DNA of 64,000 nt, from NCBI RefSeq assembly GCF_001597725.1, contig NZ_LUTR01000015.1, positions 1 to 64,000 on the forward strand, given 5' to 3'. The stretch comes from Neptuniibacter marinus (GTDB taxonomy: Bacteria; Pseudomonadota; Gammaproteobacteria; Pseudomonadales; Balneatricaceae). Shown here piece after piece: positions 1 to 64,000 of the stretch. A program made the position numbers and the translations under genes. A model generated the notes under the pieces. That model did not search any database. It had not been told where the DNA came from and saw only the letters and a list, made by a program, of their open reading frames with translations. Position 1 is the first letter of the stretch. The number at the start of each line of letters is the position of its first letter.

Positions 1-90
1 AGTTATCATCTAATAAACGATATAAATCGCTATGGATGGTGACCTTCCTACAGAGGACTTTCACCTCATTAGTTCATACCCATGCTGGGC

Positions 91-190
91 GTACACAAGG
101 CCATTAAGTCGGATTCGTAACAGTTGGCTCGGTTCCGCTTCGCTACACATTTTAGCCAACTATTGCTCATCGCTTATGGCGGCGTTAGGC
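91..190 (+). repeat. attC-like integron recombination site (upstream)
   Basis: The 3' core GTTAGGC at 184-190 matches the attC R' box (GTTRRRY). Upstream, CCATTAAG at 101-108 can pair with CTTATGG just before R', leaving one unpaired T, and AGTTGGCT pairs perfectly with AGCCAACT further in. An extrahelical base in an imperfect palindrome is typical of attC. The R'' box near 91-97 is degenerate, so the left limit is approximate. The site would end an upstream cassette whose coding part is outside the window. Confidence 0.6.
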
Positions 191-270
191 GCTAGAAGTG
201 TGGCTTACTTTCAGGGGTTTCTACGTCGATTCAATACAATCAGGGAAATAGGTATTAAATAGGGGAAGAT

Positions 271-1974
271 GTGTCGAGCAATTATTGTTATGGATTCGTG
301 TGTTTTGTTCCGCTTGATGCGAATGCTCCGAAATTCTTTGGTTTCTCCGAATTTCTAGCTGGACTAGCGCTCATGGTACTGGCATGGACAATAGCCGATG
401 TGCGCTACCGCTTTAGGGTTAGAACGACACCACTACCGCTCCAAGGGGTAACATTCTCTGTGGTAGCAGCTGTGGGAGTTTTGACCCTACTGACGGATCT
501 GTGGCGTGCAGAGCAATGGCTGGTTCCACGAGGGAATCTCTTGACACCAGCAGGGTGGCAAGCTTTCCTCGGAGGTATTTTTCTTCTGACGTTTCTAACA
601 TGGGCATGGTTCGCTTTCATTCGTCCTCCTGTCTTTGGTAAGAGGAATGCCCAGCGGTATGGCCAAACCCTCTATCAGATTATTCTAAAAGGTTCTCCGT
701 CAGAGCTATCTGTGATTGCAGATGAAGTAGCACGCTCGGCGAAGTCGTTGATTCGCCACGCCACGGATAGGGGTGAGTTTAAAAACTACCGTAGGCAGGA
801 AAAGGAAGATAAGGCCCCGTCGAAGGTGACTGCCTGTGCTAATGATATATTGCTTCTGATTGCCGATAAGAGATTCTGTCGATCAATTGTCGAATCGTCC
901 CCCGGTACTGCGTTAGCTGTGTTCTACGAGATTGGCGAGACACAGAAGTACGGCATCCCAGTAGAGATTTTCTCCAAGAATATCGTGAACGAGGCCCTCG
1001 CAAATAAGGATTCCTTCCTATTCAATGAAGCCGAAGGGTACGAATCCGGCTTGATCGGCTATCACAAGCCCCTGAGCCAAGCCATGTTCTCAAATTACAA
1101 GATGGTTGAAGTAATCGGAACACTTTTAGACCCAGACATATGGGATAAAAGAAAGTGGGATGCTGCGCAATGGAAAGCTTACTGCCGGGTAGTTCTGATG
1201 ACCCTCCGCGATTATGTAGAAAAGGACTTTTGGAGGCACTCCTTCGTGCTGTACCGCGCAAAGGGCTATATTGAGCACGCTGCATTCGATCTCTACAAAA
1301 TTGATGGGATCGCGAACAGTGGCTGGGATGACGATGTACAAGCGAGGCTTCGAGTTATCGTTGAGTTCATCAAGGACGCTATCGAGATTCTCGAAAAGAG
1401 GGGAGTTCCTGAGGGCCTCCAGCTAAGAGTTCGGGAGGAGCGTGGTAGGGAGTCCTTCTATGATCACCTGGCTTCCATAATCTTCGAGATCATATTCTCC
1501 GCATCCGCAGTTCGGTCTCCTGCTAGCCAATGTTGGTGGATCCAGCATAATTCCGTCTGGGGTGAGCTGTTTAACTTCAGAAGCTTAAATGGAGCTGCTG
1601 GCAAGGTAGTGAAGTTCAAAGTGCGTCGCCTTATTTACAATGAGATAGCAGATATGGCGCGCTTCCCAAACTTTAAGGGGGCTAGGATTATTGGCTTCTG
1701 CTTGAACGTTATGGGAATTACTGTCACGGATCAGGACTATTTTTACGACAGTAAGGCATTACAGAAGGTGGTACTATCGTGGACGAAAAAAAAATATGCG
1801 TGGCTGTACTCCTATAACCCGCAAGTAGCGGAAGCGTGTCTGGTCGATGGCATTACGTATGACGAGGATAATCGACGTTTGGTCAAAACTTACCCAGCTG
1901 AAGGTTTGAGACGCAAGCCAAAGTATGTTTACTTTGATGTGGACCCGCCACCGCCCGAAGAAGAAAATCCCTAG
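271..1974 (+). CDS. hypothetical membrane protein in an integron cassette
   Basis: This is a 567-residue protein that I do not recognise. It starts with GTG at 271 behind a strong AGGGGAAG ribosome site. Three hydrophobic segments lie near the N-terminus (about residues 25-45, 58-78 and 95-117), and the third is followed by a basic stretch. The remaining 440 or so residues look soluble and mostly helical, and end in a Pro/Glu-rich tail. No enzyme motif is evident. The gene fills a cassette delimited by attC sites at 184/185 and 2079/2080, in the normal gene-then-attC orientation. It has no obvious promoter of its own, as is usual for cassettes. A membrane-anchored protein with a large cytosolic domain in a cassette could be a phage-defence or stress gene, but that is only inference. 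Confidence 0.8.
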   Translation: MSSNYCYGFVCFVPLDANAPKFFGFSEFLAGLALMVLAWTIADVRYRFRVRTTPLPLQGVTFSVVAAVGVLTLLTDLWRAEQWLVPRGNLLTPAGWQAFLGGIFLLTFLTWAWFAFIRPPVFGKRNAQRYGQTLYQIILKGSPSELSVIADEVARSAKSLIRHATDRGEFKNYRRQEKEDKAPSKVTACANDILLLIADKRFCRSIVESSPGTALAVFYEIGETQKYGIPVEIFSKNIVNEALANKDSFLFNEAEGYESGLIGYHKPLSQAMFSNYKMVEVIGTLLDPDIWDKRKWDAAQWKAYCRVVLMTLRDYVEKDFWRHSFVLYRAKGYIEHAAFDLYKIDGIANSGWDDDVQARLRVIVEFIKDAIEILEKRGVPEGLQLRVREERGRESFYDHLASIIFEIIFSASAVRSPASQCWWIQHNSVWGELFNFRSLNGAAGKVVKFKVRRLIYNEIADMARFPNFKGARIIGFCLNVMGITVTDQDYFYDSKALQKVVLSWTKKKYAWLYSYNPQVAEACLVDGITYDEDNRRLVKTYPAEGLRRKPKYVYFDVDPPPPEEENP

Positions 1975-2007
1975 AATGGTCACGTGCTACCAGGACGAGA
2001 AGATAGC

Positions 2008-2085
2008 GCCTAACAATCGGCTGCACGGCGACTGGTTTTCCGCCGCTTCGCGGCTCCAAACCGGCACGTGAGCCGGGCGTTAAAC
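2008..2085 (+). repeat. attC integron recombination site (59-be)
   Basis: R'' is GCCTAAC (2008-2014) and R' is GTTAAAC (2079-2085), both matching attC consensus. The arms between them are an imperfect palindrome: CGGCTGCACG pairs with CGTGAGCCG with one bulged G, and GGTTT pairs with AAACC around a small CCGC/GCGG loop stem. The bulged base, the 78-nt length and the position 34 bases after a cassette ORF all fit. Recombination would fall between G2079 and T2080. Confidence 0.85.
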
Positions 2086-2117
2086 CTTTTACGAATAAAT
2101 AATTCTATGGAAGGACA

Positions 2118-2822
2118 ATGAATTACAAAAAGGCAATCTCAATTCTATTAGCCACATTACTTTTGACCGCTTGCTCAGGAATGAGAGGTGGATTAACCAA
2201 AAACGAACTTGATTCGAGTAATAATATCGCGGTTGTATCCCTTTTAGGTACCAACTTTAATGGTATCCACATTGGAACGACTATTTTCAGTAATGTTGTG
2301 TATGAAGAAACAGTCCCTGAATGGAACATTGATGGATTTACTGAAGAGTTAATTATTTCACGGCTTAATCAATCAGATTTACGTACTGCTGTAGTTCTGC
2401 AACACGATCCAAACCTTAAGGAACGTTTGAAAAAAACATGGAGCTTTCTTAATGGTTATGACTATAAAGAGCTAATAGAATCCGCAAAAAACCAAGGCGC
2501 CGATACACTTATTCTTGTCAAACCAACAAGGTACGATAACAAACCATTTCATGAGCCTGGTTATGGCTTCTACGAACGTTCGTTTCTTGGCAATGCACAG
2601 AGCTGTGTTTATTCACTATTTACCATGACTGTATTCTCTACTAATAGTGGACAAGAATTAGGGTGGGAATGGGGATTCCCCTGTGAAACAGGTGAGGTTG
2701 AGATCAAATGGAAAGACAGCTTTGATCAATATACCAAAGAAGAAACACAGCTACTTCGTCTTAAAGTAGAAAACAGTGTAAAACAAAATGTATTGTCGGC
2801 TCTAAGAGCCCTTGGTTATTAA
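2118..2822 (+). CDS. hypothetical lipoprotein
   Basis: This 234-residue protein has a lipoprotein signal peptide. A basic MNYKK start and a hydrophobic core lead to the lipobox LTAC with Cys at about residue 19, so it should be lipidated and membrane attached. The start ATG at 2118 follows GGAAGGACA. The mature part has no motif I recognise; the second half has a cysteine on either side of a W/G-rich stretch. The gene begins only 32 bases after the attC site, in cassette orientation, and is probably the coding part of the next (perhaps last) cassette. A family of GNA1162-like or outer-membrane lipoproteins is possible but not supported by any clear motif. Confidence 0.8.
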   Translation: MNYKKAISILLATLLLTACSGMRGGLTKNELDSSNNIAVVSLLGTNFNGIHIGTTIFSNVVYEETVPEWNIDGFTEELIISRLNQSDLRTAVVLQHDPNLKERLKKTWSFLNGYDYKELIESAKNQGADTLILVKPTRYDNKPFHEPGYGFYERSFLGNAQSCVYSLFTMTVFSTNSGQELGWEWGFPCETGEVEIKWKDSFDQYTKEETQLLRLKVENSVKQNVLSALRALGY

Positions 2823-3216
2823 GGTCATCAAAAAAAGCCTAAAGATCAAAAACCAACAGGATCGGTCTGGCTTTTTGCAATACATAAAATAAATAGGGCC
2901 CGAATATATTTTCTACGGCCTCGTAGACAACATGCTGTTTAGCGTTAGGGGTTTGGTTCTATCGAGCATTTCCTTATTTATTGCTTTAACTGGGGGCTCT
3001 CCCACAGACAGAGTCATTGCTTGGATTAGATGTATCGTCCAACCCAAAACAGGTGGATGCAGTTGTTATATCATTAGACTACTGCAACAGCTTAATGGAC
3101 GGTTGGTATACGCAGTCGATAACAAGTCATTAACTACTATTTCTTCTAAGTACTATTACTCGTGCAACATCAGCGAACAAATTACACCAGCGGTGTAAGG
3201 AAAAAGGCGTATCCCA
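2823..3216. other. 394-base gap: possible degenerate cassette end and no convincing gene
   Basis: AAAAAAAGCC near 2830 can pair with GGCTTTTTG near 2870, so a terminator-like fold after the lipoprotein gene is possible. GCCTAAA at 2837-2843 and GTTAGGG at 2944-2950 resemble attC R'' and R' boxes 114 bases apart, but I see no good palindrome between them. From about 2960 to 3190 there are two short open frames that look like non-coding or decayed sequence. A 44-codon stretch ending near 3140 has protein-like composition and could be a gene remnant that I cannot identify. Confidence 0.4.
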
Positions 3217-3996
3217 TTGGAATTTACGAACTACTCTATCGAACTACTGACACTTTTATTTTTAGTGTCGGTTGTCGCCGGACTCCTTGATACATTGGCA
3301 GGTGGCGGCGGGTTAATATCAATACCTGCCTTAATTTTGAGTGGCGTTCCCCCTTTGGCTGCACTGGGGACCAACAAATTACAAGGTTGTATGGGGACGG
3401 CTACAGCGTCTTATATGATGCTTAAAAATAAAAGAATACGCTGGAACAACGTGAAGTATCTAATGTTAACAGCGTTTCTAGGCGCAGCACTGGGAACCAT
3501 CGCTGTGCAATTTATAAATACAGATGTATTAGCCTTTGTTATTCCTATTGTTCTTTTATTTATCGCTATCTACTTTCTTATATCGCCAAAACTCATTAAA
3601 ACTCAGGGTGTCGCTAACTTAACCAACACAAAGTATAAAAATATAGTTGTCCCTTTTATTGGTTTTTATGACGGTATGTTTGGTCCGGGTACGGGCTCTT
3701 TTTTCGCCCTGTCGGGTATTCTATGTCGAGGACATGACCTAATAACATCTACAGCCATCGCTAAACCCTTAAACTTTGCGACCAATATCGCGTCTTTAAT
3801 TGTATTTTTAGTGGCCGGTCATATTGTTTGGGTTGTTGGACTATCGATGATGCTAGGGCAATTCATAGGTGCATGGCTTGGCGCCCATTGTTTGTTCAAA
3901 ATTAAGCCCGCCTATTTAAGAATCATTGTCGTTCTTATGTGTAGTGCTATGCTATTAAAGTATGCTGATTCAATGGGATGGTTTGTTTTCGCCTAA
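3217..3996 (+). CDS. TSUP family (TauE/SafE) membrane permease
   Basis: This is a 259-residue integral membrane protein of the sulfite exporter TauE/SafE family, which moves sulfur- or carbon-containing organic anions across the inner membrane. The N-terminal half has the family pattern: a first membrane segment, GGGG near residue 30, then LGTNKLQG near residue 50. A similar repeat follows in the second half (FGPGTGSF near residue 155, then a TSTA...N region). About eight hydrophobic segments are visible, and the length is normal. The start is TTG at 3217 with a good AAGGAAAAAGG site just upstream. The substrate cannot be told from sequence. The gene stands alone, followed by a weak hairpin near 4001-4035. 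Confidence 0.9.
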   Translation: MEFTNYSIELLTLLFLVSVVAGLLDTLAGGGGLISIPALILSGVPPLAALGTNKLQGCMGTATASYMMLKNKRIRWNNVKYLMLTAFLGAALGTIAVQFINTDVLAFVIPIVLLFIAIYFLISPKLIKTQGVANLTNTKYKNIVVPFIGFYDGMFGPGTGSFFALSGILCRGHDLITSTAIAKPLNFATNIASLIVFLVAGHIVWVVGLSMMLGQFIGAWLGAHCLFKIKPAYLRIIVVLMCSAMLLKYADSMGWFVFA

Positions 3997-4114
3997 CACA
4001 CCCTTCAAAAGGGAAAATAACGGTGGGTTTTTGGTAGTTACTTAACGTTAAGATCTATTAATAGCACGCTTGAGTAGCGAGTGTTTCTCGTTTCTCACTG
4101 CTTGTAAGGTTTGT

Positions 4115-5131
4115 ATGTTTACTTCTTTAACGTCCAGCATGATTGCTTTTGCTGTTGCCGCATTGGTGATTATCATTGCCGGTAGCAAGTTGGCAAAACT
4201 GTCAGATTCATTAGCTGACCAAACAGGCTTGGGCGAAGCATTATTTGGGGTTTTACTCTTAGCGGGAGTTACCTCATTACCTGACTTTGCAGCAACACTC
4301 ACGGCGGCCATTGATGCTCGCCCCAATTTGGCCATGAGTAATGTCATGGGGAGTATGGCCGCTAATCTTGTCTTTCTGGCTGTGGCAGATATTGTTTATC
4401 GTAAAGCTAATTTGGAACATGCGGCAGCCTCTGCCGTTAATCTGATGCTCGCTGGCTTGCTCATTGTTTTATTAACCTTGCCTTTACTGGCCGTTTTTAG
4501 CCCCTCTATTACTTTTTTTAATATTCACCCCATTACACCCGTAATTATTATCGCTTATATATCCGGGTTGCACTTAGTTCTGCATACGAAAACAAAACCT
4601 ATGTGGTTCCCTCGACAAACATGTCAAACGGTTGCAGACCAACCTGATACGCGCCATAGCAGTAATTTAACCTCCGTGTGGATAACGTTTACCTGCATGG
4701 CTGCGTTAACGGGGATAGCGGGTTGGGTTTTAATGGAATCAGCAAAACAGATAGCCGATCAAACGGGAATTTCTGAAACACTTATGGGTGGATTTTTCAC
4801 CGCGCTTGCCACTTCTACACCCGAGCTAGTCACCACGATTGTTGCCATTCGTATTGGTGCTTTAACCCTTGCAGTCAGTAATATTTTTGGCACTAACTGC
4901 TTTAATATGTTGGTGGTTGCCGCTGCTGATGTAGGTTATACCCAAGGTTCTATCTATCATGATATGGCTCCTGTCCAAGTCACCTGGGCTTTGGTGAGTA
5001 TTTTAATGACAGCGACTTTACTCTTAGGCATGGTGCGACGGCAGACTTATGGCATTGGTAAAATCGGGTTTGAGAGCGCCCTTATTTTAGCGATCTATGG
5101 TATTGCTTTGGGCTTCGTTATCTTAAGTTAA
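4115..5131 (+). CDS. sodium/calcium exchanger family (CaCA) membrane protein
   Basis: This is an inner-membrane cation antiporter of the CaCA (YrbG-like) family, 338 residues from the ATG at 4115, which has GTAAGG upstream. The frame is open back to a TTG at 4070, giving 15 more residues, but the ATG has the better site. Two internally related halves are present. The first alpha repeat contains GEALFGVLLLAGVTSLPDF, the second contains SETLMGGFFTALATSTPELV followed by SNIFGTNCFN. The family motif G(T/S)S(L/T)PE appears as TSLPD in the first repeat and TSTPE in the second, so the acidic site is Asp in one and Glu in the other. Around ten membrane segments are likely. The exchanged ion (Na+, Ca2+ or another) is not determined. 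Confidence 0.85.
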   Translation: MFTSLTSSMIAFAVAALVIIIAGSKLAKLSDSLADQTGLGEALFGVLLLAGVTSLPDFAATLTAAIDARPNLAMSNVMGSMAANLVFLAVADIVYRKANLEHAAASAVNLMLAGLLIVLLTLPLLAVFSPSITFFNIHPITPVIIIAYISGLHLVLHTKTKPMWFPRQTCQTVADQPDTRHSSNLTSVWITFTCMAALTGIAGWVLMESAKQIADQTGISETLMGGFFTALATSTPELVTTIVAIRIGALTLAVSNIFGTNCFNMLVVAAADVGYTQGSIYHDMAPVQVTWALVSILMTATLLLGMVRRQTYGIGKIGFESALILAIYGIALGFVILS

Positions 5132-5461
5132 GTCATTAGCCACAATGCTGGCTCAATCTGACCTTTTTTCCAGAAATCATCTCTTAAAGAGCTTTCCTCC
5201 TCGAACACAGAAAAACTCCTGATGAATAGTTTAAATTCTTCCTATAAACCATCTATCGCAATGACCAGAAACCCACTTATAGAGGCAGCAACGAGAGAAA
5301 CGAAAAATATTGATGAAAATTTATAAAAAGAACCTTCAAAACCAGCCAACAAAAACCCTACTTAATGTATGATATAACCCCTATAAATTAATTAGTTAAC
5401 AATTTTATTCACTTCAAAAAGCTACCATATCGTCTTGGTTAAAAGAGCAAAAGGGTTATTA
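5132..5461. other. 330-base intergenic region
   Basis: A short hairpin (AGCC at 5138-5141 with GGCT at 5150-5153, followed by a T-rich stretch) could be a weak terminator for the exchanger gene. The right part is AT-rich and should hold the promoter of the outer-membrane protein gene; I cannot pick a single convincing -10/-35 pair. I see no gene. Confidence 0.4.
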
Positions 5462-6079
5462 ATGAAAAAACAATTAGCACTCATATTAGCGTTAGCTTCA
5501 ACCTCTGCATATGCAGACTCTAGTAATTTTGAAGGCTTCGAAGCCGGTTTAGGTTTGGGATATGTTAACGCCGATATGGTCTACACAGATAGTAATTCGG
5601 ATCGTTTGAATTGGGATAAAGATGATGCGGTTGTACAAGTAAACGTCGCTTATCATTGGCCAATTAATAAAGATTGGCTAATTGGTGTAGGTGCAACGTA
5701 CGACCTGAATGATACTGATGCAAGTACTCAAATTTACAGAAGTGAAGATATTAATGCAGAGTTGCAACACCACTCCTCAATCTATGTCCAACCAACCTAT
5801 GTAATTGATGATGGATCGGCTGTCTTCGCAAAAGTTGGTTATCACAAAGCGAGAACCAACGTCACGGGGCCAAGTTCAGTATGGACTGAAGATAACATCA
5901 CTGTTGAAGGTATTGGCTATAGCCTAGGTTATAAAAGGCTGATCCAAAACAACCTATTTATTCAAGGTGAGCTTTTGTTTGTTCATTATGATGATGAACA
6001 ATTAGGGAGCGGTGCATTCACCTATGAGTATGAGCAAAAAACTCGTTCTGCTGTCGTTACGTTAGGTTATCAGTTTTAA
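5462..6079 (+). CDS. outer-membrane beta-barrel protein
   Basis: This is a small 205-residue outer-membrane protein. A clean Sec signal peptide (MKKQLALILALAS, then AYA-DS) is followed by alternating polar and hydrophobic strands rich in Gly, Tyr and Trp. The last residues are VTLGYQF, ending in the C-terminal Phe that marks insertion by the Bam complex. The pattern fits an eight-stranded barrel of the OmpX/OmpW/opacity type. I chose the ATG at 5462, preceded by AAAAGGG; an in-frame TTG at 5435 would add nine residues ahead of the signal peptide and is unlikely. The gene is monocistronic, followed by a hairpin at 6102-6129. Its function beyond the envelope location is unknown. Confidence 0.85.
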   Translation: MKKQLALILALASTSAYADSSNFEGFEAGLGLGYVNADMVYTDSNSDRLNWDKDDAVVQVNVAYHWPINKDWLIGVGATYDLNDTDASTQIYRSEDINAELQHHSSIYVQPTYVIDDGSAVFAKVGYHKARTNVTGPSSVWTEDNITVEGIGYSLGYKRLIQNNLFIQGELLFVHYDDEQLGSGAFTYEYEQKTRSAVVTLGYQF

Positions 6080-6101
6080 ACTATATCAATGGGCTAGGTT
6101 T

Positions 6102-6129
6102 CACTTGTTGCAATACATAACAGCAAGTG
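6102..6129 (+). terminator. hairpin after the beta-barrel gene
   Basis: CACTTGTTG (6102-6110) pairs with CAGCAAGTG (6121-6129) with one G-T pair, and is followed by AGGCCTGTCTTTTG. The T-rich tail is short, so it is a moderate Rho-independent terminator candidate. Confidence 0.5.
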
Positions 6130-6437
6130 AGGCCTGTCTTTTGTAGGAGGTCAGAACCTTATGAGCAGCCTCCGTTAAACTGTAGTAAATTCATATCTGT
6201 AAGCTGATAAGAAGCAGCAAAAACGAGTCCCCTACTCTTCACATAAAGCCTGCATCGCAGATAGTTTAAAAAATAACTCTATTTCAACACTGGACGATCC
6301 GCTACCTAGACAAGGTATTTGTCAGGCTTACCCATTCTGTAGATCAAAGAATAAAAGTCGAGCGTTTTTCATGGTAGCGTATACTAAGAGAATCAATCGG
6401 ACTGCCATTATTTGATGCGTTGAACATAGGGCAATAT
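6130..6437. other. 308-base intergenic region
   Basis: Between the terminator of the beta-barrel gene and the DUF2254 gene I see only AT-rich sequence. There is a small GGAGG...CCTCC inverted repeat near 6147-6174. No coding region is convincing on either strand. Confidence 0.4.
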
Positions 6438-7709
6438 ATGAATTCTTTAATTTCGTTAGACCGTCTCCGATTTCTATTCAACCGTTTTAGTGAAAGGCTA
6501 TGGGTGCGCCCATTGGCGGTCTGCTTTTTATCCATTGCAGCGGTCTTTGCAGCGAAGTTTATAGATGGCTCCGCTGTGGCAAATCAAATGCCTTCTATTG
6601 CTCAAGATTCAGTTGAAACTTTACTTTCACTGCTCGCATCCAGCATGTTGGTAATCGCTACCTTTTCGGTGGGTTCAATGGTATCGGCATACGCCGCTGC
6701 CAGTAGCTCTGCCACCCCTCGCGCTTTCTCTTTAGTGGTTGCTGATGACGTATCCCAGAATGCTCTTTCAACCTTTGTTGGGGCATTTATTTTTAGTGTG
6801 GTTGCTCTAACTGCGGTAAAAAACGCTTTCTATAATCAAGCCGGCTTATTCAGCCTTTTTGTACTTACCACCATTGTCTTTGCAGTAGTGATTCTGACTT
6901 TTGTCCGCTGGGTCGATAATATCGCGCGGCTGGGACGGGTGGGATCAACCATTGAAAAAGTTGAAAGGGCAACGGAAAACGCTTTTATTAGAAGACGAGA
7001 TAAACCTAGGCTGGGTGGCATATCAGTATCAGATATTACCAGCAAAGGGATCGATGTTTTCTCACCAACGATTGGTTATGTGCAGCATATTGATATGGCG
7101 GCCCTTCAGGGTTGGGCGCAAGGTGTTGATGCGCATGTCGTAGTATCAGCATTACCCGGAACACTCACTACAGCCGACAAACCTTTAGCGTCGGTGCATA
7201 TGTCATCATCTGCGTTGTCCAACGTAGATTATACGGGCCTTATTAAATCATTCCACATTGGCCACGACCGTACGTTTGAAGATGATCCTCGCTTTGGCTT
7301 AGTCACGTTATCAGAAATTGCCGCACGGGCTTTATCTCCTGCCGTCAACGATCCCGGAACAGCGATAAAGGTAACGGGTTCGCTGGTACGTTTAATTTCG
7401 CTCATTGATCAACCCGAGCAAACAGAAAGCAAACCTAAATATGACCGTGTAGCCGTTCCTGAGGTTGCCTTGCAGGATATGTTCGATGATGCTTTTACGG
7501 CTATAGCACGCGATGGTGCGGGTGTAATAGAAGTATGTATTCGTTTACAAAAAGCGTTGACCTCTCTTGAGTCCCTTAACAACAAGGAAATAAAAAAAGC
7601 GGCCCAATATCACCGACGTTTAGCCCTGAAGCGGGCATGTAATGTACTTGATATAGAAGAGGATTTAATCGCTATTAAAAAAGCCGCACGCGAAGATAAA
7701 TCGATGTGA
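6438..7709 (+). CDS. DUF2254 family membrane protein
   Basis: This 423-residue protein matches the DUF2254 family of predicted inner-membrane proteins. The N-terminal half has four hydrophobic segments (about residues 25-45, 70-90, 115-140 and 145-165). A family-typical sequence runs from ATFSVGSMVSAYAAASSSATPR into a long loop. The C-terminal half is soluble; it includes the conserved stretch SEIAARALSPAVNDPGTA and ends in basic helices. The ATG at 6438 has TAGGG upstream and is preferred over a TTG at 6420. The function of the family is unknown. The next gene (EEP family) starts 37 bases downstream on the same strand, so the two may be co-transcribed. Confidence 0.88.
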   Translation: MNSLISLDRLRFLFNRFSERLWVRPLAVCFLSIAAVFAAKFIDGSAVANQMPSIAQDSVETLLSLLASSMLVIATFSVGSMVSAYAAASSSATPRAFSLVVADDVSQNALSTFVGAFIFSVVALTAVKNAFYNQAGLFSLFVLTTIVFAVVILTFVRWVDNIARLGRVGSTIEKVERATENAFIRRRDKPRLGGISVSDITSKGIDVFSPTIGYVQHIDMAALQGWAQGVDAHVVVSALPGTLTTADKPLASVHMSSSALSNVDYTGLIKSFHIGHDRTFEDDPRFGLVTLSEIAARALSPAVNDPGTAIKVTGSLVRLISLIDQPEQTESKPKYDRVAVPEVALQDMFDDAFTAIARDGAGVIEVCIRLQKALTSLESLNNKEIKKAAQYHRRLALKRACNVLDIEEDLIAIKKAAREDKSM

Positions 7710-7746
7710 CATTCAGATATAGATTAAGACAGAGCAGGCCTAACAG

Positions 7747-8835
7747 ATGACAGCTATACTCACTTTTTTTACAACCTTGGCCTGTATAGTGACGTTACTT
7801 CCCTTTTCACGTCATCCCCACTGGGCCATCAGGGGAATGGATTTTCCTCGCCTACAATTTGCTATTTTTATAGCGGTTTTATTGATAGCTAATTTTGTTT
7901 TCCTTAATAAACAATCCCAATTTACGTGGGTTGTAATCTCAATCACTGCGCTTTGCTTGGCCTGGCAGTTATGGTGGATATTACCTTATACACGTTTATG
8001 GCCCCATGAAGTAAAAGAGACTAAGGAGAGTAGCCCTGATAAGCAAATAAGTATTATGACGGCTAATGTTCTAACGCCTAACCGAAAGGTAGATAAGCTA
8101 ATCCAGTTAGTACAGATACATAAACCCGATGTTCTTGTAACACTCGAGTCTGATCAGTGGTGGGAAGATCAACTCAAGGTGGTGGAAGTAGATATGCCAC
8201 ACAGCATAAAATGTCCACTGGATAACCTTTACGGCATGCATGTGTTCTCACGGTTGCCCTTAAGTAACCAAGAAATAGCTTACTTGGTCGAGAAAGAGGT
8301 TCCGTCCATACACACCACCTTAACTTTAGACTCAGGTGATAAAGTCCGCATGCACTTTATGCATCCTGCCCCTCCTAGCCCTACCGAAAATCCACAATCA
8401 GCAGAACGGGATGCTGAATTAATCATTGTGGCCAAAAGTGTTGCTAAAAGTAATCAACCTATCATCGTAACAGGGGATCTTAATGACGTGGCTTGGTCTG
8501 CGACAACGCGCCTCTTTCGTAAAATAAGCGGTCTGTTAGATCCGCGAGTTGGTCGCGGTATGCTAAACACGTTTCATGCGGACTTTCCTTTTCTACGTTG
8601 GCCTTTAGATCATCTATTTCATAGCCAACACTTTACCCTAAACTCCATTAAGCGTTTACCGCCAATCGGTTCTGATCATTTTGCTTTACTAACTAAATTA
8701 ACGCTCTCGCCTACAGTAGGGGCTGACCAAACGGGGTTAGAATCCAATACGTCTGATCACAACTGGGCAAAAGAAATAACCGAAAACCAAAGCATCAGCG
8801 TAAATGATGTTCCACAAGTAGATAATAGTAAATAA
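7747..8835 (+). CDS. endonuclease/exonuclease/phosphatase (EEP) family protein
   Basis: This is a 362-residue membrane-anchored member of the EEP metal-dependent phosphoesterase superfamily. Three hydrophobic segments occupy roughly the first 85 residues. The catalytic domain starts near residue 98 (ISIMTANVL), with the metal-binding Glu in LVTLESDQWW near 135. Then come HPAPPSP near 205, GDLND near 242 and the closing GSDHFAL near 308, whose Asp-His pair is catalytic in the family. The domain plan is like E. coli YafD and similar proteins. The substrate (nucleic acid, phospholipid or small phosphate ester) cannot be told. The C-terminal 45 residues are polar and look disordered. It probably shares a transcript with the DUF2254 gene just upstream. 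Confidence 0.85.
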   Translation: MTAILTFFTTLACIVTLLPFSRHPHWAIRGMDFPRLQFAIFIAVLLIANFVFLNKQSQFTWVVISITALCLAWQLWWILPYTRLWPHEVKETKESSPDKQISIMTANVLTPNRKVDKLIQLVQIHKPDVLVTLESDQWWEDQLKVVEVDMPHSIKCPLDNLYGMHVFSRLPLSNQEIAYLVEKEVPSIHTTLTLDSGDKVRMHFMHPAPPSPTENPQSAERDAELIIVAKSVAKSNQPIIVTGDLNDVAWSATTRLFRKISGLLDPRVGRGMLNTFHADFPFLRWPLDHLFHSQHFTLNSIKRLPPIGSDHFALLTKLTLSPTVGADQTGLESNTSDHNWAKEITENQSISVNDVPQVDNSK

Positions 8836-8928
8836 AATCGGCCACTATAGAGGATGTTTAACTCGTCGTTTAGATAGCTATTTATCAACCACCAGCACCG
8901 TACAGACAAACGTTATGTTTAAGACACG

Positions 8929-9336
8929 ATGAATAAAAACATCTTAGTCACAGCAGCAAGGTACTCGTTTCCACATGAAGCGGAATTAGCTCGCTCTAGT
9001 TTAGAAGCAAAGGGGATTACAGCCTTTGTTGCAGATGCTCATACGATAAATATGCAGTGGTTGTATTCTAATGCGCTAGGTGGCGTTAGGGTGCAGGTAT
9101 ATAAGAGAAATTTGGAAGCGGCACAGGCTATATTGAATACTGATTATTCATCATGTGTAGAATCCGAAGTCGATTGCGACGAAGAACCTAAGTGCTCAAA
9201 GTGCGGAGGAGTGCTAGAGCCATATACAAAAGGCAAACGGCCCGCATTTGTTGTTTTCATCCTATTTGGCTTTCCGCTCTTTTTTTATCAACATGGGCTA
9301 CGTTGCACTCATTGTGGTTATTTCACCCAAACATAA
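8929..9336 (+). CDS. DUF2007 domain protein with zinc ribbon
   Basis: This is a 135-residue protein. The first 70 residues form a DUF2007 (putative signal-transducing, PII-like fold) domain, with the typical F...A.lars.L...Gi.afv pattern and GGVRVQV. A zinc ribbon follows, built from CSKC near residue 88 and CTHC near residue 127. A single membrane-type segment (FVVFILFGFPLFFY) lies between the two Cys pairs, so the ribbon is split by a hydrophobic hairpin. The function is unknown. The gene stands alone, 93 bases after the EEP gene. Confidence 0.8.
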   Translation: MNKNILVTAARYSFPHEAELARSSLEAKGITAFVADAHTINMQWLYSNALGGVRVQVYKRNLEAAQAILNTDYSSCVESEVDCDEEPKCSKCGGVLEPYTKGKRPAFVVFILFGFPLFFYQHGLRCTHCGYFTQT

Positions 9337-9410
9337 TCCATTAGCTGGCTCGCTTAGCGTATGCTTTTATCCTCCCTTATAGAAATACTCTGCTAAAAGC
9401 ATAAAAACCC

Positions 9411-9437
9411 GTAGACTAAAAGTCTGCTGTTTTTTTT
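9411..9437 (+). terminator. weak terminator after the DUF2007 gene
   Basis: AGACT (9413-9417) and AGTCT (9421-9425) form a short stem with an AAA loop, followed by GCTG and eight T. Just upstream, ATGCTTTTA (9361-9369) and TAAAAGCAT (9394-9402) form a perfect 9-base inverted repeat that could be part of the same structure. Confidence 0.4.
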
Positions 9438-9501
9438 ATTTAAGCAGCTAAATAGCATTAGCGGATGCGCCTAGACTTTATGCTTTTAATGACTATAAGA
9501 T

Positions 9502-10077
9502 TTATAAATATTTTTTCAGCGTGAATGCACCACGTAGATCGCCCACGGAGAAGCCGGTTGCTTTATCTTCTGGGTATAGTGCTTGTAGGCTTTCCTGCAA
9601 GGCTGGCTTGATGTTACTGCCATGGCAGCCCAAACACTGGTCCGCTACTGGAATCGCTTTCATCATACGAAAGACCTTGCGACCATCTTCATCCACAACG
9701 ACTTGTGAAAAACCTAAGGTTTTTAAATTAGCACCTTGCTGAGTTTGTTTAGCAAATTGTTCTAGTACCTGTTTTTCCCACTCATCAGGCGCATTCTCAG
9801 GATTACGTAATTTCAAACTTGTACGGCCTATATCCCAACCTGAAGATTGAGATATTTCGTGAGTTAGAGGCATTGCCTTTGTATTACAAACGGCAATAGC
9901 CGCCGGTGCACCGCCTTCTTCTTTCGCCTTTTTTAACTCGCCCATTAAGGTGGAAGCTAACTGCATAATAACCTGTTTAGCTTCAGCCTGAAGCTCAGGG
10001 ATATTTACGGTGAACTCTTCAGCCTGAACCGAAGGGGTTGCAGCTATAGCTGCTGCAGCCAAAATAAGTGCTTTCAT
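9502..10077 (-). CDS. periplasmic DUF3365 (Tll0287-like) c-type haem protein
   Basis: This is a 191-residue exported protein. The signal peptide is MKALILAAAAIAATPSVQA. The mature part matches the DUF3365 / Tll0287-like haem domain: an AVCNTKAMPLTHEIS stretch near residue 63, RNPENAPDEWE near residue 93, and one CLGCHG haem-attachment motif (CXXCH) near residue 149. The family includes periplasmic haem sensors and small cytochromes. Here the domain stands alone without kinase or transmembrane partner, so it is probably a soluble monohaem protein. It is the last minus-strand gene before a convergent junction and is separated by 100 bases from the enoyl-CoA hydratase gene upstream. Confidence 0.85.
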   Translation of the reverse strand: MKALILAAAAIAATPSVQAEEFTVNIPELQAEAKQVIMQLASTLMGELKKAKEEGGAPAAIAVCNTKAMPLTHEISQSSGWDIGRTSLKLRNPENAPDEWEKQVLEQFAKQTQQGANLKTLGFSQVVVDEDGRKVFRMMKAIPVADQCLGCHGSNIKPALQESLQALYPEDKATGFSVGDLRGAFTLKKYL

Positions 10078-10177
10078 ACTTAATGCCTCTTTGCATACAA
10101 TCTATCTAATGCTGCAAAGTATATAGAAATAATTAGATTAGTAAACACTAATATACATTAAACCTACTCAAAGCCTC

Positions 10178-10936
10178 TTAGCTGGCAGGCTTATTCTGTA
10201 AAAACTGCATAAACGCTTGCTGAGCTTCAGTTGAAGACATGCGTTCGTAAAAAAGCGTACCCTCTTCATCCATTACTTGGTGTAACTGCTGAAGGTAAGC
10301 TTTTTTCATTAACATTTTAGATGTTTGGACCGATTGCGAAGGCAGCCGTGCTAATCGTTCAGCACGAGCACGGGCGCATTTGAGTAAAATATCGCAAGTT
10401 ACAATCTGGTTGATTAAACCAATCTCTTGGGCTTTTTCAGCATCAAAAGGCACACCTTCAACCATCATTTCAAACGCCTGCCGATGGCTGACCATTTGCG
10501 GAAACAGTAAAGTGGAACCCCCTTCTGGAATAAGGCCTAATTTAACAAAGGGCATTTGACAGTTTAAATCATCGGCAGCCACCACAAGATCGCAATGTAG
10601 CAACATGGTAGAACCTATACCTACGGCATTACCTTGAACGGCGGCAATAATTGGTTTTTTACACTCAGCTAATTGGTGTAAAAAGCCAATAATAATCTTA
10701 ATTGCATCAGCCCCATCACCGACAGATATGAAATCTTGAATATCATTACCCGCACAGAAACTAGTTCCCTCAGCACGAATAAGCACAACATTGATCTCTG
10801 AATTTTCAGATGCCGAATCTAACAGTTGAGTTAGCTGCTCATACATAGAAAGGGTCAATGCGTTCTTTTTTGCTGTTCTGTTTAGAATAATCTCCAGAAC
10901 ATCCTTATTCTGCTCTGCTAGGACAAATTCATTCAT
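10178..10936 (-). CDS. enoyl-CoA hydratase/isomerase family protein
   Basis: This is a 252-residue crotonase-fold enzyme acting on acyl-CoA thioesters, probably in beta-oxidation. The oxyanion-hole strands are visible as SFCAGNDIQDF near residue 60 and VQGNAVGIGSTML near residue 100. The single acidic catalytic position appears as LIPEGGST near residue 130, the arrangement seen in enoyl-CoA isomerases as well as some hydratases. I use the ATG at 10936; a TTG four codons upstream is less likely. The gene sits next to DUF2889 and fadD, in a lipid-degradation block. The exact reaction (hydratase or delta3-delta2 isomerase) is not settled. Confidence 0.88.
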   Translation of the reverse strand: MNEFVLAEQNKDVLEIILNRTAKKNALTLSMYEQLTQLLDSASENSEINVVLIRAEGTSFCAGNDIQDFISVGDGADAIKIIIGFLHQLAECKKPIIAAVQGNAVGIGSTMLLHCDLVVAADDLNCQMPFVKLGLIPEGGSTLLFPQMVSHRQAFEMMVEGVPFDAEKAQEIGLINQIVTCDILLKCARARAERLARLPSQSVQTSKMLMKKAYLQQLHQVMDEEGTLFYERMSSTEAQQAFMQFLQNKPAS

Positions 10937-10980
10937 AGAAGTTCTCAATTAGATCTGATGTTTTATAAGAGCTACAGCCA

Positions 10981-11535
10981 TTATTTATCAATATAATGTT
11001 CGGGCAGATAAGTTTTAATCATTTCGCTACTTTGGCCCCACACATGGCAACTATTGAGCATAAATTTTGCGCCCTCTTTCAGCACCCCTTCATCCCCCTC
11101 TTTACCTGAACTTGGCCATATCGCTTGTATTGCTGTCGTTGCCACAACCGGTAATAGGTCATTCAAATGGGTACAACCCGCAACACCGCCTAGCAATGCT
11201 CTGGCCTGTTTTTGCCACCCAGGCCCAATACGGGAGCCTTCCAGCTTTTTGAACGCAGAGGTAATCTGGCTACACATGCGAAAAGGTGATTTATCAATGA
11301 CCGCTTCGACATGATGTATATGTAAGCCTTTATCAAGGGTCACCCGTATGCTGATATCGTGAAACGCTTCTCCTCCTGCCACATAGCCACCCCGTTCAGC
11401 ATTATCTACATCATGGGTTTTAACATCCGTCATACGTGCTTCTATATCCCATAATTGATCGTCACGTAGATAACCCGTGCAAACCACTGTACGGGTATGT
11501 TGAGCCGTTCGATGAGAAGGTTTAGATAGTGGCAT
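10981..11535 (-). CDS. DUF2889 family protein
   Basis: This is a 184-residue protein matching DUF2889, a family of unknown function often found next to acyl-CoA metabolism genes. Conserved features include GYLRDD near residue 21, the DISIRVTLD strand near residue 60, GCTHLNDLL near residue 115 and a final C-W segment. No membrane segments or signal peptide are seen. It lies 15 bases downstream of fadD and 44 bases upstream of the enoyl-CoA hydratase gene, all on one strand, which suggests a shared transcript and a role in fatty-acid or CoA-ester handling (inference). Confidence 0.8.
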   Translation of the reverse strand: MPLSKPSHRTAQHTRTVVCTGYLRDDQLWDIEARMTDVKTHDVDNAERGGYVAGGEAFHDISIRVTLDKGLHIHHVEAVIDKSPFRMCSQITSAFKKLEGSRIGPGWQKQARALLGGVAGCTHLNDLLPVVATTAIQAIWPSSGKEGDEGVLKEGAKFMLNSCHVWGQSSEMIKTYLPEHYIDK

Positions 11536-11550
11536 TAACTCGTTCCTTAC

Positions 11551-13215
11551 TCAGTTGGCATCAGGTTGTGGCGATTTAAGCATTCGACGTAAAACTTTAC
11601 CTACATTCGATTTAGGTAGGTCATCTGCAAACTCAACCTGTTTAGGCACTTTATAACGCGTAAGTTTACCTTTACACCAATTACGAATATCTTCGCGGTT
11701 CAAATCGGGATTACTACTCACAACAAAGACTTTAACGGTTTCTCCCGCTTTAATATCAGGCACACCAATAGCTGCACACTCAATCACATCGGGATGTTGT
11801 GTAATGACATCTTCAACTTCATTAGGATAAACATTAAACCCAGAGACGATAATCATATCTTTAGCGCGATCAACGATTCGATAGTAGCCATCTTCATCTA
11901 AAGTGGCGATATCACCGGTAATAAAGTAGCCATCGTCGGTGAATGAACATGCTGTCTCTTTAGGACGCTGCCAGTAACCTCTCATCACTTGCGGACCTTT
12001 AACACAGAGTTCACCCGCCTCACCAATAGGTACGTCTTCGCCATCAGTACCAATTACGCGGATATCTGTATGAAGCATCGATAAGCCAATGGTGCCTATG
12101 CGGTTCGCCAGCGGTGGATTAAAACAGACCGCCGGTGAGGTTTCGGTTAAACCATAGCCTTCGGTAATATCGCAACCGGTTTTTTCCTTCCACAACACTG
12201 CTGTTGATTGGTTTAGCGCCATACCACCCGATGCGGTAAATTTAAGGTTACTAAAATCCACATCTAAGAACTTTTCATCACTGCACAATGCGATAAAGAG
12301 CGTATTTAAACCGACAAAAGTGCTCATCTTCCATTTATGCAGCTCTTTGATAAAACCGGAGATATCACGTGGATTGGGAATTAAAACACTGTGACCACCC
12401 AGCAACGATACAACCTGAGCAACGGTAAAGGCATAAATATGATAAAGCGGCAGCGGAGATATGACTGTTTCTGTCCAATCAACGCCGGGTACTGTGAGTC
12501 GATTTTCAGCCTGCAACATATTAGAAATTAGATTGGCGTGCGTGAGAACAGCACCTTTTGATACGCCTGTAGTGCCGCCCGTATATTGCAATACAGCCGT
12601 GTCACCCGGAACGACTTCAACATGCTCAGGCGTTTCACCTAAATATTTTAACAGTACTTCTCGTAAAGGGAGCGCATCCGGCAGGTAGAAATTGGGTTCC
12701 ATCTTTTTCAGATATTTAACAGCGGCATTAAGTATATTACGCTTAACAAACCCATGGAGATCACCCACTTGGGTCACAAATAGGTTTTCTATCTGGGTAT
12801 TCGGCAGTATCTCTTCTGCCTTATGCGCCATACTTTTGTGAATAATCAACGCTTTTGCGCCAGAATCACAAAACTGATGCTCCATCTCTTTAGCTGTATA
12901 AAGAGGGTTGGTGTTTACAATCACTAACCCCGCCCTTAATGCTCCCATAAGTACAACAGGATATTGGATAAGATTGGGAAGCTGGATCGCAACACGGTCG
13001 CCGGGCTGTAAATTGGTCTCTTTCTGTAAATAAACAGCAAACGAAGCAGACAAGCGATCTAACTCATTATAATCGAGTGTACGGCCAAAGCTTGTGTACG
13101 CAGGTTTAGGACCAAACTTTTCACATGTATACGCTAGGACATCGGGGATTGTTTTAAATCCGTAATGATTAATATCCGCTGGTATTTGATCCGCTGCAGG
13201 TAACTGCTGCACCAT
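11551..13215 (-). CDS. fadD: long-chain-fatty-acid--CoA ligase
   Basis: This 554-residue adenylate-forming enzyme activates long-chain fatty acids to acyl-CoA with ATP, usually at the inner membrane face. The AMP-binding signature YTGGTTGVSKGA is near residue 213. Further downstream are EGYGLTETSP near residue 357 and the linker/hinge region TGDI...YRIVDRAKDMI near residues 440-465, with the following GFNVYPNEVED typical of FadD. The length matches E. coli FadD (561). The start ATG has GAGG upstream. It is the first gene of a group with DUF2889 and the enoyl-CoA hydratase. An inverted repeat at 13246-13262 lies between it and the SCP2 gene and could be regulatory. Confidence 0.95.
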   Translation of the reverse strand: MVQQLPAADQIPADINHYGFKTIPDVLAYTCEKFGPKPAYTSFGRTLDYNELDRLSASFAVYLQKETNLQPGDRVAIQLPNLIQYPVVLMGALRAGLVIVNTNPLYTAKEMEHQFCDSGAKALIIHKSMAHKAEEILPNTQIENLFVTQVGDLHGFVKRNILNAAVKYLKKMEPNFYLPDALPLREVLLKYLGETPEHVEVVPGDTAVLQYTGGTTGVSKGAVLTHANLISNMLQAENRLTVPGVDWTETVISPLPLYHIYAFTVAQVVSLLGGHSVLIPNPRDISGFIKELHKWKMSTFVGLNTLFIALCSDEKFLDVDFSNLKFTASGGMALNQSTAVLWKEKTGCDITEGYGLTETSPAVCFNPPLANRIGTIGLSMLHTDIRVIGTDGEDVPIGEAGELCVKGPQVMRGYWQRPKETACSFTDDGYFITGDIATLDEDGYYRIVDRAKDMIIVSGFNVYPNEVEDVITQHPDVIECAAIGVPDIKAGETVKVFVVSSNPDLNREDIRNWCKGKLTRYKVPKQVEFADDLPKSNVGKVLRRMLKSPQPDAN

Positions 13216-13245
13216 TGCAGGCTCCTCGTATAATTATTTTTATCG

Positions 13246-13262
13246 AGAACCTTTTCGGTTCT
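13246..13262. promoter_or_regulatory. inverted repeat upstream of fadD
   Basis: AGAACC (13246-13251) and GGTTCT (13257-13262) are perfect inverted arms around TTTTC, about 30 bases upstream of the fadD start. There is no T-tract on the minus strand, so an operator fits better than a terminator. Which regulator would bind is unknown. Confidence 0.35.
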
Positions 13263-13326
13263 AGTATGTTGTAACACGCTAAAGGAACTGCAAGCTACTG
13301 CTTACATATCCCTTAGATTACTGAAT

Positions 13327-13764
13327 TCATGCAACCGGAAATAACGCCGCTAATTTGGTTGCTAGCATAATATCGCCATCGGCCTGAATACGACCGGTCA
13401 TAAACGCTTGCATTCCATCGACTTCTCCAGACATGACCTCTTCTAGCGTAGTACTATCCATACGTAAAGTCACAGTAGGTTCGTCGCTACTACCTTCAGC
13501 AACCGCACAGCTCCCATCTTGAACTGTAACAAACCATTCACCGCCATCACTAATATCATATTGAAAAACAGCATCAGTTCCTGCCGCAGCAGATGAATCA
13601 AAACGTTGTTCCATTTGAGAGAAAATTGCTTTTAAATCTGCCATGTTCGAGACCTCATTTTTATTATGACTGTTTGCATTTTTTAGCTTGTAACGCGTCG
13701 CATTTAACTTCAATAGGCCACGCAATAAGGTGCGGCCTACTGGATTATTTAATACCTTTTTCAT
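13327..13764 (-). CDS. SCP2 sterol-carrier-type lipid-binding protein
   Basis: The last 105 residues (from an internal Met at 13644) form an SCP2 domain, a lipid or acyl-CoA carrier fold with the typical D.GEW.V.VQDG and A.M.GRI.A.GD pattern. The frame continues upstream to an ATG at 13764 preceded by GAAGGT, giving a basic 40-residue extension that could bind membranes or nucleic acid. A second good site (GAGGT) precedes the internal ATG at 13644. I give the longer form; both could be made. The gene begins 22 bases after the end of the acyl-CoA dehydrogenase gene, so the two are probably one operon, linking the protein to fatty-acid oxidation. Confidence 0.8.
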   Translation of the reverse strand: MKKVLNNPVGRTLLRGLLKLNATRYKLKNANSHNKNEVSNMADLKAIFSQMEQRFDSSAAAGTDAVFQYDISDGGEWFVTVQDGSCAVAEGSSDEPTVTLRMDSTTLEEVMSGEVDGMQAFMTGRIQADGDIMLATKLAALFPVA

Positions 13765-13786
13765 CTGTCTACCTTCAAAAGCATGA

Positions 13787-15574
13787 TTAAAATGCAAAAT
13801 GCTCTTGTTCCATAGACATCAGATTATCCGCACCGGATTGCATAGTAACGACCAAAGAGCGAGTACGCGGCAGAATACGCTGAAAATAGAATTGGGCTGT
13901 AGTCAGTTTAGCTTGATAGAAAGCAATATCACCTTCACCTTGAGCTATTTTTTCCTGAGCAACTTTCGCCATCCGAGCCCAGAAATAACCTAACACCACG
14001 TAACCTGAATACATGAGATAATCAACGGAAGCTGCACCAACTTCATCGCGGTTCTGCATCGCTTTCATACCTACTTGCATGGTCAAATCACCCCACTCTT
14101 TATTCAAATCAACAAGAGGCTTTGTGAACCCATGCATTTCTGGGTTATCAGCTTCCGCCTGACAGAATTTATGCATGATCTTAGTAAAGCCTTTTAAAGC
14201 TTCACCTTGGGTCATTAGAACTTTACGTCCCAATAAATCTAAAGCTTGTATCTGGGTTGTTCCCTCATAAAGCATAGAGATACGACTATCACGTACATTT
14301 TGCTCCATGCCCCACTCTGCGATATAGCCATGCCCACCAAAGATTTGTAAACCATGGTTAGCTGATTCAAAACCGACTTCGGTTAAAAACGCTTTTGCTA
14401 TAGGTGTTAAGAAAGCCAATAGGGCATCTGCGTCTTTTTTCTCGTCACCCTCACATAACTTCACTTTGTCCACCAGCTGAGCGCAGTAATAGATCATCGC
14501 ACGGCCCGCTTCAGCAAACGCTTTTTGTGTCAGTAGCATTTTGCGTACTTCAGGATGAACGATAATAGGGTCGGCCGCTTTATCAGGGTAGGCTGGGCCA
14601 TTTAATGCTCGCATCTGTAAGCGATCTTTAGCGTAGGCTAATGAGTTTTGAAACCCCCATTCGGCATGAGCTAATCCTTGCAATGCAGTACCTAAACGTG
14701 CGGTATTCATAAAGGTAAACATACAGTTCAAACCTTTATTGGCAGGACCAATCAAGTAACCGGTCGCCCCATCAAAATTCATAACGCAGGTTGAATTACC
14801 ATGAATACCCATTTTGTGTTCTAAAGAACCACAGCTAACCCCGTTACTCTCATTCAAAGCATCAGGTAAGTGCTTAGGAACAATAAAAAGCGAAATACCT
14901 TTTGTGCCAGCAGGGGCATCAGGAAGACGAGCTAATACGATATGGATAATATTTTCCGCCATATCATGCTCACCAGCAGAAATAAATATTTTCGTACCCG
15001 ACACTTTATAGCTGCCATCAGCTTGAGGTTCTGCTTTGGTTCTCAGCATACCTAAGTCAGTACCACAATGAGGTTCTGTCAGGCACATAGTCCCTGTCCA
15101 TTCACCAGAGATCAGTTTAGTCAGGTAAGTCTCTTTCTGCTCATCAGTACCATGAGCATCTAACGTATTCATCGCACCATGGCTTAAACCTGGATACATA
15201 CTCCATGACCAATTGGCCGTACCTACCATCTCATTAAGTACAATACCTAGAGACTCAGGTAACCCCTGACCACCCCACTCTGTTTCATGGGCAAGGGATG
15301 GCCAACCACCCTCAACAAACTGCTGGTACGCTTCTTTAAAACCATCGGGTGTTGTCACTACACCATCATTCCAAGTACAGCCTTGTTGATCTCCTACTTG
15401 ATTCAATGGTGACAGAACGCGCTCAGAAAATTTGGCACCCTCTTCCATAATTGCTGCCACCATATCGGGTGTTGCTTCATCACAACCCGGTAAGCTTTGG
15501 TAATGTCTCTCAGCATCAAGAACTTCGTTAAGTACGAAATTCATATCACGCAGTGGCGCTTTATATTCTGGCAT
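13787..15574 (-). CDS. acyl-CoA dehydrogenase (FadE-type, with C-terminal extension)
   Basis: This is a 595-residue FAD-dependent acyl-CoA dehydrogenase of the enlarged type with an extra C-terminal domain, as in bacterial FadE-like and DmdC-like enzymes. Visible signatures are LTEPHCGTDLGMLRT near residue 160 (the first acyl-CoA dehydrogenase signature) and QIFGGHGYIAEWGMEQ...RDSRIS near residue 405, with the YEGTTQIQ motif just after. It catalyses the first step of beta-oxidation, with electrons passing to ETF. I use ATG 15574, preceded by GAGGATACAGG; a TTG five codons upstream lies inside that ribosome site. Substrate chain length cannot be told. The SCP2 gene follows at once. The 344 bases upstream to the flgL end hold only a terminator. 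Confidence 0.93.
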   Translation of the reverse strand: MPEYKAPLRDMNFVLNEVLDAERHYQSLPGCDEATPDMVAAIMEEGAKFSERVLSPLNQVGDQQGCTWNDGVVTTPDGFKEAYQQFVEGGWPSLAHETEWGGQGLPESLGIVLNEMVGTANWSWSMYPGLSHGAMNTLDAHGTDEQKETYLTKLISGEWTGTMCLTEPHCGTDLGMLRTKAEPQADGSYKVSGTKIFISAGEHDMAENIIHIVLARLPDAPAGTKGISLFIVPKHLPDALNESNGVSCGSLEHKMGIHGNSTCVMNFDGATGYLIGPANKGLNCMFTFMNTARLGTALQGLAHAEWGFQNSLAYAKDRLQMRALNGPAYPDKAADPIIVHPEVRKMLLTQKAFAEAGRAMIYYCAQLVDKVKLCEGDEKKDADALLAFLTPIAKAFLTEVGFESANHGLQIFGGHGYIAEWGMEQNVRDSRISMLYEGTTQIQALDLLGRKVLMTQGEALKGFTKIMHKFCQAEADNPEMHGFTKPLVDLNKEWGDLTMQVGMKAMQNRDEVGAASVDYLMYSGYVVLGYFWARMAKVAQEKIAQGEGDIAFYQAKLTTAQFYFQRILPRTRSLVVTMQSGADNLMSMEQEHFAF

Positions 15575-15918
15575 GACCTGTATCCTCAATATTATTTTTA
15601 TAGCGCTAAGTGGTATTTATCACTTGAGCAATCGCTGCAAAGTACAATCTAAATCGGCAGCTCTGTTGTTCAGATATACTTAAGGATGGTCGATAGACTG
15701 AATTTCGCCAATAACAAAAGCTACCATTATTAATGACAAAAAGTAGCACGCGTTTTAAAACACCTAAGTTATAAGGCTTAACAAGGGAGAGAGAAGAGCT
15801 ATAAATACGAGACTGACCGCTTGAGTGTAACAATATCCTTCAAATAACATTGCGGTGCACAATAGAAACAAAAAAGCCGACACTTTCATGTCGGCTTTAA
15901 GTATTTTAAAAAACAGGC
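15575..15918. other. intergenic region between acyl-CoA dehydrogenase and flgL
   Basis: This region should hold the promoter of the acyl-CoA dehydrogenase gene on the minus strand. The flgL terminator lies at its right end (15876-15895). A 75-codon minus-strand open frame (15606-15833) shows no protein-like features. I see nothing else. Confidence 0.4.
15876..15895 (-). terminator. Rho-independent terminator after flgL
   Basis: GCCGACA (15876-15882) pairs with TGTCGGC (15889-15895) around CTTTCA. On the minus strand the stem is followed by a run of T, so it terminates the flgKL transcript. Confidence 0.85.
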
Positions 15919-17163
15919 TTATAGATAATTAAATAGACTTAGATCTTTAATGGCCGCAAAGCTAGCGTAGGACGCTTCAAGTGCAGTTTCCTGCAATGTG
16001 AAAATACTAATGGCTTCGTTATAATCCATATCTTCGAATGAGGAGCGCGCTTCCTCAGTGAAGAGAATATAATCTTCATTAACTAAAAGCTGCTGCTCTA
16101 AGGCATTGATGCGACCACCGATACTGGTACGTGCAGCAATATTTAGCTCCTCAATACCGGACAAGTTCGTTAAGATTTGATCCATCTTGGTATTAAATAA
16201 CTCTTTTCCGCTTTCCGTTGTAAAATCTGCAGTGTCTAGCTGCTCTTTCAAATCCATCGCTGTATTAAGAATATTATGTTGATCGAACACATCTAAGGTC
16301 GCAGTCCCTTCGTTAGCTCCACTAACATCTAGTTCAACACCAGCAATAGTCAAGGTTGGCGCATTAGGGTTAGTGGATAGATCATAACCATTTAGGCTAA
16401 CAGCCGGATCTTCTGCAGTAACAAACTGGCCATTTTTATCCGTTACTGTTAGTAAACCAGCCGCATCCACTGTCATCGTTAATGGACCATTGGCGCCCAT
16501 ATAACTACCAAAGGCTTCCGCATCACCTCCATCAATATCTATATTCGAAACCATAGAAACCGTTTGTGTCAGATCGGCTTCTATGTAACCTGGCACCATC
16601 GCTACTTTTTCAAATATTTCAAAACCTGAATCAGTTGAGGCGACCTTATTCTCAGGGCCCACCTGTAGGTAACGCTGGCCGTCATCGCCATTAAATTCAT
16701 AACGACCATTACTTTCGTTATAGGTATAGGGCTGGGTAAAACCTTTATTACCCGCAAACAGATATTCACCTTGAACATCTTTAGTGTTCATCAGGCTGGA
16801 TAAGGACTTAACGATCTCCCCAACTTCAGAAGCGATAGAGATACGATCACCATCACTTAGCACTCCATTTTTACCTTGGAGCGTTAATTCTCTTAGGCGA
16901 ATGGATAGGTTATTGATCTGATCGATGGTGGTTTCTTCTAGACTCAAACGTCGGTCAGCGACTTCGATATTCGCTGAAAACTGCTCTGTTCTAGCGATCT
17001 CTTTTTTGAACTTTTGAATCTGAGCCGATGCTAAAGGATCATCCGATGGTTGCAATATTCGCTTACCAGTCGAAAGCTGCTGCTGTGTTTTGAATAAATC
17101 TGCGCTGCCTTTATTAAGATTATCAATATTACTCAGAAAAATTTGCTGTGTAGAAATTCTCAT
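15919..17163 (-). CDS. flgL: flagellar hook-filament junction protein FlgL (HAP3)
   Basis: This is a 414-residue hook-associated protein, secreted by the flagellar type III system to form the junction between hook and filament. The N-terminus (MRISTQQIF...TQQQLSTGKRI..PSDDP) and the C-terminus (ETALEASYASFA) have the flagellin-like helices conserved in FlgL; the middle is a variable surface domain. It is longer than the roughly 320 residues of E. coli FlgL, which fits the enlarged FlgK and FlgE here. Its start is 11 bases after the flgK stop. A terminator lies just downstream. Expression should be FliA-dependent through the flgK promoter. Confidence 0.93.
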   Translation of the reverse strand: MRISTQQIFLSNIDNLNKGSADLFKTQQQLSTGKRILQPSDDPLASAQIQKFKKEIARTEQFSANIEVADRRLSLEETTIDQINNLSIRLRELTLQGKNGVLSDGDRISIASEVGEIVKSLSSLMNTKDVQGEYLFAGNKGFTQPYTYNESNGRYEFNGDDGQRYLQVGPENKVASTDSGFEIFEKVAMVPGYIEADLTQTVSMVSNIDIDGGDAEAFGSYMGANGPLTMTVDAAGLLTVTDKNGQFVTAEDPAVSLNGYDLSTNPNAPTLTIAGVELDVSGANEGTATLDVFDQHNILNTAMDLKEQLDTADFTTESGKELFNTKMDQILTNLSGIEELNIAARTSIGGRINALEQQLLVNEDYILFTEEARSSFEDMDYNEAISIFTLQETALEASYASFAAIKDLSLFNYL

Positions 17164-17174
17164 GGCTTATCTCC

Positions 17175-19439
17175 CTATACACTCTGCAGCAAGGTATCAA
17201 ATATAGTTTGCGCAACTTGGATTAATTGAGCTGAGGCTTGATAAGCTTGCTGAAACTGAACCAGCTTAGCCGCCTCTTCATCTAAGTTAACACCCGATAT
17301 GCTTGAACGTTGCGCTATATTCGAATCAAGTACCGCTTTACCTGCTTGTGCATTTATTTGTGCAACCGCCGCTTCTGTTCCGACACGCTCAACCGTTTGA
17401 CCGTATTTATCCTGGTAGGAGGCACCTTCGATATTTTTAACAAACTGCAGATCAGACAGAAGTAAAGCATTACTGTTATCTGAGACTCCATCCGTATTGG
17501 GCTGTATAGTAAACACGTCATTTAAGTTAGGTTGATTACTAATCGTAATGTCAAACCCCTGAAGCTCTATCGCCTCACCTGGATTAAATGCACCAACCTG
17601 GCGATCGCCGCCTTCATCCGTTAATTGGTAGTAGCCGACCTCTCCTGAATCATCGTGATCGATCGTAAATACATCACCATTAGCAACCGATGCAATATCA
17701 AGTGTAAGACCAAAGGTGGCCGTAAGGTCTAATTCAGTATCACCTATATTACCGACACCTGTCGCTGTGATTGCAGGCGATCCAGAATCTGTAATATTAA
17801 AAGAACCACCTACCGCCGTAATTGTCAGCGGATAAGTGATGCTTGATGTGAGATCATAATCAGCAATTTGAACATTTGATGCCGTGCCCACGTTAGCCAC
17901 GTCACCGTTTGCTTCCAAAGGTGAGAGAAAACTAAGATTAAGCGGTGGCGTTAACTGCCCCACTACCGCCGCCTGAGCCGCGTAGTCTTCATCAGTGATC
18001 GTAACGTTAACAACCCCTGTACCAGTATTAGCCACATCTTCAGAGGTCGATAATGGTGAGCCTAACGCCAGCTGACTTGCATTATTAATAACAGTATCAA
18101 TCTCAGCAGCTGCATTGCGGGTTGGCTGAATTAAAAATTTATCACCTTGTGCAAATGAAGTTGTTCCATCGAGTGTTAAGGTAAAACCGTCTATCCGTAA
18201 TGTAAGGTCACCCGTAGCTGCATCTAAATAATACTCACCATCTTCATCAACTTCTGACGCATTCGCTGGCGGCGTACCACTGGCATTAAATTCGTTTTGA
18301 CCCCAACGAACCTCATCATTGCCACGGATCAGTGTAAAGGTACTATCACTGTTAAAGATTAACTCATACTCTGTCGCTTCAACCTGAGTGACATCATTGA
18401 TAATCACCATACCTGTTGAAGAAGTTAGATTATCTCGCTCAGCTAAAACACGGTTGGAAGCCGCTGTGGAATTGTTGATATCGGTGAACATCAGTCCACC
18501 GGCATTTCCGTCAAGGTCCATCCCCTTCTGATGCTGCTCGTTCATCGTGTCAGCAAAAACCAGTGCTATGCGGCCTAACTCATCTAAAGTTTCATTTAAG
18601 GTCGTATCACGATAATCAAGCATGCCACCGACCTTACCCCCAGATACTTGACTGGTGATATCACCGACATTATTACCTATTTGAATACCTAGATTTAGCT
18701 GGCTGCTATCGGCTGGGCTGGTCATGGTTGTTAATGTGTTAGCTGATTGCCCAACAACTAAGGGCTCACCATTACCAACAAAAACACTAACTTCCTGAGT
18801 ATTACTATCTTCAATAATAGTAAAACCTATATATTCAGATAGTTCTTCTAGCTTCATATCTCGCTGATCAAGCAGCTCACTCGATACATTGCCAGAGGCA
18901 TTAGCTATACGTATCTCATCATTAAGTTGGGCTATGTTTTGTGCAATCGTGTTGATAGCAGCAACACTACTCTCTAATTGACCGTTAATCGTTTCATTTT
19001 GGCGACGAATATTGGCATCTAAATCATTAAACCGTTGGACCAAGGATTCAGCCTGCGCAATAAACAGCTCACGATTCGGCAAACTTACAGGATCATCAAC
19101 TGCCGTTTGCATCGCCCCAAAATAGTCATCCATCGCCGTAGATATGCTTGTTACATCTGAGGCCAGAAGGTTATCAAGTTCATTGGCAAAATCTTCAAAA
19201 ACATCGTAACTACTATAGGTCGAGCTATCAGCCCAAATTTGACGATTTAAGAAATCATCCGCCACTCGATCAATATTATCTATAGTAACGCCACCTTGGC
19301 CTTCTCGTGCTTCAAACACAGGACGCTGACGTGTGTAACCCTCAGTATTTACATTACTGATATTCTGGCCGGTAACCGCAAGCGCTGTCTGGTTAGCCTG
19401 CAGGCTCTGCGTTCCTAGTGTAAGTAAACCAAAAGACAT
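17175..19439 (-). CDS. flgK: flagellar hook-associated protein FlgK (HAP1)
   Basis: This is a 754-residue hook-associated protein. The N-terminal rod-type motif (SLQANQTALAVTGQNISNVNTEGYTRQRP) and the C-terminal helix (VNLDEEAAKLVQFQQAYQASAQLI) are classic. About 200 extra residues compared with E. coli FlgK (547) lie in the middle as a Thr/Gly/Asp-rich expansion with repeated strand patterns, probably an extra surface domain. The ATG at 19439 follows AAGGAGT. A FliA-type promoter sits at 19506-19532, so flgKL should be a late transcript separate from flgFGHIJ. Confidence 0.95.
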   Translation of the reverse strand: MSFGLLTLGTQSLQANQTALAVTGQNISNVNTEGYTRQRPVFEAREGQGGVTIDNIDRVADDFLNRQIWADSSTYSSYDVFEDFANELDNLLASDVTSISTAMDDYFGAMQTAVDDPVSLPNRELFIAQAESLVQRFNDLDANIRRQNETINGQLESSVAAINTIAQNIAQLNDEIRIANASGNVSSELLDQRDMKLEELSEYIGFTIIEDSNTQEVSVFVGNGEPLVVGQSANTLTTMTSPADSSQLNLGIQIGNNVGDITSQVSGGKVGGMLDYRDTTLNETLDELGRIALVFADTMNEQHQKGMDLDGNAGGLMFTDINNSTAASNRVLAERDNLTSSTGMVIINDVTQVEATEYELIFNSDSTFTLIRGNDEVRWGQNEFNASGTPPANASEVDEDGEYYLDAATGDLTLRIDGFTLTLDGTTSFAQGDKFLIQPTRNAAAEIDTVINNASQLALGSPLSTSEDVANTGTGVVNVTITDEDYAAQAAVVGQLTPPLNLSFLSPLEANGDVANVGTASNVQIADYDLTSSITYPLTITAVGGSFNITDSGSPAITATGVGNIGDTELDLTATFGLTLDIASVANGDVFTIDHDDSGEVGYYQLTDEGGDRQVGAFNPGEAIELQGFDITISNQPNLNDVFTIQPNTDGVSDNSNALLLSDLQFVKNIEGASYQDKYGQTVERVGTEAAVAQINAQAGKAVLDSNIAQRSSISGVNLDEEAAKLVQFQQAYQASAQLIQVAQTIFDTLLQSV

Positions 19440-19505
19440 ATGTGACTCCTTTTGAAGTGCAATGCTACTTAACGAAGTAACGGTTAAGGAGAGCTAAGTA
19501 ATAGC

Positions 19506-19532
19506 TTATCGGCTATTAACTAAGTCTCTTTA
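19506..19532 (-). promoter_or_regulatory. FliA (sigma28) promoter of flgKL
   Basis: On the minus strand the sequence reads TAAAGAGA, 11 bases, GCCGATAA. This matches the sigma28 consensus (TAAAGTTT-N11-GCCGATAA) at all but three -35 positions. It overlaps the last codons of flgJ and lies about 70 bases upstream of the flgK start. Confidence 0.85.
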
Positions 19533-20563
19533 GGAAAACCGCTTCGACTTGCAAGCAGATCACCCTCAAAAATATTTTTAATCTTTTCGGCATATTCAGG
19601 ATCAGTTGCATACCCTGCTTCCTGTAATTTCCGGACATAATCATAAGGATTGCCAGCACTCTCTATTGCCATTTGGTAACGAGAGCTTCCTTTTAAAAAG
19701 CTGACATAATCTCTAAAACTATCTTCGTAGCTGTCATAGCTACGGAACGATGCATTTTCACGCTGTGCTAAACCATCACGGTATTCTAAGGTCGATACTT
19801 GAGCACTTGCCCCATCCCAACGCTGATCCGCTTTGATATTAAATAAGTTATTGCTATTGCTACCATCTGATTGACGCACCATAAACTTCCCCCAGCCTGT
19901 TTCTAAAGCTGATTGGGCAAGAAGAACACGCGGGTCAACACCTAGCTCATCAGCTACTTTTTCAGCCAATGGCAGAAGCTTTTCTACAAACTCTTCTGGT
20001 GATTCAAAGCGGTCAGGAAGGTCTTCTTCAGTTTTACTAGAAACAGCATCCAGTTGTTTTTTGAACACCTCTTTGACAGTACTAATCTGATCATCTGTTA
20101 ATGTAACGCCTGGAGGGTTCTCTTTACCTTCGGCTTTAGCTAACAGTGCCGACGCAGCAATAGACGCCGCTTGATCAAATGCTTGATTCAATCTACGGCT
20201 ATTTATGTCTAAAGCCTCTAAATCGACATTACGTGAGTCGCTATCGCTTTGCCCACCAAGCTGCCTAACTAAAACGTCAGTAAGACCAATCCCTTTATTG
20301 CCTGACATCTCCATAGCAATCTGATTATCGTACATGCTCTGATAAAGTTTGGTCTGACTGCTATTCATGAAGTTATCTTCACCAAAAGCTGCATTGGCAT
20401 CACGCATAGATTTAAGAAGCATATTGACGAACAGCTGCTCAAACTGCTGAGCGGCTAAACGTAATCCCTCATCACTATTAGATCGGGCTTTAGCTTTTAG
20501 CTTTTGCAACTCAGCCAGATCCGAATACAACTGAGCATGACCACTGTCGCCGGTTTTAATCAT
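19520..20563 (-). CDS. flgJ: flagellar rod assembly protein / muramidase FlgJ
   Basis: This is a 347-residue periplasmic protein with two domains. The N-terminal rod-scaffold part (about residues 30-110) contains AAQQFEQLFVNMLLKSMRDAN. The C-terminal half is a glucosaminidase-type peptidoglycan hydrolase with the catalytic Glu in QSALETGWGK near residue 218 and a Y..Y..S..DY pattern after it. It cuts the wall so the rod can pass. The start ATG overlaps the flgI stop by one base (TGATG), indicating translational coupling. Length is close to E. coli FlgJ (313). Confidence 0.94.
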   Translation of the reverse strand: MIKTGDSGHAQLYSDLAELQKLKAKARSNSDEGLRLAAQQFEQLFVNMLLKSMRDANAAFGEDNFMNSSQTKLYQSMYDNQIAMEMSGNKGIGLTDVLVRQLGGQSDSDSRNVDLEALDINSRRLNQAFDQAASIAASALLAKAEGKENPPGVTLTDDQISTVKEVFKKQLDAVSSKTEEDLPDRFESPEEFVEKLLPLAEKVADELGVDPRVLLAQSALETGWGKFMVRQSDGSNSNNLFNIKADQRWDGASAQVSTLEYRDGLAQRENASFRSYDSYEDSFRDYVSFLKGSSRYQMAIESAGNPYDYVRKLQEAGYATDPEYAEKIKNIFEGDLLASRSGFPKET

Positions 20564-21651
20564 CAGATAACCACCAATTCTGCTTTAAGTGCGCCCGCCT
20601 GCTTGAGGGCTTCTAAAATGGCCATCAAATCACCTGGCGCAGCACCTACGCGGTTCACTGCATCCACAATATCTTGCAAATTTGTACCTGGAGAAAACTC
20701 AAACATATGGCCTGAACCTTCATCCACCTCAATACCAGTACGTGGTGTCACTACAGTAGCGCCGTTACCTAATGGGTTAGGCTGATCTACATTAAGGTCT
20801 TCAGCAATAGCCACTGTTAGCCCACCATGGGTGATGGCAACTGGCGAAACCCGTACATTTTGGCCAATAATAATGGTACCTGTACGTGAGTTAATAACCA
20901 CTTTGGCCGCATCCATGGCCGGTTCTACATTTAAGTTTTCAAGTACCGATAAAAACGATACGCGTTGCGATGGATCCCTAGGTGCTCGCACACGGATAGA
21001 GGTTGCATCCATTGATGCAGCCATCCCCTCACCCAATAAATGATTGATCTGCTCAGCCACTCGTCGAGAGGTTGTAAAATCAGAACGATGAAGGTTAAGA
21101 ATCAAACTATCACCCTGAGCAAAAGCTGTCGGCACTGCGCGCTCAACGGTTGCTCCATTAGGGATACGTCCAACACTAGGTACATTTAAAGACAACCTAG
21201 ACCCGTCAGCACCTTGAACACCAAACCCAGACACAACTAAATTACCTTGTGCTACTGCATAAACCTGACCATCTGCCCCTTTTAGCGGCGACATTAACAA
21301 ACTACCGCCACGTAAGCTTTTAGCATCACCTAAAGCCGAAACAGTTATATCAATCTTTTGACCGGGCTTAGAAAAAGCAGGTAGATCTGCATGAATAGCT
21401 ACCGCAGCAATATTTTTCGACTTAGGATCGACCGAAGTAGGAATCGCCACACCAAAGTTATTTAGCATGTTGCGGAACGTCTGTGAGGTAAAGGATGTTT
21501 TATCACCAGTACCATCTAAGCCGACAACTAAACCATAGCCAACTAATTGGTTCGAGCGTACACCTGAGATACTAACCATATCTTTTAGACGACTAGCTTC
21601 AGCGGTAATGCTAAGCAATAAACTAGCTATTAGAAGTAATGCAATTCTCAT
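20563..21651 (-). CDS. flgI: flagellar P-ring protein FlgI
   Basis: This is a 362-residue P-ring subunit around the rod in the peptidoglycan layer. A signal peptide ([19 protein letters not shown]) is followed by the highly conserved start [25 protein letters not shown]. Other family blocks are RNML..FG near residue 65 and the C-terminal stretch ending [15 protein letters not shown]. It is exported by Sec, and FlgA acts as its chaperone. It lies 12 bases after flgH and overlaps flgJ by one base. Confidence 0.96.
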
Positions 21652-21663
21652 TATTCTATCCCC

Positions 21664-22341
21664 TTAGAAAGGCATTAACGCGCCGATAAAGAAACGAGAC
21701 ATCCACCCCATAACATTGGAATCATTGACAGCCCCCGTTCCACTATAAGCAATGCGCGCATCCGCTAATTTTGTTGATTCAACCGTATTATCCGACCCTA
21801 TATCTTGCGGGCGAACCATACCGCTGATTCGAATATATTCATCACCCTGGTTAAGGTTCAGCCACTTCTCACCTTTAACAATCAAAACACCGTTAGGTAG
21901 CACATCATGTACAGTTACGGTGATATTACCGGTTAAATTATTACTCATATCAGAGGTACCTTCGCCCTCAAACGCTGTGGTAGTTGAAGGCAACGTAAAA
22001 CTAACGGGCTTACCCAGTGCTGTAACTGGTGAACCAAAGGCAGTGGCTTGCTCTAACGACGTGGTACCGCTTTTATCAATCTCAGTCGTAGCGCTTTTCT
22101 GGGAACTCGTACTCTCTTGCAAAGCGATAGTTAAAATATCACCTACTCGGTGAGCACGCCCATCTCCATACAAATTAATACTCGTCGCCGCACTATAAAT
22201 AGAGCCATTAACAGGCTTAGCATCCATCAACCCTTGTGGTCTAACCGGTGCATATTCGGGATTATTAGGCTGCACCTGCTTTTGCACACAACCGGTTAGC
22301 AATACACTGATAGCAACAAGCGCAAGGAGTACTTTGTTCAT
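21664..22341 (-). CDS. flgH: flagellar L-ring lipoprotein FlgH
   Basis: This is a 225-residue outer-membrane lipoprotein forming the L-ring. A lipobox LLTGC has its Cys near residue 18. It continues with PVNGSIY near residue 45, DGRAHRVGDILTIAL near residue 60 and the C-terminal IRISGMVRPQDI plus ..MGWMSRFF block, all conserved in FlgH. The length is normal. It sits between flgG and flgI in the flgFGHIJ transcript. Confidence 0.96.
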   Translation of the reverse strand: MNKVLLALVAISVLLTGCVQKQVQPNNPEYAPVRPQGLMDAKPVNGSIYSAATSINLYGDGRAHRVGDILTIALQESTSSQKSATTEIDKSGTTSLEQATAFGSPVTALGKPVSFTLPSTTTAFEGEGTSDMSNNLTGNITVTVHDVLPNGVLIVKGEKWLNLNQGDEYIRISGMVRPQDIGSDNTVESTKLADARIAYSGTGAVNDSNVMGWMSRFFIGALMPF

Positions 22342-22366
22342 TTCAAGACCGCCTTCTATTATTCAA

Positions 22367-23152
22367 TTAAAGCTGCTGACTCACGTAGGAGAGCATCTCA
22401 TCCGCTGTAGAGATTACTTTAGAGTTCATCTCATAGGCTCGCTGTGTAGTTATCATATCCACCAGCTCTTGTACTGAATTCACGTTAGAACCTTCTAAGG
22501 TGCCCTGTATTAACTGCCCCGTCCCATTTTCACCTGGGTTACTTACTAAGGGCCCACCACTTGAAGCAGATTCTTGGTAAAGGTTTTGTCCTAAAGAAAG
22601 GAGCCCTTGGGGATTAACAAAATCAGCTAACTGTAACTGTCCAATTTCTGTTGGTTCAGAATCTCCAGCAACGGTAACTGAAACAATGCCATCGGTACTG
22701 ATCGAAAAGTTAGTTACCTCTTCTGGCAATGTAATCGCAGGTTCTAGTTGATAACCTTCCGCTGAAACCAATTCACTATCAGAGTTAAGGTGTATCTGGC
22801 CATTACGGGTATAAGCCAAATCCCCATTAGGCAAAGTAACTTGCAGGAAGCCTCGGCCATTAATGGCCACATCAAAGGCCTCATCCGTTACCTCTAGGTC
22901 ACCGGTACTAAACAGTTTTTGCGTACCAACCGTTCGAACACCTGAACCAATTTGTAACCCTGAAGGGAGCTGCGCCTCTTCTGCTGTTTGCGCACCCGGC
23001 TGGCGGCGAACCTGATACATTAAATCTTCAAATACAACCTGATCTCGTTTAAAGCCAACCGTTGAAACGTTTGCTAGGTTGTTAGATATCACCTTCAGGT
23101 TTGTGTCCTGAGCGGTCATACCTGTTTTAGCTACATTCAGTGCACCGTGCAT
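22367..23152 (-). CDS. flgG: flagellar distal rod protein FlgG
   Basis: This is a 261-residue distal rod subunit of the axial structure. It has the N-terminal rod signature (ALNVAKTGMTAQDTNLKVISNNLANVSTVGFKRDQ), the FlgG-specific insert with SGLQIGSGVRTV near residue 64 and the C-terminal block EGSNVNSVQELVDMITTQRAYE. The normal length is 260. It follows flgF by 20 bases. Confidence 0.97.
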   Translation of the reverse strand: MHGALNVAKTGMTAQDTNLKVISNNLANVSTVGFKRDQVVFEDLMYQVRRQPGAQTAEEAQLPSGLQIGSGVRTVGTQKLFSTGDLEVTDEAFDVAINGRGFLQVTLPNGDLAYTRNGQIHLNSDSELVSAEGYQLEPAITLPEEVTNFSISTDGIVSVTVAGDSEPTEIGQLQLADFVNPQGLLSLGQNLYQESASSGGPLVSNPGENGTGQLIQGTLEGSNVNSVQELVDMITTQRAYEMNSKVISTADEMLSYVSQQL

Positions 23153-23172
23153 CTATCTATCCTCGGTTGGTT

Positions 23173-23916
23173 CTATGAGAGCTTCAAAATGGATGTGGCA
23201 GCTTCGGAATTTTCTTCAGCTGTTTTCATCATTTTTATCTGCATTTCAAACTGACGGGAAGATGTAATAATCCCCGTCAACTCACTTACAGCATTAACGT
23301 TACTCGTTTCTAAATATCCTGCCCTAAGCCTGACATCCAGATCAGCTTCTAACGGAGCTTGAGCCCCAGTAGTCATTAAGCCATCCGTCCCTTTAAATAA
23401 GGTTTTAGGGTCTGGGTTCACCAGTTTCAACTGATCTGCCACTAATAACTCAACCCCATTATCGCCGACGGGACGAATGGTAATAATGCCGTTTGTTGCA
23501 ATATCAATATTTTCAAAAGGCGGCAAAGCGATAGGTATTCCGCCATTTCCCATCACCGGCAAACCGCTGCCCGTGACCAGCTGATTAGCGGCATTCATCT
23601 GCAGAGAACCGGCACGAGTGTACCCTTCCGTGCCATCAGGTTTGAGTACAGTCAACCAACCATCACCCGCAATTGCCACATCCAACTTCCGACCGGTATC
23701 AATCAGCGAGCCACTCGACATATCTGTAGCTGGACGCTCAGTTTGGGCATAAACACGTGACGCATAACCCTCCCCAAACACTTGCATAGCGCGGGCTTGA
23801 GCAAGATCCGACTTAAAACCTGTTGTGTTGGCGTTAGCAAGGTTATTGGCATAAGACTGCTGCGCAAGCATATTTTCTCGCGCCCCACTCATTGCTAAAT
23901 AAAGAACCTTATCCAT
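23173..23916 (-). CDS. flgF: flagellar proximal rod protein FlgF
   Basis: This is a 247-residue proximal rod subunit. It has the YLAMSGARENMLAQQ start, rod signature ANNLANANTTGFKSD, GDGWLTV near residue 85 and a C-terminal ETSNVNAVSELTGIITSSRQFE block. It is the first gene of flgFGHIJ. A perfect sigma54 promoter lies at 23990-24004, about 75 bases upstream, and the flgE terminator at 24017-24032 lies just beyond it. The downstream genes therefore form an independently started transcript. Confidence 0.96.
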   Translation of the reverse strand: MDKVLYLAMSGARENMLAQQSYANNLANANTTGFKSDLAQARAMQVFGEGYASRVYAQTERPATDMSSGSLIDTGRKLDVAIAGDGWLTVLKPDGTEGYTRAGSLQMNAANQLVTGSGLPVMGNGGIPIALPPFENIDIATNGIITIRPVGDNGVELLVADQLKLVNPDPKTLFKGTDGLMTTGAQAPLEADLDVRLRAGYLETSNVNAVSELTGIITSSRQFEMQIKMMKTAEENSEAATSILKLS

Positions 23917-23989
23917 CTATCACTTCCAGAATTTGGCGGCAAAACCGCGTTTGTTTCTATGAATTTATTTTTCTCTAGTTATATAGATA

Positions 23990-24004
23990 GCAACACACGT
24001 GCCA
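23990..24004 (-). promoter_or_regulatory. sigma54 promoter of flgFGHIJ
   Basis: The minus strand reads TGGCAC-GTGTG-TTGC, a perfect match to the sigma54 -24/-12 consensus (TGGCAC-N5-TTGC). The site lies between the flgE terminator and flgF. The activator is expected to be a FlrC-type NtrC-family protein, not in this window. Confidence 0.92.
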
Positions 24005-24016
24005 GAAACGAAAAAA

Positions 24017-24032
24017 GGCCGCTAATGCGGCC
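24017..24032 (-). terminator. Rho-independent terminator after flgE
   Basis: GGCCGC (24017-24022) pairs with GCGGCC (24027-24032) around TAAT, with T-rich sequence following on the minus strand. It separates flgBCDE from flgFGHIJ. Confidence 0.85.
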
Positions 24033-24054
24033 TTTAATGAAGAAAGTATAAACC

Positions 24055-25983
24055 TTATATCTGCAAAATATTCTGCGTTACTGTATTGAGTGTTTCCAAG
24101 GTTTTCGAGTTTGCCTGGAAATTACGCTGTGCTTCGATCAAAGAGACAAGCTCGGCAGACAGGTCTACGTTAGATTGCTCTAAAGCAGCCGATTGTAAGG
24201 TACCATTCAGACCTGTACCTGGTGGGTTCACAATCGCATCCCCTGAAGCTAGCGTTGAAGTCCACTCCGTATCTCCTGATGGTGATAGACCTGACTGGTT
24301 TTCAAATGTCGCTATAGCAACAACACCTAAGTCCTGAGTCTGACCATTGGAAAAACTGGCAACCATTTCGCCTGTGCCTCCAAAAGTAACCCCAATCAAA
24401 TCACCTTTTGTATAACCATCTTGAGCCGACGATTTAACGATCGATGAAGAAGCAAACTGTGTCGTATTAGCTATATCAAGATCAATAACAGTGGTTGAAT
24501 CAGCAGGATCTGCGCCGCTAATTGTAATCGTTGGCACAACGGAACCCGCAGAGAACTGATCGCCATTAATACCTGTAAGCAAACCATTAGATGGATCAAA
24601 CTTAACTAAGATCGGCCCCGGCTCAGTACCTGTGCCCGTTTCACCTGGGTCAAGTTCTTTCCCTATATCTAGCTGTTCAGATCCATTCAAGTATGCATAC
24701 ATCCGGTATACACCTTGGAATGAGTTATCACCATTTTTCACGATAGCGGGATCAAAAGGCGTCCCAGCAGCAGCACCGGATGTTTCAGCAATTGTGATTG
24801 CTTCAGCAGGTGTGATATCACCGGCTTCTGCCTTATAAGTGACGACAACTTCCTGATTAACATTATCATAGATAACCGATTCAACACTCGGGTTTGCATC
24901 TAAGATTTTCGCCTCACTTGCGGCGATCGCTTGGCCTATCTGATCCGCGGTAGAACCAATACCTAAGGTGCCTATTGAAATTCCACCAACCTCAAGCACA
25001 ACCGCAGCAGCCAAAGGCACTTCACCACCATCAATCGCGAAAGTATACGTTTCATTAGCATCAATTTCAGCAATTTCAGCAACCGCAGCAGTACCTGTCA
25101 CTTGCACAAGATCGGGCTCTGGAAATTCCGATTTAAACCGTAACGTAATATCACCTGCACCGTTAATCACTACGCTGCCGATTCTCGGGTCACCGGTTAC
25201 AGGATCAGTCAAGTCACTAAAGAACGCCCCCGAAGAGATAACATCTCCAGCCGCATAACCAGCAAGTTCAGTCATATGCGCAGCAGTTACAGTAACACCA
25301 GAAATCGTGTCACCCGCTGCTAAGCTTGTCACTTGCTGCTGAGCCTGAACAGGACGTGCTTCGGCCATATTGACCTTAATTGTGTGCTCGTTACCTAAGC
25401 TGTCAAAGGTTCGAACCGTTGTACTATAGGTGAATGAACCTGGTTCATCCTTATCATAGTCCGCTAAAAGCGTCTCAGGATCTTCGCGAGAATCAATATT
25501 AAATGAGAGATCAATCTCCTCTGTCGCTTTAGGTGGACTTTCTTTCTGAGTAACCGCCAAGTTGCCAATAGGTAAACGGTTTCCTTCCTCATCCAAACCA
25601 TATCCTTGAAGATATTTACCAGTTTTCGACACCATGAAGCCATCTTTATCTAGCTCAAACGACCCTGCACGAGTATAAGTTGTGCCACCTTGTCCGTCAT
25701 CAAGCTGAAAGAAACCGGAACCATTGATCGCTAAATCAAGGTTGTTGTTAGTAAATTCAATCGTACCGGCTTGGAAGTCTTGAGCGATATCGGTCACGGT
25801 TACACCCGCACCCGCTACATTCGATGAGCCCGCCCCCACAACTGCTGTCGCATAAATATCACCAAACTCCGTACGTGAAGACTTAAAGCCTACTGTACTC
25901 GCGTTCGCGATATTATTACCAGTCACATCAAGGTCTGTAGTTGCTGCCTTCAGACCGGTTACTGCTGTATTAAAACCTGCCAT
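24055..25983 (-). CDS. flgE: flagellar hook protein FlgE
   Basis: This is a 642-residue hook subunit, far longer than E. coli FlgE (402). The conserved ends are complete: GFNTAVTGLKAATTDLDVTGNNIANASTVGFKSS at the start and LEQSNVDLSAELVSLIEAQRNFQANSK near the end. GSGFFQLDDG sits near residue 88. Extra length lies in the middle, in Ala/Asp/Gly-rich domains (about residues 210-440) that should be exposed on the hook surface. It is secreted by the flagellar export system and polymerises under FlgD. It is the last gene of flgBCDE and is followed by a terminator. Confidence 0.95.
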   Translation of the reverse strand: MAGFNTAVTGLKAATTDLDVTGNNIANASTVGFKSSRTEFGDIYATAVVGAGSSNVAGAGVTVTDIAQDFQAGTIEFTNNNLDLAINGSGFFQLDDGQGGTTYTRAGSFELDKDGFMVSKTGKYLQGYGLDEEGNRLPIGNLAVTQKESPPKATEEIDLSFNIDSREDPETLLADYDKDEPGSFTYSTTVRTFDSLGNEHTIKVNMAEARPVQAQQQVTSLAAGDTISGVTVTAAHMTELAGYAAGDVISSGAFFSDLTDPVTGDPRIGSVVINGAGDITLRFKSEFPEPDLVQVTGTAAVAEIAEIDANETYTFAIDGGEVPLAAAVVLEVGGISIGTLGIGSTADQIGQAIAASEAKILDANPSVESVIYDNVNQEVVVTYKAEAGDITPAEAITIAETSGAAAGTPFDPAIVKNGDNSFQGVYRMYAYLNGSEQLDIGKELDPGETGTGTEPGPILVKFDPSNGLLTGINGDQFSAGSVVPTITISGADPADSTTVIDLDIANTTQFASSSIVKSSAQDGYTKGDLIGVTFGGTGEMVASFSNGQTQDLGVVAIATFENQSGLSPSGDTEWTSTLASGDAIVNPPGTGLNGTLQSAALEQSNVDLSAELVSLIEAQRNFQANSKTLETLNTVTQNILQI

Positions 25984-25993
25984 TATCCTGTCC

Positions 25994-26692
25994 TCACACG
26001 CCGATCTGTTTCACGTCGCTGACATCAAAAGAGCCTGCGTTCGTATTTACTTTCATACCGATACCATTCTCGCCCAATGTCACACTATTTACCTGATAAG
26101 CCAGATTAGTGTCTATTGCGCTGTATTCGCCATCATCTAGACGCTCAACCGTGAATGTGTAATCCCCTGCTGGTAGCTCAGGATTACCATCCTCATCAAA
26201 CGCCATCTGCCAAGCAAACTCGTGTTCACCTTGCTCAACTGCTCCGAGCTGCATAGTGTCTACAAGAGAACCACTGGAGTTGTAAACTTTGATACGCACG
26301 TCCGATGCACTTGTCTCTAGATTAAACGAGCCATGGGCATATGGATTTGCCTGTGTACCCACTTCTGAGGTATCGCCCGGAATATAAACAGATTGACCCA
26401 CCATCGCTGAAGCTTGCAACGCTGCTTGACTTGACAACATCGACTGAGACATCTCATTAATCGATGTATTCAACTGGTTGATACTTTCAACCTGCGACAT
26501 GGTAGCAATCTGCTGCATAAAGTCAGTTGTATCTGCAGGACTTGAAGGATCCTGATTTTGCAACTGAGCAATCATCAGCCGCATGAACATATCACTATCA
26601 TCATCCGTCTGACTTGTCGCTGTGCTCGAGGTCTGATTCGTCTGATTGATTTGTTCAAAGACGTTTTGATTTACGCCATCTACAGTACTCAT
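25994..26692 (-). CDS. flgD: flagellar hook assembly (capping) protein FlgD
   Basis: This is a 232-residue hook-cap protein needed to polymerise FlgE. It has a conserved N-terminal stretch DMFMRLMIAQLQNQDPSSPADTTDFMQQIATMSQVESI near residues 34-70. It ends with the FlgD tudor/fibronectin-like region, with an Asp/Gly-rich strand series from GDTSEVG onward. Length is normal. It is ten bases from flgE and 31 bases after flgC. Confidence 0.95.
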   Translation of the reverse strand: MSTVDGVNQNVFEQINQTNQTSSTATSQTDDDSDMFMRLMIAQLQNQDPSSPADTTDFMQQIATMSQVESINQLNTSINEMSQSMLSSQAALQASAMVGQSVYIPGDTSEVGTQANPYAHGSFNLETSASDVRIKVYNSSGSLVDTMQLGAVEQGEHEFAWQMAFDEDGNPELPAGDYTFTVERLDDGEYSAIDTNLAYQVNSVTLGENGIGMKVNTNAGSFDVSDVKQIGV

Positions 26693-26723
26693 GGCTATTT
26701 AGCCTCGCGTCTTAATTTGTTTA

Positions 26724-27152
26724 TTACTGTCCAAGGCTGATGGTTTGTTGCAACATCTGCTTGGCCGTATTTAGAATTTCAGTGTTAATTTGGAAGGAAC
26801 GAGAAGCCGATATCATATCTGCCATTTCCTCTACCACATTAACATTTGGGTAATAAATAAAACCTTGTTCATCCGCCATTGGATGCTCAGGGCTATACTC
26901 TTTGCGCAGCTCTGCTTGGCTTTCAACAATACCTAATACTTGTACACCCTTCCCTGCTGCAACCCCAAACTCATTATCTGCCAGCGGGTCGACCTGCTGC
27001 ACCGAAAAAACTGGCTTACGTGCACGATAGGTTTCATCAACACTAGAGCTAATACTTTCAGCATTTGCCATGTTACTCGCTGTAGTATTTAAGCGGATCG
27101 TTTGCGCATTCATCGCTGATCCTGCAATACCAAAAACATTACTCAAAGACAT
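26724..27152 (-). CDS. flgC: flagellar proximal rod protein FlgC
   Basis: This is a 142-residue rod subunit. The start SLSNVFGIAGSAMNAQTIRLNTTASNMANAE and the C-terminal block YPNVNVVEEMADMISASRSFQINTEIL are classic FlgC. It starts two bases after the flgB stop. Confidence 0.96.
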   Translation of the reverse strand: MSLSNVFGIAGSAMNAQTIRLNTTASNMANAESISSSVDETYRARKPVFSVQQVDPLADNEFGVAAGKGVQVLGIVESQAELRKEYSPEHPMADEQGFIYYPNVNVVEEMADMISASRSFQINTEILNTAKQMLQQTISLGQ

Positions 27153-27154
27153 GA

Positions 27155-27550
27155 CTATTCACCTTTAATCGCTGATTTCAGCCCTGTAATTTTTTTATTC
27201 AACAACTGGAAAGATGTCTGATAATCCAGTGCATTCTCAGTGTAACGAGCCATCTCTTGCTGGACTTCAACTGTATTACCGTCAACAGATGCCTGAGAAG
27301 GAATACGAAACATCATGTCTGCGGCAAGATCAGGACTTAATAACGTTGTTTGATGCTTAGGAGATGTTACCGTTTGTTTAATTGTCATCTCAGATGCCTG
27401 ATTTAAGATCTGAGAAAACTCTAAATCTTTGGCTTTAAAATTAGGCGTATCTGCATTAGCAATATTATTAGCCAGCACTTCTGCGCGACGTGCACGATAC
27501 AATAGTGCATCATCATGTATCCCCAGTGCTGCATCAAAGCTAATTGCCAT
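27155..27550 (-). CDS. flgB: flagellar proximal rod protein FlgB
   Basis: This is a 131-residue rod subunit, the first gene of flgBCDE. It has the rod signature ARRAEVLANNIANADTPNFKAKD and the end NKKITGLKSAIKG. The ATG at 27550 follows AAAGGAGAT; an in-frame TTG one codon earlier is unlikely. A sigma54 promoter at 27585-27599 gives a short leader. The heptamer tandem repeat lies about 170 bases upstream of the start. Confidence 0.95.
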   Translation of the reverse strand: MAISFDAALGIHDDALLYRARRAEVLANNIANADTPNFKAKDLEFSQILNQASEMTIKQTVTSPKHQTTLLSPDLAADMMFRIPSQASVDGNTVEVQQEMARYTENALDYQTSFQLLNKKITGLKSAIKGE

Positions 27551-27584
27551 CAAACGATCTCCTTTATTGACTAGGTCTTACCAA

Positions 27585-27599
27585 GCAATACATATACCA
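27585..27599 (-). promoter_or_regulatory. sigma54 promoter of flgBCDE
   Basis: The minus strand reads TGGTAT-ATGTA-TTGC, matching the sigma54 consensus at the invariant GG and GC with the required ten-base spacing. It is 35 bases upstream of the flgB start. Confidence 0.82.
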
Positions 27600-27720
27600 A
27601 AACAAAAAAACCTTTATTTAACAAATATATATAAAAAAACAGACTAATATTCGTTAAACTTACAGGCAAGAAACGGCAATATAAAACCTATTCTTTGCCG
27701 CCCGGCAAACAAATAGAGCG

Positions 27721-27804
27721 GAAAGAGGAAAGCGGAAAGCGGAAAGCGGAAAGCGGAAAGCGGAAAGCGGAAAGCGGAAAGCGGAAAGCGGAAAGCGGAA
27801 AGCG
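27721..27804. repeat. heptanucleotide tandem repeat, 12 copies
   Basis: Twelve head-to-tail copies of a seven-base unit are present: the first is GAAAGAG and the next eleven are GAAAGCG, with partial units on each side. The run lies between the cheR stop (27862) and the flgB promoter (27585-27599). Being seven bases long, each change of copy number shifts any reading frame, but no credible gene crosses it. It would instead change spacing upstream of flgB. Confidence 0.97.
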
Positions 27805-27861
27805 GAAGATAAATAAACCGCAGAAAGATATCTACGGCTTCATAATAGATCGAATATTTAT

Positions 27862-28710
27862 TCAGATTGCTTGATAAATTATTCCAGGCTGGCAATGAAT
27901 CATCTGATATTTATCAGATAAACCTGACAAAAATTCTGATGCTCCCAAAATCAGATAACCACCAGGTTTTAACACTGAATGCATTTTAGTTAGAATTTCA
28001 GTTTTTTTCTCACTGGAGAAATAAATCAACACATTACGACAAAAAATAACATCAAACTGGCCCAGCGCCGAGTACTGGCCTAACAGATTAATGCTTTGAA
28101 AACGCACACGCGCTTTAATATCAGGCTTAACAACCCAGCTACCACCGGCAGTCTCACTAAAATGCTGAACTAAGCGATCCTGAGAAAGCCCTCTACCAAT
28201 CGCTAACATCTCATACTCACCACGTCGAGCTTGGGCTAATACCTGCGTAGATATATCGGTGGCAACAATCTCTTCTGATAACAACTTACCCGGAGTTTTC
28301 TTTTTAAACTCATCAAACGTCATGCTGATGGAATATGGTTCTTGTCCGGTAGAACATGCAGCCGACCAGATACGTATTTTTGAACCTGATCCACGACTTA
28401 ACAGCTCAGGTAAAATACGATCTCTAAGAATATCAAATGGATGTACATCTCTAAACCATAACGTCTCATTCGTCGTCATCGCATCAATAACTTGCTCACG
28501 CAATTTCATTGAAGCAGGGCTCTGAAGTTTAGTAATCAGCTCTTTTAAACTAAGACAGTTTTGCTCTTGAACGATTTTGCCCAACCGGCTTTGAACTAGG
28601 TATTGCTTATGTTTAGCCAGCAATATACCGCTCGTCTCTTCAAGAAAGCGACTAAATAGTTCGAAATCAGAATCCGTAATAGCAAAACCAGCCCGAGGCG
28701 TAATACTCAT
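27862..28710 (-). CDS. cheR: chemotaxis protein methyltransferase CheR
   Basis: This 282-residue enzyme methylates glutamates on chemoreceptors using S-adenosylmethionine. The N-terminal all-helical domain is followed by the SAM-binding block IRIWSAACSTGQEPYSI near residue 114 and FDVIFCRNVLIYF near residue 224, all conserved in CheR. The gene follows cheV by 32 bases on the same strand and is a probable co-transcript. It ends next to the heptamer repeat. Confidence 0.95.
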   Translation of the reverse strand: MSITPRAGFAITDSDFELFSRFLEETSGILLAKHKQYLVQSRLGKIVQEQNCLSLKELITKLQSPASMKLREQVIDAMTTNETLWFRDVHPFDILRDRILPELLSRGSGSKIRIWSAACSTGQEPYSISMTFDEFKKKTPGKLLSEEIVATDISTQVLAQARRGEYEMLAIGRGLSQDRLVQHFSETAGGSWVVKPDIKARVRFQSINLLGQYSALGQFDVIFCRNVLIYFSSEKKTEILTKMHSVLKPGGYLILGASEFLSGLSDKYQMIHCQPGIIYQAI

Positions 28711-28742
28711 GAAGAGTAGGCACTCCTATTCAACATGCGCTG

Positions 28743-29681
28743 CTACTTTGTTTCAACTTGATTAATACGTTTCACAACCGCTGCCGCCAAATCATCAGGG
28801 TTAAATTTAGCAAGAAAGCCATCAGCCCCAACCTTTTTAACCATTGATACGTTAAAACCACCGGATAGGGATGTATGTAAAACAACATGCATATGTTTCA
28901 TACGCTCATCATCACGGATCATAGAAGTTAAGGTATAACCGTCCATTTCAGGCATTTCTATATCTGAAATAACCATCAGGAAATGAGTTGTTACATCAAC
29001 CCCACGATCGGCCAAATCACACAAGAAGTCCCATGCCTGTCGACCATTATTACACGCTGTAACTTTAATCCCTAGACTTTCTAAACTACGCTTCATTTGG
29101 TTACGCGCAACCGAAGAGTCATCAGTTATAAGTATCTGATATTCTTTGGCCTTTTCACGAAGCTGATCATCAGCCACCTCTTTACTTACCTCTGTAGCCA
29201 TAGGGTAAAGGTCAGCAAGAATCTGCTCGACATCTAAGATCTCTATCAGTCGATCTTCGTGCTCAAAAATAGCTGTCAGATAGTTTTCTACACCTATTTC
29301 TGTTGGTGGAGCCATAATCTGGTCCCACTGCGTATTCAGAATACGATCTACTTGGCGCACTAAAAATGCCAATGTACGACGATTATACTCAGCGACAATC
29401 AGAAAACAGTTACTACGTTGATCTTTAGGTACAGACTCACGCCCAATCGCTTCTGACAAATCCAATACAGGAATTGTCTCACCACGAATATGTGCCATCC
29501 CTTTAATCGCAGAAGTCTGTCTAGGGACCTCTGTAAGTTTTGGGCACTGTAAAACTTCTCGTACTTTAAACACATTAATACCGTACTGCTGATCACTTTC
29601 CAAAGCGAACAATAATAGTTCGAGCCTATTCTGGCCCACCATCTGAGTACGTAGGTTTACACTATCTAGGATACCTGACAT
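28743..29681 (-). CDS. cheV: chemotaxis protein CheV
   Basis: This is a 312-residue coupling protein with an N-terminal CheW domain (about residues 20-160) and a C-terminal receiver domain. The CheW part has YGINVFKVREVLQ and IKGMAHIRGETIPVLDL. The receiver begins ILITDDSSVARNQM near residue 180, with the phosphorylatable Asp in VISDIEMPEMDG near residue 240. CheV helps couple receptors to CheA and can act as a phosphate sink. It is divergent from flgA and upstream of cheR, the arrangement known from Pseudomonas and Vibrio flagellar clusters. Confidence 0.94.
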   Translation of the reverse strand: MSGILDSVNLRTQMVGQNRLELLLFALESDQQYGINVFKVREVLQCPKLTEVPRQTSAIKGMAHIRGETIPVLDLSEAIGRESVPKDQRSNCFLIVAEYNRRTLAFLVRQVDRILNTQWDQIMAPPTEIGVENYLTAIFEHEDRLIEILDVEQILADLYPMATEVSKEVADDQLREKAKEYQILITDDSSVARNQMKRSLESLGIKVTACNNGRQAWDFLCDLADRGVDVTTHFLMVISDIEMPEMDGYTLTSMIRDDERMKHMHVVLHTSLSGGFNVSMVKKVGADGFLAKFNPDDLAAAVVKRINQVETK

Positions 29682-29764
29682 GATCTAACAATCCCGTAGA
29701 GATTAAATCAATTCTATTTTTATATTGCACACAAATACGCCACCCTGAATATTGATGACACAAC

Positions 29765-30460
29765 GTGAATACTTATAATTTAACACGACTTTTCCTACTA
29801 ACCACTTTTCTTTTGTCACCCTTACAGCTTTTTGCTGCTGGTGAAGCAGAAAAACTTGAGCAGTCGGCTGAACATTACCTATATAAACACTACAGCAACA
29901 CAGGGACTGGCACACGTGTAGAGATCAAACTTAACCCGATTAGCAGAAAAATCAACCTAAAAAGCTGTTTAAAACCGTATGAATTTCAAACACCAAAGGG
30001 AAATGGCAGTCGTATCACCCTAAAAGCGCGCTGCCCATCACCTCTTTGGCAGCTATTCATAACAGCAGAAGTAAAAGAATTTGATATAGCTGTAGTCGCA
30101 CAATCTAGTTTAGCCCGCGGAACCTATATCAGCATCCAAGATATAAAACTTAAAGAGGTTGAGATAACTTCTTTAAGATCGGCTTATTTTACCAAACTCC
30201 AAGATATTCTAGGCTGGACAAGCAAAAGAAGCATTGCCGCCGATACAATAATAACCACATCAATGCTCAAAGTACCTTTAGCTGTATCTAAAGGGGACGC
30301 ACTTATTATTGAAGCCAAGCTTAATGGCGTAAGTATCCGAACATCAGGTACTGCCCTCGAAAGCGGCACACTAGGGGAACAGATAAAAGTCAGAAATGAC
30401 CGTTCAGGAGTGATGGTTAAAGCTAAAATAATCCAAGCGGGCTTAGTACAAGTCCCTTAG
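29765..30460 (+). CDS. flgA: flagellar P-ring chaperone FlgA
   Basis: This 231-residue periplasmic protein is needed to assemble the FlgI P-ring. It has a signal peptide (RLFLLTTFLLSPLQLFAAG) and the C-terminal SAF domain, with LARGTYISIQDIKLKEVE near residue 119 and GVMVKAKIIQAG at the end. The start is GTG at 29765, with only a weak ribosome site. It diverges from cheV and precedes flgMN on the same strand, an order common in gammaproteobacteria. Confidence 0.92.
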   Translation: MNTYNLTRLFLLTTFLLSPLQLFAAGEAEKLEQSAEHYLYKHYSNTGTGTRVEIKLNPISRKINLKSCLKPYEFQTPKGNGSRITLKARCPSPLWQLFITAEVKEFDIAVVAQSSLARGTYISIQDIKLKEVEITSLRSAYFTKLQDILGWTSKRSIAADTIITTSMLKVPLAVSKGDALIIEAKLNGVSIRTSGTALESGTLGEQIKVRNDRSGVMVKAKIIQAGLVQVP

Positions 30461-30538
30461 CCTTAAACCCAAGTAGATTGGCCATAATTCAACTGCTATA
30501 CTGCATCAATACCACAAGAAAATAATTTAATTTTTTCT

Positions 30539-30565
30539 TAAAGTTCTATTAAGAGCCGCCGATAA
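30539..30565 (+). promoter_or_regulatory. FliA (sigma28) promoter of flgMN
   Basis: TAAAGTTC, 11 bases, GCCGATAA matches the sigma28 consensus at 15 of 16 positions. It lies about 35 bases upstream of the flgM start. Confidence 0.9.
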
Positions 30566-30597
30566 GCTTGTTCAGATACAATATAGAGGACGGATAA

Positions 30598-30909
30598 ATG
30601 ATTAATGATCTCACGAGCCTGTCATCATCACAGACGGCAAGCACTCGTGCACGGACTAATGAGCAAGGTAACGCTGCCAAAAATGGCAACGGTGCAGTTG
30701 CCCAGCAGCCCCCGTCCAATAAAGGTGATACAGTCAATCTCAGCAATGCAGCACAGTTACTGCAGAATGTTGACAAACAACTGTCTGACACACCTGATGT
30801 GGACAATGAACGTGTCGAGCGAATCAAACAGGAAATAGAAAGTGGTAGCTATCAGATTAACGCTGAACGCGTAGCTGAAAAGATGCTTAACTTTGATAAC
30901 CTACTTTAA
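30598..30909 (+). CDS. flgM: anti-sigma28 factor FlgM
   Basis: This 103-residue protein holds FliA inactive until it is exported through the finished hook. It has a disordered Ser/Thr/Asn/Gln-rich N-terminal half and the family C-terminal block (VNLSNAAQLLQ near residue 46; VERIKQEIESGSYQINAERVAEKML at the end). The ATG follows GAGGA. Its FliA promoter gives feedback control. flgN starts ten bases after the stop. Confidence 0.93.
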   Translation: MINDLTSLSSSQTASTRARTNEQGNAAKNGNGAVAQQPPSNKGDTVNLSNAAQLLQNVDKQLSDTPDVDNERVERIKQEIESGSYQINAERVAEKMLNFDNLL

Positions 30910-30918
30910 AGCAATGAC

Positions 30919-31407
30919 ATGACTGAGCAACAAATAACAGAACTTAATACCCTGCTAGAGCAGGGTATTTTGCTTTTAGAATCACTCAGCTCTATTTACG
31001 ACAAAGAGCTTGAAGCTCTGAGCAGCAAAGACATTGATCGCTTGAGTGATACCACTCAGGAAAAAATGGCCCTGCTCAATAGCTTCCATAATTTCACCCT
31101 CGAACGCGTAGAACTACTGAAATCTTTCGGTTATAACATCGAAGCGGGTGATTATGGGCTTCCCAGAAATATGGAAGAAGACAGTCCATTTTTATCGCAA
31201 GCAGCTGAACACTACGTGCTTATCAAGCAGTATTTGAAAGAATTACAACATAAAAATAAGCGTAACGAGCAAGCGATTCACCGCAGTCAACAAAATGTAA
31301 CCCAGTTACTAGCCATTGTGCGCGGACAGAAAAAACAGGATCAGCTCTACACTAAAGCAGGCAGCTCTGGGCTTTATAAAGCTCAAAACAGGATAGGCAA
31401 AGCCTAA
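30919..31407 (+). CDS. flgN: flagellar export chaperone FlgN
   Basis: This 162-residue cytosolic protein is the likely chaperone for FlgK and FlgL before export. It is almost wholly helical (coiled-coil-like heptads in residues 1-60 and 90-140), as FlgN proteins are; sequence conservation is low, and the call rests largely on position after flgM and length. No other function is suggested by the sequence. Confidence 0.85.
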   Translation: MTEQQITELNTLLEQGILLLESLSSIYDKELEALSSKDIDRLSDTTQEKMALLNSFHNFTLERVELLKSFGYNIEAGDYGLPRNMEEDSPFLSQAAEHYVLIKQYLKELQHKNKRNEQAIHRSQQNVTQLLAIVRGQKKQDQLYTKAGSSGLYKAQNRIGKA

Positions 31408-31486
31408 ACCATCCTAATACCACGCCTAGCTAGTGACTCTTCATAGAATTAGCGCTAGAATCTCGCAGAATTTCACACCTACTTCA

Positions 31487-31563
31487 GTCCCAGTAGCTCA
31501 GTAGGATAGAGCGGTCCCCTCCTAAGGGACAGGCCAGGGGTTCGAATCCTCTCTGGGACACCA
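31487..31563 (+). tRNA. tRNA-Arg (anticodon CCT)
   Basis: A complete cloverleaf is visible: acceptor GTCCCAG/CTGGGAC, D arm GCTC/GAGC, anticodon stem GTCCC/GGGAC with loop CTCCTAA (anticodon CCT), T arm AGGGG/CCTCT with TTCGAAT, and encoded CCA. Its last 17 bases are repeated at 35568, marking the gene as an integration target. Confidence 0.96.
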
Positions 31564-31566
31564 TTT
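31547..31566 (+). repeat. attL-like direct repeat (tRNA end)
   Basis: The left copy of the 20-base repeat covers the last 17 bases of tRNA-Arg(CCT), including CCA, plus ATTT. Confidence 0.8.
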
Positions 31567-31721
31567 TATTCCACGCCCACCAATCAGCTAACCCATTGAC
31601 TCTCTAGGAAGACTAAAGGTTAAGACAAAGTGCGCTTTACCTTATGTGTCACGCCTTCTTGCTCCTAACTGTCACATCAGAGGCATCAAAAAAAAACAAC
31701 CTCTAACACCTAACCTACTCT

Positions 31722-33293
31722 CTATCTATCAGAGGCAGGGGCAGCAACCTTAATAGGAGCTTCAATGGAAGGCTCAGCAGTACTTGCAGCCTTAGTATCT
31801 TCTACTAGCCCCTTATCTACTAGCTTGAAAGGAACAGTATTTGCTTGTTTACCGACCTTTTCACTAGAAACGCTGTCAACTGAAGAACTATTATTCGCCA
31901 GAACCGCCGGCAGATTCCAAGCAAAACATGCAAGAACAAGATGGACAACAAACACACCCATAACACTAAACCTGTACAACCTCTTATAAGGGTCCGTTCT
32001 GGCCTCTACATGTTCATTAAACTCATCGGCAGACATGTGATTTCGAGTAACATTCTTCCAATAAAGTAAGTCATTCCAAGAAAGCCTTAACCCCTGATAA
32101 CCAACCGCCACTCGAATAACAACACTGATCACAAGATATGCCGCAAGTCCTTTTGCAAGAGCAGCGAACAGTTCTGATTCAAGAAAACTATCTCGACCCG
32201 CAAGTCGAGATAGCAAGCCAATTGAGAGCAGGAAGATAGATGACAACGCATCCTTCAATAGCCCCGAAACCAAATCATGAGCAGATTCAGAATATCCATC
32301 ACTGGCTGACTTAACATCCTTCTGAAGCTCAGCCAATTCCTTCGCATGTGCTTCTTTACGATCTTTTATGACAAATTCATAGCGCCATTGTGCTTGCTCT
32401 AGCGCCTGTTCAAGGTGTGGATAAAGAGAGGGCAACAAGCCATTATCTTCTGGCAAGTCCAAACTCAGTCTATCCATGAGCAACAGTAAGCGTGTTTCTG
32501 TACGCTCTGCATAAACCCAGCGAACACATTTCTCTAAACGATGTAAACTCTCTATGCCCTCTACAGCCCCTTCTCCGGACAAAGCTATAGTGATCCTTTT
32601 AATACCAGCAACAACAACCTTATCACGGGAGTAAAACTCTTTAACAAGACAACTAACAAGTAATTCCTGATAACAAGCAAAGACATAACTCAAACATTCT
32701 TGCCCAAATGCAGAATCTGGCAACCTGAAACAAGAGGGCTGAATTTTTACAGAGTAATCTGCAAGCACATGTACTTGCGCCCTTATACTTTCATCAGGAG
32801 GAAGATCTGCCTCATACGCATTCAACTCTTCAACATTCAAATTTTCCTGAACAGGCAAAATTGATAAATGCTCTCCGACATACGCTTCATCAACTCCATT
32901 CAACCATACTGAAACTTTATCGCTGCGGTAGAACGGATGATTTGCATCAAACGGAGACGGGAGATCCTGCAACCACTCTTTAAAAAAATCGATTGAAAAA
33001 AACAACAGATTCGTAGAATTCGGTAATCGGTTTAATTGTGAATCAATAAATTCATTTTTAAATAGATTTACATTGCAGCTTCCATATGGAGCAGCCGCAA
33101 TATCTTGCCACTCCTCGGCACGATCACCATCAATCGTTAACACCAAAATCCCTTCATCCATCAAGGCCTTAAAGTCACAGTTCGCACAATCTAGATCAGC
33201 AGCAGCAAAAGTAAATTCAACACGATCCTCTAACTCAGTAACATCTGAGATAGATCGCAGATCACTTAATGCTTCGAGCGTCCCAGCTAACAT
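31722..33293 (-). CDS. unknown membrane protein, second gene of the island operon
   Basis: This is a 523-residue protein that I do not recognise. The first 310 residues appear soluble and mixed alpha/beta. A charged helix (about 325-350, rich in Lys, Glu and Ala) looks like a coiled coil. Three hydrophobic segments follow, near residues 365-382, 395-417 and 446-468, then a Ser/Val/Ala-rich tail. The plan is thus a large cytosolic N-terminal part with a membrane C-terminal part. The gene starts two bases after the stop of the NA37-like gene, so the two are translationally linked. In many defence modules a cytosolic sensor gene is paired with a membrane effector; that role is inference here. 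Confidence 0.75.
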   Translation of the reverse strand: MLAGTLEALSDLRSISDVTELEDRVEFTFAAADLDCANCDFKALMDEGILVLTIDGDRAEEWQDIAAAPYGSCNVNLFKNEFIDSQLNRLPNSTNLLFFSIDFFKEWLQDLPSPFDANHPFYRSDKVSVWLNGVDEAYVGEHLSILPVQENLNVEELNAYEADLPPDESIRAQVHVLADYSVKIQPSCFRLPDSAFGQECLSYVFACYQELLVSCLVKEFYSRDKVVVAGIKRITIALSGEGAVEGIESLHRLEKCVRWVYAERTETRLLLLMDRLSLDLPEDNGLLPSLYPHLEQALEQAQWRYEFVIKDRKEAHAKELAELQKDVKSASDGYSESAHDLVSGLLKDALSSIFLLSIGLLSRLAGRDSFLESELFAALAKGLAAYLVISVVIRVAVGYQGLRLSWNDLLYWKNVTRNHMSADEFNEHVEARTDPYKRLYRFSVMGVFVVHLVLACFAWNLPAVLANNSSSVDSVSSEKVGKQANTVPFKLVDKGLVEDTKAASTAEPSIEAPIKVAAPASDR

Positions 33294-33295
33294 AA

Positions 33296-34414
33296 TCAGG
33301 CTTCATCCAATTGCACAGTACGAATCGTTATTACTTGTTCATTACCAATTTGAGCAACCTCAATATTATTACTCTTACGCGTGCCCTGAAAACTGACTTT
33401 AACTCCTGTACTAGTTTTAAGAGTGGTCGTACGTGAATTTTTAGGTATTGAATCTGGGCGAGCGTCAAAAACCTGACCAGCAATTCCTTTTTCTGCCAAT
33501 AGATCCCTTAAAGATGCCTCATGGGCTACTTTTAGCTGTTCTCTCTCAGCTTTTTCTGCATCTGTCATTCCCTCAGAGGTATACGCACCTAGAACACGAT
33601 TAACAAACTCATCAGTATTGAATGAATCAGCATTTTCAAAATAGTTAATTGCCCTTGCTTTAAAATCAGATCGCCCCATATCCTCAGGTAGATCAGGCAA
33701 GCCCTTTGCCCACTCATTCACACCACTGACTGTATTCTTGGTTAGAGTTGAGGCATTTTCGCGGACTGTTACTTGAAGGAAGTTTTTAAAATAACTGGAG
33801 ATCGCAACTTCTGTGTCTTTTTTGGCTGATGCCGTATCTCGCTGGAGCGCTAAAACGTTCCATGCAAAAGTACTTGCAGGATCAACAACTGCCCATTTTT
33901 GCAAAGCTCTAGGGCTATCTGCAAGGGAATCCATAACTCTTGTCAGAGATACAATTTGCTCACCGTTCACCTGTGCAACTTGCTGTTGATATACGGTGGA
34001 ATAGTCAACCTTTAAAAAGGCTAACAGATTGTGCCTGACATTATTTAACAATACAGAGAAAACAGAGACTATAAAGACTCCCTCACTCATCGACTTGTTA
34101 TGCGCGCTAAAGAAACGACCCGCTAAACGCCTAGAGATTGGCTTTAGCTGAGCAGGCACATCATCAAGTAACACCTCGCAATCACTCTTGCAGGTATTGT
34201 TATCAGGATCACTAAAAATAAACTGAGTTCCATCGCATGCACTGCGAATGCAGTTTTCGAAAAAAGCTTTCTGTTCGGAGCTCAGAGATACTTGGTCATT
34301 ATAGTCAGGCTCATCAACATCTTTCCGAATAATATGATAGATAAAGCTTTCGATCTGAATAGATTCTCTAACCGCTTCAGTAAATGTTGCTACAACAGGT
34401 GCTGGTGCATTCAT
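33296..34414 (-). CDS. NA37/NdpA-like nucleoid-associated protein, first gene of the island operon
   Basis: This 372-residue protein resembles the 37-kDa nucleoid-associated family (YejK/NdpA). I base this on the overall plan: an ESFIYHII start, a central strand EGVFIVSVFSVLL, a helical YFKNFL block near residue 210 and a C-terminal segment with DSIPKNSRTTTLKTSTGVKVSF. The last is the charged DNA-related end typical of the family. Cysteines cluster near residues 55-80. The remaining identity looks low, so I am moderately sure. YejK binds nucleoid DNA; here a copy sits in a tRNA-linked island ahead of a membrane protein gene, not in a core locus. An operator-like 20-base repeat lies at 34481-34520 upstream. 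Confidence 0.65.
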   Translation of the reverse strand: MNAPAPVVATFTEAVRESIQIESFIYHIIRKDVDEPDYNDQVSLSSEQKAFFENCIRSACDGTQFIFSDPDNNTCKSDCEVLLDDVPAQLKPISRRLAGRFFSAHNKSMSEGVFIVSVFSVLLNNVRHNLLAFLKVDYSTVYQQQVAQVNGEQIVSLTRVMDSLADSPRALQKWAVVDPASTFAWNVLALQRDTASAKKDTEVAISSYFKNFLQVTVRENASTLTKNTVSGVNEWAKGLPDLPEDMGRSDFKARAINYFENADSFNTDEFVNRVLGAYTSEGMTDAEKAEREQLKVAHEASLRDLLAEKGIAGQVFDARPDSIPKNSRTTTLKTSTGVKVSFQGTRKSNNIEVAQIGNEQVITIRTVQLDEA

Positions 34415-34480
34415 TATGTATTCCTTTACACGCCATAAAATACAAAGTCGTATTATAGTCTTCGCACTTCTATTTTAAAT

Positions 34481-34520
34481 ACTACAAACTACAAAAGAAC
34501 ACTACGAACTACTGAAAAGT
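34481..34520. promoter_or_regulatory. tandem 20-base direct repeat in the divergent promoter region
   Basis: ACTACAAACTACAAAAGAAC at 34481-34500 is followed directly by the related ACTACGAACTACTGAAAAGT at 34501-34520, about 15 of 20 bases matching, and a partial third unit starting ACTAGAAATC. It sits between the NA37-like gene (minus) and the toxin gene (plus), where an operator would be expected. Confidence 0.5.
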
Positions 34521-34638
34521 ACTAGAAATCACTTTTGCTACCACTTTTCTTGATGAACATTACTCTTAGATTAAGCAATGGCTAACTTCCACTTACGCTG
34601 TACAATAAAGTCCTTTTTTAAACAGCTAAGGAAGGCCT

Positions 34639-35052
34639 GTGGCAAAAAATTTTAAATTCGTTAATGCAGCAGCTAAGCGTGAATTTCAAGCATTACCTGA
34701 CGAAATAAAGCAGCAATTTTCTACTGACCTTAATGCTGTATGTCAAAATGAAGACCCCTTCTCCGATTTCAAGGATATTTCACCATCTGTTGGCACCGGT
34801 GCCATAGAGCTCATAGAAAATGGTAGCCCTGCCTACCGAACCGTATATTGCGCAAAATACCTTGATACGGTGTTTATCCTCCATGCTTTTGTAAAAACAA
34901 CAAACGGCGTCGACCGAAGAGCGATGGACACAGCAAAAAAACGTCATAAGGACATGATGGAAGAAGTCAGACTTGCTATGCAAGAAGCAAAAACGTTAGC
35001 AAAGCAGGCGGGCACACGTAAAACAAGCAGAAAGACAAAGAAAAAGCGTTAA
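34639..35052 (+). CDS. HigB-like toxin (phage-derived Gp49-like family)
   Basis: This is a 137-residue protein of the RelE/HigB-like family of ribosome-dependent mRNA nucleases. The core (about residues 1-95) has the order helix, strand, GTGAIEL, YRTVYCAKY, VFILHAFVK, seen in Gp49-like/HigB toxins. The C-terminus is a very basic tail (TRKTSRKTKKKR). It starts with GTG at 34639 behind AAGGAAGG. An XRE-type antitoxin gene follows 112 bases downstream, in the toxin-first order of higBA. Expected action is cleavage of translated mRNA unless neutralised; it probably stabilises the island. Confidence 0.82.
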   Translation: MAKNFKFVNAAAKREFQALPDEIKQQFSTDLNAVCQNEDPFSDFKDISPSVGTGAIELIENGSPAYRTVYCAKYLDTVFILHAFVKTTNGVDRRAMDTAKKRHKDMMEEVRLAMQEAKTLAKQAGTRKTSRKTKKKR

Positions 35053-35164
35053 ATATTGCCGCTTAACAATTTTGTTCAAAATGACTATGAATTTTTTTCA
35101 ACACAAAAATATATAAAATTATATATATTAAGTAAGACACTTAATTTTGCTCAGGGAAACTATT

Positions 35165-35485
35165 ATGGAACGCCTACAATACGAAAACATTTTTGAGGCG
35201 ATAAATGATGATCAAGCTGATGCAGCTGACTTAGCATTCAGAGCTGACTTAATGCTTGTTATAAGGAAAATCATCAAACAGAAATCATGGAAACAAGCCG
35301 AAGCAGCCGCAGCGCTTAGCATACCGCAACCGAGAGTAAGTGATCTACTTTGCGGAAAAGTGGACAAATTTTCCTCAGACGCGCTTATCGGCTTTCTCGC
35401 TAGATTAGGGTTTCGCTTCAACCTTCAGTATCAGTCAGAACGACAAAAGCCTCTTCAAGTAAAAGTTCGGCAAGAAGCTGCTTAA
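35165..35485 (+). CDS. HigA-like XRE-family antitoxin
   Basis: This is a 106-residue DNA-binding antitoxin. A helix-turn-helix lies at about residues 42-70, with QAEAAAALSIPQPRVSDLL and a following GKVDKFSSDALIGFLARLG, the HTH_37/XRE pattern common beside Gp49-like toxins. The ATG at 35165 follows CAGGGAAAC; an in-frame TTG six codons earlier is less likely. It should bind HigB and repress the pair. The gap between the two genes (about 110 bases) is long for a toxin-antitoxin operon and is AT-rich, so the antitoxin may have its own promoter. Confidence 0.85.
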   Translation: MERLQYENIFEAINDDQADAADLAFRADLMLVIRKIIKQKSWKQAEAAAALSIPQPRVSDLLCGKVDKFSSDALIGFLARLGFRFNLQYQSERQKPLQVKVRQEAA

Positions 35486-35567
35486 ATTTAATTTCGTTTT
35501 GAAGCATAAAAAGGTAAGCCACTAACTCAATATAATATCAGCTAATTAGAAAACTAATGGAACCAGT

Positions 35568-35587
35568 TCCTCTCTGGGACACCATTT
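35568..35587 (+). repeat. attR-like direct repeat
   Basis: The right copy of the 20-base repeat ends the island. The flanking base differs on each side from the left copy, so the repeat is exactly 20 bases. Confidence 0.8.
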
Positions 35588-35630
35588 CTTCAACTTTAAG
35601 TCCGAAAACATCTACGACTACAGCAACAGA

Positions 35631-37235
35631 TTAGCGTATAAGGTTCCCCAAAGATCCATCAGGTATCTTATCTACCCCTTCTTCTAAGTAGTGTTGCAAT
35701 CGGTGGTATTTATCTTTCTCAACGCCATCAGAAACCAATCGGCTCGATAATTTTAAATAACGCTCTACCATTTTTAAGCGCTCTGCGCGCTTATCTACGC
35801 TGTCTCTCGCCGACTCAAGAAAAAGTTGAGCCAAGTTAAGCAAGGCATTGACGTTAGTCGTGTCATATTCGGTCGCTAGACCAAAGTACTTGAGGGCTTG
35901 AGGCATTTTACCTGAGAGGTAATGCTTAACACCTAAGCGATTCACTTTAACACTCATCTCAGGGTCATGTTTTTTACTGACCGCAGGTGTTACACGCTTC
36001 GTCTTCTCAGGCTCGATCAGCGGTACAGCATCACCCATTACATTGAGTAGTTCACGTTCTAAGTTTAACGGTGTGGATAGCTCCGAATTAGCTCTCTGAG
36101 CATCACGTGTGCATTTACTTGCCGCTTCAGTATCACCAAGTTGGTTATACATCTCACTTTTTAGCAATGACGCTTTTACTTTTAACAGATGATCTTCAGG
36201 AAAGGTTTTATAAGCCTGTTCAATTATGCTTTCAAACTCATTATGAAGCCCTATTTCTGCATTACCTTCTGCTGCCGAAAGCTCTATCCGCTTTACATTT
36301 GCTAGACGTAAATACGGTTCTGGGGACTTATAACAACTATGCCGACCTAATGCGATCGACTTTTTATAAGCACCTCCAGCGAGGTCGAGTTTTTTTGTTT
36401 GGGTAGCTAAACGACCCAATTCCATTTGGCGAGGGATACCCAATGGCGACCTTTGAGTGGCTTCATTTACTGTTTCACAGGCTAATTCAAGATCACCATT
36501 TTTCTCATGACTAGAAGCTAAAAGGTCGTAAGCAACAATAAATAAAGGGTATTCACTAATCAGCTCATTTAACAATCGCTGCGCTTCTTCAATATTACCT
36601 TGCGCTAGAAGCGCCTGTGCCCAACACAAGCCCGCTTCTTTATCATGGCCTTTCCAATAGAGCTTTTCTGCAATTTTGGCAGCTTCCTGCGATTTACCAA
36701 ACTGAGTTAATAAACGCGATAAAATTAACTGTGCTTCATCATATTCGGCATCATAACTAGCAAAGTTATTTTTGCAGTAATTTATAGCCGTAGGGTAATC
36801 TCCAATCTCAAGCGCATCGTCAATGGGTTTAAAAATGGTTTTACGAAACAAGATGCTATCTAATCGATGCTTAAGCTCATCGATTGAGAAAGGCTTCATA
36901 ATAAGCTCATCAGGGCGGCTATCAATTGCATGCAAAATAACTTCTTGCGACGAATCGCTGGTCATAAAAACCCAGCACGCACTTGGTTTTATATAACCAA
37001 GATAGCGGCACTCTTCAAGAATTTGAATACCGGCAACACTGTCATTTATGTTATGACCGAGCAGAATAACATCGTAGTTATTTTCGGATATTTCGGATAG
37101 GACTCGCTCATTAATAGTGATGGCTTTAAGATTCACTACTCCTAAGCTTCTTAGCATATAGAAGATTGTTGCACGCATGTTGCCACTACTTTCAATCAGC
37201 AACACTTTTTTGTCAGAATAATCTACTTTGGCCAC
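35631..37235 (-). CDS. TPR protein with a degenerate receiver domain
   Basis: This is a 534-residue protein. Residues 1-125 have a CheY-like fold, but the key residues are changed: the acidic pair near the first strand reads Glu15-Ser16 and the phosphoacceptor position is Gly60 (DVILLGHN). The Lys-Pro near residue 114 (IMKPFS) is kept. Phosphorylation in the usual way is thus unlikely. The rest is TPR repeats (clear from about residue 145 to 290, with more near 430-480). Similar receiver-TPR proteins occur in Pseudomonas and Vibrio relatives. No output domain is seen, so the protein probably acts by binding partners. It lies just outside the tRNA island and is not part of an operon. Confidence 0.85.
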   Translation of the reverse strand: MAKVDYSDKKVLLIESSGNMRATIFYMLRSLGVVNLKAITINERVLSEISENNYDVILLGHNINDSVAGIQILEECRYLGYIKPSACWVFMTSDSSQEVILHAIDSRPDELIMKPFSIDELKHRLDSILFRKTIFKPIDDALEIGDYPTAINYCKNNFASYDAEYDEAQLILSRLLTQFGKSQEAAKIAEKLYWKGHDKEAGLCWAQALLAQGNIEEAQRLLNELISEYPLFIVAYDLLASSHEKNGDLELACETVNEATQRSPLGIPRQMELGRLATQTKKLDLAGGAYKKSIALGRHSCYKSPEPYLRLANVKRIELSAAEGNAEIGLHNEFESIIEQAYKTFPEDHLLKVKASLLKSEMYNQLGDTEAASKCTRDAQRANSELSTPLNLERELLNVMGDAVPLIEPEKTKRVTPAVSKKHDPEMSVKVNRLGVKHYLSGKMPQALKYFGLATEYDTTNVNALLNLAQLFLESARDSVDKRAERLKMVERYLKLSSRLVSDGVEKDKYHRLQHYLEEGVDKIPDGSLGNLIR

Positions 37236-37313
37236 TCAACCATCCGCGATAAAGTTACATATATGTATGCAGTATAAAAGCGGAGGCCTCAAGACAAAAG
37301 CATTTACTGAAAA

Positions 37314-37373
37314 CAAAAAAAGCACCAAGCGTAGGGTGAAACACTTGGTGCCAAGACAGTTCTATGCTGTGTT
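37314..37373 (-). ncRNA. candidate FNR-regulated small RNA
   Basis: On the minus strand a -10-like TATAAGAT (37378-37385) is followed by about 60 bases ending in the hairpin GCACCAAG...CTTGGTGC (37322-37351) and a run of T. The hairpin lies upstream of, not after, the TPR gene, and the T-run is on the minus strand only, so it is best explained as the terminator of a short minus-strand transcript. An FNR-like box is at 37406-37419. No coding sequence is seen inside the predicted transcript. Confidence 0.4.
37322..37351 (-). terminator. Rho-independent terminator of the candidate small RNA
   Basis: GCACCAAG (37322-37329) pairs with CTTGGTGC (37344-37351), and the minus strand continues with seven T. 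Confidence 0.65.
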
Positions 37374-37405
37374 GACTATCTTATAGGGAGAACAACTAAA
37401 CGCGC

Positions 37406-37419
37406 ATGACCCAGATCAA
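37406..37419. promoter_or_regulatory. FNR/ANR-like box
   Basis: The minus strand reads TTGATCTGGGTCAT; the left half TTGAT matches FNR and the right half GTCAT matches ATCAA only in part. Its centre is about 40 bases from the predicted small-RNA start, as in class II FNR promoters. Confidence 0.45.
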
Positions 37420-37528
37420 GAAAAACCGCTCCCACTGAGCGTAATCTGGGAGTATTGATACAATATGATGAGTTCTTCATCTATAGGTTTCAGGTACACT
37501 ACATAAAAACATATAAAAATAGATACTT

Positions 37529-38452
37529 ATGACTACAGCATTTATCACACATGATGATTGTGGCTTACATAATATGGGGCCAGAGCATCCAGAAAGCCCT
37601 ATTCGCCTTGTCGCCATTAAGAAAGTACTGGAAAAAACAGGGCTGATGCAAGAACTTGAACAGATTCAATCCGTTCACGTCCTCCCTGAACAGATCCAAT
37701 TAGTTCATGCCCATCTCCATCAAAAGCGTTTAGAAATGAAACTTCCTGAACAAGGTGTTATCTATACCGATGAAGATACCGCCCTATGCCCAGACTCATT
37801 ACATGCAGCAAGCTTAGCAGCCGGATCAGCTATATTAGCCACAAACAGGGTAATTGCAGGCAAAGCTCAAAACGCATTCTGCGCTGTACGTCCGCCTGGG
37901 CATCATGCAGAGCATAATAACCCTATGGGGTTCTGCTTTTATAACAATGCGGCAATTGCTGCCATGCATGCCTTACAGCAGCCAGGTATAGAACGCGTGG
38001 CGATCTTTGATTTTGACGTCCATCAAGGAAACGGGACCGTTGATATATTTAAAGACAGGCCTGAAGTGCTAGTGTGCTCGACCTTTCAGCACCCTTTCTA
38101 TCCCAAACGCTATAGCGATATCCAGCGAGACAATATCATAAACTGCCCTATGGAAGCCCATAGTGATGGCATGGTGTTCCGCAAATTGGTTGAATCAAGA
38201 TGGTTACCTGCGATACAAGCACATAAGCCCGATATGATCATCATCTCTGCAGGCTTTGATGCCCATCATGAAGACCCAATGGCAGATATAAAACTAAATG
38301 AAGAGGACTATCGCTGGGTCACTCAGTTTTTGATGGATGCGGCAAAGACATATAGTAAGAATCGCATAGTGTCTATTTTAGAGGGCGGTTATAACCCAAT
38401 ATCGCTCGCCTTTAGCGTACAAGCTCATATCGAAGTTCTTTCGGGACATTAA
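37529..38452 (+). CDS. histone deacetylase-like amidohydrolase
   Basis: This is a 307-residue zinc amidohydrolase of the class II histone deacetylase / acetylpolyamine amidohydrolase superfamily. The conserved RPPGHHAEH has its paired His at 125-126, the metal ligands fall in DFDVHQGNGT (Asp161, Asp163, His165), and ISAGFDAHHEDP is near residue 245 with a later ILEGGYN. All catalytic positions look intact. In bacteria these enzymes deacetylate polyamines, acetoin-related or other small amides; the substrate cannot be told from sequence. It is monocistronic, in a terminator-flanked position convergent with oadB. Confidence 0.93.
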   Translation: MTTAFITHDDCGLHNMGPEHPESPIRLVAIKKVLEKTGLMQELEQIQSVHVLPEQIQLVHAHLHQKRLEMKLPEQGVIYTDEDTALCPDSLHAASLAAGSAILATNRVIAGKAQNAFCAVRPPGHHAEHNNPMGFCFYNNAAIAAMHALQQPGIERVAIFDFDVHQGNGTVDIFKDRPEVLVCSTFQHPFYPKRYSDIQRDNIINCPMEAHSDGMVFRKLVESRWLPAIQAHKPDMIIISAGFDAHHEDPMADIKLNEEDYRWVTQFLMDAAKTYSKNRIVSILEGGYNPISLAFSVQAHIEVLSGH

Positions 38453-38472
38453 CACCAAGATCAACAAAAAAA

Positions 38473-38490
38473 GGCTGCCAAGTGGCAGCC
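38473..38490. terminator. bidirectional terminator between the hydrolase and oadB
   Basis: GGCTGCCA (38473-38480) and TGGCAGCC (38483-38490) form a perfect stem, with A-run before and T-run after, so it serves both the plus-strand hydrolase and the minus-strand oad operon. Confidence 0.9.
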
Positions 38491-38526
38491 TTTTTAATGA
38501 CTTACTTTTATCGTCTTGAAATAAGC

Positions 38527-39828
38527 TTAACTTACAAACTTAATCATTACACCCGCAGCCACTGCAGATCCAATTACACCCGCTACGTTTGGCCCCATAG
38601 CATGCATCAGAAGGAAGTTTTGAGGGTTCGACTCAAGACCGATCTTATTTGATACACGTGCTGCCATAGGTACAGCTGATACACCAGCTGATCCAATCAG
38701 AGGATTAATAGCGTTACCACCTGCCATTTTGTTCATGATCTTAGCCATGATAACACCACAGGCAGTACCAATACCAAACGCCACAATACCCAAAGACAGA
38801 ATACCAAGCGTCTGGAAATCGAGGAACTTATCTGCAGACAATTTAGAACCAACAGATAAGCCCAAGAAGATAGTAACAATGTTAATAAGTGCATTTTGTG
38901 CAGTATCACTTAAACGATCAACAACACCACACTCTCGCATTAAATTACCAAAGCAGAACATACCCAATAATGGAGCAGCATCAGGCAGTAACAAGGCAAC
39001 AAGTACAAGTAGTAAGATTGGGAAAAGAATCTTCTCAGTCTTGCTCACATGACGTAGCTGATGCATTGCGATCTTACGTTCAGCTTCTGTAGTTAAAGCT
39101 TTCATGATAGGCGGCTGAATCAGGGGAACGAGCGCCATATAGGAGTATGCAGCTACCGCAATTGCACCAAGTAAATGAGGAGCAAGCAAGCTCGTCACAT
39201 AGATTGCTGTTGGTCCATCAGCACCGCCAATGATACCTATAGCAGCGGCTTCCTGAATGTTAAAGTCCATAACACCCAGCGTTGTTAGGCCAACAGCCCC
39301 TAATACAGTCGCAAAGATACCAAATTGCGCAGCAGCACCTAAGAACAGTGTTTTAGGGTTAGCCAACAAGGGACCAAAATCAGTCATCGCCCCTACGCCC
39401 ATAAAGATCAGCAATGGTGCGGCACCCGAAGCAATAGCAACCGTATAGAAGTTATACAACATTCCGTTGTTATAACCGCTATCTTGAGCCGCATAAACTG
39501 CAGCCGTATGCTCAGCAGCTGATGCACCATGGTAAGCATGAAGAATCTCATGAGGGTCTGTACTAGCTATATTGAGCGCACCTGCAAGCGAGTTCAACAC
39601 TTCAGGTACAGCAAAATGCACTGCGTTTTCAACTGCAGAATAAGCAAGTCCCGCTTCAGGGATATTTGCCATAATGCCGCCAAAGCCAATAGGCACTAGC
39701 AATAAAGGTTCAAAGTTCTTTCGAATGGCTAGAAACAATAGCAACAAGCCAACCAAAATCATGATGAACTGGCCGCCCGTGATATTATAAATACCTGAGG
39801 CTGTAAACAGTTGGGTTAACTTTTCCAT
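38527..39828 (-). CDS. oadB: oxaloacetate decarboxylase (Na+ pump) beta subunit
   Basis: This 433-residue inner-membrane subunit carries out decarboxylation of carboxybiotin coupled to Na+ export. About nine hydrophobic segments are seen, with the family blocks GGADGPTAI near residue 200, [19 protein letters not shown] near 295 and [17 protein letters not shown] at the end. The Asp in GGADGP corresponds to the Na+-site region of the family. It lies ten bases after oadA. With oadA and oadG it makes a Na+ gradient from oxaloacetate or a related acid, useful in marine bacteria. Confidence 0.95.
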
Positions 39829-39838
39829 CTAGAATACC

Positions 39839-41620
39839 TTACGCCAGTGTCAGCAAAGAATCGCCAACCTGAACAGCGTCACCTTCGCTCACGTCAACAG
39901 ACACAACAGTACCTGCGCGTGCTGCACGTACTTCCGTTTCCATTTTCATCGCTTCTAGGATAACAAGTACATCACCCTCTTGAACCGCCTGTCCTGCAGA
40001 CACTTCAACCTTCCAAATGTTACCCGCTAGCGGTGCAGGAATATCTTCACCTTCGCCGGCAGGAGCAGGAGCAGCAGCTGGCGCAGCAGATGCGGGTGCT
40101 ACAGCTGAGATATCTCCGCCTTCAGCCACTTGTACAACGTAGTTCTGACCGTTAACAGTGATTGTGTAAACTTCTGATCCAGATTTCTTAGGTGCAGACA
40201 TCGCTAGTGCGTCCTCTAATGTTGGTGCAGGTTCAAATGCATCAGGATTATTACGATTCTCAAGGAATTTAAGGCCAATCTGTGGGAATAACGCATAGGT
40301 TAGAACATCGTCAATCTCGTTCTCACCAGTCGTTAGGTTGATGCCTTTTTCAGTTGCTAGATTTTTCAACTCAGCAACAAGCTTATCCATTTCTGGCTCA
40401 AGTAGATCAGCAGGACGGCAAGTTATCTCTTCGCCGCCATCTAAAACACGCGTCTGAAGTTCTACATTGTATGATGAAGGAGCTGCACCATACTCACCTT
40501 TAAGGATACCTTGAACTTCTTTAGAGATAGTTTTGTAACGCTCGCCCATAAGGACGTTAATCACCGCTTGCGTACCTACGATTTGAGACGTAGGTGTTAC
40601 CAACGGGATCCAGCCTAGATCTTCACGTACTCGTGGAATCTCTGCCAACACATCGTCAAACTTATCAGCAGCGCCTTGCTCTTTCAGCTGGCCTTCCATG
40701 TTAGTCAACATGCCACCAGGTACTTGAGCAACAAGGATACGAGAATCGGTTCCACGTAGAGAACCTTCAAATTTAGCGTATTTTTTACGCACATCACGGA
40801 AGTAAGCTGCTATCTCTTCAAGTTGTAGCAGATCAAGGCCTGTATCGCGATCTGTACCGGCTAAGGCAGCAACTACAGACTCTGTAGCCGTATGACCATA
40901 AGTCATCGACATAGAAGAGATGGCTGTATCAACACGGTCAATACCCGCTTCTACTGCCTTCAGGATTGTCATATCTGACAATCCTGATGTAGCGTGCGCA
41001 TGTAGCTGAACTTCTAGATCCGTTTGCGCCTTAAGACGGGAAACCAGATCAAATGCATCATAAGGCGTCAAGATACCTGACATATCTTTGATCGCAATAG
41101 AGTCGGCACCTTTATCTTCTAACGTTTTTGCATATTCAACCCACATATCTGTGGTATGAACAGGGCTTTTTGTGAAAGAGATTGTGCCTTGAGCATGCTT
41201 ACCAGTTGCCTTAACAGCTTTAATCGCTGTTTCAAGGTTGCGTGGATCGTTCATCGCATCAAAGATACGGAACACATCAACACCATTGGTTGCAGCACGC
41301 TCAACGAATTTGTTTACAACATCATCGGCGTAATGACGATAACCGAGCAGGTTCTGTCCACGCAGAAGCATCTGCTGTTTAGTATTTGGCATTGCCTGCT
41401 TAAGCAGACGGATACGTTCCCACGGATCTTCTCCGATAAAACGAATACATGAGTCAAATGTTGCGCCGCCCCAGCTTTCTAGGGACCAAAAGCCTACTTT
41501 ATCCAGCTTTTCCGCGATCGGCAGCATATCTTCAACTCGCATACGCGTAGCAAAAAGTGACTGATGTGCGTCACGTAAAACTACGTCGGTAATACCAAGT
41601 GGTTTCTTAGCGTCGGTCAT
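39839..41620 (-). CDS. oadA: oxaloacetate decarboxylase alpha subunit
   Basis: This 593-residue subunit carries the carboxyltransferase and biotin domains. The catalytic part starts [19 protein letters not shown]; metal ligands are in the LRDAH start and [10 protein letters not shown] near residue 207, and the active Lys is in [10 protein letters not shown] near residue 175. An Ala/Pro-rich linker (about residues 520-540) leads to the biotinyl domain with the biotin Lys559 in EAMKMET. The length equals other OadA proteins. It moves CO2 from oxaloacetate to biotin for OadB. Confidence 0.96.
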
Positions 41621-41676
41621 GGGTAATGGCCTTCTGTCGATTAATGCAGATTATTCTTTATTTATCCGTTCTTTGT

Positions 41677-41913
41677 TTATGAACGGTATTTATGAACAGC
41701 AGCTGTCATTACAGCTATCAACTCATCATTACTAGCCGTAGCAGCTGTTGGTGCAGCTTTTTTTGCTTTCGGCTTAGCAGGTGTTTCTGGGAAATACTTG
41801 CTAACTACTTTTGACATTCCCGAAGTTGTGAATACCAACAAAGTTAGAAATACAAATACGAATCCCATACCAAAGGCCATTAATTCTAGGCCTTCTGATA
41901 GCAGATTTTCCAT
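41677..41913 (-). CDS. oadG: oxaloacetate decarboxylase gamma subunit
   Basis: This is a 78-residue small membrane subunit with one N-terminal membrane helix (LMAFGMGFVFVFLTLLVF), an Ala/Pro/Lys-rich linker and a short C-terminal helix (DELIAVMTAAVHKYR), as in OadG of Vibrio. I use ATG 41913, with AGGAG upstream. It is the first gene of oadGAB; oadA follows after 56 bases. Confidence 0.92.
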   Translation of the reverse strand: MENLLSEGLELMAFGMGFVFVFLTLLVFTTSGMSKVVSKYFPETPAKPKAKKAAPTAATASNDELIAVMTAAVHKYRS

Positions 41914-42136
41914 CTTATGGATGCTCCTGTACTTATCGAAACCCATTCGCTTAGTAAGCGACTTTTGATCCGTTTATAAATTATAAACGTTCACTAGCGA
42001 ATGCACTGGTTGCAAATGGACCACAATTAAACCCGAAAAGTCTATTTCTGGCAATAAATTGAGATCAAAATTCATCTAATTAACGGCATAATACCCAAAA
42101 ACATAGGCACACTGCCGCTTAAACTAAAAAACAGCC

Positions 42137-43603
42137 CTATTTTTCGGCTACACCTGGGCGGTACACTTTTACGTTACTGAAACCCCGCTCTTGCATTTGG
42201 TGGGCATGCATCTGACTCATCACACCTTTCTCACAGTATAGTAGATAATCTTTGTCTTCAGAAAAGCCATCTGCCGCGGTGGATAGAGCAAAAAAGGGTA
42301 CCAACTGAATTTCACATCCCGGAATATTCAAGGGTTTCTTTTCCTGCTCATGGGGCGCACGAATATCAACGACAACTTGATTGGCACCGACGTTGGTTAA
42401 GGCCTCAACTTCCGCATGAATATTTACGTCTTCAACAATCTCGTCGATACTGATAACCTGGCGGCGCTCCAAGGCCCTTTCTAGCACTTCGTAGTCAAAA
42501 TCTGACTCTTCCTTCTCGACGCGGTCTTTCTTAGCGCACGTCGTCGGACGATCAGAGATAACTCCGCAGTATTCAGGCATATTTTTAGCAAAATCATAAG
42601 CACCGATTTCACGCGTTATATCGATAATATCTTGCTTATCCATTGTTATCAGCGGCCTTACCACGAGCTTCTCTGTCGCAGCATCAATAATCGCCAAATT
42701 AGGTAACGTTTGACTAGAGACTTGAGCAATACTTTCGCCTGTTACTAAAGCATCTATCCCCATACGATCTGAGACCTGCTCGCTAGCCCTCATCATCATG
42801 CGCTTAAGAACAACACCCATATGTGAATGATGAACGGACTGAAGAATTTCACCTATAACTTCATCAAACGGGATGGTAATAAACTTAACCCGCGCAGAGG
42901 AGCCATATCGCTGCCATAAATACAGGGCAACTTGTTTCACACCAATCTCATGTGCATGCCCACCTAAGTTGAAGAAAAGAAAATGGGTTTTACAGCCACG
43001 TCGCATGGACATGTAGCTGGCAACAATGGAATCAAATCCACCTGAAATTAAAGACAAGGTCGCTTCTTGTGTACCGAGCGGAAAACCGCCAAGACCTTTG
43101 TAAGTATTCGTAACCACATGCAGCTTGTCGTTACGAATTTCTAAATCCACATAAAGATCAGGTTTATGCACATCCACTCCAAGGGCTTCTGAGTGCTGAT
43201 TAAGCCCACCCCCTACATAACGTTCAACATCAATAGAACGAAACTCGTGTTTGCCTGAGCGCTTCACACGTACCTTAAACGTTTTGCCCCTCAACTCATC
43301 TGCATAAATAGCATGAGCTTTTTCGTATATATCGTGAAAATCGCCCAGCGGATACTCTGTCACTTCTACAAAGCTATGAATACCCGGCGTACGTTGCATA
43401 AGATCAACAACCTGAGCAATCGTATCTGCATTGGCTCCGTCACAAACCACATCGAGCTTATCCCAATGACCACGCACTTTAATCTGCTCGTCAACACGAC
43501 GCATCATATTCTGCAGATTACTCTGTAATCGCTGAATCAAACGTTTGCGTACCGGACGGCTTTTAATAGTAATTTCTGGAAATAAACGAATAGAGAACTT
43601 CAT
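42137..43603 (-). CDS. thiI: tRNA 4-thiouridine synthase ThiI (with rhodanese domain)
   Basis: This is a 488-residue enzyme that makes 4-thiouridine at tRNA position 8 and supplies sulfur for thiamine. An N-terminal ferredoxin-like and THUMP region (about residues 1-165) binds tRNA; the PP-loop is LISGGFDSIV near residue 190. A C-terminal rhodanese domain from about residue 400 carries the persulfide Cys457 in LYCEKG. This long form is like that of E. coli. The gene stands alone. A short stem with T-run spans its stop codon and may be its terminator. Confidence 0.95.
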   Translation of the reverse strand: MKFSIRLFPEITIKSRPVRKRLIQRLQSNLQNMMRRVDEQIKVRGHWDKLDVVCDGANADTIAQVVDLMQRTPGIHSFVEVTEYPLGDFHDIYEKAHAIYADELRGKTFKVRVKRSGKHEFRSIDVERYVGGGLNQHSEALGVDVHKPDLYVDLEIRNDKLHVVTNTYKGLGGFPLGTQEATLSLISGGFDSIVASYMSMRRGCKTHFLFFNLGGHAHEIGVKQVALYLWQRYGSSARVKFITIPFDEVIGEILQSVHHSHMGVVLKRMMMRASEQVSDRMGIDALVTGESIAQVSSQTLPNLAIIDAATEKLVVRPLITMDKQDIIDITREIGAYDFAKNMPEYCGVISDRPTTCAKKDRVEKEESDFDYEVLERALERRQVISIDEIVEDVNIHAEVEALTNVGANQVVVDIRAPHEQEKKPLNIPGCEIQLVPFFALSTAADGFSEDKDYLLYCEKGVMSQMHAHQMQERGFSNVKVYRPGVAEK

Positions 43604-43683
43604 AGCGGGGAGCTCAACAATATAAAGGAATATGAATGGTTATTATAAAACGAAGGGATATACATATACAGCTTAGGTTTAGA

Positions 43684-43760
43684 TGGCGCGCCCGAGAGGA
43701 TTCGAACCTCTGACCGCCTGGTTCGTAGCCAGGTACTCTATCCAGCTGAGCTACGGGCGC
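43684..43760 (-). tRNA. tRNA-Arg (anticodon ACG), copy 1
   Basis: On the minus strand: acceptor GCGCCCG/CGGGCGC, anticodon stem CCTGG/CCAGG with loop CTACGAA (anticodon ACG), T loop TTCGAAT, encoded CCA. It is identical to the next two copies, with a 99-base repeat period. Confidence 0.96.
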
Positions 43761-43782
43761 ATATCTGAAATATTTTTTGAAG

Positions 43783-43859
43783 TGGCGCGCCCGAGAGGAT
43801 TCGAACCTCTGACCGCCTGGTTCGTAGCCAGGTACTCTATCCAGCTGAGCTACGGGCGC
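43783..43859 (-). tRNA. tRNA-Arg (anticodon ACG), copy 2
   Basis: This gene has the same sequence as copy 1, separated by an identical 22-base spacer, so it arose by recent tandem duplication. Confidence 0.96.
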
Positions 43860-43881
43860 ATATCTGAAATATTTTTTGAAG

Positions 43882-43958
43882 TGGCGCGCCCGAGAGGATT
43901 CGAACCTCTGACCGCCTGGTTCGTAGCCAGGTACTCTATCCAGCTGAGCTACGGGCGC
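43882..43958 (-). tRNA. tRNA-Arg (anticodon ACG), copy 3
   Basis: This is the third identical copy, first to be transcribed of the three; tRNA-Ser lies just upstream. Confidence 0.96.
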
Positions 43959-43967
43959 TTAATCAAA

Positions 43968-44057
43968 TGGCGGTGAGCTAGGGATTCGAACCCTAGATAA
44001 GATTTCTCCTATACGCCCTTAGCAGGGGCGCGCCTTCAGCCACTCGGCCAGCTCACC
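43968..44057 (-). tRNA. tRNA-Ser (anticodon GCT)
   Basis: This 90-base class II tRNA has a long variable arm on the minus strand, acceptor GGTGAGC/GCTCACC, anticodon loop CTGCTAA (GCT) and encoded CCA. Together with the tRNA-Arg genes and csrA it matches the csrA-serV-argV arrangement of E. coli. Confidence 0.95.
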
Positions 44058-44116
44058 AACAACGGCGCGTAATATACCTAACTGATTTTAAAAAGGAAAG
44101 AAAAGATTTAAATTTA

Positions 44117-44302
44117 TTACTGATTTCCCTCTTCTTCCTTCTCACGTTGGATACGCTGATAGATTTCTTCCCGGTGAACAGACACATCTTTAGGCGCATT
44201 TACACCTATACGAACCTGATTACCCTTCACACCAAGGACTGTAACAGTGACTTCGTCACCAACCATTAAAGTTTCGCCTACACGACGAGTAAGAATTAAC
44301 AT
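44117..44302 (-). CDS. csrA: carbon storage regulator CsrA (RsmA)
   Basis: This 61-residue RNA-binding dimer controls mRNA translation and stability by binding GGA motifs in leaders. The whole sequence is the conserved fold: [20 protein letters not shown] through [17 protein letters not shown]. Arg44 in VHREEI and Leu4 are the known RNA-contact region. The ATG follows AAAGGAG. The position between lysC/alaS and tRNA-Ser is widely conserved. Confidence 0.97.
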
Positions 44303-44444
44303 GCTTTAGAATCTCCTTTGTACATCCAAGGCCAGCTTGCTCAAAAAAAACAACCTACACACCGGCATTCATCCAATACCCTGCCAATACGTTGCCCATA
44401 TAATAACGCTAACCTAACTATAGACTAGCTTCTCACTATAAGTT

Positions 44445-45686
44445 CTATTTTTCACTTACAGAGTTGTTCGTATCTAGCTCAAAAACAGAGTGCAAAGCAC
44501 GTACTGCCAGCTCTAGATACTTTTCAGCAATAACAACAGAAACCTTAATTTCAGAGGTAGATATCATCTGAATATTAATATTCTCTTCTGCCAAAGCATC
44601 AAACATTTTACTTGCCACTCCCGCATGAGAGCGCATACCAACGCCCACAATAGAAACTTTGGCAATTTTGTTATCTCCCACCACCTCACGGGCCCCAAGC
44701 GCCTCTGAGGCCTTCTCAAGCACGCTACGCGCAACATCGTAATCATTGCGATGCACAGTGAAAGTAAAATCCGTTGTGTTATCCGCAGCAACATTCTGCA
44801 CGATCACATCAACTTCTATATTTGCACGACTAACTGGACCTAATATTTTGGAAGCCACACCTGGTATATCAGGTACTCCCATAACCGTTAGTTTTGCTTC
44901 ATCACGATTAAACGCAATACCTGAAATAATTGGTTTTTCCACAGTTGACTCATCCTCTATGGTAATCAACGTACCCGGCCCATCTTGAAAACTATGCAGC
45001 ACTCTCAAGGGAACCTTATATTTTCCAGCAAACTCAACCGCGCGAATCTGCAGCACCTTTGAACCAAGGCTGGCCATTTCTAGCATCTCCTCAAAGGTGA
45101 TCACATCTAAGCGCTGCGCCCCACTAACAACTCTAGGATCAGTAGTGTATACGCCATCAACGTCAGTATAGATCTGACATTCGTCAGCCTTTAATGCCGC
45201 AGCTAATGCGACACCCGTCGTATCAGAACCTCCACGACCTAAAGTCGTGATATTGCCGTCAACATCAACACCTTGGAAACCGGCAACAACAATAACACGC
45301 CCCTCAGCCAAATCAGCTTGCATAGATGAGACTTCTATATCCTCTATCCGCGCTTTCATATGGGAAGAGTCAGTTAAAATTTTAACCTGACTACCCGTAT
45401 AAGAACGCGCAGGAACACCTCTTTTCTCTAGCGCCATACAGAGTAGAGCTATAGTTACCTGCTCACCTGTAGAGAGCAGCACATCCATCTCACGAGGACT
45501 TGGTGTTTGCGGCTGTATCTCTTTAGCTAAGCCGATAAGACGATTAGTCTCACCACTCATCGCAGACACAACAACAACGATGTCATGCCCCTGCTGCTTG
45601 AAGCCTTGCACTTTTTCAGCCACAGCTTCAATCCGCTCAACACTACCTACGGATGTACCACCGTATTTTTGTACATACAGCGCCAT
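44445..45686 (-). CDS. lysC: aspartate kinase
   Basis: This 413-residue kinase makes aspartyl phosphate at the start of the lysine, threonine and methionine pathway. It has the kinase start KYGGTSVGS and FTTLGRGGSD-type motif (ITTLGRGGSDTT near residue 146), and two C-terminal ACT domains (about residues 265-405) for feedback inhibition. The length and plan are like the Pseudomonas enzyme. It lies 21 bases after alaS and 142 bases upstream of csrA. Confidence 0.95.
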   Translation of the reverse strand: MALYVQKYGGTSVGSVERIEAVAEKVQGFKQQGHDIVVVVSAMSGETNRLIGLAKEIQPQTPSPREMDVLLSTGEQVTIALLCMALEKRGVPARSYTGSQVKILTDSSHMKARIEDIEVSSMQADLAEGRVIVVAGFQGVDVDGNITTLGRGGSDTTGVALAAALKADECQIYTDVDGVYTTDPRVVSGAQRLDVITFEEMLEMASLGSKVLQIRAVEFAGKYKVPLRVLHSFQDGPGTLITIEDESTVEKPIISGIAFNRDEAKLTVMGVPDIPGVASKILGPVSRANIEVDVIVQNVAADNTTDFTFTVHRNDYDVARSVLEKASEALGAREVVGDNKIAKVSIVGVGMRSHAGVASKMFDALAEENINIQMISTSEIKVSVVIAEKYLELAVRALHSVFELDTNNSVSEK

Positions 45687-45707
45687 AATTAATACCCTAC
45701 GAGCAGA

Positions 45708-48311
45708 TTAAACCGCTGCCTTAACAAGATCTTCTACTGAACCAAGCGCAGCAGACAATGCATCTAAATCCGTACCACCACCCTGCGCAAAATCAGGACG
45801 ACCACCGCCTTTACCACCAATTTTACCCGTCAGGTCTTTGATGATATCGCCCGCTTTAATTTGACTTGTCAGTTCCTTAGTAACACCGGCTGCTAAAGCG
45901 ATCTTGCCATCCTGCACAGTAGCTAATACGACCACGCCACTACCTAACTTGTTTTTCAACTGATCAATCGTGTCACGTAGTGCTTTGGCTTCTACACCTT
46001 CTAATTGAGCCGCAAGCACCTTAACGCCGCTAACCTCTATTGCAGAGCCAAGAAGATCTGAGCCCGCCGCTGAAGCCAACTTAGTTTTCAATTGCTCCAG
46101 CTCTTTTTCTAACTGACGATTTCGCTCAGACAATCCTTTAACTTTATCAATAACAGATTCGCGCGAACCTTTAACTAACGCTGAAACAGTAGACAAAGTT
46201 AAATCTGTTTCGTTCAACCAGTTAAGAGCGCCTAAACCTGTGACTGCTTCAATACGTCTAACGCCTGCAGCTACACCGCTTTCAGATACAATTTTTAATA
46301 AACCTATATCACCAGTACGCTTAGCATGAGTACCACCACAAAGCTCGATGGAGAAGTCCCCTCCCATAGTTAGGACTCTAACGGTCTCATCGTATTTTTC
46401 ACCGAACAATGCCGCTGCGCCTTTCTCTTTAGCTGCATCTATTCCCATGATTTCAGTAACAACTTCTGAATTCTGGCGAATCTGCTCATTAACAAGACGC
46501 TCAACTTCACTTATCTGCTCAGCCGTCATCGCTTCAAAATGAGAAAAATCGAAGCGTAAACGCTCTTCATCATTAAGAGAGCCTTTTTGCTGCACGTGCC
46601 CCCCCAATACAGTGGAAAGTGCCGCATGCAATAGATGGGTAGCTGAATGATTCAAGGCAATCGCTTGACGGCGTACCGCGTCTACTTCAGGTAAAATATG
46701 ATCACCTACAGTCAATGAACCTGAGGTTAATACACCATGATGGAGGTGATTTTTACCCTCTTTAGTGCAGTCAGCCACATCAAAACGAGCAGTATTTGAC
46801 GTTAAAACGCCGCTATCGCCTACTTGACCACCCGATTCAGCGTAGAACGGTGTTTTATCTAGTACAACAATAGCCTGCTGACCTTCAGCAAGCTGCTGCA
46901 CTTCACTTCCGTCAGAGAATAACGCTACAACCGTGGCTGTATCATTCAATCGTTCATAGCCAGTAAAGTCAGTCGAACCGTCAAGACGGATCGCATCGTT
47001 ATAATCTACTGAGAACTTTCCAGCTGCACGCGCACGTTCACGCTGGGCTTCCATTGCCCGCTCAAAACCTGCTTCATCAACACTTAGCTCATGTTCACGT
47101 GCAACATCGGCAGTTAAGTCAAATGGGAAACCATAAGTGTCGTATAACTTAAAGATCGTTTCTCCTGGAATTTCTGAGCCATCTAACTGCTCAATCGCTT
47201 CCTGTAGTATACGCATACCGTGATCTAACGTCTTCGCAAACTGCTCTTCCTCTTTTAGAAGAACGCGCTCCACTTGAGATTGCTTCTCTTTTAATTCTGG
47301 ATAGGCTTCGCCCATTTCCTTAACAAGCGCTGTCACTAATTGATTAAAGAAAGGACCACTTGCCCCCAACTTATTGCCGTGACGAACAGCGCGACGGATA
47401 ATACGTCGCAATACATAACCGGCACCTTCGTTAGAAGGCAAAACACCATCAACAATAAGAAACGAACAAGAACGAATATGATCGGCAATTACACGTAATG
47501 ATTTATTATCAAGATCACTCACGCCTACAGCCTCTGCCGTTGACTTAAGTAAGCTCTGAAACAAATCAATCTCATAGTTTGAATGGACGCCCTGCATGAT
47601 TGCCGCTATACGTTCTAAACCCATCCCCGTATCTACGGATGGCTTAGGTAACGGCGTCATTTCACCGTCAGCACTGCGGTTGTATTGCATAAATACAACG
47701 TTCCAGATTTCGATGTAACGATCACCATCTTCTTCAGGGCTGCCTGGAGGCCCCCCCCAAACATCTTCACCATGATCAAAAAAGATCTCAGTACAAGGAC
47801 CGCAAGGGCCGGTATCGCCCATAGACCAAAAATTATCTTCATCCAATTTAGAAAAACGCTCAGGATCAACACCGATCTCATTTTTCCAAATTTTCTCAGC
47901 TTCAGCATCTGAATGATGAACCGTGACCCATAATCGCTCTTTTGGCAGCCCCATCACTTCAGTGAGAAAGCTCCAAGCAAACTGAATAGCATCACGCTTA
48001 AAATAGTCACCAAAGCTAAAATTACCCAACATCTCAAAAAATGTATGATGTCGAGCGGTATAGCCTACATTCTCTAAGTCATTATGCTTCCCGCCGGCTC
48101 GTACACAACGCTGAGAACTGGTAGCACGAGAATAGCTTCGTTTGTCGCTACCGAGGAAAACATCCTTAAACTGAACCATGCCCGCATTGGTAAACATCAA
48201 TGTAGGATCATTGGCAGGAATGAGGGAGCTACTCGCTACAACCTCATGGCCTTGCTTATTAAAATAATCTAAAAAAGCTTGGCGAATTTCAGCACTTGTC
48301 ATGTATTTCAT
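45708..48311 (-). CDS. alaS: alanyl-tRNA synthetase
   Basis: This is a class II alanyl-tRNA synthetase of 867 residues when started at 48311 ([17 protein letters not shown]). An ATG nine bases on (48302) is equally possible, and the frame remains open upstream, but that part has no family likeness. It has the class II motif block [34 protein letters not shown], the editing-domain HXXXH (HSATHLLH) and the C-terminal Cys-His motif ([13 protein letters not shown]). A Gly/Ala-rich C-Ala domain ends the protein. It is the first gene ahead of lysC. Confidence 0.95.
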
Positions 48312-48505
48312 TAGATGAACCGTATGCGTGTCCGTTCCAGTAAACCTGCCAAATGACCGTCTAATAGCCACGACAGAAAAAAGTAACCACAAATATGGGC
48401 GCCATAGTATATATCCTGTACTGAAATTGTTCGAATATTTTTGAATTAATGACCATTAATAGGACGATTAATGGGGATCTATAACCTACATACCTAATTT
48501 ATGCG

Positions 48506-48973
48506 TTAATTTGTATTTTTTAACACTTCATTTTCAGCATATTGAATTTCATCAAATGAGAAACCACGTTGACTCATAAAACGAACTCTTCTTGCACGCT
48601 CCTTATAATCCAAGGGCTTAGACGATATTGCATATTTGCGCTCATATAACTCAAACGCTAGCTCAAACCAATCAACTTCACTCGCCTCTAAGACCTCCTC
48701 GATAAGCGCTTCATCAACACCCTTACGCTTAAGATCAAAACGAATACGCATCAGACCATGCCCTTGAGACACCCTCATACGTATAAAGCTTTCAACAAAT
48801 CTCAAATCTGATTGATAACCCGCCAATTCCAAGTCATTCAATACAGATTCAACGTCTATATCACCCGATATTAACAACAGCTTCTTTCGCAGTTCACCTT
48901 TAGAGTATTCACGCCGCGCGAGTAGAACTATCGCTCTATTCCATACATCTTTTTTAGTAATTTCTCTATCCAT
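48506..48973 (-). CDS. recX: RecA regulatory protein RecX
   Basis: This 155-residue helical protein limits RecA filament growth. It has the three-helix repeats of the family (LLARREYSKGELRKKLL near residue 18, ELAGYQSDLRFVESFI near 49, GLMRIRFDLKRKGVDEALI near 75). I use ATG 48973, preceded by AAAGG; the frame is open 12 codons further. It follows recA with a terminator-like stem between them, so expression is expected to be a fraction of that of recA. Confidence 0.93.
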   Translation of the reverse strand: MDREITKKDVWNRAIVLLARREYSKGELRKKLLLISGDIDVESVLNDLELAGYQSDLRFVESFIRMRVSQGHGLMRIRFDLKRKGVDEALIEEVLEASEVDWFELAFELYERKYAISSKPLDYKERARRVRFMSQRGFSFDEIQYAENEVLKNTN

Positions 48974-49013
48974 GACATTGCCTTTAGCAAGCTCTAGGCA
49001 TTGAAACAAAAAA

Positions 49014-49040
49014 GACCTCCATCACTAAGTGAGGGAGGCC
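49014..49040 (-). terminator. terminator/attenuator between recA and recX
   Basis: GACCTCC (49014-49020) pairs with GGAGGCC (49034-49040), with one G-T pair, and T follows on the minus strand. Partial read-through would feed recX. Confidence 0.75.
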
Positions 49041-49062
49041 TTAATCTTAACCTAGTCTATTA

Positions 49063-50103
49063 TTAAATAAGATCAAGATTCTCAGAAGAATCACTCTCTT
49101 CCTTTTCTGCAGGAGCAGCTGCCAATAAACGTTTACGTAATTCAGTTTCAATTTCATTAGCGATTTCACGATTTTCTTCTAAAAACTTCGCAGCATTAGC
49201 CTTACCTTGACCAATTTTATCGCCATTATATGCGTACCATGCACCAGACTTATCAACAAGCTTCTCTTTAACGCCGAGATCAATTACCTCACCCATATGG
49301 TAGATACCCCTACCATACATAATTTGAAACTCAGCCTGACGGAAAGGAGGTGATACTTTGTTTTTTACAACTTTAACACGTGTCTCGTTGCCAATAACCT
49401 CATCTCCCAACTTAACCGCTCCTGTGCGGCGTATATCCAAACGTACAGAGGAATAAAATTTAAGCGCATTACCACCTGTTGTAGTTTCAGGATTACCGAA
49501 CATCACACCGATTTTCATACGGATCTGATTAATAAAGACTAATAGACAGTTTGAATTTTTAACATTGCCTGTCAGCTTACGCAGAGCTTGGGACATCAAA
49601 CGTGCCTGCAAGCCAACATGAGTATCACCCATATCACCTTCAATTTCGGCTTTAGGTGTTAAAGCAGCTACGGAGTCAACAATAATCACATCCACCGCAT
49701 TTGAGCGCACTAACATATCGGTAATTTCTAACGCCTGCTCACCTGTATCAGGCTGAGAGACCAGCAAACTGTCTACATCAACACCTAATTTTTCAGCATA
49801 GATAGGGTCCAACGCATGCTCAGCATCCACAAACGCGCAGGTTTTCCCTTCTTTCTGTGCTTCGGCAATCACCTGCAGAGTCAGTGTTGTTTTACCGGAG
49901 GATTCTGGACCATAAATCTCAACAATACGACCATAAGGTAATCCGCCTATACCTAGCGCAATATCCAGCCCTAAAGACCCTGTCGATACGGCAGGGATTG
50001 CCTCTCTTGGCTGATCTCCCATACGCATGACTGCGCCTTTACCAAACTGTCTTTCGATCTGCCCTAATGCTGCATCAAGCGCTTTTTTACGATTCGCGTC
50101 CAT
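49063..50103 (-). CDS. recA: recombinase RecA
   Basis: This is a 346-residue DNA recombinase and SOS co-protease. It has Walker [10 protein letters not shown] at residues 65-73, the Walker B strand [10 protein letters not shown] near 141, the L2 loop region [26 protein letters not shown] near 194 and an acidic C-terminal tail. Length and sequence are typical. A LexA box lies at 50146-50161 ahead of the ATG, indicating SOS control. Confidence 0.98.
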
Positions 50104-50145
50104 CTTAAACCCTGTCTAAGTTATTTCACATTACGTTGAAATATA

Positions 50146-50161
50146 CTGTATGTATGGACAG
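50146..50161 (-). promoter_or_regulatory. LexA (SOS) box upstream of recA
   Basis: CTGT-ATGTATGG-ACAG is a perfect LexA core (CTGT-N8-ACAG) inside a longer palindrome TACTG...CAGTA, about 45 bases before the recA start. Confidence 0.93.
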
Positions 50162-50193
50162 TATTATTTCATAACATTTCTGGATTGCAACCC

Positions 50194-50670
50194 TCAGATA
50201 GTCAAGTTATGTAAAATTCCTTCAAGCGCAACCCTAACCGCTTGTTTTCGAACGGATTCACGATCCCCATTAAACTGAAAAACTGCCGTTCGGGTCGGCT
50301 TTTCATGCACCGCCCACGCAAACCAAACCGTACCAACGGGCTTTTCTTCACTCCCTCCACCAGGACCCGCTATTCCACTTGTTACAACAGACAACTGAGC
50401 AGAGCTATGTAATAAGACACCTTCGGCCATCTCAATCACCACATTCTCAGATACCGCTCCAAACGTCTCTAAGGTCTGTTCAGATACCCCTAGCATCTCC
50501 TGCTTCGATTGATTACTGTAAGTAACAAAGCCACGATCAAACCACTCAGAACTACCCGCCACGGCTGTTATCTCTTGAGCAATCCAACCACCGGTGCATG
50601 ATTCTGCAGTAGCTATCATTACTTTCTTTTCGATCGCTTTCTTAGCAATCTCACATACTAGCTGTTGCAT
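50194..50670 (-). CDS. pncC: nicotinamide-nucleotide amidohydrolase PncC (CinA C-terminal domain)
   Basis: This 158-residue enzyme deamidates nicotinamide mononucleotide in NAD recycling. It has the CinA C-terminal motifs TAESCTGGWIA near residue 20, FVTYSNQSK near residue 46 and GIAGPGGGSEEKPVGTV near residue 100. I use ATG 50670 with GGAG upstream. It sits beside recA, as in Pseudomonas and E. coli (ygaD), and is divergent from mutS. Confidence 0.94.
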   Translation of the reverse strand: MQQLVCEIAKKAIEKKVMIATAESCTGGWIAQEITAVAGSSEWFDRGFVTYSNQSKQEMLGVSEQTLETFGAVSENVVIEMAEGVLLHSSAQLSVVTSGIAGPGGGSEEKPVGTVWFAWAVHEKPTRTAVFQFNGDRESVRKQAVRVALEGILHNLTI

Positions 50671-50853
50671 ATAGACTCCACTTATCCACAACTTATCTCT
50701 TTTATTATTCTCATTTCTCACTAAAACAACAAAAAGAAAGACACGAACACATATATAATCGCATCTATGTTGTCATATCCATTTAACGTACAATGCCTCT
50801 AATAACTGCACCTAAACATAACTAACTTACTCAAAAATAGACAGTATAATCAG

Positions 50854-53421
50854 ATGGTTACCAAAGCATCCCCAACCCACACCCCTATGATGCAGCAATA
50901 CCTACGCATTAAGGCTCAACATCCTAATCAACTTGTCTTTTATCGGATGGGAGACTTTTATGAGCTTTTCTATGATGATGCAAAAAAAGCCTCTGAGCTA
51001 CTGGATATTTCCTTAACTGCACGTGGAAAGTCAGGCGGGGAACCCATCCCTATGGCGGGCATCCCGTACCATGCAGCAGAGACCTATGTAGGCAAAATTG
51101 TCCGTGCCGGTGAATCCGTTGTCATCTGCGAGCAGATTGGCGACCCTGCCACCAGCAAAGGGCCAGTCGAACGGGCCGTTGCCCGTATTATCACCCCGGG
51201 AACCGTCAGTGATGAAGCACTCTTAGACGAAAATCGAGACAACCTATTAGTCGCTATCAATCAGGTTGATGATATTTATGGCCTCGCTATTGTCGATATA
51301 ACATCAGGCCGTTTTAGTTTGCTTGAAGTTAATACTCAGGACTCACTTTTAAGTGAACTCGAGCGCTTACGCCCTTCTGAAACCTTATTCAATGAAGAAA
51401 CGCCTCTAGGCACCTTGTTAGCTACACATAAAAGCTTACGGCCCCAAGCACCTTGGCACTTTGAGAACGATACCGCTCATAACCTTTTATGTCAGCAATT
51501 TAAGGTCAAAGATCTCGGTGGGTTTGGCTGCGAACAGCATAAGGTAGCAATCAGCGCAGCGGGGTGTTTACTCCAGTACGCGAAAGACACCCAAAGAACC
51601 GCACTCCCCCACATTCGTCGCATCCAAGTTGAGCACCACAACGATTGCGTCGCTTTAGATGCGGCCACCCGTAAGAATTTAGAAATTGATCAAAACCTGT
51701 CAGGCGGATTCGATAATACACTCGCCCAAGTAATCGACAAATGCCGTACTCCGATGGGGAGTCGTTTATTGAGACGCTGGCTGCATAGACCGTTGCAAGA
51801 CAGAAGCGCCCTCTTAGCACGGCAAGCCTCAATCCAATGGCTTCAAGATGAATATCGTTTTGAAAACATAGAACAAGACCTTAAAAATATTGGTGATAGT
51901 GAACGAATCTTAGCGCGAATAGCCCTTCGTTCAGCACGCCCCCGTGACTTAGAAAGACTAAGAAATTCATTAAATGTACTGCCTAGCCTTCAAAATCAAC
52001 TGCGGGGCACCACAGCGCCAAGAGTGGCGGAACTTGCCGAAACAATTAAAGAGTTCCCTACTTTAGCGAACTTACTCAGCCGAGCCATTATTGATAACCC
52101 TCCCGTAATTATTCGTGATGGCGGCGTGATCGCTGAAGGTTTTGATACAGAGCTCGATGAATTACGCGGTTTAAGTGAAAATGCTGGTGCATACTTGATT
52201 GAACTTGAGCGTCGAGAACGTGAACGCACAGGTATTCCAACCTTAAAAGTAGGCTATAACCGAGTACACGGTTATTTTATAGAGATAGGCAAAGCGCAAA
52301 AAGCGGAGCTACCCGCTGAATATATACGTCGCCAAACACTCAAAAACGCAGAGCGCTATATAACCCCTGAACTTAAAGAGTTCGAAGACAAGGCCCTATC
52401 CGCCAAAAGCCGCGCCCTATCACGGGAAAAAGCACTTTATGATGAGCTGCTTGAAACCTTAGCGACAGAACTCGCCGAATTACAAGATTCCTCAGCCGCT
52501 ATAGCCGAACTAGACACCTTAAACAATTTAGCAGAACGCGCATCAACACTTGATTACGTCCCACCAACGTTGACGGATGAACCACAAATAAAAATTCAAC
52601 GGGGTCGCCACCCTGTAGTTGAATCAGTTTTAGACGATCCTTTTGTCTCTAATGACTTAGAACTCGACGCTAAACGAAAGATGTTAATCATCACCGGCCC
52701 GAACATGGGTGGTAAATCCACCTATATGCGTCAAGCAGCGCTTATCACTTTACTGGCCCACATAGGAAGCTATGTACCCGCAAGTGCGGCAACAATCGGC
52801 ATCGTTGATCGAATATTCACCCGCATGGGTTCATCCGATGACTTAGCAGGTGGTCGATCCACCTTCATGGTAGAGATGACCGAGACTGCTAACATTATGC
52901 ATAACGCAACGGATCGCAGCTTGGTATTAATGGATGAAGTAGGTCGAGGTACCAGCACCTTTGATGGCTTATCCCTCGCTTGGGCATGTGCAGAAAATCT
53001 TGCCCGTGAAACCCGCGCTTTTACACTCTTTGCAACCCATTACTTTGAATTGACCAGCTTGCCAGAACAAGCACCAAGCGTATTTAATGTGCATTTAACG
53101 GCAGTGGAACACAATGATCATATTGTCTTCCTTCATGAAGTCAAAGAGGGCCCAGCAAGTCAAAGTTACGGTTTACAGGTTGCTCAGCTAGCTGGTGTAC
53201 CGCTGCAAGTAATACAGCAGGCAAAAACAAAACTGCTACAGCTAGAACAAGATGTTACCGTCGCAGCACAGATGACAACACCGCCACCACCGGTTCAGAA
53301 CGATATGTTTTCCGCACCGACTCACAAAGCCGTAAAAGAGCTTAAAAAGATAGCGCCTGATGAGCTTTCTCCACGACAGGCATTGGAGCTTTTATACGAA
53401 CTAAAGGAATTAGTTAAATAA
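50854..53421 (+). CDS. mutS: DNA mismatch repair protein MutS
   Basis: This is an 855-residue mismatch-recognition ATPase. The mismatch-binding Phe-X-Glu is in [15 protein letters not shown] near residue 30. Walker A is [13 protein letters not shown] near residue 615, and the signature and Walker B region contain [13 protein letters not shown] and [18 protein letters not shown] near 690. The length is normal. It is convergent with rpoS, sharing the terminator at 53431-53445. The fdxA gene that lies between mutS and rpoS in Pseudomonas is absent. Confidence 0.97.
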
Positions 53422-53430
53422 ATACAAAAA

Positions 53431-53445
53431 ACCGCCAATGGCGGT
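53431..53445. terminator. bidirectional terminator between mutS and rpoS
   Basis: ACCGCC and GGCGGT form a perfect stem with A-run before and T-run after. Confidence 0.92.
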
Positions 53446-53469
53446 TTTTTTATCGAGATACAAAACAAT

Positions 53470-54477
53470 CTATTGCTGAAGTAGATCTTCTCCACTTAAG
53501 CCATTTCTTTCGACAATATCACGCAGTTTACGCAGCGCTTCAACTTGAATTTGACGAACACGTTCACGGGTCAGACCAATTTCTCTCCCCACTTCTTCTA
53601 AAGTACTCATTTCATAACCACGAAGGCCAAAACGCCGAGATAAAACCTCAGCATGCTTCTCAGGCAAGCTATTCAACCAATTATCCAGATTCCCACTGAT
53701 ATTGGAGTTCTGAAGTAAAGTAGCAGGGTCGGTCGAAATAGTATCAGGGATGGTATCGAGTAAAGATTTGTCTGAATCTTTACCCATTGGCGTATCAATC
53801 GAAGTTACACGTTCATTGAGACCCATCATACGTTCTACGTTCTCAACAGGCTTCTCCACCAGCTCAGCTATTTCTTCAACTGAAGGCTCATGATCCAATT
53901 TGTGCGCTAACTCTCTTGAGGCTCGAAGATAGACATTTAACTCTTTAACCACATGAATCGGCAGCCTAATTGTACGAGTCTGATTCATAATCGCTCGTTC
54001 AATCGTTTGACGAATCCACCATGTAGCATAAGTTGAAAAACGGAAACCTCGTTCAGGGTCAAATTTTTCAACCGCACGAATCAATCCTAAATTCCCCTCC
54101 TCAATAAGATCTAACAGCGTAAGACCTCTATTGATATAACGGCGAGAAATCTTAACAACTAATCTTAAGTTGCTCTCGATCATTCGTTTACGTGCAGACT
54201 CATCGCCCTTAAGTGATAAACGGGAGAAATGAACCTCCTCCTCTGCACTCAAAAGTGGCGAAAAGCCTATTTCATTCAGATAAAGCTGTGTCGCATCCAA
54301 ATTTTTAGCATTTAACAAATCTTTGTGGGCAATGCTACCGCGTCCCCGCCCACTATTTAAAAGCTCCTTTTTTTCTTCGGATGTTACAGTGGTCTGATCC
54401 GGTTTTTCTGGAAGCTGCTCATCGCTTACAGCAGCACCCTGCAACTCCAATTTGCAGTCGTTATCCATATTCTCCAT
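53470..54477 (-). CDS. rpoS: RNA polymerase sigma factor RpoS
   Basis: This is a 335-residue stationary-phase sigma factor of the sigma70 family. Region 1.2 starts [16 protein letters not shown]; region 2 is [35 protein letters not shown]; regions 3 and 4 follow with the DNA-binding helix [21 protein letters not shown] use ATG 54477 behind AGGGAAC; another Met three codons in could serve. A run of 13 A/T pairs (54503-54515) lies in its leader. nlpD is just upstream, as in other gammaproteobacteria, and may contain an rpoS promoter. Confidence 0.96.
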
Positions 54478-54502
54478 AACCCGTTCCCTAAACGTCGCAT
54501 TC

Positions 54503-54515
54503 AAAAAAAAAAAAA
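54503..54515 (-). repeat. 13-base homopolymer in the rpoS leader
   Basis: Thirteen T in a row on the rpoS coding strand lie about 25 bases upstream of its start codon, next to AT-rich sequence. Confidence 0.9.
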
Positions 54516-54536
54516 CAGATTTTTTATTATTATTGG

Positions 54537-55448
54537 CTATCGCTTGGGTAAATACCTAAGTGGATCAACCGGTTTCCCATCACGTCGTATTTCAAAATGT
54601 AACATGACTCTATCCGCACCACTGCTACCCATCTCAGCAATTTTCTGACCTGTTTTAACCATATCATTTTCTTTTACTAAAACACGACTATTATGTGCAT
54701 ATGCACTCAAAAATTGCTGATTGTGATCAATAATTACGAGATTCCCATAACCTAACAAGCCATTACCCGCGTAGACAACCTTGCCTGACGCCGCTGCTTT
54801 AATCGCCAGACCTCTTGACCCAGCAATATCTATCCCTTTATTAATAACACCCTTTGTTTTAAATGTATTTAAGATTTTACCGTTTGTCGGCCACTTCCAG
54901 TAAATTTTACCTGAAGAATTTGTTTTAATTATGGGATTTTTACTCTTAGTAGTTGTTGTTTTTGCTGGCGGCTTAGCTGTAGATGAAGTCTTAGCTATAC
55001 TCTTAATCTGCGTTTTCGTTGTTGCCTGAGCTTGAGGCTTAGATTTTGATGCAGGCTTATTAGCGACAACATTCTGCCGAGTAGACGTAATAATAGGCTT
55101 AGGAGCCACTATAGAAGAATCGCGAACAATTGATTCGCGTGAAGCTGCTGTCGCTGGCTTTAATCTTAAAGGCTGTCCAGGATAAATACTATAATGGCTG
55201 CCAATGCCATTCAAGGCAGCCAGTTGTCTATAATCCATCCCGTAACGAAACGCTATGGAATAAAGCGTATCCCCTTTTTTAACAATGTATTCTGATGTAG
55301 TCGGATGGATAGCTGCAGGCACAGCACGTTCACTAACGGGCGCATAAGTGTGTCCACCACATGCTACAAGCGACCCCGTTATAGTAAACGCTAAAAACCA
55401 TCTTAGCAGCACAATACTATACCTCTGATTTTCGCCCCATTTTTTCAA
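54537..55448 (-). CDS. nlpD: murein hydrolase activator NlpD (LysM + M23-like)
   Basis: This is a 303-residue lipoprotein. The lipobox LVAC has Cys near residue 31. A LysM domain ([30 protein letters not shown], then YPGQPLRL) at about residues 53-97 binds peptidoglycan. A Lys/Ser/Thr/Ala-rich linker leads to a LytM/M23 domain (about 190-300). The first metal-ligand His is replaced by Asn (INKGIDIAG), as expected for an activator (of AmiC) with no enzyme activity of its own. It overlaps the preceding gene by 32 bases. Confidence 0.93.
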
Positions 55449-56358
55449 TTACTACAACCACAAGAACCCCTACAATCATCAATAATAAAGAATACATTAA
55501 TAACGCGGGCTCACCCGTAAGCGACTCAAAGGAAAACGGAGATATATTTTCTTGCACTAAAGGTATCTCCTCACCATGCCGATTAATGGTATAGGCTGTT
55601 GTATATTTCCAAGGCCACACTTTATTAAGCGAGCCCAACATAAAGCCACCTAATAGTGCAAAGGTGGTGGTTTTGAAAGAACTAAACATCCAACTCAATA
55701 CACGGGAAAAACTTAACAACCCAACAATACAGCCACCAACAAATAAACTTAGGGTCACCAACTCTAAATTTTTAATAGCCATCAAGATCGGCGCATACAT
55801 ACCTAAGAGCAACAGAATAAAACTTCCTGAAATACCGGGAAGAATCATTGCACAAATTGCCACCATACCAGACAGAAAGATAAACAGCGGTGTTACCTCC
55901 AAGCTTGTAGGAGACATTGATGTAACAAAGTAAGCCGTAACTACCCCAACAATAAAGGAGGTATAGGTATTACGATCCCATAGATCTATATGCCGACAGA
56001 CTGACCATACTGAAGCCAAGATCAGACCGAAGAAAAAAGACCAAAGCAATTCCGGATATTCTGCTAACCAATACAGAACAACATGAGAGATAGTTAATAA
56101 ACTAAATAGTATTCCGGAAATAAGTGTTAAAAGAAACGAGCCATTGACATGTTTCCATACAGCAACAGGCCCCTCCCTAAACAACATCAGTACAGCGGCC
56201 GGACCAAACTGCTTTAATGAAAATATAAGCTCTTCATATATTCCCATCATAAAGGCGATTGTGCCTCCAGACACGCCAGGAACCGTATCTGCAGCCCCCA
56301 TCATCATACCTTTACCCGACAGCGCAATATAATCACGCAGTGAACGCCTTTCTTGCAT
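55417..56358 (-). CDS. DUF368 polyprenyl-phosphate transporter (PopT-like)
   Basis: This 313-residue membrane protein of the DUF368 family has about eight to nine hydrophobic segments. The family start GAADTVPGVSGGTIAFMMGIYEELI is near residue 20, and a second glycine-rich block MILPGISGSFILLLLGMY is near residue 170. PopT, a DUF368 protein of Vibrio, is reported to carry undecaprenyl phosphate across the membrane; the same role is inferred here. The usual gamma order has pcm next to nlpD, so this gene is an insertion in that cluster, though its overlap with nlpD and nine-base gap after pcm suggest a settled operon. Confidence 0.88.
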   Translation of the reverse strand: MQERRSLRDYIALSGKGMMMGAADTVPGVSGGTIAFMMGIYEELIFSLKQFGPAAVLMLFREGPVAVWKHVNGSFLLTLISGILFSLLTISHVVLYWLAEYPELLWSFFFGLILASVWSVCRHIDLWDRNTYTSFIVGVVTAYFVTSMSPTSLEVTPLFIFLSGMVAICAMILPGISGSFILLLLGMYAPILMAIKNLELVTLSLFVGGCIVGLLSFSRVLSWMFSSFKTTTFALLGGFMLGSLNKVWPWKYTTAYTINRHGEEIPLVQENISPFSFESLTGEPALLMYSLLLMIVGVLVVVVIEKMGRKSEV

Positions 56359-56367
56359 CTAAACTCC

Positions 56368-57036
56368 CTAACGTACAGTACCGCTTAATAATGGAACAAA
56401 TTTCACACACTCAAGCACTTCTGTTGAAAACTCCTCTTCTGAGAGGCGTAAAACCAGCTTAAGCTCCTGACTATCACTTCCACCTACAGGAATGATGAGT
56501 CTTCCACCAATAGCTAACTGCTGCTTCAACTCTTCTGGAACTTCTTCCGGAGCACAGGCAGCCAATATCCCATCAAATGGAGCCTTGACTGACCAACCCA
56601 TTCCTCCATCGGTATGCTTAAGATGGACATTACTAAGTCCTAACAGTTTTAGCCGCTCTCGTGCTTTTTCTTGTAAAGGACGAATCCTCTCTACACTAAA
56701 CAATTCGGACACCAAGGGTGCCAAAATGGATGTTTGATACCCTGAACCGGTACCCACTTCTAACACTTTATCTAAAGGCCCATCCGCCAATAAGGTTTCA
56801 GTCATACGTGCGACAATAAAAGGCTGCGATATAGTCTGATTAAAACCAATAGGTAGGGCTGTATCTTCATACGCACGATGCGATAAAGCTTCATCAATAA
56901 AGATGTGTCTAGGCGTCTGACGCATCACTTCGAGTACAGATTCATTAACTATACCCTGCTCCCTTAACCGATTAATTAATCGGTCTCGAGTTCGTTGTGA
57001 GGTCATTCCTATCCCACGTAATTGCTTATCGTTCAA
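56368..57036 (-). CDS. pcm: protein-L-isoaspartate O-methyltransferase
   Basis: This 222-residue SAM-dependent repair enzyme for isoaspartyl damage has the motif [19 protein letters not shown] near residue 60, the SAM site [16 protein letters not shown] near residue 93 and the [19 protein letters not shown] stretch near residue 155. It overlaps the surE stop by four bases (ATGA). Confidence 0.96.
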
Positions 57037-57782
57037 AAACTACGCTCCAACCAATCACCTACATTATCCATACCTGCGTATTCCGTCATATCCACATGCA
57101 AAGGCGTAATAGATACACAACGCTCATCCAACGCATAAAAATCAGTACCTGGCGCCCTATCTGCTGCAGCCCCCGCTCCAGCAATCCAATAACGCACCTT
57201 TCCGCGAGGGTCATGGGTTACTATTGGTTTATCAGCACAGGATCTATGCCCTAAACGAGTCACATGAATACCGCTAAATTCATCCACAGAGCAGTCAGGC
57301 ACATTAACATTTAAAATAGTTCTCGGCGCAACATTCAGCTGATGAATATTAGCTACTATATCTTTGGCCACTTGCGCGGCAGCTTCATAAGAAGCTGGAT
57401 GAAAGCTGCCTGATGATATAGCAATGGAGGGATAACGAAAATGCCTGCCCTCCATCGCAGCAGCAACCGTTCCTGAGTAGATCACATCATCACCAAGATT
57501 AGGGCCAGCATTGATCCCTGACACTACAATATCTGGTTCCATACCCAATACTCCAGACCCACCAATATGAACACAATCGGTCGGCGTGCCATTGATACTA
57601 TAAAATCCATTTTCGTGGTGAACAATTTCCAATGGTCTATCAAGGGTTAAAGAATTACTCGCGGCGCTCCGATTTCTATCCGGAGCGACTACCAACACTT
57701 CGCCTAAATCAGATAAGGCTCGGACTAACGCCGACAACCCTGGAGCATAAACACCATCATCATTTGAGATTAATATCTTCAT
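57033..57782 (-). CDS. surE: 5'/3'-nucleotidase SurE
   Basis: This 249-residue survival protein is a metal-dependent nucleotidase. The metal motif is [11 protein letters not shown] (Asp8, Asp9), with [13 protein letters not shown] near residue 38 and [25 protein letters not shown] near residue 88, all conserved. It is paired with pcm in a stationary-phase cluster with nlpD and rpoS. Confidence 0.97.
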
Positions 57783-57792
57783 ATATCCGTCG

Positions 57793-58827
57793 TTACTCTG
57801 ACACAGAAGTTAAACACAGCTCTCGAAGTACACTTGTTGCGAAAGCACCAGACATTAAACCAAACTCAATCCAACACTCTGTCTCGCTTATCTGCTCTAG
57901 CTTAAGGTTTTCAGGCTGCAGCTTCAAAGCTCTTCGCTCCTGATTTAAACTTAAGGTTTCTAAAAGATCGGAAACGTCTTTCCATTGCAACAAAGTAGAG
58001 CGCTCCCATTCTTCGGCTTCACCTGTAGGCATCATCTCACCACGCCCCCACAAAGGCCCAGTCAGCGTAATAGCATCATTATTAAGGCGCTGTTGCAGCT
58101 CATCGTTCGACTTTTCTTCAACAAAACAGCTCTGACTGCCGGAGATCATCAAAGCATCACCATCCATTATGCGACCCCACAACCCGCTTTCTATACGTGA
58201 AGACAAAAGCTGGTTAAACAACCATGAGCGCACCGCCGAAATATAGATCCCTTTTTTGTTACGCTGCCGCTCCTGAATCTCCCCTTTTAACAGGGCAATG
58301 CCTTTATACAAATTACCAAAATCAAAACCAAAGCGCTGTTCACCAAAGTAATTAGGTACGCCCCCTTGTTCTACCAAAGCCACGCGACGCTTCAACGCAT
58401 CCATATCCGTAACTTGCCGTAAGCACAGCCTAAAGGTATTCCCTTTTAGCGTACCTAAGCGAAGTTTGCGCGGATGACGTACCGCCTCAAGCACCTCAAT
58501 GCTATCGCCACCAAACAGCTTCCAATTGAGATTTCGCTTAATGGGAAATTTAATACAAAACCACTGTTCAGTAACCGCATGCCGATCTTTTTTGCCGGCA
58601 TAAGTCACATCCCGCGGGCTAACTTGAGCAAAGTTAGCTAGCTGGCGTGCAACCCAATCTGTATTCTCTCCACGTTTGCGGATATATAAAAATACATGCT
58701 CACCTTGCCCCTCCGGTTCAAAGCCAAGCGACTCTATAACTTGGAAATCTTCAGGGGTTGAACGAATAACTGCTTCGCTCTCAGGAACGCCGTATAAATA
58801 TTTAAAATCTGTAGGTAGGATTGTCAC
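57793..58827 (-). CDS. truD: tRNA pseudouridine(13) synthase TruD
   Basis: This 344-residue enzyme makes pseudouridine 13 in tRNA-Glu. The catalytic Asp is in DVTYAGKKDRHAVTEQW near residue 80. The TRUD-specific block GGVPNYFGEQRFGFDFGN is near residue 155. The length is normal. It starts three bases after ftsB and lies ten bases upstream of surE. Confidence 0.96.
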   Translation of the reverse strand: MTILPTDFKYLYGVPESEAVIRSTPEDFQVIESLGFEPEGQGEHVFLYIRKRGENTDWVARQLANFAQVSPRDVTYAGKKDRHAVTEQWFCIKFPIKRNLNWKLFGGDSIEVLEAVRHPRKLRLGTLKGNTFRLCLRQVTDMDALKRRVALVEQGGVPNYFGEQRFGFDFGNLYKGIALLKGEIQERQRNKKGIYISAVRSWLFNQLLSSRIESGLWGRIMDGDALMISGSQSCFVEEKSNDELQQRLNNDAITLTGPLWGRGEMMPTGEAEEWERSTLLQWKDVSDLLETLSLNQERRALKLQPENLKLEQISETECWIEFGLMSGAFATSVLRELCLTSVSE

Positions 58828-58830
58828 GTG

Positions 58831-59121
58831 TTATTTATTCTCTTCTACAGGCTCAACTAACTGAATAAACGTTTCGCCATCACGTATCATGCCCAATTCA
58901 CTTCGAGCACGTTCTTCTAGCGCTGCTTGCCCTTTTTTAAGATCCTGAACTTCAGCTTCTAACTCACTATTTCTTTGACTTAACTCTTGGTTAATACTTT
59001 TCTGCAACTCGATTTTGGCATTCAAGTCCCAAATATCACGCACATTCACCTCTCCGAACCACAATCGGTATTGCAGTCCTAATAAAAGGCAAATGAGTAA
59101 CGTAATTAACCAGCGATACAT
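58831..59121 (-). CDS. ftsB: cell division protein FtsB
   Basis: This is a 96-residue bitopic membrane protein of the FtsQLB complex. It has one N-terminal membrane segment (WLITLLICLLLGLQYRLWF) followed by a leucine-zipper-like coiled coil rich in Glu, Gln and Leu (about residues 30-65) and a periplasmic end (RARSELGMIRDGETFIQLVE). I use ATG 59121; an ATG two codons upstream has no room for a ribosome site. It follows eno, as in Pseudomonas. Confidence 0.92.
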   Translation of the reverse strand: MYRWLITLLICLLLGLQYRLWFGEVNVRDIWDLNAKIELQKSINQELSQRNSELEAEVQDLKKGQAALEERARSELGMIRDGETFIQLVEPVEENK

Positions 59122-59143
59122 AGACATTCTTTAAGCAAAAAAA

Positions 59144-59160
59144 GAGGGCAATCCGCCCCC
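59144..59160 (-). terminator. terminator after eno
   Basis: GAGGGC and GCCCCC can pair around AATCC with T-run after on the minus strand; one G-T pair is needed. Confidence 0.6.
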
Positions 59161-59193
59161 TTTTTATATCAGACTATTGAGCAAACAACTACG

Positions 59194-60516
<1,323 letters not shown>

Positions 60517-60519
60517 TCA

Positions 60520-60535
60520 GGGGGCTAAAGCCCCC
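60520..60535. terminator. GC-rich hairpin between pyrG and eno
   Basis: GGGGGC (60520-60525) pairs with GCCCCC (60530-60535) around TAAA. No clear T-run follows on the minus strand, so it may attenuate rather than stop transcription. Confidence 0.4.
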
Positions 60536-60547
60536 GTCCATAATTTT

Positions 60548-62227
<1,680 letters not shown>

Positions 62228-62242
62228 CTATAAGATAGCAAA

Positions 62243-63595
62243 TTAGCAGCGCTCAGACAATGAAAAGGAGCACCATAAAACAGAAAAGCCAGACTTTTCT
62301 GAGTACCATCCCTCACAAATGCAAATACTAGGCACTGCAACTAACTGATCGCCGACATAAAGTAACGGCCAATGCTCCCTATACCAAGGCGGTATCGCTG
62401 CTTCTTGTAATAGTTTTTTAACAGAGACTGAGTGTTTTTTACCTTGAGGACGACAGCGCTCTCCACCTTTACGGCGCTTTACCACAACATCGGATAAGGA
62501 TTTAAGCCCCATTGTCGCAGCGGATATATACAATGTTCCCTCACCCAAATCGTACTCCCCTTCGCGTACAACTGGGAGGCCATCACACAAAAAGTTAGGC
62601 AAGGATAGATCATCACGATCTAAATAAAGTGCACCTAAAAACCGCCGTAACTTATATCCACCCAAAATATAAACAGGATTAGCATCAACCTTAGCTAGCA
62701 CAACATCAGCAAAAATCACTTGCAACTGATCCTGATTAATTCGAATACCTGTTTTCACATAAACCCAATGACGCAATAAGGCACGACGTTTTTGCGGCTC
62801 AAACCCCTCTAATCTCTGTAAATCTAAGCATCCCCGTTGATCGGTACAGCCTAAAAGGTCTGATTCTAGATAGGATTCCAGCAAAGAGTGCGATTCAGCC
62901 ATAAGCTCAGCGCTTTTCTGCCACTGAGTCAACACATGAGGCCATCGTTGCTTTAACAACGGCATCACACGATGACGCAAATAATTTCGATCGTAACTCT
63001 CATCCTGATTGCTCGGGTCATCTATATATTCAAGTTCCAATAGATCAGCTACTTGCTCCAACTCTGCACGACTCAACTTAAGCAATGGACGAAACAGAGC
63101 CCCTTCCCCCAAAGAACGCATCGCAGCCATGCCCGACAACCCCAGCAATCCAGCTCCACGCAGCATTCTAAATAAGAGGGTTTCAGCCTGGTCATCTGCA
63201 TGATGCCCCATTAACAACAAATCCCTAGCCCTTATTACCTGCTCAAATGCAGTGTATCGAGCATCTCGCGCAGCGTTTTCAGATGAGTTTTCAGGAAAAA
63301 CATCAACCACTTCATGAGCAAGAGAAAGCATAGTAGCCTGAGCACACGAAAAAGCAGCCCAACTATCAGCCTCATTTTGTAAATGATGATTAATATGGAC
63401 AACATGTATCTTAGAGGAAGGTAACAAGCGAGAAGCTAGCACTAGTAAGACCTGAGAGTCTAAACCACCACTATGAGCAATAAGGAAACGCTCTATATCT
63501 GAAGAAGAAACAACTGTGAGCGCATTTTTAAATTGGCGCTCACATTTTTTGAGAACAGCAACCGCTTCAGGGTTACTCTTCACCGCCAAAACCAT
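62243..63595 (-). CDS. tilS: tRNA(Ile)-lysidine synthase TilS
   Basis: This 450-residue enzyme adds lysine to C34 of tRNA-Ile(CAU). The PP-loop is SGGLDS at residues 42-47, with [18 protein letters not shown] near 130 and a C-terminal domain ending near [17 protein letters not shown]. As annotated it overlaps the accA stop by 23 bases; GTG four codons later would reduce the overlap. Gene order accA-tilS-pyrG is common in this group. Confidence 0.93.
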
Positions 63596-64000
63596 AAGCC
63601 ATCAGACGCTTATAACGTCGTTCAAGCAACTCTTCAGTCGGTAATTCATTCAAGTGCTCTAAAACACCTAACAAGTGACGTTTTAAGTTTGCAGCCGTTA
63701 GAGCAGGGTCACGATGTGCACCACCCAATGGCTCATTAATAATTTGGTCAACTAGGCCTAATTCATGCAAACGTTCAGATGTAATACCCATCGCTTTCGC
63801 TGCATCAGCTGCACGATCAGCACTCTTCCAAAGAATCGATGCACAACCTTCAGGAGATATAACAGAGTAAGTAGAGTAGCTCATCATCATAAGCTCATCA
63901 CATACACCAATCGCCAACGCACCACCAGATCCACCTTCACCGATCACGGTAGAGATAATGGGTGTTTTAAATTGTGACATTTTAGCCAAGTTAAACGCTA
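63573..64000 (-). CDS. accA: acetyl-CoA carboxylase carboxyltransferase alpha subunit (3' part)
   Basis: This is the C-terminal 141 residues of AccA, running off the window's right end. It has [37 protein letters not shown] and [11 protein letters not shown], which are close to E. coli AccA. The frame is open to the window edge, so the gene is cut by the window and not broken. AccA transfers the carboxyl group to acetyl-CoA for fatty-acid synthesis. Confidence 0.96.

Follow-up and report, generated by a model that had tools for sequence, protein, structure and literature searches.

Why should an NA37/NdpA(YejK)-like gene be coupled to the gene of a large membrane protein, in a small island next to a tRNA gene of Neptuniibacter marinus? 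The two genes lie within a stretch of 64,000 nucleotides of contig NZ_LUTR01000015.1 (hereafter the window), and the initial annotation had seen in them a candidate new defence system, in which a DNA-related sensor and a membrane effector would follow the plan of abortive-infection systems. Judging from the genomic context analysed here, the pair is probably an unnamed bacterial immune system.

The gene pair and its island

The NA37/NdpA(YejK)-like protein, which is the proposed DNA-binding sensor (372 aa, 33296..34414, minus strand), is encoded by the first gene of the putative operon, and the membrane partner, which is the proposed effector (523 aa, 31722..33293, minus strand), by the second, located 2 bp downstream. 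The list of open reading frames agrees with the initial annotation on the coordinates and strand of both frames and on the two-base gap, and the order on the minus strand (NA37 gene first, partner second) is that of one putative operon. The divergent intergenic region between the operon and a toxin–antitoxin gene pair (34415..34638) displays one promoter-like site directed towards the operon (34452-34479, minus strand, 10 of 12 consensus matches). This site is graded as weak because promoter-like sites are no more numerous in the region than in shuffled sequences (6 versus a shuffle mean of 8.1). An ACTAC-rich stretch, possibly an operator, is found at 34480-34525, between the pair and the toxin–antitoxin genes.

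The attachment gene of the island is a tRNA-Arg(CCT) (31487..31563, plus strand, detected with ARAGORN). An exact, att-like 20-bp direct repeat, TCCTCTCTGGGACACCATTT, is present at the 3' end of this tRNA (31547..31566, plus strand) and again at the distal border (35568..35587, plus strand); these two copies, 4021 bp apart, are the sole sites with at most one mismatch in the 3.45-Mb assembly. The repeats thus bound an island of 4.0 kb, occupied by the pair together with a Gp49/HigB-like toxin (34639..35052, plus strand; PF05973, E 2.5e-14) and an HTH_37 antitoxin (35147..35485, plus strand; PF13744, E 8.2e-21), so that the pair does fill most of a tRNA-linked island beside a toxin–antitoxin pair, as first described. 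The antitoxin may start at the ATG at 35165 instead of the listed TTG, and its helix-turn-helix is weakly similar to phrog_296, a protein of phage transposition (E 0.0014). None of the four main open reading frames of the island matched an integrase family in Pfam, NCBIfam, PADLOC or PHROGs.

The corresponding slot, from a flgN-like gene to a TPR response regulator, was compared in 10 other genomes of the genus, nine of which retain both flanks. Five of these nine slots are near-empty, with the tRNA and little else between flanking genes 141-208 bp apart, and two others measure 539 and 755 bp. The slot of the nearest relative (97-98% protein identity) spans 2.25 kb and holds a LysR gene, and one further genome carries 6.1 kb with an apparent tricarboxylate-transport and two-component set. 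All nine sister stretches (L038-L046) contain the repeat as a single copy, with 0-2 mismatches; a copy of the tRNA 3' end at each border, against a single one in relatives, is the arrangement of a tRNA-targeted island. From this comparison, the window island is apparently a recent insertion at a variable tRNA-Arg(CCT) site, which also takes non-defence cargo.

A divergent NdpA-like protein with a YejK-type fold

The NA37/NdpA-like identity of the first protein is borne out both by its score against the Pfam NA37 family (PF04245: 55.4 bits for a cut-off of 24.6, E 8.7e-15) and by the resemblance of its model to the solved E. coli YejK. The protein also matches phrog_1974, a phage family of unknown function (E 4.1e-19). 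Its AlphaFold model (pLDDT 81) has a single clear structural match in the PDB, namely YejK 9be2, recovered by the Foldseek comparison that had been proposed as a check (E 6.8e-6, probability 1.00, TMq 0.41) and by VIA (Z 15.1, 293 aligned residues, the next row being at Z 5.4). The associated rmsd of 10.0 suggests shifted domains or an error of the model. A sequence search of solved structures did not reach 9be2 and returned no significant relative of either the NA37-like or the partner family (best E 0.025 and 0.12). RexA and RdgC are absent from the 50 VIA rows listed for the NA37 model, an absence that excludes neither.

A canonical NdpA gene (156.5 bits) is present elsewhere in the host, on a different contig, and the island protein is therefore an extra, divergent copy. 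In a midpoint-rooted maximum-likelihood tree of 24 pair-type NA37 rows (including L025 and L027) and 16 canonical rows (from 16 of 20 control loci), one branch with 100/100 support parts the pair-type proteins from canonical NdpA. The window protein groups with the copies of Methylotenera (L035) and of a Xanthomonas plasmid (97/99), and the row from a phage (L067) sits on a long branch, its placement being unsure. This split, added to the canonical copy found elsewhere in the host, rules out that the window protein is the canonical, housekeeping NdpA.

According to work cited in the excerpt of PMC10561277, E. coli YejK binds DNA; for the pair-type NA37 protein, DNA binding is predicted from the YejK fold of the model. 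The window protein is acidic (pI 5.1), which might speak against DNA binding, but this argument was dropped because the 16 canonical NdpA proteins are equally acidic (pI 4.5-5.6).

A protein of this family on a mobile element could also act as a regulator, displacing host nucleoid proteins and thereby switching on island or transfer genes, while the membrane partner would only modulate this activity. A precedent exists: according to the excerpt of PMC8565334, NdpA2 of the integrative element PAPI-1 and TprA together lift the repression exerted by MvaT and increase the transfer of PAPI-1, and such regulatory NA37-like proteins on mobile elements also count against an immune role for the pair. 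However, NdpA2 is described in the same excerpt as 97% identical to the chromosomal NdpA, whereas pair-type NA37 proteins are split from the canonical ones and tied to a partner, and no transfer genes were seen among the open reading frames of the window island. We accordingly regard a regulatory or anti-silencing role as distinctly unlikely.

The membrane partner

The initial description of the 523-aa protein, a coiled coil with three C-terminal membrane segments, is matched by a long helix in the model (residues 286-364, DSSP) and by three C-terminal hydrophobic segments on the Kyte–Doolittle scale. The part of the helix that precedes the membrane forms a putative stalk (residues 286-340, 32274..32438, minus strand), in which A301, K318, L320, L323 and K325 are nearly invariant in an alignment of 15 partners. 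The predicted membrane segments, all read on the minus strand, are TM1 (residues 341-359, 32217..32273), TM2 (residues 375-393, 32115..32171) and TM3 (residues 447-465, 31899..31955). The same alignment accords with the three of them, the mean hydropathy of the segment aligned with TM1 ranging from 0.8 to 1.7; three C-terminal segments exceed the hydropathy threshold in 13 of the 15 partners and two segments in L022 and L024. The loop joining TM1 to TM2 is short (7-17 residues) and holds 0-3 K/R; TM2 and TM3 are separated by a segment of 51 residues with 6-11 K/R in 15 out of 15 partners. Since the positive-inside rule is an established principle of membrane topology, this K/R-containing segment suggests an N-in, C-out orientation, in which the N-terminal half and the stalk would be cytoplasmic, alongside the NA37 protein.

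The partner is variable in length (446-588 aa in 28 pairs). Its model displays an alpha/beta N-terminal half followed by the long helix and by helices 374-416 and 422-469. No Pfam family scored above its cut-off (DUF6410, at E 0.011, lies under its own and was rejected), NCBIfam and PADLOC gave nothing at E≤1, and PHROGs gave only weak matches. Likewise, Foldseek searches of the PDB and BFVD with the partner model returned nothing at E≤0.001. VIA rows for the helical C-terminus (a designed bundle at Z 12.1, ClyA 11.6, MukF 9.8-10.0, Mrs2 9.6 and ExbB 7.9) were set aside because such Z values are within the range expected for long helices. Thus, neither a recognisable effector domain nor a convincing fold match emerged from Pfam, PADLOC, Foldseek and VIA; this, and the moderate quality of the model (pLDDT 69, pTM 0.37), weigh against the pair being an immune module.

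Linkage of the two genes across genomes

Homologues were sought in plasmids, viral contigs, phages and genomes with the window NA37 protein, its relatives and profiles as queries. NA37 homologues were retrieved from plasmids, one viral contig, three other genomes of a 398-genome phylum sample, one phage record and, for 22 loci, the GTDB contig collection. Relatives proved better queries than the window sequences themselves, which yielded nothing for the partner in viral contigs and plasmids or for NA37 in phages. A total of 35 loci, window included, was examined; they come from Proteobacteria and Bacteroidota, from plasmids, and from a phage and a viral contig, and include near-copies (L004/L016, L032/L068, L028/L029 and six Pseudomonas loci).

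A homologous partner frame lies directly downstream of the NA37 gene in 30 of the 35 loci (the partner frame of L037 extends past the end of its sequence stretch), compared with none of the 20 canonical NdpA loci taken from relatives of the host as controls. The five loci that lack an intact adjacent partner are L025, where the NA37 gene stands alone among apparently core genes, L027, whose stretch ends just after the NA37 gene, and L036, L069 and L071. Decayed copies are seen in these last three: in P. rhodesiae (L036, 8001-8983) the NA37 gene is split and the partner shortened, on S. meliloti pSymA (L069, 8540-10430) the partner is in fragments, and in B. barranii (L071, 7001-7739) the NA37 gene is split and no partner was matched.

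Spacing was determined for 28 pairs: the gap is -4 nt in 11 of them. For the 26 pairs in which it was counted from a start codon, it lies between -41 and +14 nt; L031 and L072, measured from the open frame, are not included in this range. Across 22 non-redundant pairs, with mean identities of 30% for NA37 and 22% for the partner, distances between NA37 proteins and between partners are strongly correlated (Mantel r 0.887, a value reached by none of 5000 permutations). By identity, the Methylotenera pair (L035) is the closest to that of the window, at 36% for the NA37 protein and 27% for the partner. On this sequence evidence, the pair is a conserved two-gene unit, inherited together. The neighbourhood search suggested at the outset thus turned out in favour of the pairing: the homologues do occur together, and many of them on mobile DNA or near defence genes, not mostly in core loci.

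The pair is rare and patchily distributed. A single-sequence query with the partner matched one of 57 relatives, namely the host itself, and the same kind of query with the window NA37 protein matched only the host among 274 genomes of the class; the NA37 group as a whole is present in 4 of the 398 genomes sampled from the phylum, the host being one of them. This distribution, along with the slot left near-empty in five of nine sister genomes, already disfavours a housekeeping pair, in which an NdpA paralogue and a membrane anchor would organise the chromosome. The partnerless gene among core genes in L025 is the observation that would suit such a pair, and it also stands against an immune module; all in all, we consider a housekeeping function very improbable.

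Six Pseudomonas loci (L011, L017, L018, L019, L021 and L036) share a block of 3-5 kb, at 89-96% identity, set in different flanks, and in these loci a 209-aa frame accompanies the pair. A DUF3800 protein comes next in L018, L019 and L021 (by eye), and a pooled scan yielded three mREase_II-like proteins, the one of L018 being confirmed singly.

Carriers and defence neighbourhoods

Intact pairs are carried by conjugative plasmids, and plasmid stretches with an intact pair also bear annotated integrases. A viral contig combines an intact pair with an integrase-like frame (by eye), and Thiobacimonas phage vB_ThpS-P1 (KT381864.1), which is probably temperate, harbours a pair (L067, 1587-4543) about 0.9 kb from a Cro/CI regulator. 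The Methylotenera pair lies between Wadjet genes upstream and a TnsA/B/C/TniQ-like set downstream (the latter by eye, Pfam supporting the transposase only).

As these carriers are often plasmids or phages, the most serious rival explanation is a module of stabilisation or exclusion. The pair would then tether DNA to the membrane for stability or partition, or would block the entry or establishment of a second copy, with no cell killing. Carriage of the pair by plasmids, by a phage and by a viral contig is consistent with this possibility, and so are the union of a DNA-binding fold with a membrane protein, which suits tethering, and the toxin–antitoxin genes of the window island. Nevertheless, the pair also occurs in a chromosomal island with att-like borders and as a neighbour of several unrelated defence systems, and among 50,697 phage records only one was matched by the queries from L017, and none by the window NA37 query. 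We judge exclusion or maintenance unlikely, yet worth keeping in mind.

The defence neighbourhoods come from PADLOC scans of 128 of 145 neighbouring proteins (the set was limited to frames of at least 150 aa and leaves out some that looked spurious), 20 proteins being scanned singly. Within 5 kb of the pair, single scans identified the Septu proteins PtuA and PtuB in L016, TmtA and a partial-length CBASS cyclase in L024, a subunit of a type I restriction system in L013, JetA in L035, mREase_II in L018, PD-T4-5 in L021 and a ThsB-like protein in L031. The pooled scan, with locus assignment by eye, added ZorC and ZorD (L037), JetC (L035) and a dGTPase (L033); some further matches, among them DpdE, Cas13-ApeA, PDC-S58, mad3 and AriA, are credited to no locus. 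The pooled totals per family cover the first 25 of 186 families (A7) and all 16 families (A8). In addition, L034 gave a DndA/SspA match, and a phospholipase-D anti-phage protein is annotated by NCBI in L003.

For comparison, 138 of 145 proteins from 19 of the 20 control loci were scanned (L066 was dropped), all from relatives of the host and thus not phylum-matched. They matched 25 families, none assigned to a locus, including dGTPase, RtcR-like proteins, HerA and AAA ATPases. The control matches to mad2 (6e-15) and mad8 (5e-17) have counterparts of similar strength in pair loci, and these families were discounted. Single matches such as the dGTPase of L033 or DndA/SspA of L034 carry little weight, since control loci also give matches. 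Three of the 24 scanned pair loci contain at least two components of the same known system (Septu in L016, Zorya in L037 and Wadjet in L035), versus 0 of 19 control loci, by reading of the family list. Strong defence matches were assigned to only 8 of the 24 (L013, L016, L018, L021, L024, L031, L035 and L037), a proportion that tells against the immune module.

Two further neighbourhoods are recorded here. In P. syringae (L020, 10886-15958), the pair is immediately followed by the gene of a 1690-aa HEAT-repeat protein, which gave no PADLOC match at 1e-15 and may be an uncharacterised defence protein. In Novosphingobium (L028, 3259-7418), the genes upstream of the pair encode a methyltransferase, a Schlafen AlbA_2 protein and an unassigned 384-aa protein, and possibly form another defence cluster.

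Proposed function

A functional reading can start from an operon, its conservation as a unit, a YejK fold in the model, a recurrent membrane topology and neighbourhoods that are both mobile and defence-associated. With slightly better than even confidence, we propose that the two genes form one mobile abortive-infection module, in which a YejK-type DNA sensor is coupled to a membrane-damaging partner on the plan of RexAB. The abortive-infection idea of the initial annotation has gained from the linkage, the mobile and defence neighbourhoods and the YejK fold, its mechanistic part being inferred.

By analogy with such systems, DNA sensing, contact between the proteins, membrane damage and protection might be linked as follows. 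The NA37-like protein, with its YejK-type fold, would probably dimerise on DNA and could load on invader DNA or replication intermediates, thereby sensing invading or fast-replicating phage or plasmid DNA. It would then contact the cytoplasmic alpha/beta half of the inner-membrane partner, whose stalk helix leads into the three putative membrane helices. Once activated, the partner might open or distort its own membrane part, so that the membrane would be damaged or depolarised and growth would stop before the invader multiplies, as in the lambda RexAB plan.

Besides the points raised above, this abortive-infection reading has to face the metabolic cargo taken by the same slot within the genus, and the lack of any sequence match of either protein to RexA or RexB. 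A broader version of it, which we hold a little short of an even chance, is that of a widespread, unnamed two-gene immune system in which a YejK/NdpA clamp has been recruited as a sensor of invader DNA and wired to a three-helix membrane effector. The RexAB plan would then have arisen twice, independently, and this second version would have been disseminated across two or more phyla by plasmids, phages, a Tn7-like element and an integrase-less tRNA island.

If the immune reading is true, the pair would be a compact (approx. 2.7 kb) and broadly distributed defence module, absent from PADLOC 2.0, in which a core nucleoid protein has been turned into an immune sensor. It would provide, beside lambda RexAB, a second system for studying how a DNA-binding protein signals phage replication to a membrane effector, with some twenty divergent pairs available for comparison and mutagenesis.

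Comparison with known systems

The initial annotation did not recognise the pair as a named system, and the databases concur. No NCBIfam model matches the window proteins, and PADLOC-DB 2.0.0 gave no family at E≤1 for the two of them, or at E≤0.01 for six partner and four NA37 relatives. Among the matches listed from the open-access PMC literature, judged by titles and the starts of abstracts, none describes the pair. It may have been predicted elsewhere, since catalogues newer than PADLOC 2.0 (2023), such as DefenseFinder, and bioRxiv lie beyond the scope of these searches.

NdpA copies on mobile DNA are on record. The excerpt of PMC10561277 describes an Acidithiobacillia copy located at a tRNA with restriction-like and toxin–antitoxin genes, and that of PMC10305613 reports copies in Pseudomonas phages PseuP_222/224; neither excerpt mentions a membrane partner. 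Excerpts of PMC7466150 and PMC5537653 mention a plasmid ndpA and an NdpA-like gene in prophage phi2LM21, respectively; that of PMC12409358 has no bearing on the pair.

With canonical NdpA/YejK, the NA37 protein of the pair shares PF04245, the overall fold and an acidic pI, but it differs in its own tree group, its patchy and mobile distribution and its link to a partner. The resemblance to NdpA2 of PAPI-1 lies in an NA37 gene on a mobile element; however, as far as the excerpt of PMC8565334 goes, NdpA2 works with a ribbon-helix-helix regulator, whereas the NA37 protein of the pair would work with a membrane protein.

For either window protein, none of the cyclase, TIR, ATPase and protease families was above its curated cut-off. 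CBASS, retrons and other abortive-infection systems with transmembrane effectors follow the logic of a sensor joined to a transmembrane effector, and it is this general plan that the pair would have in common with them.

RexAB is the closest parallel in design, although the window proteins gave nothing at E≤1 against PF15969 (RexA) and PF15968 (RexB), families that lambda RexA and RexB themselves match at 1e-97 and 8.5e-92, and hhalign profile comparisons failed as well (probability 0.7% for lambda RexA and 0.1% for RexB). To judge from these profiles, the pair is not a member of RexAB and the families are unrelated by sequence. The membrane proteins also differ, RexB being of 144 aa with four predicted membrane segments and the partner of 446-588 aa with three and a large cytoplasmic part. 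No CI-type repressor is present among the open reading frames of the window island. In RexABpp of the P. putida prophage P1, RexApp, a clamp dimer in models, is a DNA-binding protein that activates RexBpp; the latter then permeabilises the membrane and growth stops (excerpt of PMC12894663). The likeness lies in a two-gene operon for a soluble protein that binds DNA, or is predicted to do so in our pair, and for an inner-membrane protein. RexAB is carried by prophages, and the position of the pair near a Cro/CI regulator in phage vB_ThpS-P1 is reminiscent of that of rexAB beside cI.
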